NCBI GenBank assembly: GCA_017503235.1 | Contig: JAFVTL010000123.1 | Span: 1 to 52,183 of the forward strand | Length of the DNA: 52,183 bases | Direction: 5' to 3' | DNA from: Bacteroidaceae bacterium | GTDB taxonomy: Bacteria > Bacteroidota > Bacteroidia > Bacteroidales > Bacteroidaceae | The notes under the pieces: model-generated | The model's input: the letters and a program-made list of their open reading frames with translations, nothing else | Told to the model about the DNA's origin: nothing | Database searches by the model: none | Shown: positions 1-52,183 of the stretch, piece after piece | Position numbering within the stretch: the first letter of the stretch is position 1 | Layout: every line of letters starts with the position of its first letter | Position numbers and translations under genes: made by a program

Positions 1-30
1 GTAATTTTGCGGTTTCAACACTGCAAGATT

Positions 31-174
31 ATGAATAAAGGTAAGTTTATCTTCTCTCAAGCCATTGATTTTCTCCCTAGATACGAGTTCGACAAAATTG
101 TCAACAAGTACAATGGTGATTATCGATACAGACATTTAACCAGTTACAATCATTTGCTACACCTGATTTTTGGC
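31..174 (+). pseudogene. IS4-family transposase, N-terminal remnant
   Basis: The reading frame from the ATG at 31 gives a peptide beginning MNKGKFIFSQAIDFLPRYEF and continuing to HLTSYNHLLHLIFG. This is typical of the N-terminal DUF4372 domain of IS4-type transposases common in Bacteroidetes. After about 174 the similarity stops and the frame runs out at 228 with unrelated residues, because the sequence has passed into the 3' end of the opposing HTH gene. Only some 48 residues of a protein normally near 400 aa remain, so it is a dead fragment. No inverted repeat of the insertion sequence is visible in the window. Confidence 0.75.
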
Positions 175-447
175 CTCATTCATCAATTTAATAATATCAC
201 TTTCACGATAGAAGCACTTACCACCTAATTTTACTTTAGGAAGATAACCTTCTTTTGACCAACGCCATAAGGTAGGCTTGCTAATACCATACTTCTCTAC
301 GGTTTCAGCTATGGTTAGATACTTGTCTGATTTGGCAGAATACTTTTCACGTTCTGCCAATAATTCCAATGCAAATTCCTTCAAATCCGCTGCACTAATA
401 ACCAATTGAATATTGGGGGTAGTGTTGATAATTTCCTTGATGCTCAT
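157..447 (-). CDS. Excisionase-like helix-turn-helix protein
   Basis: A 96-aa protein. Residues about 43-90 form a MerR/excisionase-type HTH domain (YLTIAETVEKYGISKPTLWR, then WSKEGYLPKVKLGGKCFYRE and SDIIKLM). The family binds DNA and is often found next to integrases and mobile elements as a recombination directionality factor or small regulator. The N-terminal 40 residues are a predicted helical extension without a family I recognise. The last codons overlap the junction with the truncated transposase, so the native C-terminus may have been altered. No integrase is in view, so the role is inferred from the fold only. Confidence 0.75.
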   Translation of the reverse strand: MSIKEIINTTPNIQLVISAADLKEFALELLAEREKYSAKSDKYLTIAETVEKYGISKPTLWRWSKEGYLPKVKLGGKCFYRESDIIKLMNEAKNQV

Positions 448-525
448 ATTTCTTTCTTTTTTTATAGTGGATAATGAGGAAAGGTAGAAGAAAATTACAG
501 GGATATATTTTTACCAGTCAATTTT

Positions 526-690
526 ATGACAGATACTATGGGTCGTATGCACTCAGATGCTCAATTCGCTGGTTCTTCATCAGTTCCTGCTCACGTAGAA
601 ATGATGGGCTTCTTGGGTATCGGTAACAACCCGATGGTAGGTTGTACAGTGGCTTGCGCCGTTGACGTTGCTCAGGCTTTGAATAAGTAA
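526..690 (+). pseudogene. 3' stub of a lost, probably highly expressed gene
   Basis: The frame ending at the TAA at 688-690 encodes GRMHSDAQFAGSSSVPAHVE, then MMGFLGIGNNPMVGCTVACA and VDVAQALNK. It looks like the conserved C-terminus of a cytosolic enzyme, but I cannot name the family with confidence. Codon choice (GGT, CGT, GCT, TTC, AAC) resembles the strongly biased genes further on, such as mmdA. The frame is open only back to 478, and no plausible start or upstream domain exists. The 5' part therefore seems to have been replaced by the HTH/IS material to the left. A good terminator follows the stop. Confidence 0.55.
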
Positions 691-714
691 TTTACTGATT
701 CAAATAACTTGAAG

Positions 715-743
715 AGAGCTTTCCAAAGGAAAGCTCTTTTTTT
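715..743 (+). terminator. Rho-independent terminator of the lost gene
   Basis: A perfect 10-bp stem (AGAGCTTTCC / GGAAAGCTCT) with a 3-nt loop is followed by a run of T. It lies 25 bp after the stop codon of the truncated gene. Confidence 0.9.
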
Positions 744-870
744 ATCTTATTCAGCGAGGGCTATTATCATTTACTGATTCTTTCAATCCTTTCACAAACA
801 AGTTTTTATACGCCTCCTTCAAATCTATTGAAAGGAATGAATTATCTATAAGTTCCAACTATTAGCTTTA

Positions 871-1065
871 TTATTTGTCAATCGTCACTGATTTTAGCCG
901 ATTGTAATTCTTCACCAAACAAATTAAGAGTTGATTGACTTTATTCATCCGAACTGTTGGTTTACCATTTTCCAATTCTCTAATGATTGATGCTACCATA
1001 TGCTCCATAAAAGCAGATATTGCACCCACCCAAACAATGTTCATTTCTGCTTTCACACCTTTCAA
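871..1065 (-). CDS. Small hypothetical protein, possibly a remnant
   Basis: A 64-aa open frame (starts at 1065 or 1044) with a plausible helical peptide including ASIIRELENGKPTVRMNKVN and QLLICLVKNYNRL. No family is recognised. Its first codons lie inside the left end of the VirE/HU cassette (1043-1064), so if it is real its start was supplied by that insertion. Just beyond its stop, another frame of the same strand reads LSIDLKEAYKNLFVKGLKES (about 850-780), which suggests a longer ancestral gene broken by frameshift. Treated as a low-confidence remnant. Confidence 0.3.
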   Translation of the reverse strand: MKGVKAEMNIVWVGAISAFMEHMVASIIRELENGKPTVRMNKVNQLLICLVKNYNRLKSVTIDK

Positions 1066-1100
1066 GGGGATCTAAACATTTGACAATCAAAGCATACAAG

Positions 1101-1130
1101 TGAAAGGAGGCAGAATTCTGCCTCCTTTCA
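1101..1130. terminator. Perfect 30-bp palindrome after the VirE-like gene
   Basis: TGAAAGGAGG, CAGAATTCTG, CCTCCTTTCA form one uninterrupted palindrome 4 bp past the VirE stop. It can form a 13-14 bp hairpin in RNA. There is no strong T run after it, so termination is possible but not certain. It shares the TGAAAGGAGG motif with the cassette ends. Confidence 0.5.
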
Positions 1131-1134
1131 CCTT

Positions 1135-2364
1135 TCACAGAGTGACGACGCGATACTGGTTGCCGTAGCGGGTATGGACGCGTTCGACTCCTAACCCCAC
1201 CAGCAATTTTGCAAAGGAGTTGGGATTGCTTCCACGAAGGGCCGCCGGGAAGTTCTTCTGCAACTTGTAATAAATCTCCATGGCCGAAAGACGGACGCCC
1301 TCCTCTCCTTCCTTGGGCAAGCGGAAGCATTTGAAGAACACTTCCTGTTCGGGCAGCTGGCGATAGAAAAGCTTGTTGTGCTTCTGAATCGCCCGTTCTT
1401 CCTCCGTGGTGAACCAATAGCGTTCACCCGACAGAAGTTCCGCCTTCAACTGGGCATAGAGCTGCCCATGGTCGGGCTTCGTGCAATCAATCTTCTCCAG
1501 CACCTCCACGCAGAGGAAGCGGCGGCTTCCCGTCGTGTCGGTCAGCAGTTCCTTCTGGTTGCTCGTGCCGATGAACGAGGCCACCCTCGGAAGCTGGCTG
1601 TAGTAGCTACGGTGCGACTTGCGGAAGTTCAGCTTCTTGAGCTGCATCAAGTTCTTCAGCGTCGCCATTGCGCGGGTGCCGTAGCGGTCAAATTCATCCA
1701 AGTTCACCAAGCCGAAGTAAGAGAGTTTCTGTTCGCATCCGCTCATGCTCGTGATGTCGAACTTGTCGGTGTAGAAGCGTTGCAGTTCCTCGGGCATGAG
1801 GATGCTGCAGAACGTCGATTTGCAACGTCCCTGCTCTGTGCTGATTAGCAGCGGAGCCACCGCATTGGCGCACTGGCCGGACAGGTTCATCCATTGGGCG
1901 GCCATGCCCAACATCCAGCGATGGAAGCCGTCCGTCCAAAGGGGAAGGTCGGACACCCGAAGGGCCAGTTCATGCACCCTGTCCACCCCATCCCACTCGG
2001 GAAGGCTTTCCATGTAGCTGAGGAACGGATGGAAGTCCGTCACCTTCTGCGAACAGAGCAGACGGCTCACATCCTTATCCCAACAGTTCACGCCTTGTGC
2101 CTTCGCCTCCAGGCAGAGGGTGTTCAACGCCCGTTGGTCCACCTGACGGAAGGAGCCTGTCACATCGTCCTTCCGGCGATATTCCGTCTGTTCGGTCAGC
2201 ACGTTGAAGCGGAATTCGTACGTTTCCGTCAGATATTCCTCCAACTGCTGCAGCATCATTACTTGTGCGGGTCTTGCCACACGTTCCTTTCTCGTTCTTG
2301 CCTCGCATTGCGGGCATTTTCCTGAGAACAATCGTTCCAAAATTTGCTTCATTTCCTGAATCAT
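1135..2364 (-). CDS. VirE-family P-loop ATPase (primase-helicase-like)
   Basis: A 409-aa protein of the virulence-associated E / D5-like helicase family, related to the replicative ATPases of phages and satellites. A putative Cys pair (CPQC, residues 17-20) comes first. The ATPase core follows: a P-loop at about 171-182 (ISTEQGRCKSTF), a Walker B segment (FGLVNLDEFDR, about 217-227) and an arginine-rich sensor region (FIGTSNQKELLTDTTGSRRF, about 265-284). The P-loop has Cys where the classical GK(S/T) has Gly, though Lys and Ser/Thr are kept. It lacks the N-terminal primase-like domain of longer Bacteroides relatives. It diverges from the HU-like gene, and the intergenic region carries iterons. 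Start at 2364; the ATG four codons later is an alternative. Confidence 0.75.
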   Translation of the reverse strand: MIQEMKQILERLFSGKCPQCEARTRKERVARPAQVMMLQQLEEYLTETYEFRFNVLTEQTEYRRKDDVTGSFRQVDQRALNTLCLEAKAQGVNCWDKDVSRLLCSQKVTDFHPFLSYMESLPEWDGVDRVHELALRVSDLPLWTDGFHRWMLGMAAQWMNLSGQCANAVAPLLISTEQGRCKSTFCSILMPEELQRFYTDKFDITSMSGCEQKLSYFGLVNLDEFDRYGTRAMATLKNLMQLKKLNFRKSHRSYYSQLPRVASFIGTSNQKELLTDTTGSRRFLCVEVLEKIDCTKPDHGQLYAQLKAELLSGERYWFTTEEERAIQKHNKLFYRQLPEQEVFFKCFRLPKEGEEGVRLSAMEIYYKLQKNFPAALRGSNPNSFAKLLVGLGVERVHTRYGNQYRVVTL

Positions 2365-2462
2365 TTTTGTGTTGCTTTAGCGTTTAACATGCTGCGAAAA
2401 TAATACCATAAAATGCTGAATGCAAATATTTTACGAGAAATATGCACTAATTGCAAGTCGCC

Positions 2463-2506
2463 GCCAAAGTCGTTGTACATACACGCCGAAGTCGTTGCAA
2501 TTCGAT
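2463..2506. repeat. Two direct repeats with 22-bp period
   Basis: GCC(A/G)AAGTCGTTG occurs at 2463-2475 and 2485-2497, exactly 22 bp apart. The pair lies in the VirE side of the divergent intergenic region, just before the four-unit iteron array. Confidence 0.6.
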
Positions 2507-2520
2507 GGGATATCAGGTGT

Positions 2521-2608
2521 GTCACTTGAGTGAGTCAATTGAGTCACATCAGTGAGTCGGTCGTGTCACAAGTGTGAGTCAGTCGCTTCACTTGAGTGAC
2601 ACACCCGA
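2521..2608. repeat. Four 22-bp iterons in the divergent intergenic region
   Basis: Set out in rows of 22 bp from 2521, the sequence gives four units starting at 2521, 2543, 2565 and 2587. Each begins (G/T)TCAC-NNN-(A/T)GTGA, so each contains the palindrome TCAC-N4-GTGA. Three of the four continue with GTC. The remaining bases vary. Such a layout is typical of iterons at plasmid or phage origins, or of multi-site operators. Here it lies between a helicase-like ATPase gene and an HU-like gene, upstream of the HU promoter. Confidence 0.7.
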
Positions 2609-2636
2609 TATATTTGCATATTACAATTACTTTTAC

Positions 2637-2644
2637 TACATTTG
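2637..2644 (+). promoter_or_regulatory. Bacteroides -7 box for the HU-like gene
   Basis: TACATTTG fits TAnnTTTG and lies 28 bp before the chosen ATG at 2673. A second match, TATATTTG at 2609-2616, directly abuts the iterons. Confidence 0.5.
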
Positions 2645-2672
2645 TCAACGAATCAACCTATGCAATTACACC

Positions 2673-3296
2673 ATGTCCATCCATTATGAATTTTATCGCA
2701 ACCCCAATTCGGAGGGAACAAACAAGAAACGATATCATGCCCGGGTAGTCAGTTATGGTACCGTCAAAACGGATCGTCTCGCCAAAGAAATCCAGAAAGA
2801 ATGCGGATTGTCGCACGTCGATGTGAAAGCCGTGATTATGACATTGGCCGACAAGCTGGCCGAACACTTGGGAGAAGGAAGAAAAGTACACTTGGACGAC
2901 ATCGGATTGTTTCAAGTGAACTTGCGTTGCAAGCAGGAAGTACGCACCATGAATGGTGCCCGTGCGGAAAACATCGAGTTCAAATCCGTTTCCTTCCGTG
3001 CGGACGGCTCCTTGAAAGACAGCTTGAAAGCGCAGAAAATCAGGCGTTCACGCTACAAGCCACACTCCTTCCCGCATTCGGAAGCAAACATCGAGGCCCT
3101 GCTGACCAAGCACTTTACCAAAAGGGAGGCCATCAGCCGTCGCGAATTCCAATACCTTACGGGCTTGGTCAAATCCACCGCTCTCCGTACCATCAAGAAA
3201 CTGGTGGAAGCCGGCAAGCTGAAGAACATCGGAAGCACCCGAAGCCCGTTGTACATCCCTACCCCCGGCCATTACGGAAGTGTGACAGGTGTGTAA
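2673..3296 (+). CDS. HU-like DNA-binding protein with C-terminal winged helix
   Basis: A 207-aa protein. The start at 2673 (MSIHYEFYRNPNSEG) is preferred over the upstream in-frame ATG at 2574, because relatives begin with this motif and the longer N-terminus would lie inside the iteron array. Residues 1-110 are an HU/IHF-type domain of the Bacteroidetes subtype (TDRLAKEIQKECGLSHVDVK, HLDDIGLFQV). Residues about 130-195 look like a winged helix (AISRREFQYLTGLVKSTALR, then TIKKLVEAGKLKNIGS), usual in this family. It probably binds or bends DNA at the nearby iterons. It is divergent from the VirE-like gene, a pairing seen elsewhere in Bacteroides genomes. Confidence 0.8.
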   Translation: MSIHYEFYRNPNSEGTNKKRYHARVVSYGTVKTDRLAKEIQKECGLSHVDVKAVIMTLADKLAEHLGEGRKVHLDDIGLFQVNLRCKQEVRTMNGARAENIEFKSVSFRADGSLKDSLKAQKIRRSRYKPHSFPHSEANIEALLTKHFTKREAISRREFQYLTGLVKSTALRTIKKLVEAGKLKNIGSTRSPLYIPTPGHYGSVTGV

Positions 3297-3442
3297 GACT
3301 GTTTTTCAACCTCCTTTCACATCGGCGCACTGACAATCAAAATCTTAGGCCGCCGTGAAAGGAGTGAAAGCAGAAATCAATAAAATCATTGTACGGATAG
3401 AAGAAAAGTAAAAAGTTCCTACAGATATTCAAAAACAATCAT

Positions 3443-3450
3443 TAACTTTG
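3443..3450 (+). promoter_or_regulatory. -7 box for the GH9 gene
   Basis: TAACTTTG matches TAnnTTTG, 29 bp upstream of the ATG at 3480. It sits just outside the right end of the VirE/HU cassette, so the cassette lies directly upstream of this promoter. Confidence 0.55.
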
Positions 3451-3479
3451 ACAGCAGACAATCAAAAAGACAACCGCCT

Positions 3480-5795
3480 ATGAAATGGAAAACACTGACA
3501 GCCACCCTACTGATGGCCATGGCCATGCTGGCACCTGAAGGAGCCGGAGCCGCCAAACTGCTGAAACTGAAAGTAATCGACAAGGACTACCTGATGCTGC
3601 ACTTCCGCGACGGCGAAGTGCGCTACCGCGACGACGCCACAGGCCCCAGCGCCTACCTCGGACACTCCTTTGCCGAAGGCGACGACACACTCGTAGTGTT
3701 CGCCCCAAGGCTCGTCACCGACCAAGTGGCAGAAGCCACCGCCTGGAGCATCACCTCGGCCGACGACAAAGCCTACGGAACGAAGACACCCACAGCCGTA
3801 TGGCGCAAGTCAAAGCCCATGAACACCGACAACACGCTGACCAGCGAACTCGACCACTGGATCTTCCTCCGCCTGCCCCAATCCATGAAGCAGGGATGCA
3901 CCTACACCGTCAGCATCCCACAAGCCATCGGATCGGACACTCCGCAGGCAGAAGTGAAATTCGACATCTGGACGTCGCAGTCCGAAGCCGTACACGTCAA
4001 CATCCTGGGATACACGCCCCAGGAGGCCGTGAAAGCAGCCGACCTCTACCTGTGGCTGGGCGACGGCGGAGCACGCGACTATTCCTCCTTCGAAGGCAAG
4101 AAGGTATACCTCTACAACGTGAATACCGGCAAGAAGAGCAAGGTGGGCAACGTGAAGTTCTGGAAACCCGCCTCGGAAGCCGAAAAGGAAGCCAACCGCA
4201 AGAACATGACAGGAAGCGACGTGTGGAACATCGACTTCAAGGCCGCACGCCCCGGACGCTACCGCCTCGTGGTGGAAGATGTAGGCTGCAGCATGGACTT
4301 CGACATCGACAATGAAGTATACTACCAGCCCTACCGCTACTCCGTGCGCGGATACTACTACATGCGACTGGGCGAACCCATCGACTCGGCCATCACACCC
4401 GTGCCCCGCCAGCCCATGTTCATCCCCGAAGTGGACCCCGTAGGATTCACCGTATACAAGACCGACCTCCACCCCTGGCATCCCGACTGGCGCAAGCTGC
4501 GCGGCGACGTGTGGGACGAGCCCCACTTCAAGCCCGCACTCGAATCGGCCTTCTGGCAGCACCGCCTGCCCGGCAACCCCGTCAATACAGAAGTACGAGG
4601 CGGACACTCCGATGCCATGGACTGGGACCGCCATCTGGCCCACGTCAGCAACATCTACGACATGCTCCTGCCCTACCTCCTCACCCACGGACGCATCGCT
4701 GAAGACAACCTCAGCATCCGCGAAAGCGGCAACGGAATACCCGACATCATCGACGAAGCCCGCAACGAAGCCGACTTCTTCCTGAGCATCCGCGACGGCG
4801 AAGGCTACTCGCAAGGCGTGACGAATCCCGACCAGAACTGGAGCATCATGTTCCAGGCCGGCTGCACCACCATGGCAGCCTGGGCCAACGCAGCCAACTG
4901 CGCCATCCTGGCCGAAGCCTTCCGCATACACGGCGACAAGCAGCTCCGCCAATACTACACCGACGAAGCCATCAAGGCATTCGAATACGCCGGCAAGCAG
5001 AGCAACCAACAGCTGGACGACCTGCAGGACGTGGGAAGCGCACGCATGCGCGGCCGCGACTTCCGGCAGATGGCAGCCGCATACCTCTATAACGTAACCG
5101 GCGACACCCGCTGGGAAGACATCATGGCCGAAGAAAGCGTGATGAAGAACGGAACAGCCCCCGTCTTCAACAAAGACCGCGACGCCTACTACCAGATCTG
5201 GGCCACAGCTGCCTATCTGACCTGTCCGCAAGAACGCCACTACCCCGAACTCTACCGCAACATGAAGGCCAGCGTCAACGCACAAGCCGACGAAAACAAC
5301 GTCAGCCACATGACAACCCGCCCATCGCGACGCACCGCCAACGACCCACGCTGGCAAGTGAGCGAAAACCTCCAGATGGTGATGATGGCCCACTACATAG
5401 CCGACAACGCACAGCGTAAAGCCCAACTGGAACAAGCCATGTACCTGGAAGCCGGATGGGGACTGGGAAGAAACCCGTCGAACACCGTCGAAATGACCGG
5501 ACTGGGCGAACGCCACATCGTAGACTGCTACACCACCGGACGCAACGATGGCACTCCGGGCTCACACCCGGGCCAGACACCCTTCAACGGCACCGAAACA
5601 TGGTCGCCCGGCAACGGTGGCGATGCACGCATCATCCTCGGCCGCTGCTACCCCGACTGGTACACCGCCGGATGGCCTCAACAGGAGTCGTTCTTCAACA
5701 TCCGCTACATGTGGGTGAACGGCGAATTCACACCACGCGAAACCATGCGTGGAAAGATGGCCCTGCTGGGATACCTCTACGGCATCCGCAAATGA
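3480..5795 (+). CDS. Glycoside hydrolase family 9 protein, secreted
   Basis: A 771-aa protein with a signal peptide (about residues 1-24, cleavage near GAGA|AKLL). An N-terminal Ig-like beta domain of the cellulase_N type follows (to about 300), then a GH9 (alpha/alpha)6 barrel. GH9 marks: GGHSDAMDWDRHL (about 373-385) carries the Asp pair that activates water, ESGNGIPDIIDEARNEADF (about 418-436) is the hallmark helix, and GLGRNPSNTVEMTGLGERH (about 661-679) is the usual C-terminal motif. The catalytic acid cannot be assigned by eye; the Glu in YMWVNGEF is a candidate. The family cleaves beta-glucans such as cellulose or mixed-linkage glucan. No SusC/SusD pair is adjacent, so the substrate is unknown. 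The gene is strikingly C-rich at third positions. Confidence 0.85.
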   Translation: MKWKTLTATLLMAMAMLAPEGAGAAKLLKLKVIDKDYLMLHFRDGEVRYRDDATGPSAYLGHSFAEGDDTLVVFAPRLVTDQVAEATAWSITSADDKAYGTKTPTAVWRKSKPMNTDNTLTSELDHWIFLRLPQSMKQGCTYTVSIPQAIGSDTPQAEVKFDIWTSQSEAVHVNILGYTPQEAVKAADLYLWLGDGGARDYSSFEGKKVYLYNVNTGKKSKVGNVKFWKPASEAEKEANRKNMTGSDVWNIDFKAARPGRYRLVVEDVGCSMDFDIDNEVYYQPYRYSVRGYYYMRLGEPIDSAITPVPRQPMFIPEVDPVGFTVYKTDLHPWHPDWRKLRGDVWDEPHFKPALESAFWQHRLPGNPVNTEVRGGHSDAMDWDRHLAHVSNIYDMLLPYLLTHGRIAEDNLSIRESGNGIPDIIDEARNEADFFLSIRDGEGYSQGVTNPDQNWSIMFQAGCTTMAAWANAANCAILAEAFRIHGDKQLRQYYTDEAIKAFEYAGKQSNQQLDDLQDVGSARMRGRDFRQMAAAYLYNVTGDTRWEDIMAEESVMKNGTAPVFNKDRDAYYQIWATAAYLTCPQERHYPELYRNMKASVNAQADENNVSHMTTRPSRRTANDPRWQVSENLQMVMMAHYIADNAQRKAQLEQAMYLEAGWGLGRNPSNTVEMTGLGERHIVDCYTTGRNDGTPGSHPGQTPFNGTETWSPGNGGDARIILGRCYPDWYTAGWPQQESFFNIRYMWVNGEFTPRETMRGKMALLGYLYGIRK

Positions 5796-5813
5796 CGACT
5801 GCAACATAAAGGA

Positions 5814-5841
5814 AAGAGGGTGGCATCAAAGTCACCCTCTT
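5814..5841 (+). terminator. Terminator after the GH9 gene
   Basis: Stem AAGAGGGTG / CACCCTCTT around a 10-nt loop, 18 bp after the stop. The T run after it is weak (TCCATTT). Confidence 0.75.
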
Positions 5842-5934
5842 CCATTTCATACCGCTCAGAGTCATTCAGGCCCTCAACCCTAAACATTTCTCTTCATGAA
5901 TTGTTATCCCTCTAAAAACCAAAAACTACGATTT

Positions 5935-6384
5935 ATGAAGAATTTCCTGTTTCCAAGGCCCGACGAATCGACGGCCTATTCCCTGTTTCTGTTGGCATTC
6001 CGCCTGATGTTCGGCATTCTGCTGATGATTCACGGATTCCAAAAAGTCTACAACTACACCGAGCTGGTCGAGACCTTCCCCGACCCGTTCACCATAGGCA
6101 ACCAGGCGTCACTGCTATTGGTCGTCATCGCCGAACTGCTTTGCCCGCTCGCCTTCATCTTCGGGTTCCTCTACCGGCTCTGCCTCCTCCCGATGATTGC
6201 CACCATGGCAGTAGCCTTCTTCTACATACACGGCATGAGTCTGGCCGAAGGCGAACTGGCCTTCCTCTACCTGCTTCTGTTCATCATGATGTACATAGCC
6301 GGAGCCGGCAAATTCTCGATAGACGCCATGATCTACCGATACATGAACAAGCAGTACGACCCTGACGAGGAATTTGTCCTATAA
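5935..6384 (+). CDS. DoxX-family inner membrane protein
   Basis: A 149-aa protein with four hydrophobic segments (for example LFLLAFRLMFGILLMIHGFQ, LLLVVIAELLCPLAFIFGFL and LAFLYLLLFIMMYIAGAG). It matches DoxX/DoxD-like proteins common in Bacteroidetes. The family is linked to redox or quinone-associated membrane functions, but the role of most members is unknown. The start at 5935 (MKNFLFPRPDES) is preferred over 5896 because relatives begin MKN(L/F)LFP. It is convergent with maf and their ends overlap by 6 bp: the maf stop at 6379-6381 directly abuts the doxX stop at 6382-6384. No separate terminator is visible between them. Confidence 0.8.
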   Translation: MKNFLFPRPDESTAYSLFLLAFRLMFGILLMIHGFQKVYNYTELVETFPDPFTIGNQASLLLVVIAELLCPLAFIFGFLYRLCLLPMIATMAVAFFYIHGMSLAEGELAFLYLLLFIMMYIAGAGKFSIDAMIYRYMNKQYDPDEEFVL

Positions 6385-6960
6385 CCGCTTCAGCTCCTGA
6401 TACAGACGCTGGATGGGCAGTCCCACAACATTGAAGTAACTGCCCTTGATGCTACGCACCCCCACGTATCCTATCCACTCCTGGATGCCATAGGCCCCCG
6501 CCTTGTCCATCGGCTGGTAACGGGATACGTAGTGGGTGATTTCCTCTTCGGTCAGGCGGTCGAAGGTCACATCCGTTACGGTTGCAAACGACTGCTGCCG
6601 GTCGATGGTAGTCAGACAAACACCCGTCACCACCTGATGCGTCTGTCCCGACAAGCGGCGGAGCATGTCACGCGCCTCCTCCTCGTCCTTCGGCTTTCCC
6701 ATCACCACGCCGTCCAGCCACACGATGGTGTCGGCGGTAATGATCAGCTCGTCGGGCTGCATCAGCGGACGATAAGCATCCGCCTTGCTACGCGCAATGT
6801 ACACCGGCACTTCCTCCATGCACAAGCCATCGGGATAGGACTCGTCAATGTCGGGCATGGTCTTCACCTCGTAACCGATGCCCAGTCCGCCCAGCAGTTC
6901 CTTCCTGCGGGGAGAGTTCGAGGCCAATACGACCTTGTATTTCTTCAGATTGTCCAGCAT
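6379..6960 (-). CDS. maf: Maf-like nucleoside triphosphate pyrophosphatase
   Basis: A 193-aa house-cleaning enzyme that hydrolyses non-canonical or modified nucleoside triphosphates to monophosphates. The family signature VVLASNSPRRKELLGGLGI lies at residues 9-27. The central ITADTIVWLDGVVMGKPKD (Asp and Lys) and SGQTHQVVTGVCL are typical of the dTTP/UTP (YhdE) branch. The start is set at 6960 (MLDNLKKYKVVLASN). The longer frame to 7056 runs through kdsC and is rejected. Last gene of a four-gene operon, one base after the kdsC stop. Confidence 0.92.
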   Translation of the reverse strand: MLDNLKKYKVVLASNSPRRKELLGGLGIGYEVKTMPDIDESYPDGLCMEEVPVYIARSKADAYRPLMQPDELIITADTIVWLDGVVMGKPKDEEEARDMLRRLSGQTHQVVTGVCLTTIDRQQSFATVTDVTFDRLTEEEITHYVSRYQPMDKAGAYGIQEWIGYVGVRSIKGSYFNVVGLPIQRLYQELKRL

Positions 6961-6961
6961 A

Positions 6962-7480
6962 TCACCACCCGAAAGCCTTTTCGTCCGACATCCATTTTCC
7001 TTGGGCCCTGAGCACCTGTTCGATGACATCACGACCGCATCCGTAACCACCGTCACGATGAGAGATATAGACCGAAATGCCCTTTATCTCGGGAGCCGCA
7101 TCGGCCGGACAACAAGGGCAACCGCACAGCTTCATGATTTCATAGTCAGGAATATCATCGCCCATATAGAGAATCTCCTCGTCCTTCAACTGATACTTCT
7201 CCTTCAGATGGGTATATTCGTTCATCTTCACCGCCGCACCCAGATATACATCCTTGATGCCCAATCCTTCGTAACGCTTGCGCACGGCTTCCGTCTTTCC
7301 GCCGGTGATGATGGCCACCACCAGTCCGCACTTTACCGCAAACTGCAGGGCATACCCGTCCTTGATGTTCACCGAGCGCATCGGTTCGCCATTGGGATGA
7401 AGGCTGATGGTCTCGCTACTGAGCACCCCGTCCACATCGAACACAAGGGCCTTAATCTTCTTCAAATCGTAATTTATCAT
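6962..7480 (-). CDS. kdsC: 3-deoxy-D-manno-octulosonate 8-phosphate phosphatase-like HAD enzyme
   Basis: A 172-aa cap-less HAD phosphatase of the KdsC type. Motif I is [20 protein letters not shown] (residues 14-33, DxDGV), motif [12 protein letters not shown], and motif [14 protein letters not shown]. KdsC removes phosphate from KDO-8-P in lipopolysaccharide core synthesis in the cytoplasm. The conserved C-terminal GGxGxGRD segment ([14 protein letters not shown]) used in tetramer active sites is present. The ATG overlaps the DUF2520 stop codon (ATGA), so the two genes are translationally coupled, and maf follows after 1 bp. Confidence 0.9.
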
Positions 7481-8253
7481 CGGTTCCTATATATACTTTT
7501 ACTTATCTTTTCATACAATTCCTGACATTCGGGGTCGTCAGCCAACAAGGACAGATGCTTTCCAATGACATTCTCGTCGTAGCGTACCGCCGGGCCCGTC
7601 TGTGCCTCGTGAGGTTTCAGTTCGTGCACCTTGCGGGCTGTTTCGTCTATCAACGGCAGCATCACCTCGAAAGGTAACCCGTGCTTCTGCAGCAGGCGGT
7701 CGCACAAGGCATACATGTGGTTGGTGAAATTACAGGCAAAGACCGCCGCCAAGTGGAGGGATCTTCTTTGCTCGGATGTAGCCTCACGCACATTCGGGCT
7801 CAACCGCCCGGCCAATTCCTTCAATTCCTGAAGCGTTTCCTCTCCGTCGGCCTCCACAAAGAAAGGCACCTCCGAGAAATCCACTTCACGCCGTTTGCTG
7901 AATGTCTGCATGGGGTAAAGCACCCCATAGCGACGGGCATGTCCCTCCCACACCTGCATGGGCATGCTGCCTGCCGTGTGTACAAACACTGCATCGGGTT
8001 TTCCCTTCACAAGCTGGGGTATCAGCTGTTGAAGCACAGCGTCCTTCAAGGCCACCACATACAAGGAGGCATCCGGGCGGATTTCCTCCAACGAAGTGGT
8101 AGATGCCACAGACAGTGTCTCTGCCAGCTCCGAAGCCGAAGCCTTCGTCCGGCTATACACTTGCAACACGTCACAACCCGTCTTTTGCAGGGCCTTACCC
8201 AAGTGGGTGGCTACATTGCCGGCCCCTATCAGCACCACTTTATTCAGCGCCAT
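7477..8253 (-). CDS. Rossmann-like and DUF2520 domain protein
   Basis: A 258-aa cytosolic protein. An N-terminal Rossmann domain ([20 protein letters not shown], residues 6-25) resembles F420-dependent NADP oxidoreductase and ketopantoate reductase folds. A helical DUF2520 domain follows (from about 130, [19 protein letters not shown]). The biochemical role is unknown; a reductase using NAD(P) is a reasonable inference. The start at 8253 ([13 protein letters not shown]) is preferred; the upstream extension lies inside the nitroreductase gene. It overlaps the nitroreductase gene by 14 bp and kdsC by 4 bp, so it belongs to the same operon. Confidence 0.85.
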
Positions 8254-8776
8254 ACTTATGAAGATGTACTTTTTCCCACTGCAAGTGCTCTTCGTTGAAC
8301 GGCTTGCGTTCCATGCCTTTATGACCGACAGCCACAATGCTCAGCACCTGCAACTGAAGGGGGATGTCCAACGCTTCATGCACGAACTCGCCCGAAGGGA
8401 TTCCTTCTTCTGTAAAGCGCTCGCGCACCTGTATCCAGCAGCTTCCAAGGCCCAAGTCTTCAGCTTGCAGCTGAATCAAGATGGAGGCGATGGCCGCATC
8501 TTCTATCCACACGTCGCTGGCCAAAGGGTCGGCAAGGACCACGATAGCCAAGGCGGCGTCCTTCAGGAAAGAAGAACCCATGTTCTTGCAATGCGAGAGT
8601 TTCTCCAACATCTGTTTGTCATCCACCACTACAAACTGCCAGCAGTTGGTCCGCTTGGAAGAAGGTGCCATCAGGGCGGCTTTGAGCAAAGCCACGACTT
8701 GGTCCTGTGTCAGTTCTTCGTCGGTGAACTTTCTCATGCTGCGTCTGTTCTTTATTAAGTCGCTGAATTGTTCCAT
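8240..8776 (-). CDS. Nitroreductase-family FMN protein
   Basis: A 178-aa NAD(P)H:FMN oxidoreductase-like protein. The N-terminal FSDLIKNRRSMRKFTDEEL has the RRSxRxF FMN-binding motif, and APSSKRTNCWQFVVVDD is the second conserved FMN and dimer segment. The glycine-rich AEDLGLGSCWIQVRERF lies near residue 110. Members reduce nitroaromatics, quinones or enones; the natural substrate cannot be told. First gene of the operon nitroreductase-DUF2520-kdsC-maf, with overlapping ends. A -7 box lies 40 bp upstream on the minus strand. Confidence 0.9.
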   Translation of the reverse strand: MEQFSDLIKNRRSMRKFTDEELTQDQVVALLKAALMAPSSKRTNCWQFVVVDDKQMLEKLSHCKNMGSSFLKDAALAIVVLADPLASDVWIEDAAIASILIQLQAEDLGLGSCWIQVRERFTEEGIPSGEFVHEALDIPLQLQVLSIVAVGHKGMERKPFNEEHLQWEKVHLHKYGAE

Positions 8777-8815
8777 ATTATCAATGTCAATTGTTTAAAT
8801 CATTTAAATCCGTTA

Positions 8816-8823
8816 CAAAGTTA
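8816..8823 (-). promoter_or_regulatory. -7 box of the nitroreductase-DUF2520-kdsC-maf operon
   Basis: The minus strand reads TAACTTTG, fitting TAnnTTTG, 40 bp before the nitroreductase ATG. No TTTG at the ideal 19-bp spacing is seen. Confidence 0.45.
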
Positions 8824-8914
8824 CCATTATTCTGTCAAAACACTCATCCGTACAACGGAAGAATATTGTTTTCCTGGCATTCATTATTCCAAGCATTTGT
8901 CATTCTACACATCC

Positions 8915-8951
8915 TTGTCATTCAGAGCGAAGCGAAGAATCTCGGTAACAT
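8915..8951 (+). repeat. Interspersed repeat, left copy
   Basis: Starts TTGTCATTCAGAGCGAAGCG and ends AATCTCGGTAACAT. It is the inverted partner of 9276-9312 and resembles the copy inside metH. Confidence 0.85.
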
Positions 8952-8966
8952 CCACGTTAACATCCA

Positions 8967-9269
8967 CTATACCCATTCTAATTCCACAGCCAAATTCCAA
9001 AAATGAGGATTCAAGCTCATAATCAAAGTTTCTTTCTTCCTTCTGCTCCATCCTTTTATTTCCTTTTCACGAACAATTGCTTCTTCCACATTGTTATAAA
9101 ATTCATAATAAAGCAACGAATGACACCGGTATCTTTTAGTAAATCCTTCTACCACTCCATTCTTGTGTTCCATATATCTGCGATATAAATCATTGGTCAC
9201 ACCAGTGTATAACACCGAATGCGATTTGTTTGTCATTATATACACCCAATATTGATGAATGTTTCCCAT
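8967..9269 (-). CDS. Stand-alone GIY-YIG nuclease-like protein
   Basis: A 100-aa single-domain protein. The GIY-YIG signature is WVYIMTNKSHSVLYTGVTND (VYI...YTG, residues 8-27), followed by LYRRYMEHKNG with the conserved Arg and His region. The catalytic Glu is probably in EEAIVREKEIKGW (near residues 62-72). The whole length matches the small UvrC-like/YhbQ group found in many Bacteroidetes. Its cellular role is unknown; the fold cuts or nicks DNA. It is enclosed by inverted repeats, and no neighbour is co-transcribed. The start at 9269 is the only ATG giving the full domain. Confidence 0.85.
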   Translation of the reverse strand: MGNIHQYWVYIMTNKSHSVLYTGVTNDLYRRYMEHKNGVVEGFTKRYRCHSLLYYEFYNNVEEAIVREKEIKGWSRRKKETLIMSLNPHFWNLAVELEWV

Positions 9270-9275
9270 TACTTT

Positions 9276-9312
9276 ATGTTACCGAGATCCTTCGCTTCGC
9301 TCTGGATGACAA
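9276..9312 (-). repeat. Interspersed repeat, right copy
   Basis: Inverted copy of 8915-8951 with two differences (TCC for TTC and GGAT for GAAT). It lies immediately upstream of the GIY-YIG start and may contain its promoter region. Confidence 0.85.
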
Positions 9313-9391
9313 TGATTGCTGAACAAGTTTATAGTTCACTTATTTAAACGACAAATATACGATTTTGCGACGTATTCTCAATAAAAAAGAA

Positions 9392-9399
9392 TAATTTTG
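9392..9399 (+). promoter_or_regulatory. -7 box almost touching the GNAT start codon
   Basis: TAATTTTG matches TAnnTTTG and ends 6 bp before the ATG at 9406. The transcript would begin at or within a few bases of the start codon, so translation may be leaderless. Confidence 0.45.
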
Positions 9400-9405
9400 C
9401 AAAAC

Positions 9406-10383
9406 ATGGCTATCCGTTTGACCACATATCACCCCGGAAACGACATCCCCGAATTGCCGGGATGCCGCGTAGAGCATTCCAACGAACTGTTTCACGTATA
9501 CGAGCAGACGAAGGGATACACCCCACTGCTGATTGTCGCCTACGACGAAGAACGTCCGGTAGCCAAGCTATTGTCCGTTGTCAGGAAGAGCGTACGCCTC
9601 TTTCCCCCATCCATCATCAAGCGATGCGAAATCTATGGTGACGGAGAATACTTTGAGGGAGCGGACAAAGACATGCTGTTCGGCGAAATGCTGGAATATC
9701 TTACTCACGAAATTTTACAGAAATCCTTCCTCATCGAGTTCCGCAACCTGGAGTCTCCCCTCTTCGGTTACAAGCATTTCCGGGCAAACCATTACTTCCC
9801 AGTCAACTGGCTACGCGTATATAATTCTTTACACGACACAACCCCCGACGAACGGATGGAGCCTTCGCGCAGACGCCAGATAAACCGAGCCGTCAAGCAT
9901 GGCGCCACCACCCGAAAGATAGAGACGGAAGAAGAGCTCGAAGCCTTCCTCAAAATGCTGAAGAATGCCTATTCGTCCAAAATCAGGAAACATTTCCCCG
10001 ACATCAATTTCTTCCGCGAACTGGCCAAGCAATATCCCGACAAGGAGATTGCCCGCATCTTCGTCACCCTATACAAAGGGAAAGTCATCGGAGGAGCCTT
10101 CTGCATCTACTCGGGAGGCGATGCATACCTCTGGTTCTCAGGGGGCATGCGCAAGACTTACCCCTGGCTGTATCCCGGTGCGATGGCCATATGGGAAGCA
10201 CTCAACGATGCCCATCGGGAGGGATACCGCCACTTCGAGTTCATGGATGCCGGACTCCCGTTCGAGAAGTTCGGTTACCGCGATTTCATCCTGGGCTTCG
10301 GAGGCAAGCAAGTAAGCACCCGCAGATGGTTCCGTTTCCGCTGGGGATGGCTCAACAGAATCGCCAGCTTATTGTATAGATAA
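9406..10383 (+). CDS. GNAT-fold acyltransferase, FemAB/BioF2-like
   Basis: A 325-aa protein with two GNAT-like halves, as in FemAB and BioF2 proteins. The second half has GKVIGGAFCIYSGGDAYLWF (about 224-243), GAMAIWEALNDAHREGYRHF and EFMDAGLPFEKFGYRDF. Such proteins transfer amino acids or acyl groups using aminoacyl-tRNA or acyl-CoA, for example in peptidoglycan bridges or lipid modification. The substrate here is not known. Start chosen at 9406 (MAIRLTTYHPG); a TTG nine bases earlier is less likely. Single-gene unit. The 279 bp after it hold a short 22-bp-period array and then AT-rich DNA before mce. Confidence 0.7.
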   Translation: MAIRLTTYHPGNDIPELPGCRVEHSNELFHVYEQTKGYTPLLIVAYDEERPVAKLLSVVRKSVRLFPPSIIKRCEIYGDGEYFEGADKDMLFGEMLEYLTHEILQKSFLIEFRNLESPLFGYKHFRANHYFPVNWLRVYNSLHDTTPDERMEPSRRRQINRAVKHGATTRKIETEEELEAFLKMLKNAYSSKIRKHFPDINFFRELAKQYPDKEIARIFVTLYKGKVIGGAFCIYSGGDAYLWFSGGMRKTYPWLYPGAMAIWEALNDAHREGYRHFEFMDAGLPFEKFGYRDFILGFGGKQVSTRRWFRFRWGWLNRIASLLYR

Positions 10384-10418
10384 TTTACCCATCCGACCTT
10401 CTTCAAGACACATTCAGC

Positions 10419-10484
10419 CAAGCGTCACTTTCTTTCGTCTAAAACGACATTTCATCCCCCGTAAAGCATCACTTTCTGAAAAGC
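10419..10484. repeat. Three-unit 22-bp-period array, core AAGC-TCACTTT
   Basis: Rows of 22 bp from 10419, 10441 and 10463 begin CAAGCGTCACTTT, AAAACGACATTTC and AAAGCATCACTTT. The first and third agree closely and the middle one is degenerate. The core AAAGC-N4-CTTT is an imperfect palindrome shared with the array at 25813-25878. Confidence 0.6.
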
Positions 10485-10662
10485 TGGAAGCAAAATTTCA
10501 TCAAGCAACCATCCGTGTCCGTCCGAAAGAAAAATTCTTTTCACAAAAGCAAAGATAATTGAAGAAATATTTCTTCATTTCATGCAAAATGTTTTTCTTT
10601 GTGGTAATTTACTTGTAAAACAAATAACTCTTTTATAAAAATTTAAACAAAAGCAAAGCATC

Positions 10663-11082
10663 ATGAAAATTTCACACATCGAGCACTTAGGTATTGCCGT
10701 AAAGAGCATCGAAGAAGCGTTGCCCTATTATGAAAACGTGTTGGGCCTGAAATGCTACAACATCGAAACAGTGGAAGACCAGAAAGTTAGAACCGCTTTC
10801 CTGAAAGTCGGAGATGTTAAAATCGAGCTCCTCGAGCCGACAAGCCCTGAAAGCACCATCGCCAAGTTCATCGAAAAGAACAACGGCAACGGAGGCATGC
10901 ATCACTTGGCATTTGCCGTAGAAGATGGTGTAGCCAATGCTTTGGCAGAAGCTGAAGGTACAGGCATCCGCCTCATCGACAAGGCACCTCGCAAGGGAGC
11001 TGAAGGCTTGAACATCGCCTTCCTTCACCCCAAGTCAACCCTCGGCGTATTGACAGAACTTTGTGAAAACCCGAACAAATAA
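10663..11082 (+). CDS. mce: Methylmalonyl-CoA epimerase
   Basis: A 139-aa glyoxalase-fold (VOC) enzyme that interconverts (2S)- and (2R)-methylmalonyl-CoA, linking methylmalonyl-CoA mutase to the decarboxylase encoded downstream. Metal ligands are visible: His in ISHIEHLGIAVKSIEEALPY, His in GGMHHLAFAV, and Glu in LGVLTELCENPNK. KIELLEP carries the conserved Glu strand. Length is that of the bacterial family. First gene of a five-gene operon; mmdA starts 32 bp after the stop. The upstream 60 bp are AT-rich, without a clear TAnnTTTG. Confidence 0.95.
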   Translation: MKISHIEHLGIAVKSIEEALPYYENVLGLKCYNIETVEDQKVRTAFLKVGDVKIELLEPTSPESTIAKFIEKNNGNGGMHHLAFAVEDGVANALAEAEGTGIRLIDKAPRKGAEGLNIAFLHPKSTLGVLTELCENPNK

Positions 11083-11114
11083 ACCCAAGTTATAAATCAT
11101 AAATCAATAAGAAG

Positions 11115-12668
11115 ATGAGCAATCAACTTGAAAAGATACAAGAGCTTATTGAACGCCGTGCAACGGCACGTTTAGGTGGTGGTGAAAAGGCCATTGCCAA
11201 GCAACATGAAAAAGGAAAGTTCACTGCACGCGAACGCATCGCCATGCTGTTGGACGAAGGTAGTTTCGAAGAAATGGACATGTTCGTTGAACATCGTTGT
11301 ACTAACTTCGGCATGGAAAAGAAGCACTATCCTGGCGACGGTGTAGTAACCGGTTGTGGTACCATCGACGGACGTCTGGTATACGTATTCGCACAGGACT
11401 TTACCGTAGCTGCCGGCTCACTCTCTGAAACCATGTCATTGAAGATATGTAAGGTAATGGACCAAGCCATGAAGATGGGCGCTCCTTGTATCGGTATCAA
11501 CGACTCGGGTGGTGCACGTATCCAGGAAGGTATCAACGCCTTGGCAGGCTACTCTGAAATCTTCCAACGCAATATCCTCGCATCAGGTGTAATCCCACAG
11601 ATTTCAGGTATCTTCGGTCCTTGCGCCGGCGGTGCCGTATACTCACCTGCCCTCACCGACTTCACATTGATGATGGAAGGTACTTCGTACATGTTCCTCA
11701 CTGGACCTAAGGTAGTGAAGACTGTGACCGGTGAAGACGTGACTCAAGAAGAACTTGGTGGTGCAAGCGTACACTCAACCAAGAGTGGTGTCACTCACTT
11801 CACCGCTGAAACAGAAGAAGAAGCTTTGGCACTCATCCGCCAATTGTTGAGCTACATCCCACAGAACAATCTGGAAGAAGCTCCTTATTTGGATTGCACC
11901 GACCCGATTGACCGTCTGGAAGACTCATTGAACGAAATCATTCCTGACAGCCCGAACCAACCATACGATATGTATGAAGTAATCGGCGCTATCGTAGACA
12001 ACGGCGAATTCCTCGAAGTTCAGAAGGACTATGCCAAGAACATCATCGTAGGTTTCGCACGCTTCAATGGCCAGTCAGTAGGTATCGTAGCCAACCAGCC
12101 TAAGTTCCTGGCAGGTGTATTGGACTGCAACGCATCTCGTAAGGGTGCCCGCTTCGTTCGTTTCTGCGACGCCTTCAACATTCCTTTGGTTACATTGGTA
12201 GACGTACCGGGTTTCCTCCCAGGTACAGGTCAGGAATACAATGCAGTAATCCTCCACGGTGCGAAGTTGCTCTACGCTTACGGCGAAGCTACTGTGCCTA
12301 AGGTAACTGTAACCTTGCGTAAGTCTTATGGTGGTTCACACATCGTGATGAGCTGTAAGCAACTCCGTGGCGACATGAACTACGCATGGCCAACTGCAGA
12401 AATCGCCGTAATGGGTGGTGCAGGTGCCGTTGAAGTATTGTATGCACGCGAAGCCAAGGATCAAGAAGATCCGGCCAAGTTCCTCGCTGAAAAGGAAGCC
12501 GAATACACCAAGCTGTTCGCCAATCCGTACAACGCAGCGAAGTATGGCTACATTGACGATGTTATCGAACCGCGCAACACTCGTTTCCGCGTAATTCGTG
12601 CATTGCAGCAATTGCAGACCAAGAAGTTGGCCAACCCTGCCAAGAAGCATGGTAATATACCTTTGTAA
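11115..12668 (+). CDS. mmdA: Methylmalonyl-CoA decarboxylase alpha / acyl-CoA carboxylase beta-type carboxyltransferase
   Basis: A 517-aa carboxyltransferase with two crotonase-like halves. It moves the carboxyl group from (S)-methylmalonyl-CoA to biotin on the carrier protein, making propionyl-CoA. Family motifs: [35 protein letters not shown] (oxyanion region), [16 protein letters not shown] and [18 protein letters not shown]. The same fold serves propionyl-CoA carboxylase; the adjacent OadG, carrier and OadB genes favour the Na+-pumping decarboxylase. Codon use is strongly biased (GGT, CGT, TTC, AAC), a sign of high expression. Confidence 0.92.
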
Positions 12669-12691
12669 TCACACTAAAAACAAGAAGTTAT

Positions 12692-13615
12692 ATGAATAAA
12701 ACAAAAATCGGACTGCTTCTGTCTTTAGCGTTGATGCTGGGATTGACTTCATGCGGTGAGCAGAAGTCCAACACCAAGCTGATTCTGAATGAAGTGCTGA
12801 TTGAAAATGGAAGCAACTTCCAGGACGACTATGGTGTACATAGCGCATGGATTGAAGTATTCAACAAGTCATACACCAGTGCCGACCTTGCCGGCTATCA
12901 GCTCCGCATGAGCAATCAACAAGGGGATACAGTCACCTATTCCATTCCTAAAGGTGATGTGCTTACACTTGTCAAGCCGCGTCAGCACGCCTTGTTCTGG
13001 GCAGACGGCCAACCCAACCGAGGTACTTTCCATACCAACTTCATCATGAATGGTAGTACAGATACCTGGGTAGGTCTTTATGACTCTGGTAAAAAGCTGA
13101 TAGACCAGATTGTTATTTCCGCCAATACCTTGCAAGCCAACCAATCGTATGCACGCATTAGTGATGCATCTGAAGAATGGGAAGTTAAAGGTGCAGAAGA
13201 GAGTAAATATGTAACTCCAAGTACCAATAACAAGACCTTGTCGGGCAATGCCAAGATGGAAAAGTTCCAAAGTCACGACAGTGCAGGTGTTGGTATGTCC
13301 ATCACTGCCATGGGAGTAGTATTCTTCGGCCTGCTGGTATTGTACATTTCTTTCCGTTTCATCGGAAAGGCTTCGGTAGCTATGTCACGCCGTCGTGCTA
13401 TGAAGAGCAAGGATATCACTTGCAAGGAAGAAGCCAAGGAAAAGAAACTGGGTGAAGCTCCTGGTGAAGTGTTCGCAGCTATTGCCATGGCCATGCACGA
13501 ATCACAGAACATGCACGACGTAGAAGACACCGTGCTTACCATCACTCGTGTAAAACGCAGCTATTCTCCATGGAGTTCGAAGATTTACACATTGCGCGAA
13601 ACTCCCAAAAAATAA
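12692..13615 (+). CDS. Lamin-tail/OadG fusion lipoprotein, decarboxylase delta subunit
   Basis: A 307-aa membrane protein. A lipoprotein signal with lipobox LTSC (Cys 21) comes first, then a lamin-tail-like Ig domain (about 28-170: LILNEVLIENGS, SAWIEVFNKSYTSADLAGYQ). One transmembrane helix follows (about 205-227, ITAMGVVFFGLLVLYISFRF), then a cytoplasmic OadG-type tail (residues about 255-300). OadG proteins tether the carboxyltransferase and carrier to the membrane beta subunit. The periplasmic or surface lamin-tail domain is an addition seen in Bacteroidetes; its job is unknown. A cleaved lipobox Cys together with a later TM segment would give two membrane anchors. Operon position between mmdA and the biotin carrier supports the assignment. 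Confidence 0.85.
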   Translation: MNKTKIGLLLSLALMLGLTSCGEQKSNTKLILNEVLIENGSNFQDDYGVHSAWIEVFNKSYTSADLAGYQLRMSNQQGDTVTYSIPKGDVLTLVKPRQHALFWADGQPNRGTFHTNFIMNGSTDTWVGLYDSGKKLIDQIVISANTLQANQSYARISDASEEWEVKGAEESKYVTPSTNNKTLSGNAKMEKFQSHDSAGVGMSITAMGVVFFGLLVLYISFRFIGKASVAMSRRRAMKSKDITCKEEAKEKKLGEAPGEVFAAIAMAMHESQNMHDVEDTVLTITRVKRSYSPWSSKIYTLRETPKK

Positions 13616-13642
13616 TCAATCACCTTTAATTATAATAAGAAC

Positions 13643-14062
13643 ATGAAAGAATATAAATATAAAATCAATGGCAATCTGTACAATGTAGTCATTGGAGACA
13701 TTGACGACAACATTGCCCATGTAGAAGTGAACGGAACCCACTACAATGTGGAAATGGAAAAGAAGCAGAAGGCTGCCGCACCGGTTGCAAGACCTCGCCC
13801 TGCTGCCGCTGCTCCTGCCAGTGTAAAACCTGCCAAGCCAGCCGCATCCAAGGGTGGTGTGAAGTCTCCACTTCCAGGTGTTATTCTTGACATCAAGGTG
13901 AAGGAAGGCGATGAAGTGAAGAAGGGACAAACTGTCATCATCCTCGAAGCCATGAAGATGGAAAACAGCATCAATGCCGATCGCGACGGAAAGGTTGCTT
14001 CTATCAAGGTAAGCAAGGGAGAATCTGTTCTAGAAGGTACTGACCTCATAATCATTGAATAA
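13643..14062 (+). CDS. mmdC: Biotin carrier protein of methylmalonyl-CoA decarboxylase
   Basis: A 139-aa protein. A Pro/Ala-rich flexible linker (residues about 45-70, PVARPRPAAAAPASVKPAKP) separates an N-terminal assembly segment from the C-terminal biotinyl domain. The domain carries the biotinylation motif EAMKMENSI (Lys near residue 105) and the usual LPGVILDIKVKEGDEVKKGQ. It carries CO2 as carboxybiotin from MmdA to the membrane beta subunit. The stop is one base before the mmdB ATG. Confidence 0.95.
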   Translation: MKEYKYKINGNLYNVVIGDIDDNIAHVEVNGTHYNVEMEKKQKAAAPVARPRPAAAAPASVKPAKPAASKGGVKSPLPGVILDIKVKEGDEVKKGQTVIILEAMKMENSINADRDGKVASIKVSKGESVLEGTDLIIIE

Positions 14063-14063
14063 T

Positions 14064-15224
14064 ATGGGAGAATTTATAGATTTCATTGGTAGAAACCTTG
14101 CCGACTTCTGGACCTATACAGGTTTTGCCAACGCTACAGTTGGCCACCTGATTATGATTTTGGTCGGCCTGGTATTCATCTACCTGGCAGTCGCTCACGA
14201 ATTTGAGCCCATGCTGCTGATTCCAATCGGTTTCGGTATGCTTATCGGTAACATACCTTTCAACATGGAAGCAGGCTTGAAGGTCGGCATCTACGAAGAA
14301 GGTTCTGTATTGAACATCCTGTATCAAGGGGTAACATCCGGGTGGTATCCGCCACTCATCTTCCTGGGTATCGGGGCGATGACCGACTTCTCGGCTTTGA
14401 TATCCAATCCTAAGTTGATGCTGGTAGGTGCAGCCGCTCAGTTCGGTATCTTCGGTGCCTACATGATTGCCTTGGCCCTCGGTTTCGACCCGATGCAAGC
14501 CGGTGCTATTGGTATCATCGGTGGTGCTGACGGTCCTACCGCTATCTTCCTTTCTTCGAAGTTGGCACCTAACTTGATGGGAGCCATTGCGGTATCAGCC
14601 TATTCTTACATGGCCTTGGTGCCGGTTATTCAGCCACCTATCATGCGTCTCTTGACTACCAAGAAAGAACGCGTGATGCGTATGCCGGCTCCTCGCGTAG
14701 TATCACACACTGAAAAGGTAATGTTCCCTATCATCGGTTTGTTGCTCACTTGCTTCCTCGTACCATCCGGTTTGCCATTACTCGGTATGCTGTTCTTCGG
14801 TAATTTGTTGAAGGAAAGTGGTGTAACCCGTCGTTTGGCCGAAACAGCCCGTGGTCCGCTGATTGACACCATCACTATCCTCCTCGGTTTGACCGTAGGT
14901 GCTTCTACCCAAGCATCTGAGTTCTTGACATTCGATTCAGTACTTATCTTCGGTTTGGGTGCGTTGTCATTCATTATCGCTACCACATCAGGAGTGCTCT
15001 TTGTGAAAATCTTCAACCTCATTCTTCCGAAGGAAAAGAAGATCAATCCGTTGATTGGTAATGCCGGTGTATCCGCAGTGCCCGATGCGGCTCGTATTTC
15101 TCAGACTGTAGGTTTGGAATACGACCCTACCAACTATCTGTTGATGCACGCCATGGGTCCGAACGTAGCAGGTGTAATCGGTTCGGCTGTAGCTGCCGGT
15201 ATCTTGCTCGGATTCTTGATGTAA
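14064..15224 (+). CDS. mmdB: Na+-translocating decarboxylase beta subunit
   Basis: A 386-aa inner-membrane protein with about nine hydrophobic segments, of the OadB/MmdB/GcdB family. It decarboxylates carboxybiotin and uses the energy to export Na+. The hallmark IIGGADGPTAIFLSSKL (about 152-168, with the essential Asp) is intact, as is NAGVSAVPDAARISQ near the C-terminus. The start at 14064 (MGEFIDFIGRNL) is preferred to the TTG at 14055. It is the last gene of the operon and is followed by a strong terminator. Together the five genes convert (R)-methylmalonyl-CoA to propionyl-CoA with Na+ extrusion. Confidence 0.95.
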   Translation: MGEFIDFIGRNLADFWTYTGFANATVGHLIMILVGLVFIYLAVAHEFEPMLLIPIGFGMLIGNIPFNMEAGLKVGIYEEGSVLNILYQGVTSGWYPPLIFLGIGAMTDFSALISNPKLMLVGAAAQFGIFGAYMIALALGFDPMQAGAIGIIGGADGPTAIFLSSKLAPNLMGAIAVSAYSYMALVPVIQPPIMRLLTTKKERVMRMPAPRVVSHTEKVMFPIIGLLLTCFLVPSGLPLLGMLFFGNLLKESGVTRRLAETARGPLIDTITILLGLTVGASTQASEFLTFDSVLIFGLGALSFIIATTSGVLFVKIFNLILPKEKKINPLIGNAGVSAVPDAARISQTVGLEYDPTNYLLMHAMGPNVAGVIGSAVAAGILLGFLM

Positions 15225-15244
15225 TCCTTCCAACCAAGTATAAT

Positions 15245-15277
15245 AAAAAAGGTGTTTCGCTTGAAACACCTTTTTTT
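15245..15277 (+). terminator. Terminator of the methylmalonyl-CoA operon
   Basis: Stem AGGTGTTTC / GAAACACCT with a GCTT loop, preceded by a run of A and followed by seven T. It can act in both directions but has no close minus-strand partner upstream. Confidence 0.92.
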
Positions 15278-15304
15278 ATTTCTAACCAAAGAATCGAAAT
15301 CTCC

Positions 15305-15643
15305 TTAGGGAACTCTTGATTCAATCTTATAATAAACAGCTGTACCGCTTGCTGTCACCATCAGCATGCTGCTGTTTCCGCCTACGGTTTCAAAGTCAAG
15401 GTCAACACCTATCACCGCATTGGCACCCAATTTCACGGCTTGCTCCTCCATTTCACGCAAAGCAGTTTCCTTCGCCTGACGAAGAACTTCTTCATAAGAA
15501 GCTGAACGTCCGCCCACGATGTCGCGTACACTTGCAAAAAGGTCGCGCACCAAGTTAGCACCAATGATTGTTTCGCCTGACACGATACCATAATAACGGG
15601 TAATGTCATGTCCTTCAATGTTGGGAGTTGTAGTAATTAACAT
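15305..15643 (-). CDS. YbjQ/UPF0145 family protein
   Basis: A 112-aa protein covering the whole YbjQ (heavy-metal-binding-like) domain: [50 protein letters not shown] and [12 protein letters not shown]. The domain forms pentamers or decamers in known structures; its function is not settled. It lies 38 bp after the SDR gene on the same strand, so the two may be co-transcribed. A diverged version of this domain is fused to another protein at 33787-34812. Confidence 0.9.
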
Positions 15644-15681
15644 AGTATAAATTTTTAGAGGTTATTATAAAGTAATGTTTT

Positions 15682-16440
15682 TCATTTCTTATACGCAATC
15701 GTACCTGTCGCCTGGTTGGTAGGCATGACCAGCACTTCGGCTATCTGCATGTACTCGGGAGCCGATGCTGCAAAGTAAGCCACTTCAGCTATATCCTCGC
15801 CTGTGAGCGGACGGATACCTTTATATACATTGTCGGCCTTTTCCTTGTCGCCACGGAAGCGAATGACGGAGAAGTTGGTTTCTACCATGCCCGGCTTGAT
15901 ATTGGTAACACGAAGCGGCGTATCCACCAAGTCGATGCGAAGACCATCCGACAATGCTTTCACCGCTGCCTTGGTAGCACAATACACACTGCCCCCCGGA
16001 TAAGCTGCATCGCCAGCTATGGAACCGATGTTGATGATGTGTCCACATCCACGTTCCACCATGCCCGGCACCACCATTCGTGTCATAGCCAGGAGCGACT
16101 TGATGTTGGTATCAATCACAATGTCCCATTCATCCAGGTCGCCTTCATGCTCCTTGTCCATACCGATTACCAGACCGGCATTGTTAATCAAAACATCGAT
16201 TGCTTTCCACTCTTCAGGAAGTGAGGCCAACGCATCAGCTGCGGCCTTGCGATTGCGCACATCAAAGGGCAACACATAACAAGCCGTGCCATATTTTTCC
16301 TTCAATTCTTGCGCCAAGGCTTCGAGTTTGTCGGCACTGCGGGAATTCAAAATCAGCTTGGCTCCTTCCGAGGCAAACTTGCGGGCACATCCCTCGCCAA
16401 TACCGCTTGACGCACCAGTTATCAATATGATTTTATTCAT
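15682..16440 (-). CDS. Short-chain dehydrogenase, YdfG-like
   Basis: A 252-aa classical SDR. The NAD(P)-binding motif is ITGASSGIGEGCARKF (residues 6-21), NNAG at about 89-92, catalytic Ser in NIGSIAGDAAYPGGS (about 139), and Tyr/Lys in YCATKAAV (about 153-157). The closest well-known relatives are the YdfG/Ymr226c 3-hydroxy-acid dehydrogenases, which oxidise serine, allo-threonine and malonic semialdehyde. Exact specificity cannot be read by eye. It is divergent from tex with 79 bp between the starts. Confidence 0.9.
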   Translation of the reverse strand: MNKIILITGASSGIGEGCARKFASEGAKLILNSRSADKLEALAQELKEKYGTACYVLPFDVRNRKAAADALASLPEEWKAIDVLINNAGLVIGMDKEHEGDLDEWDIVIDTNIKSLLAMTRMVVPGMVERGCGHIINIGSIAGDAAYPGGSVYCATKAAVKALSDGLRIDLVDTPLRVTNIKPGMVETNFSVIRFRGDKEKADNVYKGIRPLTGEDIAEVAYFAASAPEYMQIAEVLVMPTNQATGTIAYKK

Positions 16441-16488
16441 TTCTCAGATTATTAGATTTATTCATGCCGTAAAATTACACAATTGTTG

Positions 16489-16496
16489 TAATTTTG
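16489..16496 (+). promoter_or_regulatory. -7 box of tex
   Basis: TAATTTTG matches TAnnTTTG, 23 bp before the tex ATG at 16520. Confidence 0.6.
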
Positions 16497-16519
16497 TCGA
16501 TAGAAACCAAAGAAAAAAA

Positions 16520-18643
16520 ATGAATATATTCCAAAAAATGATTGCTACGGCACTGAATATTGCCGAGCGTCAAGTAAACAATACCCTTACTTTGCTCGAA
16601 GGAGGCGCTACCATCCCTTTCATCAGCCGCTATCGTAAGGAAGCGACTGGAGGGTTGGACGAAGTGCAGATAGGCGAAATCAAGGAGCGCTACGACAAGT
16701 TGTGCGAAATGGAGAAACGGAAGGAAACCATCCTGAAGACCATTGAAGAACAAGGAAAGCTGAGCGTGGATCTGAAGAATCGCATCGAAGCCTGTTGGGA
16801 TGCCACTGAACTGGAAGACATTTACCTTCCCTTCAAGCCCAAGCGGAAGACTCGCGCCGAAGTGGCCCGCCAAAAGGGATTGGAGCCGCTTGCCACCCTT
16901 CTGATGATGCAACGGGAAAACAACCTCATGACCCGAGTGCGTACTTTCATCAAAGGAGAAGTGAAGGACGAAGAGGATGCATTGAAGGGTGCACGCGACA
17001 TCATAGCCGAACAAGTGAGTGAAGACGAGCGCTCGCGCAACAAACTTCGCAACCAATTCACGCGTCACGCCATCATCTCTTCGAAAGTCGTGAAGGGGAA
17101 AGAGGAGGAAGCCATCAAATACAAGGATTATTTCGACTTCAGCGAGCCCTTGAAACGATGTACCTCGCACCGCCTCCTGGCCATCCGACGTGGCGAGGCA
17201 GAAGGATTCCTGAAAGTGACCATCTCGCCCGACGAAGAAGAATGCACCGAACAGTTGGAAAGAAGCTACGTGCGTGGTAACAACGAATGTAGCCAACAGG
17301 TGAAAGAGGCCGTCCGCGATGCTTACAAACGCCTTTTAAAGCCCAGTATCGAAACGGAATTTGCCAACGAGAGCAAGAGGAAAGCCGACGAAGAGGCCAT
17401 CCGGGTCTTTGCAGGTAACCTCCGCCAATTGCTTCTGGCTCCCCCTTTGGGACAGAAACGGGTGATGGGTATCGACCCGGGCTATCGGACCGGATGTAAG
17501 GTGGTATGTCTTGATGCGCAAGGCAATCTGTTGCACAACGAGACCATCTATCCCCATCCCCCAAAGAGCGAACATGCCTTGTCGGCACGAAAGCTCACCA
17601 AGTTAGTGGAGCAATACCGGATAGAAGCCATCGCCATCGGGAATGGTACGGCCAGCCGAGAAACGGAAGCCTTTGTTACCAACCTGCGCTACGACCGCAA
17701 GATACAGGTGTTCGTAGTGAGCGAGGACGGAGCATCCATCTACTCGGCTTCAAAAACCGCCCGCGAAGAATTTCCCGACTACGACGTGACTGTCAGAGGC
17801 GCCGTCTCCATCGGCCGCCGATTGATGGACCCGTTGGCCGAACTGGTCAAGATCGACGCCAAGAGCATCGGCGTAGGCCAATACCAACACGATGTGGACC
17901 AAACGGCCTTGAAGAAATCACTTGACACAACGGTGGAAAGCTGCGTCAACTCCGTAGGCGTGAACCTGAACACCGCCAGCCGGCATCTGCTGACCTACGT
18001 TTCGGGATTAGGACCAGTCCTTGCCCAAAACATCGTAGACTATCGGGCTGAGAACGGTGCCTTCACCTCACGCAAGGAATTGATGAAGGTACCCCGCATG
18101 GGTGCCAAAGCCTTCGAACAATGTGCCGGATTCCTCCGCATCCCCGGAGCCAAGAACCCGCTGGACAACTCGGCCGTACACCCGGAAAGCTATGCCGTTG
18201 TGGAAAATATTGCCAAGGACATGGGATGCTCGGTAGAGGAACTAATCAAGAACAAGGAGCTGAGAAGCCGGATTGACATCCGGAAATATGTGAACGACAA
18301 AGTGGGACTCCCCACCCTGACCGACATCATGGAAGAACTGGAAAAACCCGGACGCGACCCTCGACAAGCCATCAAGGTGTTCGAGTTCGACAAGAGTGTG
18401 AAGACCCTTGACGACCTGAAGGAAGGGATGGTACTGCCCGGCATTGTGACGAACATCACCAACTTCGGCTGCTTTGTCGATGTAGGCATCAAGGAAAACG
18501 GGCTGATACACGTATCACAACTCAGCCGCGAGTTTGTGAGCGACCCTACTGCCGTGGTCAGCATCCACCAGCATGTGGAAGTCAAGGTCATCGGCATCGA
18601 CCGCGAACGGAAACGAATAAGTATGAGTATGATATTGGATTAG
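16520..18643 (+). CDS. tex: Tex-family RNA-binding protein
   Basis: A 707-aa protein of the Tex/YhgF family (related to eukaryotic Spt6). Domain order: N-terminal Tex HTH (GGATIPFISRYRKEATGGLD), a YqgF/RuvC-like RNase H fold (RVMGIDPGYRTGCKVVCLDA, about 313-332), a helix-hairpin-helix pair (SGLGPVLAQNIVDYRAENGA) and a C-terminal S1 domain (about 633-705, VLPGIVTNITNFGCFVDVGI). It is thought to act in transcription-linked RNA handling. The start at 16520 (MNIFQKMIATALNIAERQV) has a -7 box at the right distance. The longer frame from 16286 overlaps the divergent SDR gene and is rejected. nudC follows after 14 bp. Confidence 0.95.
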   Translation: MNIFQKMIATALNIAERQVNNTLTLLEGGATIPFISRYRKEATGGLDEVQIGEIKERYDKLCEMEKRKETILKTIEEQGKLSVDLKNRIEACWDATELEDIYLPFKPKRKTRAEVARQKGLEPLATLLMMQRENNLMTRVRTFIKGEVKDEEDALKGARDIIAEQVSEDERSRNKLRNQFTRHAIISSKVVKGKEEEAIKYKDYFDFSEPLKRCTSHRLLAIRRGEAEGFLKVTISPDEEECTEQLERSYVRGNNECSQQVKEAVRDAYKRLLKPSIETEFANESKRKADEEAIRVFAGNLRQLLLAPPLGQKRVMGIDPGYRTGCKVVCLDAQGNLLHNETIYPHPPKSEHALSARKLTKLVEQYRIEAIAIGNGTASRETEAFVTNLRYDRKIQVFVVSEDGASIYSASKTAREEFPDYDVTVRGAVSIGRRLMDPLAELVKIDAKSIGVGQYQHDVDQTALKKSLDTTVESCVNSVGVNLNTASRHLLTYVSGLGPVLAQNIVDYRAENGAFTSRKELMKVPRMGAKAFEQCAGFLRIPGAKNPLDNSAVHPESYAVVENIAKDMGCSVEELIKNKELRSRIDIRKYVNDKVGLPTLTDIMEELEKPGRDPRQAIKVFEFDKSVKTLDDLKEGMVLPGIVTNITNFGCFVDVGIKENGLIHVSQLSREFVSDPTAVVSIHQHVEVKVIGIDRERKRISMSMILD

Positions 18644-18657
18644 AAAACAGAATAGCC

Positions 18658-19434
18658 ATGAACGAAATCACCCTTTGGTTTGTCTTCTACAAAGACCAGC
18701 TTCTGATGGTCCAGCACAACGACGGATACCACATACCCGCCAGCGAAGAGCCCCCAGTGAAAGTGCCCATAGGAAGCACCGTACACAGCATTGGCAACTT
18801 GAAAGGAATGCCTTGCAAAGCTTACGCCCTACACACTCCCATATCGGGCGAGGAAGCGCCCCAACGCGTCATGATGGGACTGCGCGCCTCGTACGACCAC
18901 CTTCCCTTCGAGGAATATTACAAGGGAGGCAAAGCTTTCGAAATATTGAACTGGGACCAGAACACCCGTTATTGTCCGTCGTGCGGCGTGCCTACCCACC
19001 AGATTTCCGACATCGGGAAGAAATGTCCCGAATGCCGTCAGGAGTTCTATCCCCACATCTCGCCCGCCACCATTGTGCGAATCACCCGTGGAGACAGCAT
19101 CCTCATGGTGCGTGCCCGCAATTTCCGGGGAACCTACTATGGTCTGGTGGCCGGTTTCCTCGAGGCGGGAGAAACGCTGGAAGAGTGTGTACACCGTGAA
19201 GTGATGGAAGAGACCGGCATCCGCATCAAGAATCTGAAATACTTCGGAAGCCAGCCATGGCCCTACCCCAGTGGCGTGATGATAGGCTTCACCGCCGAAT
19301 ACGAAAGTGGCGACATCAAGCTTCAGGACGAGGAACTCTGTGCCGGCGCCTTCTTCGACCGCGACAACCTGCCCGAAATTCCCCGCAAGATGAGTCTGGC
19401 ACGCACCCTCATCGACGACTGGATAAACCAATAA
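18658..19434 (+). CDS. nudC: NAD+ diphosphatase / NADH pyrophosphatase (Nudix)
   Basis: A 258-aa NudC-type hydrolase that splits NADH/NAD+ to NMN(H) and AMP and can remove NAD caps from RNA. The four-Cys zinc ribbon is CPSCG...CPECRQEF (about 103-126). The Nudix box GFLEAGETLEECVHREVMEE (about 165-184) continues TGI. The NudC-specific SQPWPYPSG lies just after. The N-terminal domain is the usual diverged NUDIX-like half. It probably forms an operon with tex and is followed by a hairpin. Confidence 0.93.
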   Translation: MNEITLWFVFYKDQLLMVQHNDGYHIPASEEPPVKVPIGSTVHSIGNLKGMPCKAYALHTPISGEEAPQRVMMGLRASYDHLPFEEYYKGGKAFEILNWDQNTRYCPSCGVPTHQISDIGKKCPECRQEFYPHISPATIVRITRGDSILMVRARNFRGTYYGLVAGFLEAGETLEECVHREVMEETGIRIKNLKYFGSQPWPYPSGVMIGFTAEYESGDIKLQDEELCAGAFFDRDNLPEIPRKMSLARTLIDDWINQ

Positions 19435-19465
19435 AGAACTGTAAACACGTACGTACAGATACAAC

Positions 19466-19510
19466 GACACGGACGCATGGAGCAAGCCTCGCGTACGTCC
19501 GTGTCTTTAT
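19466..19510 (+). terminator. Hairpin after nudC
   Basis: Arms GACACGGACG (19466-19475) and CGTCCGTGTC (19496-19505) with a 20-nt loop, then TTTAT. Probable terminator of tex-nudC. Confidence 0.65.
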
Positions 19511-19537
19511 ATGTCTGCATACGTGGCGATAGGCCCC

Positions 19538-19738
19538 TTATCCCACTTTGTCAGCTATATCCTTCGCCTTGTCACCAATGGCATCCATTGCATCAGCAGC
19601 CTGACATTTAGCCTTTGAAGCGGCACAATACATTTTTTCCTTCCATGCTTTCGCCTTGTCTGTACGTGCAAACAGGCAAAGCAACGCTCCTACTACGGAG
19701 CCGATACCCAATCCGAGCAAAAATTTACATTTTCCCAT
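19538..19738 (-). CDS. Small YtxH-like membrane protein
   Basis: A 66-aa protein. The start at 19738 gives MGKCKFLLGLGIGSVVGALL, a glycine-rich N-terminal transmembrane helix. An amphipathic Ala/Lys/Asp-rich helix follows (KAKCQAADAMDAIGDKAKDI). This is the pattern of YtxH-domain proteins, small membrane-anchored helical proteins linked to envelope stress, with unknown mechanism. The frame extended to 19816 has no support. Single gene, divergent from fbp. Confidence 0.7.
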   Translation of the reverse strand: MGKCKFLLGLGIGSVVGALLCLFARTDKAKAWKEKMYCAASKAKCQAADAMDAIGDKAKDIADKVG

Positions 19739-19921
19739 AAGTCTTTTAGTTTTAGGATGATTAAACAATAAAGGGGAAGACACATCCGTGTCCCTCCTTC
19801 CACCCTGTACAAACATCGCCTTACGGCCGAATGTTCAGCCATTAACAACTATTGGGGATGCCGATGGAGGAAGAAGCCGTGTTTTTCCGACTACAAATTT
19901 CACATTTTCACAAAATATGCC

Positions 19922-19929
19922 TATTTTTG
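19922..19929 (+). promoter_or_regulatory. -7 box of fbp
   Basis: TATTTTTG matches TAnnTTTG, 14 bp before the ATG at 19944, giving a very short 5' leader. Confidence 0.55.
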
Positions 19930-19943
19930 TAAGAGATAAATCA

Positions 19944-21941
19944 ATGACCATGAAAGCACACGACTCCATCACTCCTGAAATGATACAGGAAGATATGCGC
20001 TACCTCCAACTTCTGTCGAGGAGCTTCCCCACCATTGCCGAGGCCAGCAAGGAAATCATCAACCTCGAGGCCATCCAGAACCTGCCGAAAGGCACCGAAC
20101 ACTTCCTGGCCGACCTGCACGGCGAATATGAAGCCTTCCAGCATGTATTGAGAAATGCTTCGGGCGCCATCAAACGCAAGGTGAACGAAATATTCGGCGA
20201 CACATTGGGCAAGGACGAGAAGAAGGAACTATGCACACTCATCTATTATCCCGAACAGAAACTGGTGCTGGTCAGAAACGAGGAAAAAGACCTCGACGAA
20301 TGGTACGCAACGACCTTGAACAAACTGGTCATGGTATGCCGCAACGTATCCTCCAAATACACCCGTTCGAAGGTGCAGAAGTCACTTCCCAAGGAGTTCT
20401 CATACATCATCCAGGAACTTCTGCACGAAAACAGCATGGAGCCCAACAAGCAGGCTTACATCAATGTCATCATCAGCACCATCATCTCTACAGGCCGTGC
20501 CGCCGACTTCATTGCGGCTATCTGTAACTTGATACAACGCCTCACCATTGACACTCTGCACATTCTGGGCGACATCTTTGACCGAGGCCCCGCTCCGCAC
20601 AAGATTATGGACATCCTGTGCAACTACCATAACTTCGACATCCAATGGGGCAACCACGACATCCTCTGGATGGGTGCCGCTTCGGGCAACACCTGCTGTA
20701 TGGCCAACGTACTCCGACTGGCTATGCGCTTCGGCAACCTTTCGGTACTGGAAGACGGCTATGGCATCAACCTCCTTCCACTGGCTACCTTCGCCATGGA
20801 AACCTATGCCGACGACCCCTGCACCCTGTTCGGCCCCAAGCTGGACGAGAACAACAGCCACAAGGAAAAAACCTTGCGCATGATTGCCCAGATGCACAAG
20901 GCCATCAGCATTATCCAGTTCAAGCTCGAAGCCGAAATCATCCAGCGACGCCCCGAGTTTGAAATGGACGACCGCATGTTGCTTCATCGCATCGACTTCA
21001 AGCGAAACGTACTGATACTGAACGGAAAAGAATACGAATTAAGAGACTCGTTCCTGCCTACCGTCAACCCCGACGACCCTTACAGACTGACCCCCGAGGA
21101 ACAGGAAATCATGGAAAAGCTGCACCACTCATTCGTGAGCAGCGAGAAACTGCGCCAACACATGAAGTGCCTCTTCCGCTACGGATGCATGTACACCATC
21201 AGCAACTCCAACCTGTTGTTCCACGCATCGGTTCCCCTCAATGCTGACGGAAGCCTGAAGGACGTGAACATCGCCGGCAAGACTTACAAAGGGCGCAAGC
21301 TGCTTGAAAAGGTGGGACACCTCATCCGCACCGCTTTCTTCACCGAGGAAGAGAGCGAAGCGAAGAAGTTCGCCCGCGACTATGTGTGGTACCTGTGGTG
21401 TGGCAAAGATTCCCCGGCCTTCGACAAGGACAAAATGGCCACTTTCGAACGCTACTTCCTAAAGGAAAAGGAACTGCACAAGGAGACCAAAGGCTATTAC
21501 TATACCCTGCGCGAGAACGAGGACGTCTGCGAGATGCTTCTGAACGAATTCGGTGTAGAAGGGCCCTATCGCCACATCATCAACGGACATGTGCCCATCA
21601 AGGCCATCAAGGGTGAAACACCTATCAAGAACAGCAAGATGATGGTCATCGACGGCGGATTCTCCAAGGCCTACCACTCCGAAACGGGCATTGCGGGATA
21701 TACCCTGGTATACCATTCACGCGGATTCCAGCTCATCCAGCACGAGCCGTTCACCTCCATGCAGAAGGCCATCGAAGAGGGTCAAGACATCAAGTCGAGT
21801 ACACAGATTGTCGAAATGAGTACCCAACGGATGATGGTAAAGGATACGGACAAAGGGCGCAACTTGTCAAATCACATCTTTGACTTGCGAAAACTATTAC
21901 TTGCCTACCGCATCGGCCTCATCAAGGAACGGACCATCTAA
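19944..21941 (+). CDS. fbp: Fructose-1,6-bisphosphatase class III
   Basis: A 665-aa metallophosphoesterase-fold enzyme of gluconeogenesis, typical of Firmicutes and Bacteroidetes. Metal-site motifs: FLADLHGEYEAF (about 56-67), HILGDIFDRGPAPHK (about 206-220), WGNHDILWMGAASG (about 234-247) and NGHVPIKAIKGETPI with DGGFSKAYH near the C-terminus. Full length for the class. The start is set at 19944 (MTMKAHDSITPEM) from the -7 box at 19922-19929; the ATG at 19950 is equally possible. The extension to 19788 is not credible. Single-gene unit ending at a good terminator. Confidence 0.95.
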   Translation: MTMKAHDSITPEMIQEDMRYLQLLSRSFPTIAEASKEIINLEAIQNLPKGTEHFLADLHGEYEAFQHVLRNASGAIKRKVNEIFGDTLGKDEKKELCTLIYYPEQKLVLVRNEEKDLDEWYATTLNKLVMVCRNVSSKYTRSKVQKSLPKEFSYIIQELLHENSMEPNKQAYINVIISTIISTGRAADFIAAICNLIQRLTIDTLHILGDIFDRGPAPHKIMDILCNYHNFDIQWGNHDILWMGAASGNTCCMANVLRLAMRFGNLSVLEDGYGINLLPLATFAMETYADDPCTLFGPKLDENNSHKEKTLRMIAQMHKAISIIQFKLEAEIIQRRPEFEMDDRMLLHRIDFKRNVLILNGKEYELRDSFLPTVNPDDPYRLTPEEQEIMEKLHHSFVSSEKLRQHMKCLFRYGCMYTISNSNLLFHASVPLNADGSLKDVNIAGKTYKGRKLLEKVGHLIRTAFFTEEESEAKKFARDYVWYLWCGKDSPAFDKDKMATFERYFLKEKELHKETKGYYYTLRENEDVCEMLLNEFGVEGPYRHIINGHVPIKAIKGETPIKNSKMMVIDGGFSKAYHSETGIAGYTLVYHSRGFQLIQHEPFTSMQKAIEEGQDIKSSTQIVEMSTQRMMVKDTDKGRNLSNHIFDLRKLLLAYRIGLIKERTI

Positions 21942-22023
21942 TTGCCGTTGGTTTCTCAACGCCTTTCCGATACGTTGTCGGGCGGCATTGAACAGCACAT
22001 TCCATTACAACGATTCGTTACAA

Positions 22024-22059
22024 AAAAAGCAGGAACATGATACCATGTCCCTGCTTTTT
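22024..22059. terminator. Bidirectional terminator between fbp and panD
   Basis: AAAAAGCAGG and CCTGCTTTTT arms, with a further ACATG/CATGT inner pairing. It can serve fbp (plus) and panCD (minus). Confidence 0.85.
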
Positions 22060-22084
22060 ATATGCTATTTCTCAAGGGGAAAGA

Positions 22085-22441
22085 TTACACCAGTTTGTTT
22101 GTCAACGAATCGGGGAAAATCACTGAAGGAGTGAATTTCTTTGCTTCTTCAAAGTCCATCATGGCATATGACATGATGATGATGACATCCCCAACCTGTA
22201 CCTTGCGGGCAGCAGCTCCGTTCAGGCAGATGCATCCCGAACCCCGTTCGCCCTTGATGATGTAGGTTTCAAACCGTTCACCATTGTTGTTGTCTACAAC
22301 GTGCACCTTCTCGCCCGCTATCAGGTTGGCAGCATCCATCAGATCTTCATCGATGGTGATGCTTCCCATGTAGTTCAGATTGGCTTCGGTCACCCGTGCA
22401 CAATGAATCTTGGACTTCAACACTTCAATCATCATAGTCAT
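22085..22441 (-). CDS. panD: Aspartate 1-decarboxylase
   Basis: A 118-aa pyruvoyl enzyme that makes beta-alanine for pantothenate. The core matches the family ([60 protein letters not shown]). The self-cleavage site is Gly-Ser in YMGSITID (about 25-26), where the Ser becomes the pyruvoyl group. The ATG at 22441 overlaps the panC stop (ATGA); internal ATGs at 22435 and 22432 are alternatives. It is coupled to panC, whose product uses beta-alanine. Confidence 0.95.
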
Positions 22442-23283
22442 TCCTTGTATTTAATGTTATCAATCAAGCGTACTTCTCCGCAATAGACGGTGATGCAACC
22501 CACCACGTACGGCGCATCTTCCCAGGTGGATATCTTCTGCAAGGTCACTCCGTCGACGATTTCAAAGTATTCCAGCTCCAGTCCTTCAGCTTCGGCTATG
22601 GCCTTTTCCACGAACTGCTGTGTTTCCTCCACGCTGTGGCCGGCGGCCCATTCGAGGCTTTTGAACAGGGTCTTTGAAATGTTCAGTGCCTGCTGGCGTT
22701 GCTCTTCGCTCAGACGAGCGTTGCGGCTGCTCAGTGCCAGACCGTCCTTTTCGCGCACAATGGGACATCCCACTATCTGGAGGGGGAACTCCATCTGCTT
22801 CACCATTTCACGGATGATGGCCAGTTGTTGGAAATCCTTCTCACCGAAGTAGGCCTTGTCGGGTTCCACCATCATGAAGAGTTTGCTCACTATCTGACAC
22901 ACCCCGTTGAAATGTCCCGGACGATACTTTCCTTCCATCACCGTGTCGAGCGGTGCATAGCTGAATGTTCTTGTATCGGGTTCGGGATATACTTCCTCAA
23001 CCGAGGGAGCGAAGACGATGTGTGCGCCCTCCTTCTCGAGCAACGCACAGTCTGCATCGAGCGTGCGAGGATATTTAATCAAGTCGTTGGGGTCGTTGAA
23101 TTGGGTCGGATTCACAAAGTCGCTGACTACCACCACGTCGTTTTCGGCTACGGCACGCTTCACCAGCGAAGCATGTCCTTCGTGCAGTGCGCCCATGGTC
23201 GGTACCAGTCCGATAGACTTGCCTTGCTTGCGCAAAGCGTCCAGCTCCGTACGCAGTTCCTGAATGGTCTGTATCAATTTCAT
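22438..23283 (-). CDS. panC: Pantoate-beta-alanine ligase
   Basis: A 281-aa ATP-dependent ligase that joins pantoate and beta-alanine through a pantoyl-adenylate. The nucleotide-binding motif is [19 protein letters not shown] (about 25-43, HxGH-like). [51 protein letters not shown] and [15 protein letters not shown] are all typical. Full length. Promoter-distal panD overlaps by 4 bp. panB is not in view. Confidence 0.96.
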
Positions 23284-23439
23284 TTTTGTCGTTTTTTACT
23301 AAAAACTCAACAATTCGGGTGCAAAGTAAGCCATTATTTGGGAGATAACGAAGAAAAATGCAATTTATTATTGGAGTCTTAACAATTCATAAAGATAAAT
23401 TAAGGATGTGATTTTACCTCCCACTTCAATATTTTTTTG

Positions 23440-23447
23440 TATCTTTG
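23440..23447 (+). promoter_or_regulatory. -7 box of the glycogen-synthase-like gene
   Basis: TATCTTTG matches TAnnTTTG, 25 bp before the ATG at 23473. It is preceded by a T-rich tract with TTTG at 23436-23439. Confidence 0.6.
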
Positions 23448-23472
23448 CACTCAATAAGAGAACGATAGAAAG

Positions 23473-24303
23473 ATGAAGGCAAGTAAAGTATTATTCATTA
23501 CTCAAGAGATTACCCCGTACGTAGCAGAAACAGAAGTGTCCACCTTTGGCAGAAAGGTGCCACAGGCCATTCAGGAGACAGGTCGAGAAATCCGTACCTT
23601 CATGCCTAAATGGGGAAACGTGAACGAACGCAGAAACCAGTTGCATGAAGTTATCCGCCTTTCGGGCATGAACCTGATTATCGACGATACGGACCATCCG
23701 CTGATTATCAAGGTAGCCTCCATCCCCTCGGCACGTATGCAGGTGTATTTCATCGACAACGATGACTACTTCCAGCACCGCCTCTTGGCGAAGGATGAAA
23801 ACGATGAGGAATATGACGACAACGACGAACGCGCCGTGTTCTATGCTCGTGGCGTGTTGGAAACCGTCAAGAAGCTCCGTTGGTATCCCGGCATCATCCA
23901 TTGTCAGGGTTGGGCCAGCGCCATCGTTCCCCTCTATGTAAAGAAGGCCTACAATGAAGACCCGTCGTTCAGAGACGCCAAGGTTGTGTTCTCGCTCTTC
24001 GACGACAAGTTGGAGAAACCCCTCCAGGCCGACATCATCAACAAGCTGATGCTGAAGGGTATTGACAGAAGCGAAGTGGAGAGCATCCTCCCTGCCAATG
24101 CCAACTATGACGACCTCATGAAGCTGGCCATCTCCTACTCCGACGGTGTAATCCAGAGCAGTCCGAATGTCAACCCCGAGTTGTTGGAATATGCCCGCAG
24201 CAAGAATATCCCGGTACTCGAATATCATCCGTTCGAAACGTTTGCCGAAGCTTGCAACAAGTTCTACAGCGAAATCTGCCCTGAAGAACAAGAAGAAGAA
24301 TAA
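23473..24303 (+). CDS. Glycogen/starch-synthase-like protein, N-terminal domain only
   Basis: A 276-aa protein resembling only the N-terminal Rossmann half of GT5 glycogen synthases (KVLFITQEITPYVAETEVST; YFIDNDDYFQHRL; DERAVFYARGVLETVKKL; PGIIHCQGWASAIVPLYVKK). The C-terminal GT-B half is absent: full enzymes are near 480 aa. The ADP-glucose-binding KxGG segment (usually after the VAEV strand) is replaced by ETEVSTFGRK. So although databases often name such proteins glycogen synthase, activity is doubtful and a regulatory or binding role is possible. It is widely kept in Bacteroides next to the following DUF4270 gene, 13 bp downstream. Confidence 0.75.
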   Translation: MKASKVLFITQEITPYVAETEVSTFGRKVPQAIQETGREIRTFMPKWGNVNERRNQLHEVIRLSGMNLIIDDTDHPLIIKVASIPSARMQVYFIDNDDYFQHRLLAKDENDEEYDDNDERAVFYARGVLETVKKLRWYPGIIHCQGWASAIVPLYVKKAYNEDPSFRDAKVVFSLFDDKLEKPLQADIINKLMLKGIDRSEVESILPANANYDDLMKLAISYSDGVIQSSPNVNPELLEYARSKNIPVLEYHPFETFAEACNKFYSEICPEEQEEE

Positions 24304-24316
24304 CCCTCATTTTGAA

Positions 24317-25723
24317 ATGAACATGATGAAAATCAAACATCTCTATCTCTATATCCTGCTTCTGGCCGGTGTCGTTTGCAGTTGTGACGACTCTACCAAA
24401 GGCATTGGGAACAGCGCCATTGCTGTGGGGGACTCCATCCCCGCCGGTGCCGCCAACTACGACGTCATCACCCGCTCCATTCTGGCCGATTCGGTATACG
24501 CCCGTACAAGCACCGCTTATCTGGGACGCTACACCGACCCCACCTTCGGCGAATTTACTGCCGATTTCATCGCCCAGTTCAATTGCGGTGACAACTTCGC
24601 CTTTCCCGAAACCATCCAGGAGATTACCGGCCTGCAGCTCCGTCTGTACTACAGCAGCTACTTCGGCGACTCGCTGAATGCCATGCGCCTTCAGATTGAC
24701 TCGTTGAGCCAGGTCATCCCCGAAAACGAACTGAGTACCTTCTACACCAGCCTCAATCCTGAGCAATACTACAACCCCAGCGCCAAGCCATTGGCACGCA
24801 AGGCATTCTCGGCCAGAGGTATCTCGGCAGGCGACTCCACCTACACCACGACGAACAGTTACGGAGGCAGCTCCAGCTACACCACCTACTGGCAGGACGT
24901 CAAGCTCCCTACCAGCATGGCGCAGGACATGTATGACAAGTACCTCACCCACCGTGAATACTACAAGGACTCCGAGGCATTCATCAACAACGTGCTGAAG
25001 GGTATCTACGTGCGCTGCACCCATGGCGACGGTACCATATTATATATAGACGACATCCGTCTGTTCATCAACTTCGACTACATGGTCGAAAGTTCGTCCG
25101 GCCGCGTGGACTCCATCGCTGAAGGTCTCTCCATGTTCACCGCCAGCAAGGAAGTCATCCAGGCCAACCGTTTCCAGAACTCCGAACGTCTGAAGGAATT
25201 GACCGAGGACAAGAGCTGCACCTATTTGAAGACTCCTGCCGGCATCTTTACCGAAGCCGAACTGCCTATCGACGAGATAGCCGAGGTTCACCGTCGCGAC
25301 ACGCTCAACTCCGTAGCCATCACCTTCACCCGCTACAACGAAAAGGAAACTTCGAAGTTCGAAATGGGCATCCCCGAATACTTGCTCATGGTGAGAAAGA
25401 GCGACATGCACACTTTCTTTGAAAAGAACGAGACATTCGATAACCAGACCTCCTTCATCGCCTCCTACGCACAATCGGGCGAATCGGGCAACACCTATTC
25501 CTTCAACAACATTGCTCCCCTCATCAGCAAATGTCTGCAGGAAAAGGCGGACGGCACGGCCAAGGACGACTGGAACAAAGTGGTGCTGATTCCTGTCAAG
25601 GTGGAAACCGACACGCAGGGCAACATCATCGGTGTAAAGAGTAACCTCAACATGGAAAGCGCCCGTCTGAAAGGTGGCGAGGACAACCCCGTCCAGCTGA
25701 AGATACTCTACACCACATTCTGA
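24317..25723 (+). CDS. DUF4270 lipoprotein
   Basis: A 468-aa secreted protein. A lipoprotein signal ends in VCSC (Cys near 22, followed by DDSTKG). The rest matches the DUF4270 layout (SILADSVYARTSTAYLGRYT, DPTFGEFTADFIAQFNCGDN, LQLRLYYSSYFGDSLNAMRL). DDS after the Cys lacks the usual acidic lipoprotein export signal, so surface exposure is uncertain. The function of the family is unknown. The start at 24317 (MNMMKIKHLYLY) gives the signal peptide; the ATGs 6 and 9 bases later also would. Likely co-transcribed with the preceding gene. Confidence 0.8.
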   Translation: MNMMKIKHLYLYILLLAGVVCSCDDSTKGIGNSAIAVGDSIPAGAANYDVITRSILADSVYARTSTAYLGRYTDPTFGEFTADFIAQFNCGDNFAFPETIQEITGLQLRLYYSSYFGDSLNAMRLQIDSLSQVIPENELSTFYTSLNPEQYYNPSAKPLARKAFSARGISAGDSTYTTTNSYGGSSSYTTYWQDVKLPTSMAQDMYDKYLTHREYYKDSEAFINNVLKGIYVRCTHGDGTILYIDDIRLFINFDYMVESSSGRVDSIAEGLSMFTASKEVIQANRFQNSERLKELTEDKSCTYLKTPAGIFTEAELPIDEIAEVHRRDTLNSVAITFTRYNEKETSKFEMGIPEYLLMVRKSDMHTFFEKNETFDNQTSFIASYAQSGESGNTYSFNNIAPLISKCLQEKADGTAKDDWNKVVLIPVKVETDTQGNIIGVKSNLNMESARLKGGEDNPVQLKILYTTF

Positions 25724-25761
25724 CAAGACATTTCATGGTTGTTAATTTTTTAATCAACCGA

Positions 25762-25797
25762 GGAGAGGGTGTCCGCCGGGCACTCTCTCTTCTTTTT
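25762..25797 (+). terminator. Terminator after the DUF4270 gene
   Basis: GGAGAG-GGTG pairs with CAC-TCTCTC around a short GC-rich loop, followed by TTCTTTTT. Confidence 0.75.
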
Positions 25798-25812
25798 GGG
25801 GAGTCCGATTGC

Positions 25813-25878
25813 AAACCGTCACTTTACCCGGAACAAAGCTACACTTTGCGCGCAATAAAGCATTGCTTTCGTCCGTTC
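25813..25878. repeat. Three-unit 22-bp-period array, core AAAGC-N4-CTTT
   Basis: Units start at 25813, 25835 and 25857: AAACCGTCACTTT, AAAGCTACACTTT and AAAGCATTGCTTT, each followed by a 9-bp variable, GC-rich stretch. The core agrees with that at 10419-10484. It lies in the gap between the convergent DUF4270 and phosphosugar-mutase genes. Confidence 0.65.
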
Positions 25879-26049
25879 AACTGACAGGGCAAATATACAA
25901 TCCCTGCAAAGCGTTTGTCAAGCATTGGTGGGGACATCCATGCGTCATATCCCATTTTGTGGGGTGAAGTCCTTGTTTTGTGAGGTGACTCCGTCGAGTT
26001 ACCCATCAACACCTGCAAGTACTCACCCATAATCGGGACGACCACCCGG

Positions 26050-26226
26050 TTTCAGTAATTTCAGTGATTTCAGTAAATTTTTCCATAGGTACCCTTGGGA
26101 TGAATAACTTAAAACTAATAATTATTATATATAATATATAATAAAATTTTATTTACATATATAAATCAAGAGAGCAGCAGCAAGTAGTAGTACAAAAATC
26201 AACTGAAATCACTGAAATTACTGAAA
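26050..26226. repeat. 25-bp perfect inverted repeat around AT-rich DNA
   Basis: Left arm 26050-26074 and right arm 26202-26226 are exact reverse complements. Each arm is built of a 9-bp motif (TTTCAGTAA, TTTCAGTGA) repeated almost three times. The 127 bp between are very AT-rich (26100-26165) and encode nothing visible. It could form a large cruciform or be a MITE-like remnant. The rest of the 25724-26408 gap holds repeats only; I see no gene. Confidence 0.85.
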
Positions 26227-26242
26227 TCCTGTCCTAAGAAAA

Positions 26243-26308
26243 TTGACTTTTCATTCTGCATAAGTTGACTTGTTTTCTTGGGGCAGTTGACTTTTCACGA
26301 TGAAAGTT
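26243..26308. repeat. TTGACTT iterons with 22-bp period
   Basis: TTGACTT starts at 26243, 26265 and 26287, exactly 22 bp apart, with little other conservation. It follows the 25-bp inverted repeat directly. Confidence 0.6.
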
Positions 26309-26355
26309 TACCCCACATTCTGTAAAAAAACAAACAGGAAGGTCCCAAAAAGAAA

Positions 26356-26380
26356 CAGGCATCGTGAATCACGATGCCTG
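26356..26380 (-). terminator. Terminator of the phosphosugar mutase gene
   Basis: A perfect 11-bp stem (CAGGCATCGTG / CACGATGCCTG) with a 3-nt loop. On the minus strand it is followed by TTTCTTTTT. Confidence 0.88.
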
Positions 26381-26408
26381 CCCTATTATTCCAAAAAATC
26401 AATGTTCA

Positions 26409-28154
26409 TCAAATGCCCAATGACTTCTTCACGGCTTCTACCTTTTCGGCAGCAGCGGCATTGGCGCTGGCATAGCACTTGGCACAGCCCATTTCGCCCT
26501 TCACTTCTACATAGAACTTAATCTTAGGTTCTGTACCCGACGGACGAACCGAAATCTTGCTACCGTCTTCGGTAAAGTATTGGAGCACATTGCTGGTTTC
26601 AGGCATGTCGATATCAGTTACGTTGCCTTCGCCATCAGTAGCCTTCAAAGTCTTGTAGTCCTTGGCAAGAATCACCTTAGAACCACCAATTTCCTGAGGA
26701 GGATTAGCGCGGAAGTTTTCCATCATAGCCTTGATTTCGTCGGCACCGCTCTTACCCGGCTTGGTTACACTGATTGCACATTCCTTAGAGAAACCATATT
26801 CTACATAGATTTCCATCAAGATGTCATACAATGTCTTGCCTTGGTCCTTCGCCCATGCACAGATTTCAGCCAACAGAGTACAAGCCGAAACAGCATCCTT
26901 ATCGCGTACAAAGTCTTCAGCCAAGAAACCGTAGCTTTCTTCACCACCACCGATGTATTGCTTGATGCCTTCGTTCAGACGAATCTGGCGTGCAATCCAC
27001 TTGAAGCCGGTGTAGCAGTCGTACATTTCGATGTTATTCTTGTCGGCTACCGCCTTGATCAATTCAGTTGTAACGATAGTCTTCACTACAAATTCATTGC
27101 CTTGCATCTTACCCATAGCGATGCGGTTCTTGATGATGTAGTACAAGAAAATCAAACAAGTCTGGTTACCGTTCACCAACACCCATTCGCCCTTGTCGTC
27201 CTTGCAAGCCATACCTACACGGTCAGCATCCGGGTCGGTTGCCATCACGATATCAGCATCAATGCTCTTGGCCAGGTTGATGGCCATAGACAAAGCTTCG
27301 GCATTTTCAGGGTTCGGAGAAATAACTGTGGGGAAGTCACCGCTCTTCACCATTTGTTCGGGCACGCAGTGTACATTTTCAAAGCCCCATTGCTTCAATG
27401 CACGTGGAACCAACATCATACCAGTACCATGAATAGGAGTAAATACGATGCTCAAATCCTTCTGACGCTTGATGACTTCCGGGTCGATAGAAATGGAGTG
27501 AACCTTGTCCAAGTATACGCTGTCCACATCTTCGCCAATGATTTGGATAAGTTCCTTATTACCTTCGAACTTGATGTCGGCAGCCGAGTTGATCTTGTTC
27601 ACTTCGTCGATGATTCCCTTATCGTGTGGAGCCAACACCTGTGCACCATCGTCCCAATAAGCCTTGTAACCGTTGTATTCCTTCGGGTTGTGTGAAGCAG
27701 TCAGGATGATACCGCTCTGGCATCCGAGGTGACGGATAGCGAATGACATTTCAGGAGTAGGACGCATATCGTCGAACAAATATACCTTGATGCCATTGGC
27801 AGAGAAAATATCAGCAGAGATTTCAGCGAACAAACGGCTGTTGTTACGGCAGTCGTGGCCGATACATACAGAAATCTGTTCCAAATCCTTGAAGTTCTTG
27901 TTCAAATAGTTGGACAAGCCTTGGGTAGCGGCACCTACCGTGTAGATGTTCATGCGGTTGCTACCTACGCCCATAATACCGCGCAGACCGCCTGTACCGA
28001 ATTCCAAGTCCTTGTAGAAAGCCTCAATCAAGTCGGTCTTGTCAGGGTTTTCCAACATTCTCTTCACTTCCGCTTGAGTTTCAGCATCGTAAGCCGGAGC
28101 GAGCCACTTATTGGCCTTCTCGGTTACCATTTTGATCAATTCATCATTTTCCAT
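26409..28154 (-). CDS. Phosphoglucomutase / phosphomannomutase
   Basis: A 581-aa alpha-D-phosphohexomutase. The catalytic phosphoserine loop is TASHNPKEYNGYKAYW (about 155-170), the metal loop ATDPDADRVGMA (about 302-313), the sugar loop GGGEESYGFL (about 402-411), and the phosphate loop RPSGTEPKIKFY near the C-terminus. Length and features match the PgcA/PGM2-like group common in Bacteroidetes. It interconverts glucose-1-P and glucose-6-P, possibly also mannose or pentose phosphates; specificity is not readable. Single gene with its own -7 box and terminator. Confidence 0.93.
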   Translation of the reverse strand: MENDELIKMVTEKANKWLAPAYDAETQAEVKRMLENPDKTDLIEAFYKDLEFGTGGLRGIMGVGSNRMNIYTVGAATQGLSNYLNKNFKDLEQISVCIGHDCRNNSRLFAEISADIFSANGIKVYLFDDMRPTPEMSFAIRHLGCQSGIILTASHNPKEYNGYKAYWDDGAQVLAPHDKGIIDEVNKINSAADIKFEGNKELIQIIGEDVDSVYLDKVHSISIDPEVIKRQKDLSIVFTPIHGTGMMLVPRALKQWGFENVHCVPEQMVKSGDFPTVISPNPENAEALSMAINLAKSIDADIVMATDPDADRVGMACKDDKGEWVLVNGNQTCLIFLYYIIKNRIAMGKMQGNEFVVKTIVTTELIKAVADKNNIEMYDCYTGFKWIARQIRLNEGIKQYIGGGEESYGFLAEDFVRDKDAVSACTLLAEICAWAKDQGKTLYDILMEIYVEYGFSKECAISVTKPGKSGADEIKAMMENFRANPPQEIGGSKVILAKDYKTLKATDGEGNVTDIDMPETSNVLQYFTEDGSKISVRPSGTEPKIKFYVEVKGEMGCAKCYASANAAAAEKVEAVKKSLGI

Positions 28155-28201
28155 AATAGTATATTTATAAGGTTTAATATCCCATTAAAAACACAATTTT
28201 A

Positions 28202-28209
28202 CAAATATA
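28202..28209 (-). promoter_or_regulatory. -7 box of the phosphosugar mutase gene
   Basis: The minus strand reads TATATTTG, 47 bp before the ATG at 28154. Confidence 0.55.
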
Positions 28210-28254
28210 TGTTATTTCGTTTGAATTATCTCATCAAAACCCAAAAAAACTTCA

Positions 28255-29892
28255 TTAAAATACTTTATAACGGTCACCTGTGGCCTTCACCAGCTCTTCG
28301 AGGAATTCCTTCGGATAGCCCGGACGAACCACGATGGCATGACCTTCGGGAGTACGCATCAGCTTGCCGTCCTTGTCGGTTTTCTTCACTACACCGTCAT
28401 TATACTTCACGATGAGATATTCGCCCAACTTCTTCCAGCTGTCGACGGCAGCCTGGGCAGTCATGCAAGTATAGTTGGTCAGGAATTCCTTGCACTTGGC
28501 TTCGTCTTTGGCCAACAGAGCCATAGCAGCCTGTTCAATACCGGCCTGAGCAGCTTCATAGGTATCTTCCAACTGGTTCTGAACCTTGCGCATATCGTCA
28601 ATCATCAGGCTGTAGCGAGGTCGAACCATATCGGCCACCCAGTTATAAATCCAGAAAGCCGAGTCCCATGAGAAGGTAACAGCATCGGCCACTTCGCTGC
28701 TATAACATGCCGGCAAGCGATTAGTACAGCAATACACCGGAGCAAAAACAGTCATGTTGGCATCATCCGTACCGAACCACAACACACCACCTACAGCGTC
28801 GGGCATATTGGCACGCATCTGTGCCACGAAGGTAAAGGCCGACTGTTGGGTGGAGATGGGGCGTTCGTTGAAATACTTCTGTCCATCCACCTCGAAAGTC
28901 AGCGGTGAAAGGCGGTACGGCATTTGGAAGGCTGTAGCACCCATGTCGTTGGTAATGTCGAGCGGAGTGCCTTCATAATGGTCGCGCATAGCACGCTGGA
29001 TGTCGCGCACGGACACCTTGGCAGACGGCTTGATGTAGAGGGGCATCGGTTCGTCGCTCTTGCCTTGGATGTAAGGCAGATAAGCATCGCCGATGGACTT
29101 GTTGAACATGTTATAGAAGCTCCACACACGGGCTTCGCAAGCACGCAAACCGCTGAAATCGAGCGGACAATAGGCATCAGCAAAGCTGAAGTCCTTGTTC
29201 AATCCGTCGAAGTATCCCTTTTCGCGGGCAAAGGAGATGACATCGGGAGAATAGATGCAGTTGTCCTTGTCATTGAGGGGGAACTGATGGATGCGGCTCT
29301 GGTTGGCATGGGCGGCAATGCAATCGTCCGGAATGCGGACAGCTACCCACACGGCACCCTTCACACCCGGTCCCTTGCCAATCATTTCAAGAATCCAGGC
29401 TTCGGTAGGGTCAGCGACAGAGAACGACTCACCGCTGCTGTAATAACCATACTCCTTCACCAGGTCAGTCATAATCTTGATGGCTTCCTTGGCTGTACGC
29501 GAGCGTTGGAGCGCCACGTAAATAAGGCTTCCATAGTCCATAACACCGGTGGTGTCCACCAGTTCTTCACGGCCTCCGAAGGTAGTTTCACCAATGGTCA
29601 CCTGGAATTCGTTCATATTGCCGATGACATTGTAAGTCTGGCGGGCCTCCTTGATTTGTCCGAGGTACTTGCCCGTATCCCATTCGTAAATGTCGCGCAT
29701 GGCATCCTTGTCGTGCAAGGCTGCAGGGTAATGATACAACTCGCCGAACATACCATACGAGTCGGCCGAATAGGACACGATGACGGAGCCGTCCTTGGAG
29801 GCTCCCTTGCCTACGATGAAGTTGGTGCAGGCCCAACCTTGGATGGCCGTCGACAGCAACAAGGCCAATCCCAACAAAATTCTTTTCTTCAT
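28255..29892 (-). CDS. C69-family dipeptidase, secreted
   Basis: A 545-aa N-terminal-nucleophile peptidase of the PepD/C69 family. A signal peptide (IQGWA|CTNF) exposes Cys22, the expected catalytic residue after processing: ACTNFIVGKGASKDGSVIVS. EMIGKGPGVKGAVWVAVRIP and IAAHANQSRIHQF are conserved in the family. Presumably periplasmic; it removes dipeptides, perhaps from peptidoglycan or dietary peptides. It lies 12 bp after the M23 gene, the last of the operon tatA-tatC-M23-C69. Confidence 0.9.
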   Translation of the reverse strand: MKKRILLGLALLLSTAIQGWACTNFIVGKGASKDGSVIVSYSADSYGMFGELYHYPAALHDKDAMRDIYEWDTGKYLGQIKEARQTYNVIGNMNEFQVTIGETTFGGREELVDTTGVMDYGSLIYVALQRSRTAKEAIKIMTDLVKEYGYYSSGESFSVADPTEAWILEMIGKGPGVKGAVWVAVRIPDDCIAAHANQSRIHQFPLNDKDNCIYSPDVISFAREKGYFDGLNKDFSFADAYCPLDFSGLRACEARVWSFYNMFNKSIGDAYLPYIQGKSDEPMPLYIKPSAKVSVRDIQRAMRDHYEGTPLDITNDMGATAFQMPYRLSPLTFEVDGQKYFNERPISTQQSAFTFVAQMRANMPDAVGGVLWFGTDDANMTVFAPVYCCTNRLPACYSSEVADAVTFSWDSAFWIYNWVADMVRPRYSLMIDDMRKVQNQLEDTYEAAQAGIEQAAMALLAKDEAKCKEFLTNYTCMTAQAAVDSWKKLGEYLIVKYNDGVVKKTDKDGKLMRTPEGHAIVVRPGYPKEFLEELVKATGDRYKVF

Positions 29893-29904
29893 TTCTTATA
29901 TAGT

Positions 29905-31584
29905 TTAAATTACGTCTTTAAATGTATAGCTTTCACGCGCCTGGTTGCCACAATAGTCAGTCACCTCCACTGTCAATTCGTGAGGGATGCCCTTTTTCAA
30001 GCGATTGGGGTGCTTCAGTTTCAGACGGGCGTTCTTCGAACTGAAAGTGAAGAGGGCAAAGGCCCCGTCGATGTACACCTTGTAGCTCTTGATACCCGTC
30101 TCGGCATCAGTAATCTTGAATTGGATGTTCCCATTCTTCCACGCATTGCGGTTCAAAGGAACCACCCGTGGGGCAATGGTATCGATGGCCACCGCAAAGG
30201 TGCCCAATTCAGACACCGTGGCATGCATATATCCATTTTCGAACCGTCCGCCTCGGGAGGCTTTCTTTCCATTCTTCAGCTGGACAACGTAATATTTGGA
30301 CATGTCCGTCACGGGAAACTTATGTACACCAATCTTCAGCGAGCAGGGTTCGTGCAAGGGCACGGGGCGGTCGTGCAGCTGATATTGATAGGACACCGCC
30401 GTTGAATCGACCAACAAACGATAGTTCAATTCCACGTCGTCGTACAGTCTTCCCTGGGGAATGGTCAGCTCCAGTCCCAGATCCCACACCATATTGTCCT
30501 CGTTCCAATGCAACAGGTTCTTTCCCTCAGGTTTCCAGGGAGCGATGGGCTGCTGTTTGCCTCTGACTACAAAGGTGTAGTCCTTGCTGTTTCCATACAA
30601 GTCGGTCAGTACATATCGGAAGTGGTAGTCTCGTTCTTCATCGATGGTCACTACTCCCCCATCTTCGTTGGCCTCAAGCATGCGCCACGGATTACCGGGA
30701 AGCACTTGCGAGCGCATAAACCAGCTGGTGCGGGTGACATACTCCTCATAATCTGTCCAGGCATTGATGGCGCGGTTTTCATCGGGCAGGAAACCATCCA
30801 CCGTACTGCGGAATACTTCCGTCGAATCGACATAAAGCACTACCGAACGCACTCCATAGTTATTGTGCGTGCCGTCCATGTAGTCGTAAGCCTTGATGCC
30901 GGCCGCTATGGCTCCCCAAGCCTCCAGCGGCTTGTTCATTGCCGCCAATGGGAACGACTGCTTTTCTTGAGAGCCATTCAACACACCCTTGCCGCGTTGT
31001 GGATAAAGCATGATGTGCGTGGCGCGTGGAGGAGTGGTATCCTTTATCTTGTCCAGATAGAACTGGAGAGGGTCAATGTATTCACCCGTATCGGTCTTTC
31101 TGATTTCCATGTGCAGATGAGGGCCGAAGGAATAGCCTTCATTGCCACTCCAAGCGAAGACTTCGCCTTGGGCGAAACGGAAGCGGTCGGGTTCGAAAGT
31201 GAGGTCCACTTCGAAAGTTTCATTTTCATATTGATAATCTTCCACCACTCGGGCAATGGCAGGGTCAAACCTCAACAGATGACCATGGACGGAGGAATAT
31301 CCGTTATCATGCACCATGTAGACGGCCTGTCCATATCCGCCGGGGGTAACTGTCACGCGGCTCACATAGCCGTCTGCAATGTTTCGGACAGGCTTGCCCA
31401 CCACCCCTTGGGTCTTGAAGTCCAATCCCCCATGAAAATGGTTGGAGCGCAATTCGCCGAAATTCCCGCTCAAGGTCAAGGGGAAATCAAATGGAGGGAT
31501 GAACATCCGTTCAGGGGCTTCCTGAGCAAAGAGAACCATCGAAAGGCTCATCATCACTCCCATCAAAGTATGACGCATCTTCAT
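29905..31584 (-). CDS. M23 (LytM-like) metallopeptidase domain protein
   Basis: A 559-aa exported protein. After a signal peptide (cleavage near LFAQ|EAPE) the LytM fold lies at about 30-170. Zinc ligands are visible as NHFHGGLDF (HxxxD), YSSVHGHLL (HxH) and GPHLHMEIR. A long C-terminal part (about 200-559) is beta-rich with a late KSYKVYIDGAFALFTFSSKN Ig-like region. It probably cuts peptidoglycan cross-links or acts as a scaffold. The ATG overlaps the tatC stop (ATGA), so translation is coupled to the Tat translocase genes, although this signal peptide is Sec-type (no twin arginine). Confidence 0.85.
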   Translation of the reverse strand: MKMRHTLMGVMMSLSMVLFAQEAPERMFIPPFDFPLTLSGNFGELRSNHFHGGLDFKTQGVVGKPVRNIADGYVSRVTVTPGGYGQAVYMVHDNGYSSVHGHLLRFDPAIARVVEDYQYENETFEVDLTFEPDRFRFAQGEVFAWSGNEGYSFGPHLHMEIRKTDTGEYIDPLQFYLDKIKDTTPPRATHIMLYPQRGKGVLNGSQEKQSFPLAAMNKPLEAWGAIAAGIKAYDYMDGTHNNYGVRSVVLYVDSTEVFRSTVDGFLPDENRAINAWTDYEEYVTRTSWFMRSQVLPGNPWRMLEANEDGGVVTIDEERDYHFRYVLTDLYGNSKDYTFVVRGKQQPIAPWKPEGKNLLHWNEDNMVWDLGLELTIPQGRLYDDVELNYRLLVDSTAVSYQYQLHDRPVPLHEPCSLKIGVHKFPVTDMSKYYVVQLKNGKKASRGGRFENGYMHATVSELGTFAVAIDTIAPRVVPLNRNAWKNGNIQFKITDAETGIKSYKVYIDGAFALFTFSSKNARLKLKHPNRLKKGIPHELTVEVTDYCGNQARESYTFKDVI

Positions 31585-32351
31585 GCTACGCCTCCTTTCT
31601 GATTGGGCTCGGTGCGTTTCACGACACCGATGCTGATTTCATACAACAGGTACATGGGCAATGACACCAACGTGAGGGTAAAGATATCCGACGTTGGGGT
31701 GATGAATGCCGCCACAATCAGTATCAGCACGATGGCATGGCGACGATACTTTTTCATGAAGGACGAGGTTAGGAATCCCAACTTGGCAAACAGCCAACTG
31801 AGAATGGGAATCTCGAAGACAATGCCCATCATCAGGCTCAGCATCATCAACGTGTCGACATACGAAGTCAGTGTGATGGTATTCTCTACCAACGCGCTCA
31901 CCTGATACGTACCCAAGAAACGGAAGGTGAGCGGGAATATCAAGAAGTAATTGAGCAGCACCCCCAACATGAAAAGCAGATAGCCCCAAAAGGTCATCTG
32001 CACCACGTATCTGCGCTCATTGGCATAGAGGGCCGGAGATACAAAACGGAACAACTGGTAGATGATGTAGGGCGACGCCAAGAGGATGCCGGCATAGCAC
32101 GCCACCTTCATGTGGGTGATGAACTGCGAGGCCAACTGGGTATTGATGAGCTGCACCTGGAAACTCTCGGCACCGAGCCATCGGTACACGATAAAGTCCG
32201 ATTGTTGGGGAGCCAATACCACCGCAAACAATTCATCCTTGAAACAGAAGGCAACGACCATCAGCACCATAACGGTTCCTACTACCTTGAACAACACACG
32301 GCGTAGTTCCTCCAAATGGTCCCAGAAAGTCACGACAGGCTGCTTCTGCAT
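31581..32351 (-). CDS. tatC: Sec-independent protein translocase TatC
   Basis: A 256-aa inner-membrane protein with six hydrophobic segments. TatC signatures: FWDHLEELRRVLFKVV near the N-terminus and SPYIIYQLFRFVSPALYANE in the middle, with FGIxF-like VFEIPILSWLFAKLGFLTSS later. It forms the receptor for twin-arginine signal peptides. Its start overlaps the tatA stop by one base (TAATG). No tatB is present; Bacteroidetes usually work with a TatA/E-type protein and TatC. Confidence 0.95.
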   Translation of the reverse strand: MQKQPVVTFWDHLEELRRVLFKVVGTVMVLMVVAFCFKDELFAVVLAPQQSDFIVYRWLGAESFQVQLINTQLASQFITHMKVACYAGILLASPYIIYQLFRFVSPALYANERRYVVQMTFWGYLLFMLGVLLNYFLIFPLTFRFLGTYQVSALVENTITLTSYVDTLMMLSLMMGIVFEIPILSWLFAKLGFLTSSFMKKYRRHAIVLILIVAAFITPTSDIFTLTLVSLPMYLLYEISIGVVKRTEPNQKGGVA

Positions 32352-32551
32352 TATTGCTTGTCTTCTTTATTTGCTTCTTCCTTCTTGTCTTCTTCAAGTC
32401 CATTCATCCCGTCCTTGAAACTCTTCACTCCTTTGCCGAGTCCTTTCATCAGTTCGGGTATCTTCTTGCCACCGAAGAACAAAAGTACCACCAAGGCAAT
32501 GAACAGAATTTCTGGCATGCCTAAACCTAAAAATAAAAGTGTATGTGTCAT
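32351..32551 (-). CDS. tatA: TatA/E-family translocase subunit
   Basis: A 66-aa protein. The start at 32551 gives [20 protein letters not shown], one N-terminal transmembrane helix, then the [20 protein letters not shown] amphipathic helix typical of TatA and an acidic/Lys-rich tail. The longer frame to 32650 would place 33 odd residues before the membrane helix and includes the promoter, so it is rejected. First gene of the tatA-tatC-M23-C69 operon. Confidence 0.93.
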
Positions 32552-32577
32552 AACTTCATGTTTTTCGTTTAATTGTA

Positions 32578-32585
32578 CAAATATA
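32578..32585 (-). promoter_or_regulatory. -7 box of the tatAC operon
   Basis: The minus strand reads TATATTTG, 26 bp before the tatA ATG. Confidence 0.6.
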
Positions 32586-32761
32586 GTGAAAGGTGAGCGA
32601 AGAAAACCATGCTTGCATGAGTTTTTTTCCGAACCGACGCTCTTTTTCATCTTCTTCCCTCTACAATAAAAGAGCCGACAAGGAATTATTTTTACAGTCC
32701 TTCAAAACTTGAAATTCCGCCAAGCAAAAATCGCTACCAAGACAGGCCTTACTTGGTGACC

Positions 32762-32849
32762 AGGAGCGGCTTCTCCTGCTCGGAAGAACGGCCGTTCTTG
32801 GTCGGAAGATAGTACTATCCTGCTCGGAGGATAGTAATGCGCTGGTCGG
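32762..32849. repeat. Tandem hairpin array: four 22-bp units
   Basis: Units of 16 + 6 bp start at 32762, 32784, 32806 and 32828. Cores are AGGAGCGGCTTCTCCT, AAGAACGGCCGTTCTT (a perfect palindrome), AAGATAGTACTATCCT and a decayed AGGATAGTAATGCGCT. The 6-bp spacers alternate exactly: GCTCGG, GGTCGG, GCTCGG, GGTCGG. An ACCAAG...CTTGGT stem at 32736-32757 precedes the array. The remainder of 32650-33049 shows no gene. Confidence 0.85.
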
Positions 32850-33049
32850 ACGCTCTTAAAATTGTAAGAATAATTCTACAAATGCGGCTATTCGCCAATT
32901 AAACATGCGACTTGAAATGATTCCAAATTATTTACATCATCCATCAACATTTAGCGAAATTACCGAGTCGTTATAAGAAATATCCCCTTGCAATTTGTTA
33001 TTCTGTTACAATACTCATATTTTGTAGTATTCAAAAGAAGAATGTTTTT

Positions 33050-33343
33050 ATGAAGAAGCAGACCATACTAAAAAAACTTTCCGCACAGAAAATCAACTTG
33101 GTGCAGTACGGTGTTTCCCAATTGGGGCTCTTCGGCTCTTCGGCACGCAATGAGCAGACACCTTCCAGCGACATAGACATTCTAATAGATTCCCACCCCG
33201 AAAAATAAACATTCCAAAACTACATGGCGGTATGCGATATGCTCGAAGACTTGTTCAAGCGCCATAAAATAGACATTGTAACCGTCAAAGGATTAAGCCC
33301 TTACATCGGGCAACAGATTCTAAACGAAGTGGAGTATGTATAA
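33050..33343 (+). pseudogene. MNT-type nucleotidyltransferase with an in-frame stop
   Basis: From the ATG at 33050 the frame encodes a minimal nucleotidyltransferase: QYGVSQLGLFGSSARNEQTP then SSDIDILIDSHPEK, with the GS-x10-DxD motif. A TAA at 33206-33208 interrupts it, and the same frame continues without other stops for 44 codons (TFQNYMAVCDMLEDLFKRHK, IDIVTVKGLSPYIGQQILNE). An intact relative would be about 97 aa, so one point mutation seems to have broken it. MNT proteins pair with HEPN toxins and neutralise them by nucleotidylation. The partner remnant overlaps its end. Confidence 0.85.
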
Positions 33344-33482
33344 AAGTTACCTTCCATATTTGCAACACATTCTTGACGAATGCAATCTGATAATTTGGGA
33401 TGTGGCGAAGAACATCATTCCTACTCTCATTCCGCAAATCAAAGAAATAATCGAGGCAGGCGACACGATAGTAGAAAAATAA
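33336..33482 (+). pseudogene. HEPN (DUF86) toxin remnant with internal deletion
   Basis: A 48-codon frame: the first part, MYKSYLPYLQHILDECNLII, is the N-terminus of DUF86 HEPN proteins. It passes directly into WDVAKNIIPTLIPQIKEIIE, the family's C-terminus. About 60-70 residues between them, including the RNase motif Rx4-6H, are missing, yet the frame stays open. The ATG overlaps the upstream MNT stop, as in intact pairs. So the toxin is inactive by deletion and the antitoxin by a nonsense codon. Confidence 0.85.
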
Positions 33483-33514
33483 CAGCCGACAAACTCTCGG
33501 GGAGTTGCCGGCTG
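33483..33514. terminator. Hairpin after the MNT/HEPN remnant
   Basis: CAGCCGACAAACTC pairs with GAGTTGCCGGCTG. There is no T run, so it may be a weak terminator. From 33515 to 33786 the sequence is AT-rich with no gene that I can support. Confidence 0.5.
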
Positions 33515-33786
33515 ATTTAGGGTTATTGCATCACTTTTACTTTGATAAGCATTCTGTTTGCCCAATTCCTTTCGGAAATGACGAATTAGTAATTTGTATC
33601 CCAAGTAATATCACTTTCAATCATTGAGAATAGCTTTTTATTAACTCTATAATATTAGACATTGGCTAGAAAAACGATAAATAGGGCAATAAAAAGAGTA
33701 AATCGCTTTTCATGGTTACAATTTATTCTAAATGGTTTATATAAACAATATTATCAGCCTAGTGAAATGATTTCGTTAAAATAAAA

Positions 33787-34812
33787 TTATTTATTTAACA
33801 GACACTCAATAATATCTATCCTTTGTCTGAAATTATTAATAATGTCCACATCACCTCTGCTCAAGCCTTTTATATTTAAATAACAATATTCACAATACTC
33901 TCTATCTTTATCATTCTTGTGGTCATTTTCACAAATAAATTTTTCCGAATCTTTTCCGAAAATGCCTCCCTTGACAACTTCAATTTTTCCGGTATTGGGA
34001 AGATTTTCATAATATGAGAGTATGCTTTTCATAATTTCTAAATCTTCTTGACTGTAAGATTCTTTATCTACTTTCAACAAATTAAAAGCAAACTTATGAT
34101 TCTCTTTTACTGCTTGTAAAACCAGAGACGGTTCAAATAAATGACTTTTATTTATTATATCTAAGATGAAGGAAGTTTTATAGTCCTTATATAGTAATGG
34201 TAAAGATGTTTTTTGGGGGAGCAATTGGAATATCTTATTCATGAATGCTTGCAATTCCACTAAAACATTATTATGCTCAATTCTATCTTTGTATAATTTT
34301 AATAAAGGTTCGACAAATTCTGCTAAAGGAAATTCAAGCATATATTCCATTTGAGATTCAGGTATAGAATAAGGGTTACTAGATAGATGTGATAATATAT
34401 CTCTTCTTTGTTTTTCATGCTCAATGTTATTGTTGGAAACATAGTCATTCTTTTGCTGAGATATTTCACGTTCATTATATTTAATAAAACAAGCTGTTCC
34501 TGACGCTGAGACCATCAACATTTGTTTATTTCCTCCTGAAATTTCATCAAAATCGATTCTATATCCAATTATCGCATTTGCCCCGATTGATTTTGCTTCT
34601 TCAGTTAATCTTTTCTTTACAATACCATATAATGAATTCAATTTATTTCTGTAGGTTCCAGAAGTTCCTCCAAAGAAATCAGTGAATGAAGCTGCTATAT
34701 CTGAAAACACATTAGTGCCAATAACTTCATTACAGCATATAGTATCTATATACTTAACAATTTCTCCACCTTCAATATTATTTGTGGAAGTGATGATAAA
34801 ATTTCTTCTCAT
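33787..34812 (-). CDS. YbjQ-domain protein fused to a helical region and zinc ribbon
   Basis: A 341-aa protein. The start at 34812 (MRRNFIITSTNNIEGGEIVK) gives a complete YbjQ domain (about 1-108), ending LMVSASGTACFIKY like the stand-alone copy at 15305-15643. A mostly helical region of about 190 residues without known family follows. The C-terminus has a putative zinc ribbon, KFICENDHKNDKDREYCEYC (about 293-312; C-x3-H...C-x2-C). The gene is markedly more AT-rich than its core neighbours and sits in an accessory island, which points to horizontal transfer. Function unknown. Confidence 0.75.
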   Translation of the reverse strand: MRRNFIITSTNNIEGGEIVKYIDTICCNEVIGTNVFSDIAASFTDFFGGTSGTYRNKLNSLYGIVKKRLTEEAKSIGANAIIGYRIDFDEISGGNKQMLMVSASGTACFIKYNEREISQQKNDYVSNNNIEHEKQRRDILSHLSSNPYSIPESQMEYMLEFPLAEFVEPLLKLYKDRIEHNNVLVELQAFMNKIFQLLPQKTSLPLLYKDYKTSFILDIINKSHLFEPSLVLQAVKENHKFAFNLLKVDKESYSQEDLEIMKSILSYYENLPNTGKIEVVKGGIFGKDSEKFICENDHKNDKDREYCEYCYLNIKGLSRGDVDIINNFRQRIDIIECLLNK

Positions 34813-34867
34813 GGCGATATAATTTAAGTTTAAACAACACAAAAAAGGCGCAAGTCTATTGCTGCTT

Positions 34868-35014
34868 CTATGTGAAGGCTCTGGACTGCCTTGATAGTGT
34901 AACAAACAATAGCTCACGCCCTACGAGGTATATAACTTGTAGATATATACAACTATGGCGTGAGCGTCCTTGTTTATTATCCACTATCGAAGAATTGTCC
35001 AGATTCTCACATAG
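34868..35014. repeat. 147-bp long imperfect inverted repeat
   Basis: Arms 34868-34920 and 34957-35014 pair over about 53 bp, with perfect blocks CTATGTGA, TCTGGAC, GATAGTG, ACAA and GCTCACGCC. The 36-bp loop itself contains a short stem (GTATAT / ATATAC). It lies just upstream of the YbjQ-fusion start and in front of the ATPase gene. It could be a MITE-like insertion or a structured RNA. DNA from 35015 to 35128 shows nothing else. Confidence 0.85.
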
Positions 35015-35128
35015 GATAATATCTTAAACGCTCACATTTCAATACGTCTTCCCCGATGGGAATTATGCAAATGTAAAGAAGTGTTTTGAGAAAAGGAAAT
35101 TATTTTGGTCATTTTTTCATCATCCTTT

Positions 35129-35159
35129 TGATTATTAATGGAAATTCCATATCTTTGTC
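35129..35159 (+). promoter_or_regulatory. Full Bacteroides promoter of the DUF4143 ATPase
   Basis: TTTG at 35129-35132, then exactly 19 bp, then TATCTTTG at 35152-35159. Transcription would start near 35166, within the left arm of the following hairpin. Confidence 0.75.
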
Positions 35160-35162
35160 GTA

Positions 35163-35211
35163 GAATTTCATTGAAAATCGTAAGTGCTACTTACGATTTT
35201 CAATGAAATTC
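35163..35211. repeat. Perfect 23-bp hairpin in the 5' leader of the ATPase gene
   Basis: Arms 35163-35185 (beginning GAATTTCATTGAAAATCG) and 35189-35211 are exact reverse complements with a 3-nt spacer. It ends 29 bp before the ATG at 35241. It could be an operator, a 5'-end stabilising hairpin, or a recognition site for the ATPase or a transposase. Confidence 0.92.
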
Positions 35212-35240
35212 ATAAGCAAAAAACATAAAGAAGCAATATT

Positions 35241-36380
35241 ATGTTATCACGCTATCCACAATTAAATCAAGAAGTTGAGTCTTCCATATTCTTGTTTGGT
35301 GCCCGTCAGACAGGGAAAAGCACTCTACTTCGCACACAATTTCCATCAGCCACTTTCATCGATCTGTTGGATTCGGAGTTACGGATACGATTTCAACGCC
35401 GTCCATCTCTACTTTATGAAATGCTCCGCGAGAAAGAGCAAGGATCGATTGTTGTCATTGACGAAATCCCCGAAGTACCCGAATTGCTCAACGAAGTACA
35501 CCGGCTCATTTCAGAAAAAGGATTGGTGTTTGTACTATGTGGTTCGAGTGCCCGAAAGTTGAAACGAAAAGGATATAACACCTTGGGCGGAAGAGCCTAC
35601 CCCTGTTATCTTTATCCTTTGGTCAGTGCGGAAATCCCAGATTTCGACCTCGACCGTGCTTTGCTACATGGGATGTTACCTACACACTATTTATCCAAGA
35701 ATCCCCGTAGATTGCTCAACGCATACGTGGACGTGTATCTTCGTGAAGAAATCAGAGAAGAGGCTTTGGTTCGTAACCTCGGGAGCTTTCAACGTTTTTT
35801 GGAAGTAGCAGCGCTTACAGATGGGGAAATGGTGAACTATGCCAATATCGCTTCGGATTGTGGGGTAAGCGCACAAACCATCAAAGCCTACTTCGGCATT
35901 TTGGAGGATACTTTAATCGGATATATGATACCTGCTTATACCAAAGTGATGAAACGAAGATTGGTACAAGCTCCCCGGTTCTATTATTTTGATGTAGGGC
36001 TGACACAATACCTGCTCCGCCAGACCTCACTTGAACGAGGTACTCCTCAATACGGTCATGCCTTCGAGCATTTCGTCATACAGGAACTGATTGCTTACAT
36101 TGGCTATCACCACAAGGATGAAAAATTGGCGTATTGGCGGACACATACGGGAATCGAAGTGGATGTTGTTATCGACGAAGCCAAACTGGCTATTGAAATC
36201 AAGTCGACCGAAGAGATACAGCCACGTCATCTGAAAGGATTGAAATCTTTCGGTGATGATTATCCGGAATTTCGCAAGATATTGGTTTCTCTTGACCGTA
36301 TCAATCGATGTGAGAATGATGTGGAACTCATTTACATTCATGATTTTCTACGGATGCTGTGGAAGGGAGAACTGTTCTAA
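35241..36380 (+). CDS. AAA ATPase with DUF4143 and nuclease-like C-terminus
   Basis: A 379-aa protein. Walker A FGARQTGKSTLL (about 18-29), Walker B SIVVIDEIPEVPELL (about 74-88), sensor LCGSSARKLKRKG and the family GGRAYPCYLYPL follow in order. The DUF4143 part ends with YWRTHTGIEVDVVIDEAKLA then IEIKST, an E-V-D...E-I-K pattern like PD-(D/E)xK nucleases. Such ATPases are abundant in Bacteroidetes, Spirochaetes and archaea, often near toxin-antitoxin genes; their role is unproven. Monocistronic, with a clear promoter, a leader hairpin and a terminator. Confidence 0.88.
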   Translation: MLSRYPQLNQEVESSIFLFGARQTGKSTLLRTQFPSATFIDLLDSELRIRFQRRPSLLYEMLREKEQGSIVVIDEIPEVPELLNEVHRLISEKGLVFVLCGSSARKLKRKGYNTLGGRAYPCYLYPLVSAEIPDFDLDRALLHGMLPTHYLSKNPRRLLNAYVDVYLREEIREEALVRNLGSFQRFLEVAALTDGEMVNYANIASDCGVSAQTIKAYFGILEDTLIGYMIPAYTKVMKRRLVQAPRFYYFDVGLTQYLLRQTSLERGTPQYGHAFEHFVIQELIAYIGYHHKDEKLAYWRTHTGIEVDVVIDEAKLAIEIKSTEEIQPRHLKGLKSFGDDYPEFRKILVSLDRINRCENDVELIYIHDFLRMLWKGELF

Positions 36381-36385
36381 GACAA

Positions 36386-36428
36386 AAAGCGCATCACTAT
36401 CTATGAACTAATAATAGTGATGCGCTTT
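36386..36428. terminator. Bidirectional terminator between ATPase and MNT genes
   Basis: A 15-bp stem, AAAGCGCATCACTAT / ATAGTGATGCGCTTT, flanked by A on the left and T on the right. Its right arm overlaps the last codon of the MNT gene. Confidence 0.88.
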
Positions 36429-36753
36429 ATTCCTCTGCCACAACAGCATTCTCCCCTCGCTGATACAACACGACACCGGTCTCTTCAATCTGTTCTATCA
36501 AATCAGGATTGGACAGTTGAGAATAAATAGAAATATCAAAAGAATAAGGCAGAGAAGATTCATCAATATCGGCAGAAAGGCGATTCAAATGAGTACGGGT
36601 TAGCCTAAATCCCAACAAAGTAATATCTACATCAGAAAAGGGTTTGTGTGTACCCTTTACTCGGGAACCATATAAAATGACCTGCTCTATTTCCTTTTGG
36701 CGGGCAAACAGAGAACACAATAAGTTCAGTTCATCATCAGTCATTCCGTACAT
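36427..36753 (-). CDS. MNT-type nucleotidyltransferase (antitoxin-like)
   Basis: A 108-aa minimal nucleotidyltransferase. ILYGSRVKGTHKPFSDVDIT has the GS-x10-DxD active-site motif, and a third acidic residue lies in SYSFDISIYSQL-like SFDISIYSQL. Proteins of this kind form two-component systems with HEPN or HI0074-type partners and can modify them with AMP. The start at 36753 is 3 bp after the partner's stop; the ATG three codons later is an alternative. It seems intact, in contrast to the broken pair at 33050-33482. Confidence 0.85.
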   Translation of the reverse strand: MYGMTDDELNLLCSLFARQKEIEQVILYGSRVKGTHKPFSDVDITLLGFRLTRTHLNRLSADIDESSLPYSFDISIYSQLSNPDLIEQIEETGVVLYQRGENAVVAEE

Positions 36754-36756
36754 GGT

Positions 36757-37197
36757 TCAATCAAATAAAGCAGGTTCTATCAATGATTGCATTTTTCGCT
36801 CAAAAGCAACAAACAATGGAGCATAAACACACATGATGTTTTCGTATATTTCCGATGCGATTTCGTTGTCATAATTGTGTACCGTCAGGTTACGGTCTTC
36901 TATGGTTTCCATCCAACGTTTGTCATCAACAAGCCCCATCTCCAACGCTTTACGAACAGCATCACGAGAGCCTCGAATATCCGTATATCCTTGATATTCG
37001 GCATAATCTTTCATTACTTTCCAAGCTAATTCGTGCGTATATTCAAAACGCTGTATCAAGCCCTCTTGCAAAAGTTCATCCACTTCTTCACTTCGTTCTA
37101 TCTGCTCTGACAGAATAGATACAGCCTGATTAAGTTTAATCAAAGCCTTCCGATAATTGGAGAAGCGTTGTTGCCAACGGATATTTTGTTGCACCAT
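36757..37197 (-). CDS. HI0074-type nucleotidyltransferase partner (HEPN-like)
   Basis: A 146-aa helical protein of the HI0074 / nucleotidyltransferase substrate-binding family. It shows LIQRFEYTHELAWKVMKDYA and DIRGSRDAVRKALEMGLVDD, then EDRNLTVHNYD, where R-x4-H resembles the HEPN RNase motif. The start at 37197 (MVQQNIRWQQRFSNYRKA) follows a well-formed promoter; the 12-residue extension is doubtful. It is the first gene of a bicistron with the MNT gene 3 bp downstream. Probably a toxin-antitoxin-like pair; activity is inferred. Confidence 0.85.
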   Translation of the reverse strand: MVQQNIRWQQRFSNYRKALIKLNQAVSILSEQIERSEEVDELLQEGLIQRFEYTHELAWKVMKDYAEYQGYTDIRGSRDAVRKALEMGLVDDKRWMETIEDRNLTVHNYDNEIASEIYENIMCVYAPLFVAFERKMQSLIEPALFD

Positions 37198-37219
37198 AAT
37201 CAATACATTTATATCAACA

Positions 37220-37250
37220 CAAAGGTATAACAATATCCAAACAAACCAAA
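37220..37250 (-). promoter_or_regulatory. Full Bacteroides promoter of the HI0074/MNT pair
   Basis: On the minus strand, TTTG (37247-37250), 19 bp, then TACCTTTG (37220-37227). The expected transcript start is about 15 bp before the ATG at 37197. Confidence 0.75.
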
Positions 37251-37288
37251 AGAAAGATTTAAAAACTTGTTTGTCTCCACAAATAGAT

Positions 37289-37296
37289 ATACATTT
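37289..37296 (+). promoter_or_regulatory. -7 box of bcp
   Basis: TACATTTG matches TAnnTTTG, 29 bp before the ATG at 37326. TTTG at 37269-37272 lies at a slightly short spacing. Confidence 0.55.
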
Positions 37297-37325
37297 GTTA
37301 TATCAACCATTAATCGACAAGCATT

Positions 37326-37781
37326 ATGAACATAGGAGACAAAGCCCCCGAAGTGCTGGGCATGAACGAAAACGGAGAAGAGATACGTCTGAGCCAATAT
37401 AAAGGAAAGAAACTGGTGCTTTACTTCTACCCCAAGGACAACACCTCGGGATGTACCGCCGAGGCTTGCAGCCTACGCGACAACTATGCCGAGTTGCGCA
37501 AGCAAGGATACGAAGTGATTGGAGTAAGTGTGGACGATGCAGCCTCACACCGCAAGTTCATCGACAAGCACGGCCTCCCCTTCCCGCTCATTGCCGATAC
37601 GGACAAGAAACTGGTAGAAGCCATGGGCGTATGGGGTGAAAAGAGCATGTACGGACGCAAGTACATGGGCACTTTCCGCACTACCTTCCTCATTGATGAA
37701 GAAGGCATCATCGAAAGAATCTACTTGCCCAAGGAAATCAAGACAAAGACACACGGCGAGCAATTGCTGGGAAACATTTAA
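37326..37781 (+). CDS. bcp: Thiol peroxidase of the Bcp/peroxiredoxin Q type
   Basis: A 151-aa cytosolic peroxiredoxin that reduces hydrogen and organic peroxides with thioredoxin. The active-site block is LYFYPKDNTSGCTAEACSLR (about 32-51). The peroxidatic Cys is the one in SGCTAEAC, and the second Cys five residues later is the resolving Cys of the alpha2-type. MYGRKYMGTFRTTFLIDEEG is typical. Full length, single gene. It is convergent with metH; the gap holds an inverted repeat. Confidence 0.93.
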   Translation: MNIGDKAPEVLGMNENGEEIRLSQYKGKKLVLYFYPKDNTSGCTAEACSLRDNYAELRKQGYEVIGVSVDDAASHRKFIDKHGLPFPLIADTDKKLVEAMGVWGEKSMYGRKYMGTFRTTFLIDEEGIIERIYLPKEIKTKTHGEQLLGNI

Positions 37782-37786
37782 AGAAA

Positions 37787-37933
37787 GAGGGTGTATCAAA
37801 ACACACTTTTCATCCGCTGATGACGCTGATAACGCAGATTTTTCATCTTTATGATACCGAAAGGTTATTATTTATCTGCGCAATCCGCGTAATCTGCGGA
37901 TGAAAAATAAAAGAGGCATTTTTGACACAACCC
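37787..37933. repeat. Large inverted repeat between bcp and metH
   Basis: Inner arms 37807-37839 and 37874-37906 pair at 28 of 33 positions, with the theme ATCCGCAGATTACGCGGAT. An outer stem (GGGTGTATCAAAA / TTTTGACACAACCC) flanks them. It is probably a bidirectional terminator built from an interspersed repeat. It resembles the CACAGATTACACGGATT repeats at 43772-43848 and 45063-45134. Confidence 0.8.
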
Positions 37934-37940
37934 TTTTTCA

Positions 37941-40900
37941 TTATATCATAAAATACTCCGCCTTCGGATTGGCGATATACAAGCCACAAACCGAGGCTTG
38001 GGGGTACATCGCACCATTCTCCGTAAGACGTATGTTTATCGAAGACAAACCGATGAGTTCGTCCATCAAAAACATTGTTTTCTGATCGGGCAAGGAAGGA
38101 TAGCCTATTGCCGGACGAATGCCCTGGTATTTGGCTTTATACAAGTCCTGTATATCCAATCGTTCATCGGGAGCATAACCCCATATCGTTTTACGCACCT
38201 GCTCATGCAACCATTCGCTGGCCGCTTCTACCAGACGGTCGCCCAAACTTTGCATCAGCAAAGAGTCGTAGGGTTCTCCTTGTCGCTTCAAAGCTTCCAA
38301 TGCTTCCACAAAAGATAAAGATACGGTGATGGCAAATGCACCGATATGGTCATTCATTCCTTGAGGGGCAACATAATCGCAAAGAGAAAGACAATAGCCT
38401 TCTGCATTCGGTCGGCTCTGTCGAGGAGTCGGAATCACCGTTTGTTTCTGTACGCCTCCACAACACGGACATCCCACTTCATGGTTTACCACAATGCTGC
38501 TTTCTGTTCCATACGCTTCAAAGAAACCTACACGGGCACTAAGATGATGCTTGTGTTGTATCGCATCGAGCAAAGCTTCGGCTTCCCGACGGATGGTTTC
38601 GGCCTCAGGGGTACCCACACGCACTCCCCAAAGGTTATAGAAATGTTTCCAATTGATATAGGGACGAACAGCGTTGATGGAAATATCTTCGAAAGTACGT
38701 ACGCCTTTATAGGTAGGTTGTACCAAGGTCTCATCTTCCCAACTGATAGATAAAGTGGATGTTCGCAGATTCTTCGCTTCGTTCAAAATGACATCCTGTG
38801 CCTGTTGGTTTGTCTTTCGTTGCAGCTCCTGACGAAGTTGTTCCTGTCCATAGCGCAAGCAAGCAATAGCATGCTCCCGTTGACTACCAGCCAACTGCAT
38901 TGCCAAGATAGGATTCTGGGCGGCATCCTTTACATGGAAGACCGGTCCGTCGTACAGCGGAGCAATCTTCACCGCCGTATGTAGGGCTGAAGTAGTGGCT
39001 CCACCAATAAAGAGAGGAACCGAAATACCGGCCGCACGAAGTTCACTGGCCACGCGACACATCTCGTCGAGCGAAGGAGTAATCAATCCGCTCAAACCGA
39101 TATAATCCACTTGGTGTTCAAGAGCGGCTTCCACAATTTTTTCAGCCGGCACCATTACCCCTAAGTCAATCACTTCGAAATTGTTACATCCCAACACTAC
39201 ACCGGCAATGTTCTTGCCTATGTCATGCACATCCCCTTTGACGGTAGCCAACAAGTACTTGCCACTGGTAGCCATTCCCACCTGTTTGGTCGCTTCGATA
39301 TATGGCTGAAGAATCTCTACGGCACGTTTCATGGTGCGGGCAGTCTTCACCACTTGCGGCAGGAACATCTTGCCTTCGCCAAAGAGTTCGCCAACCAACG
39401 TCATGCCCTTCATCAATGGTCCTTCGATAATGGAAGCGGGTGACGGATAGGTTTGTAAAGCCTCTTCGATATCTTCTTGCAGATAGGTTTCTTCCCCTCG
39501 TTGCAATGCAGTAGCCAATCGGACTTCCAACGGAATGGACTTCCGGTCAACGATCTCTGCAGCGTTTGTTTCTTCGGGTTTGTTTTTATATTGGTCAGCC
39601 AGCGTTATCAGTCTTTCAGTAGCATCCTCACGACGACAAAGAATCACATCTTCCAGCGCCTCCAGCAATTCCTGAGGAATGTCGCCATACATCACCGCGG
39701 TAGACGGATTGACAATGGCCATATCCATACCGGCATGGATGGCATGATACAAGAACACCGCATGCATGGCTTCACGCAGATAGTTGTTGCCACGCAAAGC
39801 AAAGGACAAATTGCTCACCCCACCGCTCACCTTGGCATGAGGCAGGTTTTCGTGTATCCATTGGGTAGCCCGGATAAAGTCGAGTGCATACGCATCGTGC
39901 TCCTTCATACCCGTAGCAATGGTCAGTATATTGGGATCGAAGATAATGTCTTGAGGAGGGAAATGAAGCTTTTCGGTCAACAACCGATAAGCACGTCCGC
40001 ATACTTCTATTTTCCGTTCATACGAGGTAGCCTGCCCCTCTTCATCGAAGGCCATCACAATCAGCGCCGCCCCCAGTTCGCGTACACGGGCCGCCCGTTG
40101 CAAGAATACTTCTTCTCTTTCCTTCAACGAGAGCGAGTTTACCACCGCTTTCCCCTGAATACATTTCAAGGCCGCCTCTATCACTTCGAAACGGGAAGAA
40201 TCGACCATCCACGGCAAGCGTGCAACCTCGGGGTCACTTGCCATCAGGTTGAGGAAATGTGTCATTTCTTCCTTCGCATCCAGCATGGCATCGTCCATAT
40301 TGATGTCGAGCATCATGGCGCCATCACGCACTTGGGCACGGGCAATGGACAAAGCCTCATCGTACGATTTCTCCTTCACCAGACGGAGGAACTTCCGGCT
40401 TCCCGCCACGTTACAACGCTCACCCACATTGATAAAGGAACCCTTGGCATCAAAACCTTCCAAACCGGCCAGCCAAGGCAGAGAAGCAGTTTGAGGAGTG
40501 CGGATAACTTGAGCGTTGGAAGCCACTTCGGCGAGGGCGCGAATATGTTCCGGAGTCGTGCCACAACATCCCCCAATGACGTTCACCAAACATCCATTGA
40601 CAAAGGGGGTGACATGGGCTGCCATCTTTTCTGGTGTCTCGTCGTATTTTCCCATAGCATCGGGCAAGCCGGCATTGGGGTATACACTGATATAGGATGG
40701 AGCGATTTCAGACAAGCGCTTCAAGAAAGGAAGCATCTGTTCAGCCCCAAAAGAGCAATTCAAACCGACAGAAAATATCTCCTCATGGGCAACGGATGTC
40801 AGAAAAGCTTCCAGCGTTTGTCCTGAAAGCAAACGACCGCCTGCATCCGCTACCGTAACCGAAAGCATGACAGGCACTTTCCGTCCTATAGTCTGAAAGA

Positions 40901-41483
40901 CCTCACGTGCTGCACACAAGGCAGCCTTGGCATTGAGTGTATCAAAAATGGTTTCGATAAGCAACGCATCTACCCCACCTTCCATCAACGCCTCCATCTG
41001 TTCAACATAAGCCTTACAAAGAGTGTCATAATCCACGGCACGCAAAGCCGGATTCTCAACGTCGGGCGACATGGAAGTCATCTTGGCGGTGGGTCCAACG
41101 GAGCCTGCCACAAAACGGGGCTTGTCGGGGGTAAGAGCCGTCATGCGATCGGCCTCCTTACGAGCTAAACGAGCCGCCTCGAGATTGATGCGATAGACGA
41201 AGTCGGTTGTCTGATATTCTGTTTGGGAGATGGTCTGCGAATTGAAAGTACAGGTTTCTATAATATCGGCACCTGCTTCCAAATACTGACGATGAATGTT
41301 TGATATAATATCCGGACGGGTAAGTACCAGAATATCGTTGTTCCCTTCCAACTTCACAGGGTGATTCTTGAACTCCTCGCCCCGGAAATCGGCCTCAGTC
41401 AAACCATATTGCTGGATCATGGTACCCAATGCACCATCAAGCACCAGAATACGTTCCTTGATTATATCTTTCATCGTTTTCAT
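37941..41483 (-). CDS. metH: Cobalamin-dependent methionine synthase
   Basis: A 1180-aa four-module enzyme that methylates homocysteine with methyl-tetrahydrofolate. Order: homocysteine domain (1-330; zinc Cys in [12 protein letters not shown] near 242 and [11 protein letters not shown] near 304); pterin domain ([20 protein letters not shown] near 355); cobalamin cap and B12 domain ([20 protein letters not shown] near 749, with the axial His); and a C-terminal AdoMet reactivation domain (from about 915; [20 protein letters not shown]). The linker before the last domain contains [16 protein letters not shown], encoded by an interspersed repeat (38757-38795). It starts 4 bp after metF and is the last gene of the thr-met operon. 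Confidence 0.96.
   Translation of the reverse strand: [1180 protein letters not shown]
38757..38795 (-). repeat. Interspersed repeat inserted in frame in metH
   Basis: On the minus strand this reads ATGTCATTTTGAACGAAGCG followed by AAGAATCTGCGAACATCC. It closely matches the repeat flanking the GIY-YIG gene (8915-8951). It adds about 13 residues to the linker between the B12 and reactivation domains without breaking the frame. Confidence 0.75.
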
Positions 41484-41487
41484 ACCA

Positions 41488-42441
41488 TCAATAAACGGCC
41501 TTGGCTATCGCTTCTACTCCTGCGGCCGCATTCATGGAATAGAAATGGATACTTGGTACATTGGCTGCCTTCAGCTCGCGGGCTTGGGCAATGGCCCATT
41601 CTACACCCAGCGCCTTGACCTCGTCATTCGACTTGCACTTACGCAATGCGTCCGCCAAATCCATCGGGAGGTCGATATGGAATGTCTTGGGCAACAAAGC
41701 CTGTTGGGTAAGCGAAGTCAACGGTTTGATTCCCGGTATAATGGGTACGTTGATTCCCGCTTCTCTACATCGTTTCACAAAATCAAAATACTTCTGATTG
41801 TCGAAGAACATCTGTGTCACCACATACTTGGCACCCAACTGAATCTTCGCTTTCAGGTATTCAATGTCAATATCCATGTTCATCGCTTCCTCGTGCTTTT
41901 CCGGATAACCCGCCACCCCATAAGAGAACAGTCTCTCCAAAGGTTCGTGTGTAGAACCATCAAGCATCATTCCGCTATTGAACTCCTCCACCTGACGACA
42001 CAAGTCAATGGCGTGTTCGTGTCCGTCACGCATGGGGATGAAGCGGTTCTCACCTTTCGCACGGTCGCCTCGTAGTACCAACAAATCCGTAATGCCCAGA
42101 TATGACAGGTCAATCAGTTCATTCTCCAACTCCGAGCGTGAGAAGCCACTACAGATAATATGAGGTACGGTAGGAATGCCATATCGTTCCTTCAAGGTAG
42201 CGGCGATGGCCACCGTACCCGGACGCATCCGTTCGGTAGTACGTTGAAACACTCCTTCCGAGATTTCCTTGTACACCACCTCCGTGCGATGCGTAGTAAT
42301 ATTGATATAAGCCGGATTGAAAGGCAACAACCTTTCAATGGTTTTGAATACCTGCTCTATGCTTTTCCCTCTGACTGGAGGAAGCACTTCGATGGAGAAA
42401 GCCGTACTATGATTGGACGACAAGAAATCCGCTACACTCAT
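41488..42441 (-). CDS. metF: 5,10-methylenetetrahydrofolate reductase
   Basis: A 317-aa FAD-containing TIM-barrel enzyme that provides methyl-tetrahydrofolate to MetH. Signatures: FSIEVLPPVRGKSIEQVFKT (N-terminal Glu of the catalytic site), PAYINITTHRTEVVYKEISE, LVLRGDRAKGENRF, and QLGAKYVVTQMFFDNQKYFD for the flavin site. Length and ends match the bacterial family. It starts 12 bp after thrC and ends 4 bp before metH on the same strand, so methyl supply and use are co-expressed. Confidence 0.96.
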   Translation of the reverse strand: MSVADFLSSNHSTAFSIEVLPPVRGKSIEQVFKTIERLLPFNPAYINITTHRTEVVYKEISEGVFQRTTERMRPGTVAIAATLKERYGIPTVPHIICSGFSRSELENELIDLSYLGITDLLVLRGDRAKGENRFIPMRDGHEHAIDLCRQVEEFNSGMMLDGSTHEPLERLFSYGVAGYPEKHEEAMNMDIDIEYLKAKIQLGAKYVVTQMFFDNQKYFDFVKRCREAGINVPIIPGIKPLTSLTQQALLPKTFHIDLPMDLADALRKCKSNDEVKALGVEWAIAQARELKAANVPSIHFYSMNAAAGVEAIAKAVY

Positions 42442-42453
42442 TTACGCTGTAAT

Positions 42454-43755
42454 TTATTCTTTCAACAAATAGGCTTTGAAACTTTCAAAATCCTTTGGCA
42501 TTTCGATACTCTGCTTGGTACCTTTCATGAACTCCTGCAACTTGGCTGGAATTTCCACCTTATCGCCAATGATGGCTTCCACAGTATCCAGGAACTTGGC
42601 CGGATGAGCGGTTTCAAGGAATACTCCCACTTCATCTTCCGACAAACCTTCTTCAAGGGCACGATAGCCGCAGGCTCCATGAGGATCGAGCAGATAACCA
42701 GTTTCCTGATAAGCGGCCTTCACCGTTTCACGAATCTGTTCATCGGTATAAGTCGCACCGGATATTTCGGCACAGATAGCTTCGTGGCTGTTTTCATACA
42801 AAGCCAGCACACGGGCAAAATTGCTCGGATCGCCCACATCCATTGCATTGGCAATGGTAGCTACTGAAGGACGGGGATTATATTTTGCCGTCTGCAAATA
42901 TTGGTAGAATATGTCATTCTGATTGTTTGCAGCAATGAAACGCTTTACGGGGAGACCCATTCGTTTTCCGAACAGACCTGCGGTGATGTTTCCGAAGTTA
43001 CCGCTCGGCACACAAATCACCAGATTATCCGCCTTGCCCGCTTTCTTCATTTGTGCATAAGCATAGAAATAATAGAAAGCCTGAGGGAGGAATCGGGCCA
43101 CATTGATGGAATTGGCCGATGTCAGCTTCATGTGTGCATTGAGTTCCGCATCCATAAAGGCGTTCTTCACCAATGCCTGACAATCGTCAAAAGTACCATC
43201 CACTTCAATGGCAGTGATATTCTGACCGAGGGTGGTAAATTGTTTTTCTTGTATCTCGCTGACCTTTCCCTTCGGATAGAGTACATATACATGAATACCT
43301 TCCACCCCTAAAAAGCCATTGGCAACGGCACTGCCCGTATCGCCCGAAGTGGCTACCAGTACGTTCACTTGCTTCTGGCCTTCCTTCTTGATGAAGTAAC
43401 CCAACAAACGGGCCATAAAGCGACCGCCTACATCCTTGAAAGCCAAAGTCGGGCCATGAAAAAGTTCCAACGAATAGATGTTTTCCTTCACCTTGACAGC
43501 CGGTACATCAAAGCTCAATGTATCATACACAATCTGCTTCAAAGTGTCGGCAGGTACATCTTCGCCAAAGAAGGCATCGGCTACCTGATAGGCTATTTCC
43601 TGAAAAGACAGATTCTCGATGTTGTCATAAAACGATTGAGGCAATGCCTTGATGACATGGGGCATATACAAGCCTTTGTCGGATGCAAGGCCTTTTACTA
43701 CGGCTTCCTGCAAGGAAGCATCGGGTGCCTGGTGGTTGGTGCTATAATACTTCAT
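42454..43755 (-). CDS. thrC: Threonine synthase
   Basis: A 433-aa PLP enzyme that converts O-phospho-homoserine to threonine. The N-terminal MKYYSTNHQAPDASLQEAVV and GLASDKGLYMPHVI are typical of the long threonine synthase class. The PLP Lys lies in FHGPTLAFKDVGGRFMA (about residue 105). VLVATSGDTGSAVANGF and CVPSGNFGNITAGLFGKRMG bind phosphate and cofactor. The start is placed at 43755; an upstream MVKKTIIY extension runs into the interspersed repeat. Third gene of the thr-met operon. Confidence 0.96.
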   Translation of the reverse strand: MKYYSTNHQAPDASLQEAVVKGLASDKGLYMPHVIKALPQSFYDNIENLSFQEIAYQVADAFFGEDVPADTLKQIVYDTLSFDVPAVKVKENIYSLELFHGPTLAFKDVGGRFMARLLGYFIKKEGQKQVNVLVATSGDTGSAVANGFLGVEGIHVYVLYPKGKVSEIQEKQFTTLGQNITAIEVDGTFDDCQALVKNAFMDAELNAHMKLTSANSINVARFLPQAFYYFYAYAQMKKAGKADNLVICVPSGNFGNITAGLFGKRMGLPVKRFIAANNQNDIFYQYLQTAKYNPRPSVATIANAMDVGDPSNFARVLALYENSHEAICAEISGATYTDEQIRETVKAAYQETGYLLDPHGACGYRALEEGLSEDEVGVFLETAHPAKFLDTVEAIIGDKVEIPAKLQEFMKGTKQSIEMPKDFESFKAYLLKE

Positions 43756-43771
43756 ATATATTATTGTTTTT

Positions 43772-43848
43772 TTCACCACAGATTACACAGATTATCACAA
43801 ATAAATAATTATTAAAAAACTGTGTCAATCCGTGTAATCTGTGGTGAA
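43772..43848. repeat. CACAGATTACAC inverted repeat between apgM and thrC
   Basis: Arms 43772-43799 and 43821-43848 match at 25 of 28 positions when inverted (TTCACCACAGATTACAC core). The right arm lies inside the apgM reading frame and encodes its last residues. In mRNA it would form a strong hairpin. Confidence 0.85.
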
Positions 43849-45053
43849 CTCATAAATTCATTCATAAACTCATTTTCTTTCATCACTCCGTAAACTCCAT
43901 CCTTACAAGCTTCTTCATCGAAAGTCTGTACTCCGTCCGGTTTAATGCCCGGATAGTATATCAGGAATGGGACGGGTTCGGCGGTATGGGTACGAAGTTC
44001 GCAAGGGGTTGGATGGTCAGGCAATACGGCAATGGCCACCGGTTCTTCCCAATCCTTGACAGCTTCGTAGATAGGACCTACAACACGCTTGTCCAAGTCT
44101 TCGATAGTGCGTCGCTTCAATTCAAAATCCCCTTCATGACCAGCCTCATCACTTGCTTCGATGTGCAAGTAAACGAAATCGTCCGTTTTCAACGCCTCCA
44201 AAGTCGCAGCCACCTTGTTCTCATAATTCGTATCATACAAGCCTGTTGCCCCTTCCACGTCAACACGCTGAAGGCCCGCATATACCCCAATACCATTTAT
44301 CAGGTCTACAGCCGATATGACTGTACCTTTCTGAATACTTGGATACATGTTTGACAAGGGTTCCATCTGTGGACGATAGCCGGGACTCCATGGCCAGATG
44401 CTATTGGCAGGATCTTTTCCTTCAGCCATCCGCTTCAGATTGATTGGATGGTTCTTCAACAACTCCTGGGATTTCAATATCAAGTCATTGATAAGGTCGG
44501 CTGTTTCCTGCGCTTCAGGCGTTTCCGCTTTCACCATCAAAGGACGGAAAGGCTTCAAAGGAACATCATGCGGAGGCGTGCAAGCAATATGCTTGTTTCC
44601 ACCCTTGATGACTAACAAATGGCGATATTGTACCCCGGTATGAAAATGGACGCGCTCGCTTCCCAATTCTTCTTGCAGATACTTTATCAAGACATCAGCA
44701 TCTTCCGTACTGATATGACCGGAAGAGTGGTTCTTCAAGATTTCCCCTTCAACACAGATGATGTTACATCGCATCGCCATATCACCGGGTTGCAATTCAA
44801 CCCCGATACTGGCTGCCTCGAGTACACCACGCCCTTCATACACTTTCGGCAAATCATAGCCCATCACCGACATGTTGGCCACCTCACTTCCGGGATGAAA
44901 GCCTGGTGCTACGGTAACAAGCCTTCCCGTACGACCCATACATGCCAGTTTGTCCATATAAGGAGTATGGGAATGTTGCAGGAGTGTCCTGCCTTCCAAA
45001 CGTTCGGCAGGCCAATCGGCCATTCCATCTCCCAATACAATTATATGCTTCAT
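43812..45053 (-). CDS. ApgM-like phosphoglycerate mutase homologue, probable homoserine kinase
   Basis: A 413-aa alkaline-phosphatase-superfamily protein of the archaeal cofactor-independent PGM type. Signatures: HIIVLGDGMADWPAERLEGR (metal Asp), SEVANMSVMGYDLPKVYEGR (nucleophile-region Ser), IEASDEAGHEGDFELKRRTI and VLPDHPTPCELRTHTAEPVP (metal Asp/His). It lies between thrA and thrC, exactly where thrB is expected, and no GHMP homoserine kinase is in view. Genomic context, and to my knowledge genetic work in Bacteroides, point to homoserine phosphorylation rather than glycolysis. The last about 12 residues (SPQITRIDTVF) come from an interspersed repeat. Start 45053 (MKHIIVLGDGMADW). Confidence 0.88.
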   Translation of the reverse strand: MKHIIVLGDGMADWPAERLEGRTLLQHSHTPYMDKLACMGRTGRLVTVAPGFHPGSEVANMSVMGYDLPKVYEGRGVLEAASIGVELQPGDMAMRCNIICVEGEILKNHSSGHISTEDADVLIKYLQEELGSERVHFHTGVQYRHLLVIKGGNKHIACTPPHDVPLKPFRPLMVKAETPEAQETADLINDLILKSQELLKNHPINLKRMAEGKDPANSIWPWSPGYRPQMEPLSNMYPSIQKGTVISAVDLINGIGVYAGLQRVDVEGATGLYDTNYENKVAATLEALKTDDFVYLHIEASDEAGHEGDFELKRRTIEDLDKRVVGPIYEAVKDWEEPVAIAVLPDHPTPCELRTHTAEPVPFLIYYPGIKPDGVQTFDEEACKDGVYGVMKENEFMNEFMSSPQITRIDTVF

Positions 45054-45062
45054 AGTTCTCTC

Positions 45063-45134
45063 TTTTTTCACCACAGATTATTTATTAATTATTCCCTTAT
45101 TATTTGTGATAATCCGTGTAATCTGTGGTGAAAA
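45063..45134. repeat. CACAGATTA inverted repeat between thrA and apgM
   Basis: Left arm TTTTTTCACCACAGATTA (45063-45080) and right arm 45105-45134 (TGTGATAATCCGTGTAATCT then GTGGTGAAAA) belong to the same family as 43772-43848. The left arm is shorter. It forms a hairpin in the thrA-apgM intercistronic RNA. Confidence 0.8.
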
Positions 45135-45137
45135 CAA

Positions 45138-47567
45138 TTAAATATTCGCAATTCCGATAATGTCCGCAAAGACACCTGCCGCAGTTACGCTGGCACCGGC
45201 GCCATATCCTTGAATCATCATCGGATACTCATTATAACGTTCGGTTGTAAGCAAAATGATGTTATTGCTACCTTCCAGATTATAGAAAGGATGGTTCTTG
45301 TCCACTTCCTGAAGCGAGACGCTTCCCTTTCCATTTTCCAATTTGGCTACAAAGCGCCAATGCTTATGCTGTTCTTCCAATTGTTTGCGACGGGCTTCAA
45401 AATCATCATCGAGTGACGGGATGTTCTTCCAGAAGTCTTCCAACGAACCTTCGAAGAATCCGTTGGGCACAAACAAATGCTTTTCTACATCTTCCTGTTC
45501 CAAACGATAACCGGCTTCACGAGCCAAGATCACCAGTTTTCGGATAACGTCCTTACCACTGAGGTCGATACGTGGGTCGGGTTCTGAATAGCCTTCTTCC
45601 TTGGCCATACGGATAGTCTGGCTGAAAGGAATCTCACCACTGATCTTGTTAAAGATAAAGTTCAACGTACCGCTCAGCACCGCTTCTATCTTCAGAATCT
45701 TGTCACCCGAATTGATCAGGTCATTCATGGTCTTGATGATAGGCAATCCGGCACCCACGTTGGTCTCGAAGAGGAACTTCACGCCCCGTTTGCGAGCAAT
45801 TTGTTTCAATTCGCTATAATTGGCATAGGAAGAAGAAGCCGCTATCTTGTTGGCCGCTACTACCGAAATGTTGTTAGTCAGGAAGTCCTTGTACAATTCG
45901 GCGACAGAGGCATTGGCTGTACAATCCACAAATACGGAATTGAAAATGTTCATGCCAATCACTTCGTCACGGATAATTTGAGAACTGGATGCACCGCCCT
46001 TTTCATCCAACAAAGCCCGATAATTGGACAATTCAATGCCTTCGCGGTTGAACAGAGCCTGATGTCCGTTGGCAATACCCACCACGTTCAACTTCAAACC
46101 ACGTTCCTGCATCAGCTTCTTTTGCTGGCCGCAGATTTGCTTGATCAAGCTATCACCCACCGTACCTGTTCCACAGATAAACAGGTTGAGCACCTGATAT
46201 TCTGAAAGGAAGAACGAATCGTGAATGACATTCAATGACTTGCGGAGCGACTTGGCTTCCACCACAAACGATATGTTGGTTTCCGATGCCCCTTGCGCAC
46301 AAGCAATCACACTGATACCATTACGTCCGAGAGTTCCGAACAACTTACCGGCAATACCCGGAGTATGCTTCATGTTTTCACCCACAATCGCTATGGTTGC
46401 CAAATCCTTTTCAGCACATACAGGGCTGATTTCACCCATTTCTATTTCCTTGCAGAATTCCTGATTCAGCACTTCACAGGCCAACGATGCATCTTCATTA
46501 CGTACCCCGATGGAAGTACTGTTTTCCGATGAAGCCTGCGACACCATAAACACGCTGATACCATTTTGCGCCAAAGCCTTGAAGATACGGAAGTTCACAC
46601 CAATAACGCCCACCATACCCAAACCGGTCACGGTAATAAGGCTGGTATCGTTGATGGATGAAATCCCCTTAATGGCCTTGATGTCAGTCACTGTTTCCTT
46701 GATGATGGTACCCGGTGCATCAGGGTTGAAAGTATTCTTGATGAGAATAGGGATATTCTTATGACAAACGGGATAAATCGTTGGAGGATATACCACTTTG
46801 GCACCAAAGTTACAAAGCTCCATGGCTTCCACATAGCTCAATTCATTGATGACATAAGCGCTGCTGATGACACGAGGGTCGGCCGTCATAAATCCGTCCA
46901 CGTCCGTCCATATTTCCAGAATGTCCGCATCGAGGGCAGCCGCGATGATGGAAGCGGTATAATCGGAACCTCCACGTCCCAGATTGGTGATTTCACCGGT
47001 TGACTTGTCGGAAGATATGAATCCAGGAACCAATGCAACCTTTGGTAATTTCTTAAAGGCATTGCGCACCAACTCATTTGTCAATTCCGAGTCAAGGATA
47101 TACTTGGCATGCTTTTTTTCGGTTTTAATGAATTCACGGGAATCAAACCATTCGGCATCCTCTATCAAAGTCGCTACAATGATGGACGAAAGGCGTTCGC
47201 CATAACTCACAATAGTAGCTGAGGTCTTGGGTGAAAGGTCGCGAATGAGATAGATTCCTTGAAAAATATCCTTCAATTCATTAAGCAAGCCCGTCACTTT
47301 TTCCAGCAATGCCATACGCTTTTCACCGGCTGGTATCACGGTATATACCATCTCGATGTGACGGTTTACAATTTCATTATATTCTTTTTCGTAGGCTGCA
47401 TCACCATTGGAAGCCATTCGTGAAGTGCCTATCAACTTATCGGTAATACCGCCCAAGGCCGACACCACAACAATCACCGGTTCCTTAACCGCCTCTACTA
47501 TCTTCTTTACACTTAAAATGCTGTTCACGGATCCTACGGATGATCCGCCGAATTTCATTACTTTCAT
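45138..47567 (-). CDS. thrA: Bifunctional aspartate kinase / homoserine dehydrogenase I
   Basis: An 809-aa fusion enzyme for steps 1 and 3 of the threonine/methionine path. The kinase part starts MKVMKFGGSSVGSVNSI and has NLGRGGSDYTASIIAAALDA. Two ACT domains follow (about 310-455, ITVTGLGMVGVIGVNFRIFK and VGENMKHTPGIAGKLFGTLG), expected to bind threonine. The homoserine dehydrogenase part has LFICGTGTVGDSLIKQIC (about 465), FLFETNVGAGLPIIKTMNDL and EGYSEPDPRIDLSGKDVIRK. Full length. It is the first structural gene of the operon thrA-apgM-thrC-metF-metH and is preceded by a leader peptide ORF. Confidence 0.97.
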   Translation of the reverse strand: MKVMKFGGSSVGSVNSILSVKKIVEAVKEPVIVVVSALGGITDKLIGTSRMASNGDAAYEKEYNEIVNRHIEMVYTVIPAGEKRMALLEKVTGLLNELKDIFQGIYLIRDLSPKTSATIVSYGERLSSIIVATLIEDAEWFDSREFIKTEKKHAKYILDSELTNELVRNAFKKLPKVALVPGFISSDKSTGEITNLGRGGSDYTASIIAAALDADILEIWTDVDGFMTADPRVISSAYVINELSYVEAMELCNFGAKVVYPPTIYPVCHKNIPILIKNTFNPDAPGTIIKETVTDIKAIKGISSINDTSLITVTGLGMVGVIGVNFRIFKALAQNGISVFMVSQASSENSTSIGVRNEDASLACEVLNQEFCKEIEMGEISPVCAEKDLATIAIVGENMKHTPGIAGKLFGTLGRNGISVIACAQGASETNISFVVEAKSLRKSLNVIHDSFFLSEYQVLNLFICGTGTVGDSLIKQICGQQKKLMQERGLKLNVVGIANGHQALFNREGIELSNYRALLDEKGGASSSQIIRDEVIGMNIFNSVFVDCTANASVAELYKDFLTNNISVVAANKIAASSSYANYSELKQIARKRGVKFLFETNVGAGLPIIKTMNDLINSGDKILKIEAVLSGTLNFIFNKISGEIPFSQTIRMAKEEGYSEPDPRIDLSGKDVIRKLVILAREAGYRLEQEDVEKHLFVPNGFFEGSLEDFWKNIPSLDDDFEARRKQLEEQHKHWRFVAKLENGKGSVSLQEVDKNHPFYNLEGSNNIILLTTERYNEYPMMIQGYGAGASVTAAGVFADIIGIANI

Positions 47568-47813
47568 GCTATTATTATATTTTCAGCACAACCTTTTCCG
47601 GCTTTGCTTTCAGTTACAGAATAAAAAAATTGATTGATTGCTTACATCCATAAGCGTGTATCACGTAGAAACACATATACTATCCTTAACCCCGAGGGGT
47701 CATCATGGTGGTAGTGGTCGTCATCGTCCACATTCGCATAGCAGCGGTTGTATATAGATAGCACTTTGTCATATTTTCAAGATGTTCTTTTTCAGTTTTC
47801 CACTTGAACGATG
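47568..47813 (-). promoter_or_regulatory. thrA leader region, putative Thr/Met attenuator
   Basis: About 240 nt of untranslated leader lie between the -7 box (47814-47821) and thrA. The leader carries a peptide ORF rich in Thr and Met, then a small stem GCTTA/TAAGC (47640-47655) followed 10 nt later by seven U (47623-47629). A second hairpin lies near 47587-47610 (AGCA..GCC / GGTTGTGCT). The stem before the U run is weak, so the exact terminator/antiterminator pairing cannot be settled by eye. Control by charged tRNA level is inferred from the peptide composition. Confidence 0.65.
47686..47772 (-). CDS. thrL: Thr/Met-rich leader peptide of the thr-met operon
   Basis: An ORF of 28 codons from the ATG at 47772 (or 17 codons from the in-frame ATG at 47739: MRMWTMTTTTTMMTPRG), ending with TAA at 47686-47688. 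In the long form 10 of 28 residues are Thr and 6 are Met, including five Thr in a row followed by two Met. This is the composition of attenuation leaders such as enterobacterial ThrL, but with Met in place of Ile. That fits the genes downstream, which make both threonine and methionine. The stop overlaps a small ACCCC/GGGGT stem. Too short for ordinary gene callers. Confidence 0.82.
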   Translation of the reverse strand: MTKCYLYTTAAMRMWTMTTTTTMMTPRG

Positions 47814-47821
47814 CAAATATA
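47814..47821 (-). promoter_or_regulatory. -7 box of the thr-met operon
   Basis: The minus strand reads TATATTTG, with ATTG near the -33 position (47841-47844). The start of transcription would be near 47807, about 35 nt before the long leader ATG. Confidence 0.6.
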
Positions 47822-47917
47822 AGAACATTTTTTCACAAGTCAATAAGTTTCTCTCGTTTTTTGTCAAATTAGTTGCATCAACCGGGAGATGAAAACAAAA
47901 AATCCGTGCCAAAAAAA

Positions 47918-47954
47918 ATAAGTGGATGTGTATTTTCGACACATCCACCTTATA
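47918..47954 (-). terminator. Terminator of pepT-gcvT
   Basis: ATAAGTGGATGTGT pairs with ACACATCCACCTTAT. On the minus strand the stem is followed by TTATTTTTTTT. It lies 30 bp after the gcvT stop. Confidence 0.9.
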
Positions 47955-47983
47955 GACACTATTCAAAAAGGACTGCAAACAGA

Positions 47984-49069
47984 TTATTTTCTGAATGGAG
48001 CCTTCACTACCTTGGCTTTCAACTTACGTCCACGCACATCAATGAATATTTCTGAATCGATGGCCGCATATGCTTTAGCTACATAACCCATACCGATACC
48101 AATCTTGCGGGTCGGCGACATGGTACCACTGGTTACTTCACCGATTTCTTCACCTTCGGCATTGACCAGCTTGTATCCGTGACGAGGAATACCGCGATCC
48201 ACCAATTCAAAGGCAACCAACTTGCGGGTTACGCCTTCCGCCTTCTGCTTTTCGAGGATGGCACGAGCCGTAAAGTTCTTGCCTTCTACAAACTTGGTAA
48301 TCCAACCGAGTCCTGCTTCCAACGGTGAAGTGGTGTCACTCAAATCATTTCCATAAAGACAGAAGCCCATTTCAAGGCGAAGGGTGTCACGAGCACCAAG
48401 ACCAATCGGCTTGATACCTTCAGGAGCACCGGCTTCAAAGATGGCATCCCAAATCTTCTTGCCGTCTTCCGGATAGAAGTACAATTCAAAGCCGCCAGCA
48501 CCCGTATAACCGGTATTGGAGATAATCACATTCGGACAGCCGGCAAATTCACCGGTAGTGAATGCATAATAAGGAATCTCAGCCAAATTTACCGGAGTCA
48601 GGCGTTGCAACACTTCGGCAGCCTTGGGACCTTGGATGGCCAGCTGAGCCATACGGTCGGATGAGTTTTCCAATTCAGCACCAACCTGATTGTGGCTCAC
48701 ACACCAGTTCCAGTCCTTTTCAATATTGGCCGCATTGACTACCAACAGATACTTTTCATCTTCATAGTGATAAACCAACAAGTCATCCACGATGCCACCT
48801 TCTTCATTCGGGAAGCAAGTGTATTGAGCCTTTCCCAAAGGAAGAATGGCTACGTTGTTGGAAGTCACTTGTTGCAAGAATTCCAAAGCATTCGGGCCTT
48901 TCACCCAAAATTCACCCATATGTGATACATCGAACACACCTACCCCGTTACAAACGGTCATGTGTTCATCAATGATGCCTGAGTATTCTATCGGCATGTT
49001 ATAACCTGCAAATTCATGCATTTTTGCTCCAAGAGCAATGTGTGTTTCGGTAAACGGAGTTGTTTTCAT
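47984..49069 (-). CDS. gcvT: Glycine cleavage system T protein (aminomethyltransferase)
   Basis: A 361-aa tetrahydrofolate-dependent enzyme that releases ammonia from the aminomethyl group carried on H protein and makes methylene-tetrahydrofolate. Motifs: [20 protein letters not shown], with the catalytic Asp at about 97 in [57 protein letters not shown] and [20 protein letters not shown]. Length is normal. It lies 24 bp after pepT, probably co-transcribed. The one-carbon product can feed MetF/MetH encoded nearby. Confidence 0.96.
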
Positions 49070-49093
49070 GATTTTAGATTTATGATTTTATAT

Positions 49094-50317
49094 TTATGAT
49101 TTGGCTACCAATTCGGCAATCTTTACCACTACCATCATGGCTTTTTCCATCGACTGGACAGGCACGAACTCATAACGTCCGTGGAAGTTCAAGCCTCCGG
49201 CAAAAATATTCGGGCAAGGCAAGCCTTTGAATGACAATTGCGCACCATCCGTACCTCCACGGATAGCCTTCACCTTCGGAGTGACACCGGCCTCTTCCAT
49301 CGCCTTGAAAGCTGTATCGATGATGTGCATCACCGGTTCAATCTGCATACGCATGTTGTAATACTGGTCTTTCAAATCCACCGTTACGGTACCTGCTCCA
49401 TACTTGGCGTTAATCGTTTCGCCCCATGCCTTTATGCATTCCTTGCGTTCTTCGAATTTCGAACGGTCGTGGTCGCGGATGATGTAGCTGATGGTGGCTT
49501 CTTCTACCGAGCCTTCCACACCCACTACATGATAGAAACCTTCATAGCCTTCCGTGCTTTCGGGAGTTTCATTTTCGGGCAACAGATTCATAAATTCATT
49601 GGCCACGCGGATGGCGTTCACCATCTTGTTCTTCGCATATCCGGGATGCACATTACGTCCCTTCACCTGAATCTTGGCGGCTGCGGCATTGAAGTTCTCA
49701 AATTCCAATTCACCCACTTCGCCACCATCCATGGTATAAGCCCATTCGCAACCGAACTTCGCCACGTCAAACTTGTGGGCACCCAATCCGATTTCTTCAT
49801 CAGGATTGAAACCGACACGTATCTTTCCATGCTTAATCTCAGGATGTTGCTGCAAATAAACGACGGCCGATACAATTTCAGCGATTCCCGCCTTGTCATC
49901 AGCGCCCAGCAGCGTCTTACCATCGGTAACAATCAAGTCTTCGCCCTGATGATCAAGCAATTCAGGGAATTGAGAAGGCGCCAACACGACATTTTCCTCT
50001 TCGCAAAGCACGATGTCCGACCCGTCATAATTATATACTATACGAGGATTGACATTCGCTCCTGTCATATCGGGGCTTGTATCCATGTGAGCTATAAAGC
50101 CTATAGTCGGAACTTCCTTATCCGTATTGGCAGGAAGAGTGGCATACAGATAGCCCTGTTCATCCAACTCGATATCTTCCAACCCCAACGCTTCGAGTTC
50201 GCCCTTCAGATATTGGGCAAACACCATCTGTTTCGATGTACTGGGGGTTACTCCACTGTTCTCATCCGATTGAGTATCGAAACTGACATATTTCAAAAAC
50301 CGTTCTACAATATTCAT
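49094..50317 (-). CDS. pepT: Peptidase T (tripeptide aminopeptidase)
   Basis: A 407-aa M20-family di-zinc peptidase that removes the N-terminal residue of tripeptides in the cytoplasm. Metal ligands: [20 protein letters not shown] (His and Asp), [20 protein letters not shown] (bridging Asp), [16 protein letters not shown] (Glu pair), [20 protein letters not shown], and the late [20 protein letters not shown]. Full length with the dimerisation domain. Start at 50317 ([20 protein letters not shown]). gcvT follows. Confidence 0.95.
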
Positions 50318-50355
50318 AGTTATGTACCATTAAATTCAACGCGTGTAAAAATAGG

Positions 50356-50394
50356 AAAAGAGCATTGAATTGCCAAACAAATCAATGCTCTTTT
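50356..50394 (-). terminator. Terminator of the PurF-like gene
   Basis: AAAAGAGCATTGA pairs with TCAATGCTCTTTT around a 13-nt loop, between the PurF-like stop (50418) and the pepT start. Confidence 0.88.
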
Positions 50395-50417
50395 TTATTC
50401 TTTTCTTAAATCTGTCA

Positions 50418-51824
50418 TCAAAAATGGCTTGAGCCATCAAAACAATGGGTACAAACCTTGCATTTCGGCAAGCCTATAGCTTCTATCAACGTCTCCAGGG
50501 TATTGAATTTCAACGAAGTGAGGCCAAACCGCTCTCTAATCAGCTCTACCATCTTCTTGTATTCAGGCGAATCGGTTGTCGCATACTTGTCAAGGTTCTT
50601 ATTCTCATCACCTTCCAATTCTTTGATGATGCGGCGTGAGAGCAGTTCCAAATCACCCTTCGAAGCACTGAATCCCAAGAACGGACAGCTATAAATCAGC
50701 GGAGGGCAAGCGATACGCATATGCACTTCCTTCGCTCCATAATCGAAGAGAATCTTCACATTATCGTGCAACTGGGTACCTCTGACGATGGAATCATCGC
50801 AAAACAGCACCCGTTTGTTGTCGAGCATCGCCCGATTGGGTATCAACTTCATTTTCGCCACCAGGCTACGGAGTTCCTGACGCGAGGGAGTAAAGCTACG
50901 CGGCCACGTAGGGGTATACTTGGTAATGGCACGATGATAAGGCACCCCTTTTCCTTCAGCATAACCCATCGCCATACCAATGCCTGAATCGGGAATACCA
51001 CAGGCGCAATCCACTTCCGACTCATCCTTCCGTCCCATCTTGAAGCCGCTGGTAAATCTCACATCCTCCACATTGCGTCCTTCGTAACAGGAAACGGGGA
51101 ATCCATAATACACCCAAAGAAACGAACAAATCTGCATTCCCTCGTTCGGCTTGCGCATCTGTTCCATACCATCGGCACGCAAGCGTACGATTTCGCCCGG
51201 ACCTACATACTTCTCGATTTCAAAGCCCAGATTCGGAAAACTACTCGATTCGCTGGTTACAGCATAGGCGCCTTCTTTCTTTCCGATGACGACCGGAGTA
51301 CGTCCCCACTGGTCACGGGCCACAATGATACCGTCCTCGGTAAGCAGCAGCATGGAGCAGGAGCCTTTTATCTTTCGATACACATTTTCGATTCCGTCTA
51401 CAAAATCTTTACCCTGCACAATGAGCAAAGCAATCAGTTCCGTCTGATTGGTCTTTCCCATACTCATTTCGGCTAAATGCATGTTGGAAGCCAACAACTC
51501 CTGTTCAAGCTCAGGAATATTATTAACCTTGGCTACCGTTACAATAGCAAACTTTCCTAAATGAGAGTTGATGAGAATAGGTTGCGGATCTGTATCACTG
51601 ATAATGCCAATACCGGCATTTCCTTTAAACTTAGATAGTTCCGATTCAAACTTGTTGCGGAAATAGGCATTCTCCAAGGTGTGGATTGCCCGTGCGAAGC
51701 CCGACTCTTCGGAATAGGTGGCCATACCACCACGTTTGGTTCCTAAATGCGAATTATAGTCCGTACCATAAAACAGGTCGGTAGCACATGCAGTCTTGGA
51801 GACTGTGCCAAAAAAACCACCCAT
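50418..51824 (-). CDS. PurF-like protein lacking the glutaminase cysteine
   Basis: A 468-aa protein with an N-terminal class II glutamine amidotransferase domain and a C-terminal phosphoribosyltransferase domain. The PRPP loop is RVLFCDDSIVRGTQLHDNVK (about 335-354). Cys residues resembling Fe-S ligands of PurF occur in VDCACGIPDSGIG, SCPFLGF and CKVCTHC. The start reads MGGFFGTVSK: Gly stands where the nucleophile Cys follows Met in true amidotransferases, and no alternative start supplies a Cys. It could use ammonia, act in regulation, or have another reaction. It is divergent from a purine permease. In this lineage a second canonical purF would be expected elsewhere. Confidence 0.85.
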   Translation of the reverse strand: MGGFFGTVSKTACATDLFYGTDYNSHLGTKRGGMATYSEESGFARAIHTLENAYFRNKFESELSKFKGNAGIGIISDTDPQPILINSHLGKFAIVTVAKVNNIPELEQELLASNMHLAEMSMGKTNQTELIALLIVQGKDFVDGIENVYRKIKGSCSMLLLTEDGIIVARDQWGRTPVVIGKKEGAYAVTSESSSFPNLGFEIEKYVGPGEIVRLRADGMEQMRKPNEGMQICSFLWVYYGFPVSCYEGRNVEDVRFTSGFKMGRKDESEVDCACGIPDSGIGMAMGYAEGKGVPYHRAITKYTPTWPRSFTPSRQELRSLVAKMKLIPNRAMLDNKRVLFCDDSIVRGTQLHDNVKILFDYGAKEVHMRIACPPLIYSCPFLGFSASKGDLELLSRRIIKELEGDENKNLDKYATTDSPEYKKMVELIRERFGLTSLKFNTLETLIEAIGLPKCKVCTHCFDGSSHF

Positions 51825-51853
51825 ACTTTTCTTGTATTATTGTTTTTAGGGCA

Positions 51854-51861
51854 CAAAGATA
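51854..51861 (-). promoter_or_regulatory. -7 box of the PurF-like gene
   Basis: The minus strand reads TATCTTTG, 29 bp before the ATG at 51824. Confidence 0.6.
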
Positions 51862-51965
51862 GAAATAAATAATGGAATATCCGCTCTTTTTTCCCTATCA
51901 TCTCATCAATTTCATCCAGAAAAATTCTTTTCCACTAAAACACAGACAGATGCTGAAATTTGTTT

Positions 51966-51973
51966 TATATTTG
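51966..51973 (+). promoter_or_regulatory. -7 box of the purine permease gene
   Basis: TATATTTG, 26 bp before the ATG at 52000, divergent from the PurF-like promoter. Confidence 0.6.
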
Positions 51974-51999
51974 CCTCACGAACATTACTAATATATATT

Positions 52000-52183
52000 A
52001 TGCTAAAAAAACTATTCGGTTTCAACCCCAAGGAGACCACTATACGCACAGAAATTATGGCGGGAATCACGACTTTCCTGACCATGGCCTATATTCTGGC
52101 CGTCAATCCAAACATTTTAGGTGAAACAGGAATGGACAAAGGAGCCTTGTTCACCACCACAGTCCTTATGGCAGCTCTGCCTA
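52000..52183 (+). CDS. NCS2-family purine permease, N-terminal part (cut by the window end)
   Basis: The first 61 codons are present. MLKKLFGFNPKETTIRTEIM then AGITTFLTMAYILAVNPNIL and LFTTTVLMAALP match the start of AzgA/PbuG-type guanine-hypoxanthine permeases of the NCS2 family (AGxTTFxTMxYIxxVNP). These inner-membrane proteins import adenine, guanine or hypoxanthine with protons. The divergent arrangement with a PurF-like gene suggests shared purine-related control. The rest of the gene lies beyond the window. Confidence 0.9.
   Translation, partial: MLKKLFGFNPKETTIRTEIMAGITTFLTMAYILAVNPNILGETGMDKGALFTTTVLMAALP

Follow-up and report, generated by a model that had tools for sequence, protein, structure and literature searches.

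The window, i.e. the whole 52,183-nucleotide stretch of Bacteroidaceae DNA analysed here, contains on its minus strand five genes in the order thrA-apgM-thrC-metF-metH, with intergenic gaps of 4-84 nt. The first-pass annotation had proposed this operon, together with a Thr- and Met-rich leader ORF between the thrA promoter and thrA. Both proposals hold: the gene order is as stated, with names assigned by NCBIfam models, and the ORF is found at 47772..47686 (-), 118 nt from thrA. It is unannotated and comprises 28 codons (MTKCYLYTTAAMRMWTMTTTTTMMTPRG), including ten Thr codons, five of them consecutive, and five Met codons besides the start; Ile is absent.

47814..47843, minus strand: promoter, TTGACT-16 nt-TATATT by sigma-70 scan (47843-47816), overlapping a Bacteroides-type TAnnTTTG box TATATTTG (47821-47814)
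47686..47772, minus strand: leader ORF, from an alignment of 71 leaders and a frame test
45138..47567, minus strand: thrA, bifunctional aspartate kinase/homoserine dehydrogenase I (NF006959, 1050.6 bits versus a cut-off of 726)
43812..45053, minus strand: apgM-like gene, proposed homoserine kinase, start chosen at ATG (TIGR02535, 571.3 bits versus 446.3)
42454..43755, minus strand: thrC, threonine synthase, start chosen at ATG (TIGR00260, 314.9 bits versus 167.1)
41488..42441, minus strand: metF, methylenetetrahydrofolate reductase (TIGR00676, 291.4 bits, just below the cut-off of 293.7)
37941..41483, minus strand: metH, methionine synthase (TIGR02082, 1467.1 bits versus 1010.85)

On the same strand, the next gene upstream (47984-49069) has a strong terminator-like hairpin behind it at 47950-47920, and the leader therefore most likely belongs to thrA. 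The segment containing this hairpin (47901-47954) is a copy of a dispersed repeat that matches 13 further places in the genome with 81-98% identity, several copies having the shared ATCCGTGTAATCCGTGCC alongside.

Conservation and coding signature of the leader

Relatives of thrA are present in 58 of 60 genomes, and 80 named loci were considered in addition. Upstream DNA was available for 110 loci (30 from the genome search and 80 named loci, some in both). The P3 hairpin motif, described below, lies upstream of thrA at 77 of these loci, or 71 after removal of six identical stretches, and a pattern on the end of the peptide retrieved 74 leaders from the same 110 loci. The motif is absent from 33 of them (L023, L043, L050, L058, L080, L087, L089-L091, L093-L102, L104, L105 and L107-L118); L104 has a leader ORF despite the missing motif. 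The covariance model R1 (E up to 0.01) matched 100 of 399 family genomes, 82 of the 207 good ones and 13 of 30 genera. Forty of the 102 places in these 100 genomes were read, and two of the forty (L162 and L176) have neither thrA nor apgM downstream. The set A2 comprises 56 of the 62 sequences prepared. At 14 thrA loci from other families of the order, no P3 was seen by eye, and four of them (L132, L140, L141 and L143) have Thr- or Thr/Ile-rich ORFs. The Thr/Ile leader of the distant relative L143 (G057; MKHQLHTIITITTTRPQTS) is followed by a strong hairpin and a T-run, like a textbook attenuator.

An alignment of Bacteroidales thrA leaders, which the first-pass annotation had suggested as a check, covers 71 leaders and shows that the ORF and its Thr/Met codons are conserved. 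The start giving 28 codons is the better conserved one, with ATG in 65 of the 71 aligned leaders by column count versus 34 of 71 for the 17-codon start. The leader ORF of the window is real and exceeds chance.

In codon composition, the leader ORF bears the mark of coding selection, with Thr and Met codons enriched in frame. The reading frame contains 23.3% Thr and 12.5% Met (1,321 codons from 69 leaders) without any stop, versus 5.8 and 3.4% Thr and 0.4 and 0.7% Met in frames +1 and +2, respectively (1,252 codons each). The start codon, the codon just before the P2 helix (mostly Met) and everything past it were left out, and the test covered 69 of 72 leaders, as the script found no start in L053, L072 and L106, while L056 was read in the wrong frame. 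Ile accounts for 5.2% of the in-frame leader codons, and many leaders of the group L019-L042 have one to four. Among Thr codons, ACA makes up 36% in leaders (n=382) versus 17% in the thrA genes of the named loci (n=1,652), and ACG 11% versus 31%. Among 91 thrA leaders, 78 have Met and 12 have Thr immediately ahead of the residue that opens P2; in apgM-first leaders readable by the pattern (13 of 18) this position is never Met. By conservation and coding signature, the locus would thus provide what is expected of an attenuator at the peptide level, namely a short ORF upstream of a biosynthetic operon with in-frame enrichment of end-product codons.

RNA helices and terminator-like sites

Three helices, P1, P2 and P3, and a further hairpin, T, can be drawn at the leader of the window, and the comparison among relatives identifies P1, P2 and P3 as conserved predicted RNA helices.

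47756..47764, minus strand: P1, 5' strand GTGCTATCT (codons 3-6), pairing with 47685-47677; re-pairing test on 72 leaders
47677..47685, minus strand: P1, 3' strand GGATAGTAT, immediately past the stop codon, pairing with codons 3-6
47689..47700, minus strand: P2, hairpin ACCC-CUCG-GGGU over the last codons, ending right before the stop codon
47656..47674, minus strand: P3, hairpin GTGTTTC-UACGU-GATACAC with a nearly invariant loop UACG(U/C), the sole match of its pattern in the window's genome
47640..47655, minus strand: T, hairpin GCTTATGGATGTAAGC directly past P3; a T run (47629-47623) starts 10 nt later

For P1, the mean duplex energy of the native strand pairs is -9.63 versus -8.34 (sd 0.22) over 5,000 re-pairings among species, the best of which reached -9.27, in a comparison between species that share ancestry. 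Where the 3' strand is divergent (32 leaders), native pairs average -7.81, barely better than the -7.69 obtained with the common 3' strand, and one another's strands give -6.86. The best duplex is not always located at codons 3-6. It reaches -6 kcal or better in 62 of 72 leaders and falls short of this in the other ten; in 46 of the 62 it ends 0-2 nt before P3.

P2 has the form ACCC-4 nt-GGGU, with GCCC/GGGC in L056, L072 and L106, and its outer pair is A-U in 40, G-C in three and unpaired in 13 of 56 sequences. Its end is separated by 13-20 nt from the start of P3 in the 70 leaders read. As a raw count, all 72 leaders have a TAnnTTTG box 40-150 nt ahead of P2. P3 has a stem of 7 bp, one pair of which is weak or mismatched; its loop is UACGU in 62 and UACGC in six of 72 leaders, while the stem pairs vary. 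For P2 and P3 together, 88.1% of the cells are paired versus 86.4% in shuffles, and the covariation score is 0.064 versus 0.037, neither value being reached by any of 500 shuffles; the counts of pairs changed on both sides and of further pair types were reached by 19 and 29 of 500 shuffles, respectively. Pairing of the P3 loop with the upstream leader was considered and rejected, as a complement occurs in 12 of 72 leaders, below the shuffle value of 16.6. The idea that P3 is a general module was likewise rejected: its exact pattern has no or one match in 18 of 19 genomes, and the two matches in G025 belong to the thrA and apgM leaders. One match (L130 in G056) has no leader around it. T lies directly past P3 in 42 of 72 leaders by script and in ten more by eye, and 20 of 72 are without it.

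The fold of the window leader has a z-score of -2.0, with 6 of 200 shuffles equally good. In folds that begin at the leading edge of a ribosome, the formation of P3 and T depends on where the ribosome stands; folding without a ribosome and at seven positions gave results that changed but were not shared among leaders. At the sampled positions, 28 of 64 leaders have some stall with P3 below 0.5, versus 36.0 expected for leaders shuffled between codon 8 and P2; mean P3 is 0.722 for native versus 0.673 for shuffled leaders. With every codon taken, P3 falls below 0.5 in 45 of 64 leaders. T does so at some stall in 12 of the 42 leaders where it formed with the ribosome at the stop codon, the shuffle control having covered P3; in the window, T drops from 0.99 without a ribosome to 0.51 with a ribosome at codon 8. 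A selected antiterminator was rejected, because P3 is disturbed no more by native than by shuffled leaders and no folding result is shared. The mutually exclusive hairpins for which the first-pass annotation had proposed to look did not emerge, P1, P2 and P3 being mutually compatible.

A terminator-like site between P2 and thrA was called in 23 of 72 leaders versus 3.8 expected. Nineteen of the 23 sites are at P3/T, and 17 of these 19 are in the group L019-L054. No such site was called in the clade of the window (L009-L018 and L040), in agreement with the scan of the window itself, where the T run starts only after the 10-nt gap behind the T hairpin. The intrinsic terminator expected of an attenuator between leader and first gene was thus not found in the window and its clade.

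Leader content and the genes that follow

The Thr and Met content of the predicted peptides goes with the genes that come next: leaders before thrA alone contain mainly Met, leaders before thrA and then apgM contain both, and leaders before apgM contain Thr. Where apgM was seen next to thrA, internal Met is present in 70 of 72 leaders and at least three Thr in 71 of 72; this neighbourhood was checked for 73 of the 91 thrA leaders, L168 belonging to the 73 and standing outside the count of 72. Where apgM comes first, all 18 leaders have at least six Thr, and two have internal Met. The three leaders before thrA alone all carry internal Met, with five Met and one Thr in L056, five and none in L072 of P. 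abscessus, and two of each in L106 of P. oris, which lacks an ATG start and was assigned a TTG start by hand. Neither apgM nor thrC is found downstream of thrA within the 3 kb examined at these three loci. The genome of L056 (G066), a Bacteroidales MAG, contains thrA, metA and the Met-rich leader, and no thrC was found in it, reflecting either loss or an assembly gap.

Within-genome pairs are the most telling cases. P. abscessus holds both leaders, L072 before thrA and L119 before apgM, and so, less clearly, does P. oris (L106 and L131). In both species apgM-thrC is located elsewhere, behind a leader of its own with P2 and P3, and the encoded peptides, MRTYNCLTFVTSFTVTTLRG... and MNKVYFITTLFTTSTSFFTLTLRG, contain six and seven Thr, respectively, and no internal Met. 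In L119, at about 1440-1545, the ORF has no stop past P2 and continues through P3. The genera g44 (12 loci), g37 (three) and g50 (one) also have a Thr-rich leader before apgM. Internal Met is present in two of these 16 leaders, in one of them (L153) perhaps as a result of a longer start choice. In g44 and g50, thrA is not followed by apgM, and no P3-like motif was found upstream of thrA. At two g37 loci, L207 and L208, a short Met-containing ORF is seen close to a P2-like hairpin, again without a P3-like motif.

Fisher's test on distinct peptides (67 of 69 versus 2 of 17 with Met) gives 8e-13, a value that counts relatives many times. On an apgM tree of 89 rows, built by a quick method, five linkage changes are needed, three of them forced by well supported branches; among independent pairs, Met goes in the expected direction in 1.8 of 3 on average and in the opposite one in 0.1 (sign test, p = 0.5). 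The association between content and linkage is not significant once corrected for kinship; the tree shows only three to five independent splits. Internal Met is missing from two of the 91 thrA-first leaders. L038 and L047 are linked and without internal Met, though both genomes hold metA and metF, and loss of the Met pathway was rejected as the reason for Met-free linked leaders, metA being present in G019 and G062. L047 is sister to the largest split group, g44, and Met may therefore have been lost there before the split. The apgM of g44 (L153-L165) groups with that of L047, a Bacteroides-like genome, with 98% support, which suggests that apgM-thrC and its leader were transferred between genera.

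The idea that one leader serves both Thr and Met survives in part: leader content tends to follow the genes controlled, though not by way of metF-metH, whose presence in the operon had been given as the reason for the Met codons. A search for metF found a relative in 60 of 61 genomes (two genomes counted twice), but only the window's genome (G000) and its two nearest by thrA identity, G006 and G009 (93% and 91%), have it co-directional with the thr genes and downstream of them; leaders elsewhere carry Met as well. In G017, metF is located 3.8 kb upstream of the thr genes on the opposite strand. Since homoserine, the product of thrA, is the precursor shared by Thr and Met, and thrA thereby feeds both pathways, Met sensing would be sensible without metF-metH. 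The metF of the window (41488-42441) shares about 50-57% identity with the metF of most relatives and 88-90% with that of G006 and G009, and G006 has both kinds (G006:C24 and G006:C29); metF may thus have been acquired and then added to the thr operon.

Proposed mechanism, rival readings and known systems

We consider it probable that the element is a ribosome-mediated attenuator, whose leader peptide would sense the supply of charged threonyl- and methionyl-tRNA for the genes of the homoserine family. Most control codons lie inside the loop that would be closed by P1, between codons 3-6 and the bases past the stop codon. A ribosome waiting at a hungry Thr or Met codon would sit in this loop and keep P1 open, leaving the genes on. 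Once the ribosome finishes and leaves, P1 could close and abut P3 and T, often leaving no unpaired base at the junctions, and the stacked P1-P3-T would constitute the off state, in which transcription into the operon falls. As the control codons are mostly between the P1 strands and the duplex ends next to P3, P1 would report the presence of a ribosome on the control codons. Candidates for the last step are weak intrinsic termination at T, Rho, pausing, or a factor reading the P3 loop.

A rival reading is a classical attenuator, in which a stalled ribosome allows an antiterminator to form and T (or P3) otherwise acts as an intrinsic terminator. The excess of terminator-like sites, most of them at P3/T, the weakening of T at some stall, also in the window, and the strong hairpin and T-run behind the Thr/Ile leader of L143 argue for the classical arrangement. 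We nevertheless regard it as somewhat unlikely, given that no selected competitor of P3 was found, that T is missing in 20 of 72 leaders and that the window clade is without a called site. Translation of the leader might instead determine whether Rho can reach the untranslated stretch of roughly 100-240 nt ahead of thrA. This reading, which we rate as unlikely, accords with a stretch between leader and thrA that contains no known gene in the leaders read and with the lack of an ordinary terminator before thrA in most leaders, yet leaves the conserved P3 unexplained.

The two other readings concern what is sensed. It is improbable that the leader senses Thr only and owes its Met codons to RNA structure: the commonest Met does abut P2, and internal Met is absent from two of the 91 thrA-first leaders, but the in-frame excess of Met was obtained with the pre-P2 Met excluded, and Met is retained in L056 and L072 with Thr almost gone, the opposite holding for apgM-first leaders. 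The element could also be an RNA structure that binds a protein or metabolite, its ORF being incidental. This would fit a P3 loop that is almost invariant (UACG(U/C) in 68 of 72 leaders) above a varying stem; the coding signature, the codon content and the absence of Rfam hits in the leader, also with the E-value limit relaxed to 1, make it very improbable.

Among known systems, end-product-rich leader peptides control biosynthetic operons by attenuation, and enterobacterial ThrL is rich in Thr and Ile. With enterobacterial thrL (Thr_leader in Rfam), the element shares a short Thr-rich leader upstream of a thrA operon and two amino acids per leader. It differs in that Met replaces Ile as the main partner, in the P1-P2-P3 layout and in the lack of an ordinary terminator in the window clade. 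No Rfam match, including to the Thr_leader and T-box covariance models, was obtained at gathering score, nor in 47500-47850 at E up to 1. As it has neither a called terminator in the window clade nor an Rfam match, the element is not filed as Thr_leader, although its working principle resembles that of thr and other amino acid leaders. Like the trp, his and ilv attenuators, it has end-product control codons in a leader ORF before biosynthetic genes; in contrast to amino acid attenuators generally, no selected pair of mutually exclusive hairpins was found, and its leader content goes with operon break-up. Met-sensing T-boxes and SAM riboswitches likewise control methionine genes from a 5' leader, but they bind tRNA or SAM directly, whereas here no such family matches and sensing would be via codons.

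The uORF of ilvBNC in Corynebacterium (PMC10272879) also belongs with the ribosome-mediated attenuators of amino acid operons. In B. thetaiotaomicron, a related species, extended 5' UTRs carrying leader-like short ORFs have been reported, for example at BT_4401 (PMC7366714, whose main text contains neither 'threonine' nor 'homoserine' and does not mention this leader). The relevant passages of PMC8632094 and PMC4833913 do not name it either. Among the matches listed from the open-licence literature, no published account of this leader was found. A 2010 survey of attenuation by Lopatovskaya et al. may include Bacteroidetes cases.

A more far-reaching reading, which we consider less likely than not, is that the element represents a new Bacteroidaceae class of leader RNA: an attenuator poor in terminators, with the control codons enclosed by P1, which would report clearance rather than position of the ribosome and stack on P3, whose fixed UACG(U/C) loop may be read by some factor. 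Its codons may have been rewritten when the thr operon broke up, giving separate Met and Thr sensors. To our knowledge, little is known about the control of amino acid synthesis in Bacteroidales. The leader would provide a concrete, testable regulator before a central branch point, with methionine codons added as a likely control residue, and the leaders whose codons change with the genes they precede offer natural experiments. In many species no ordinary terminator accompanies the RNA element, so another kind of output step may await discovery.
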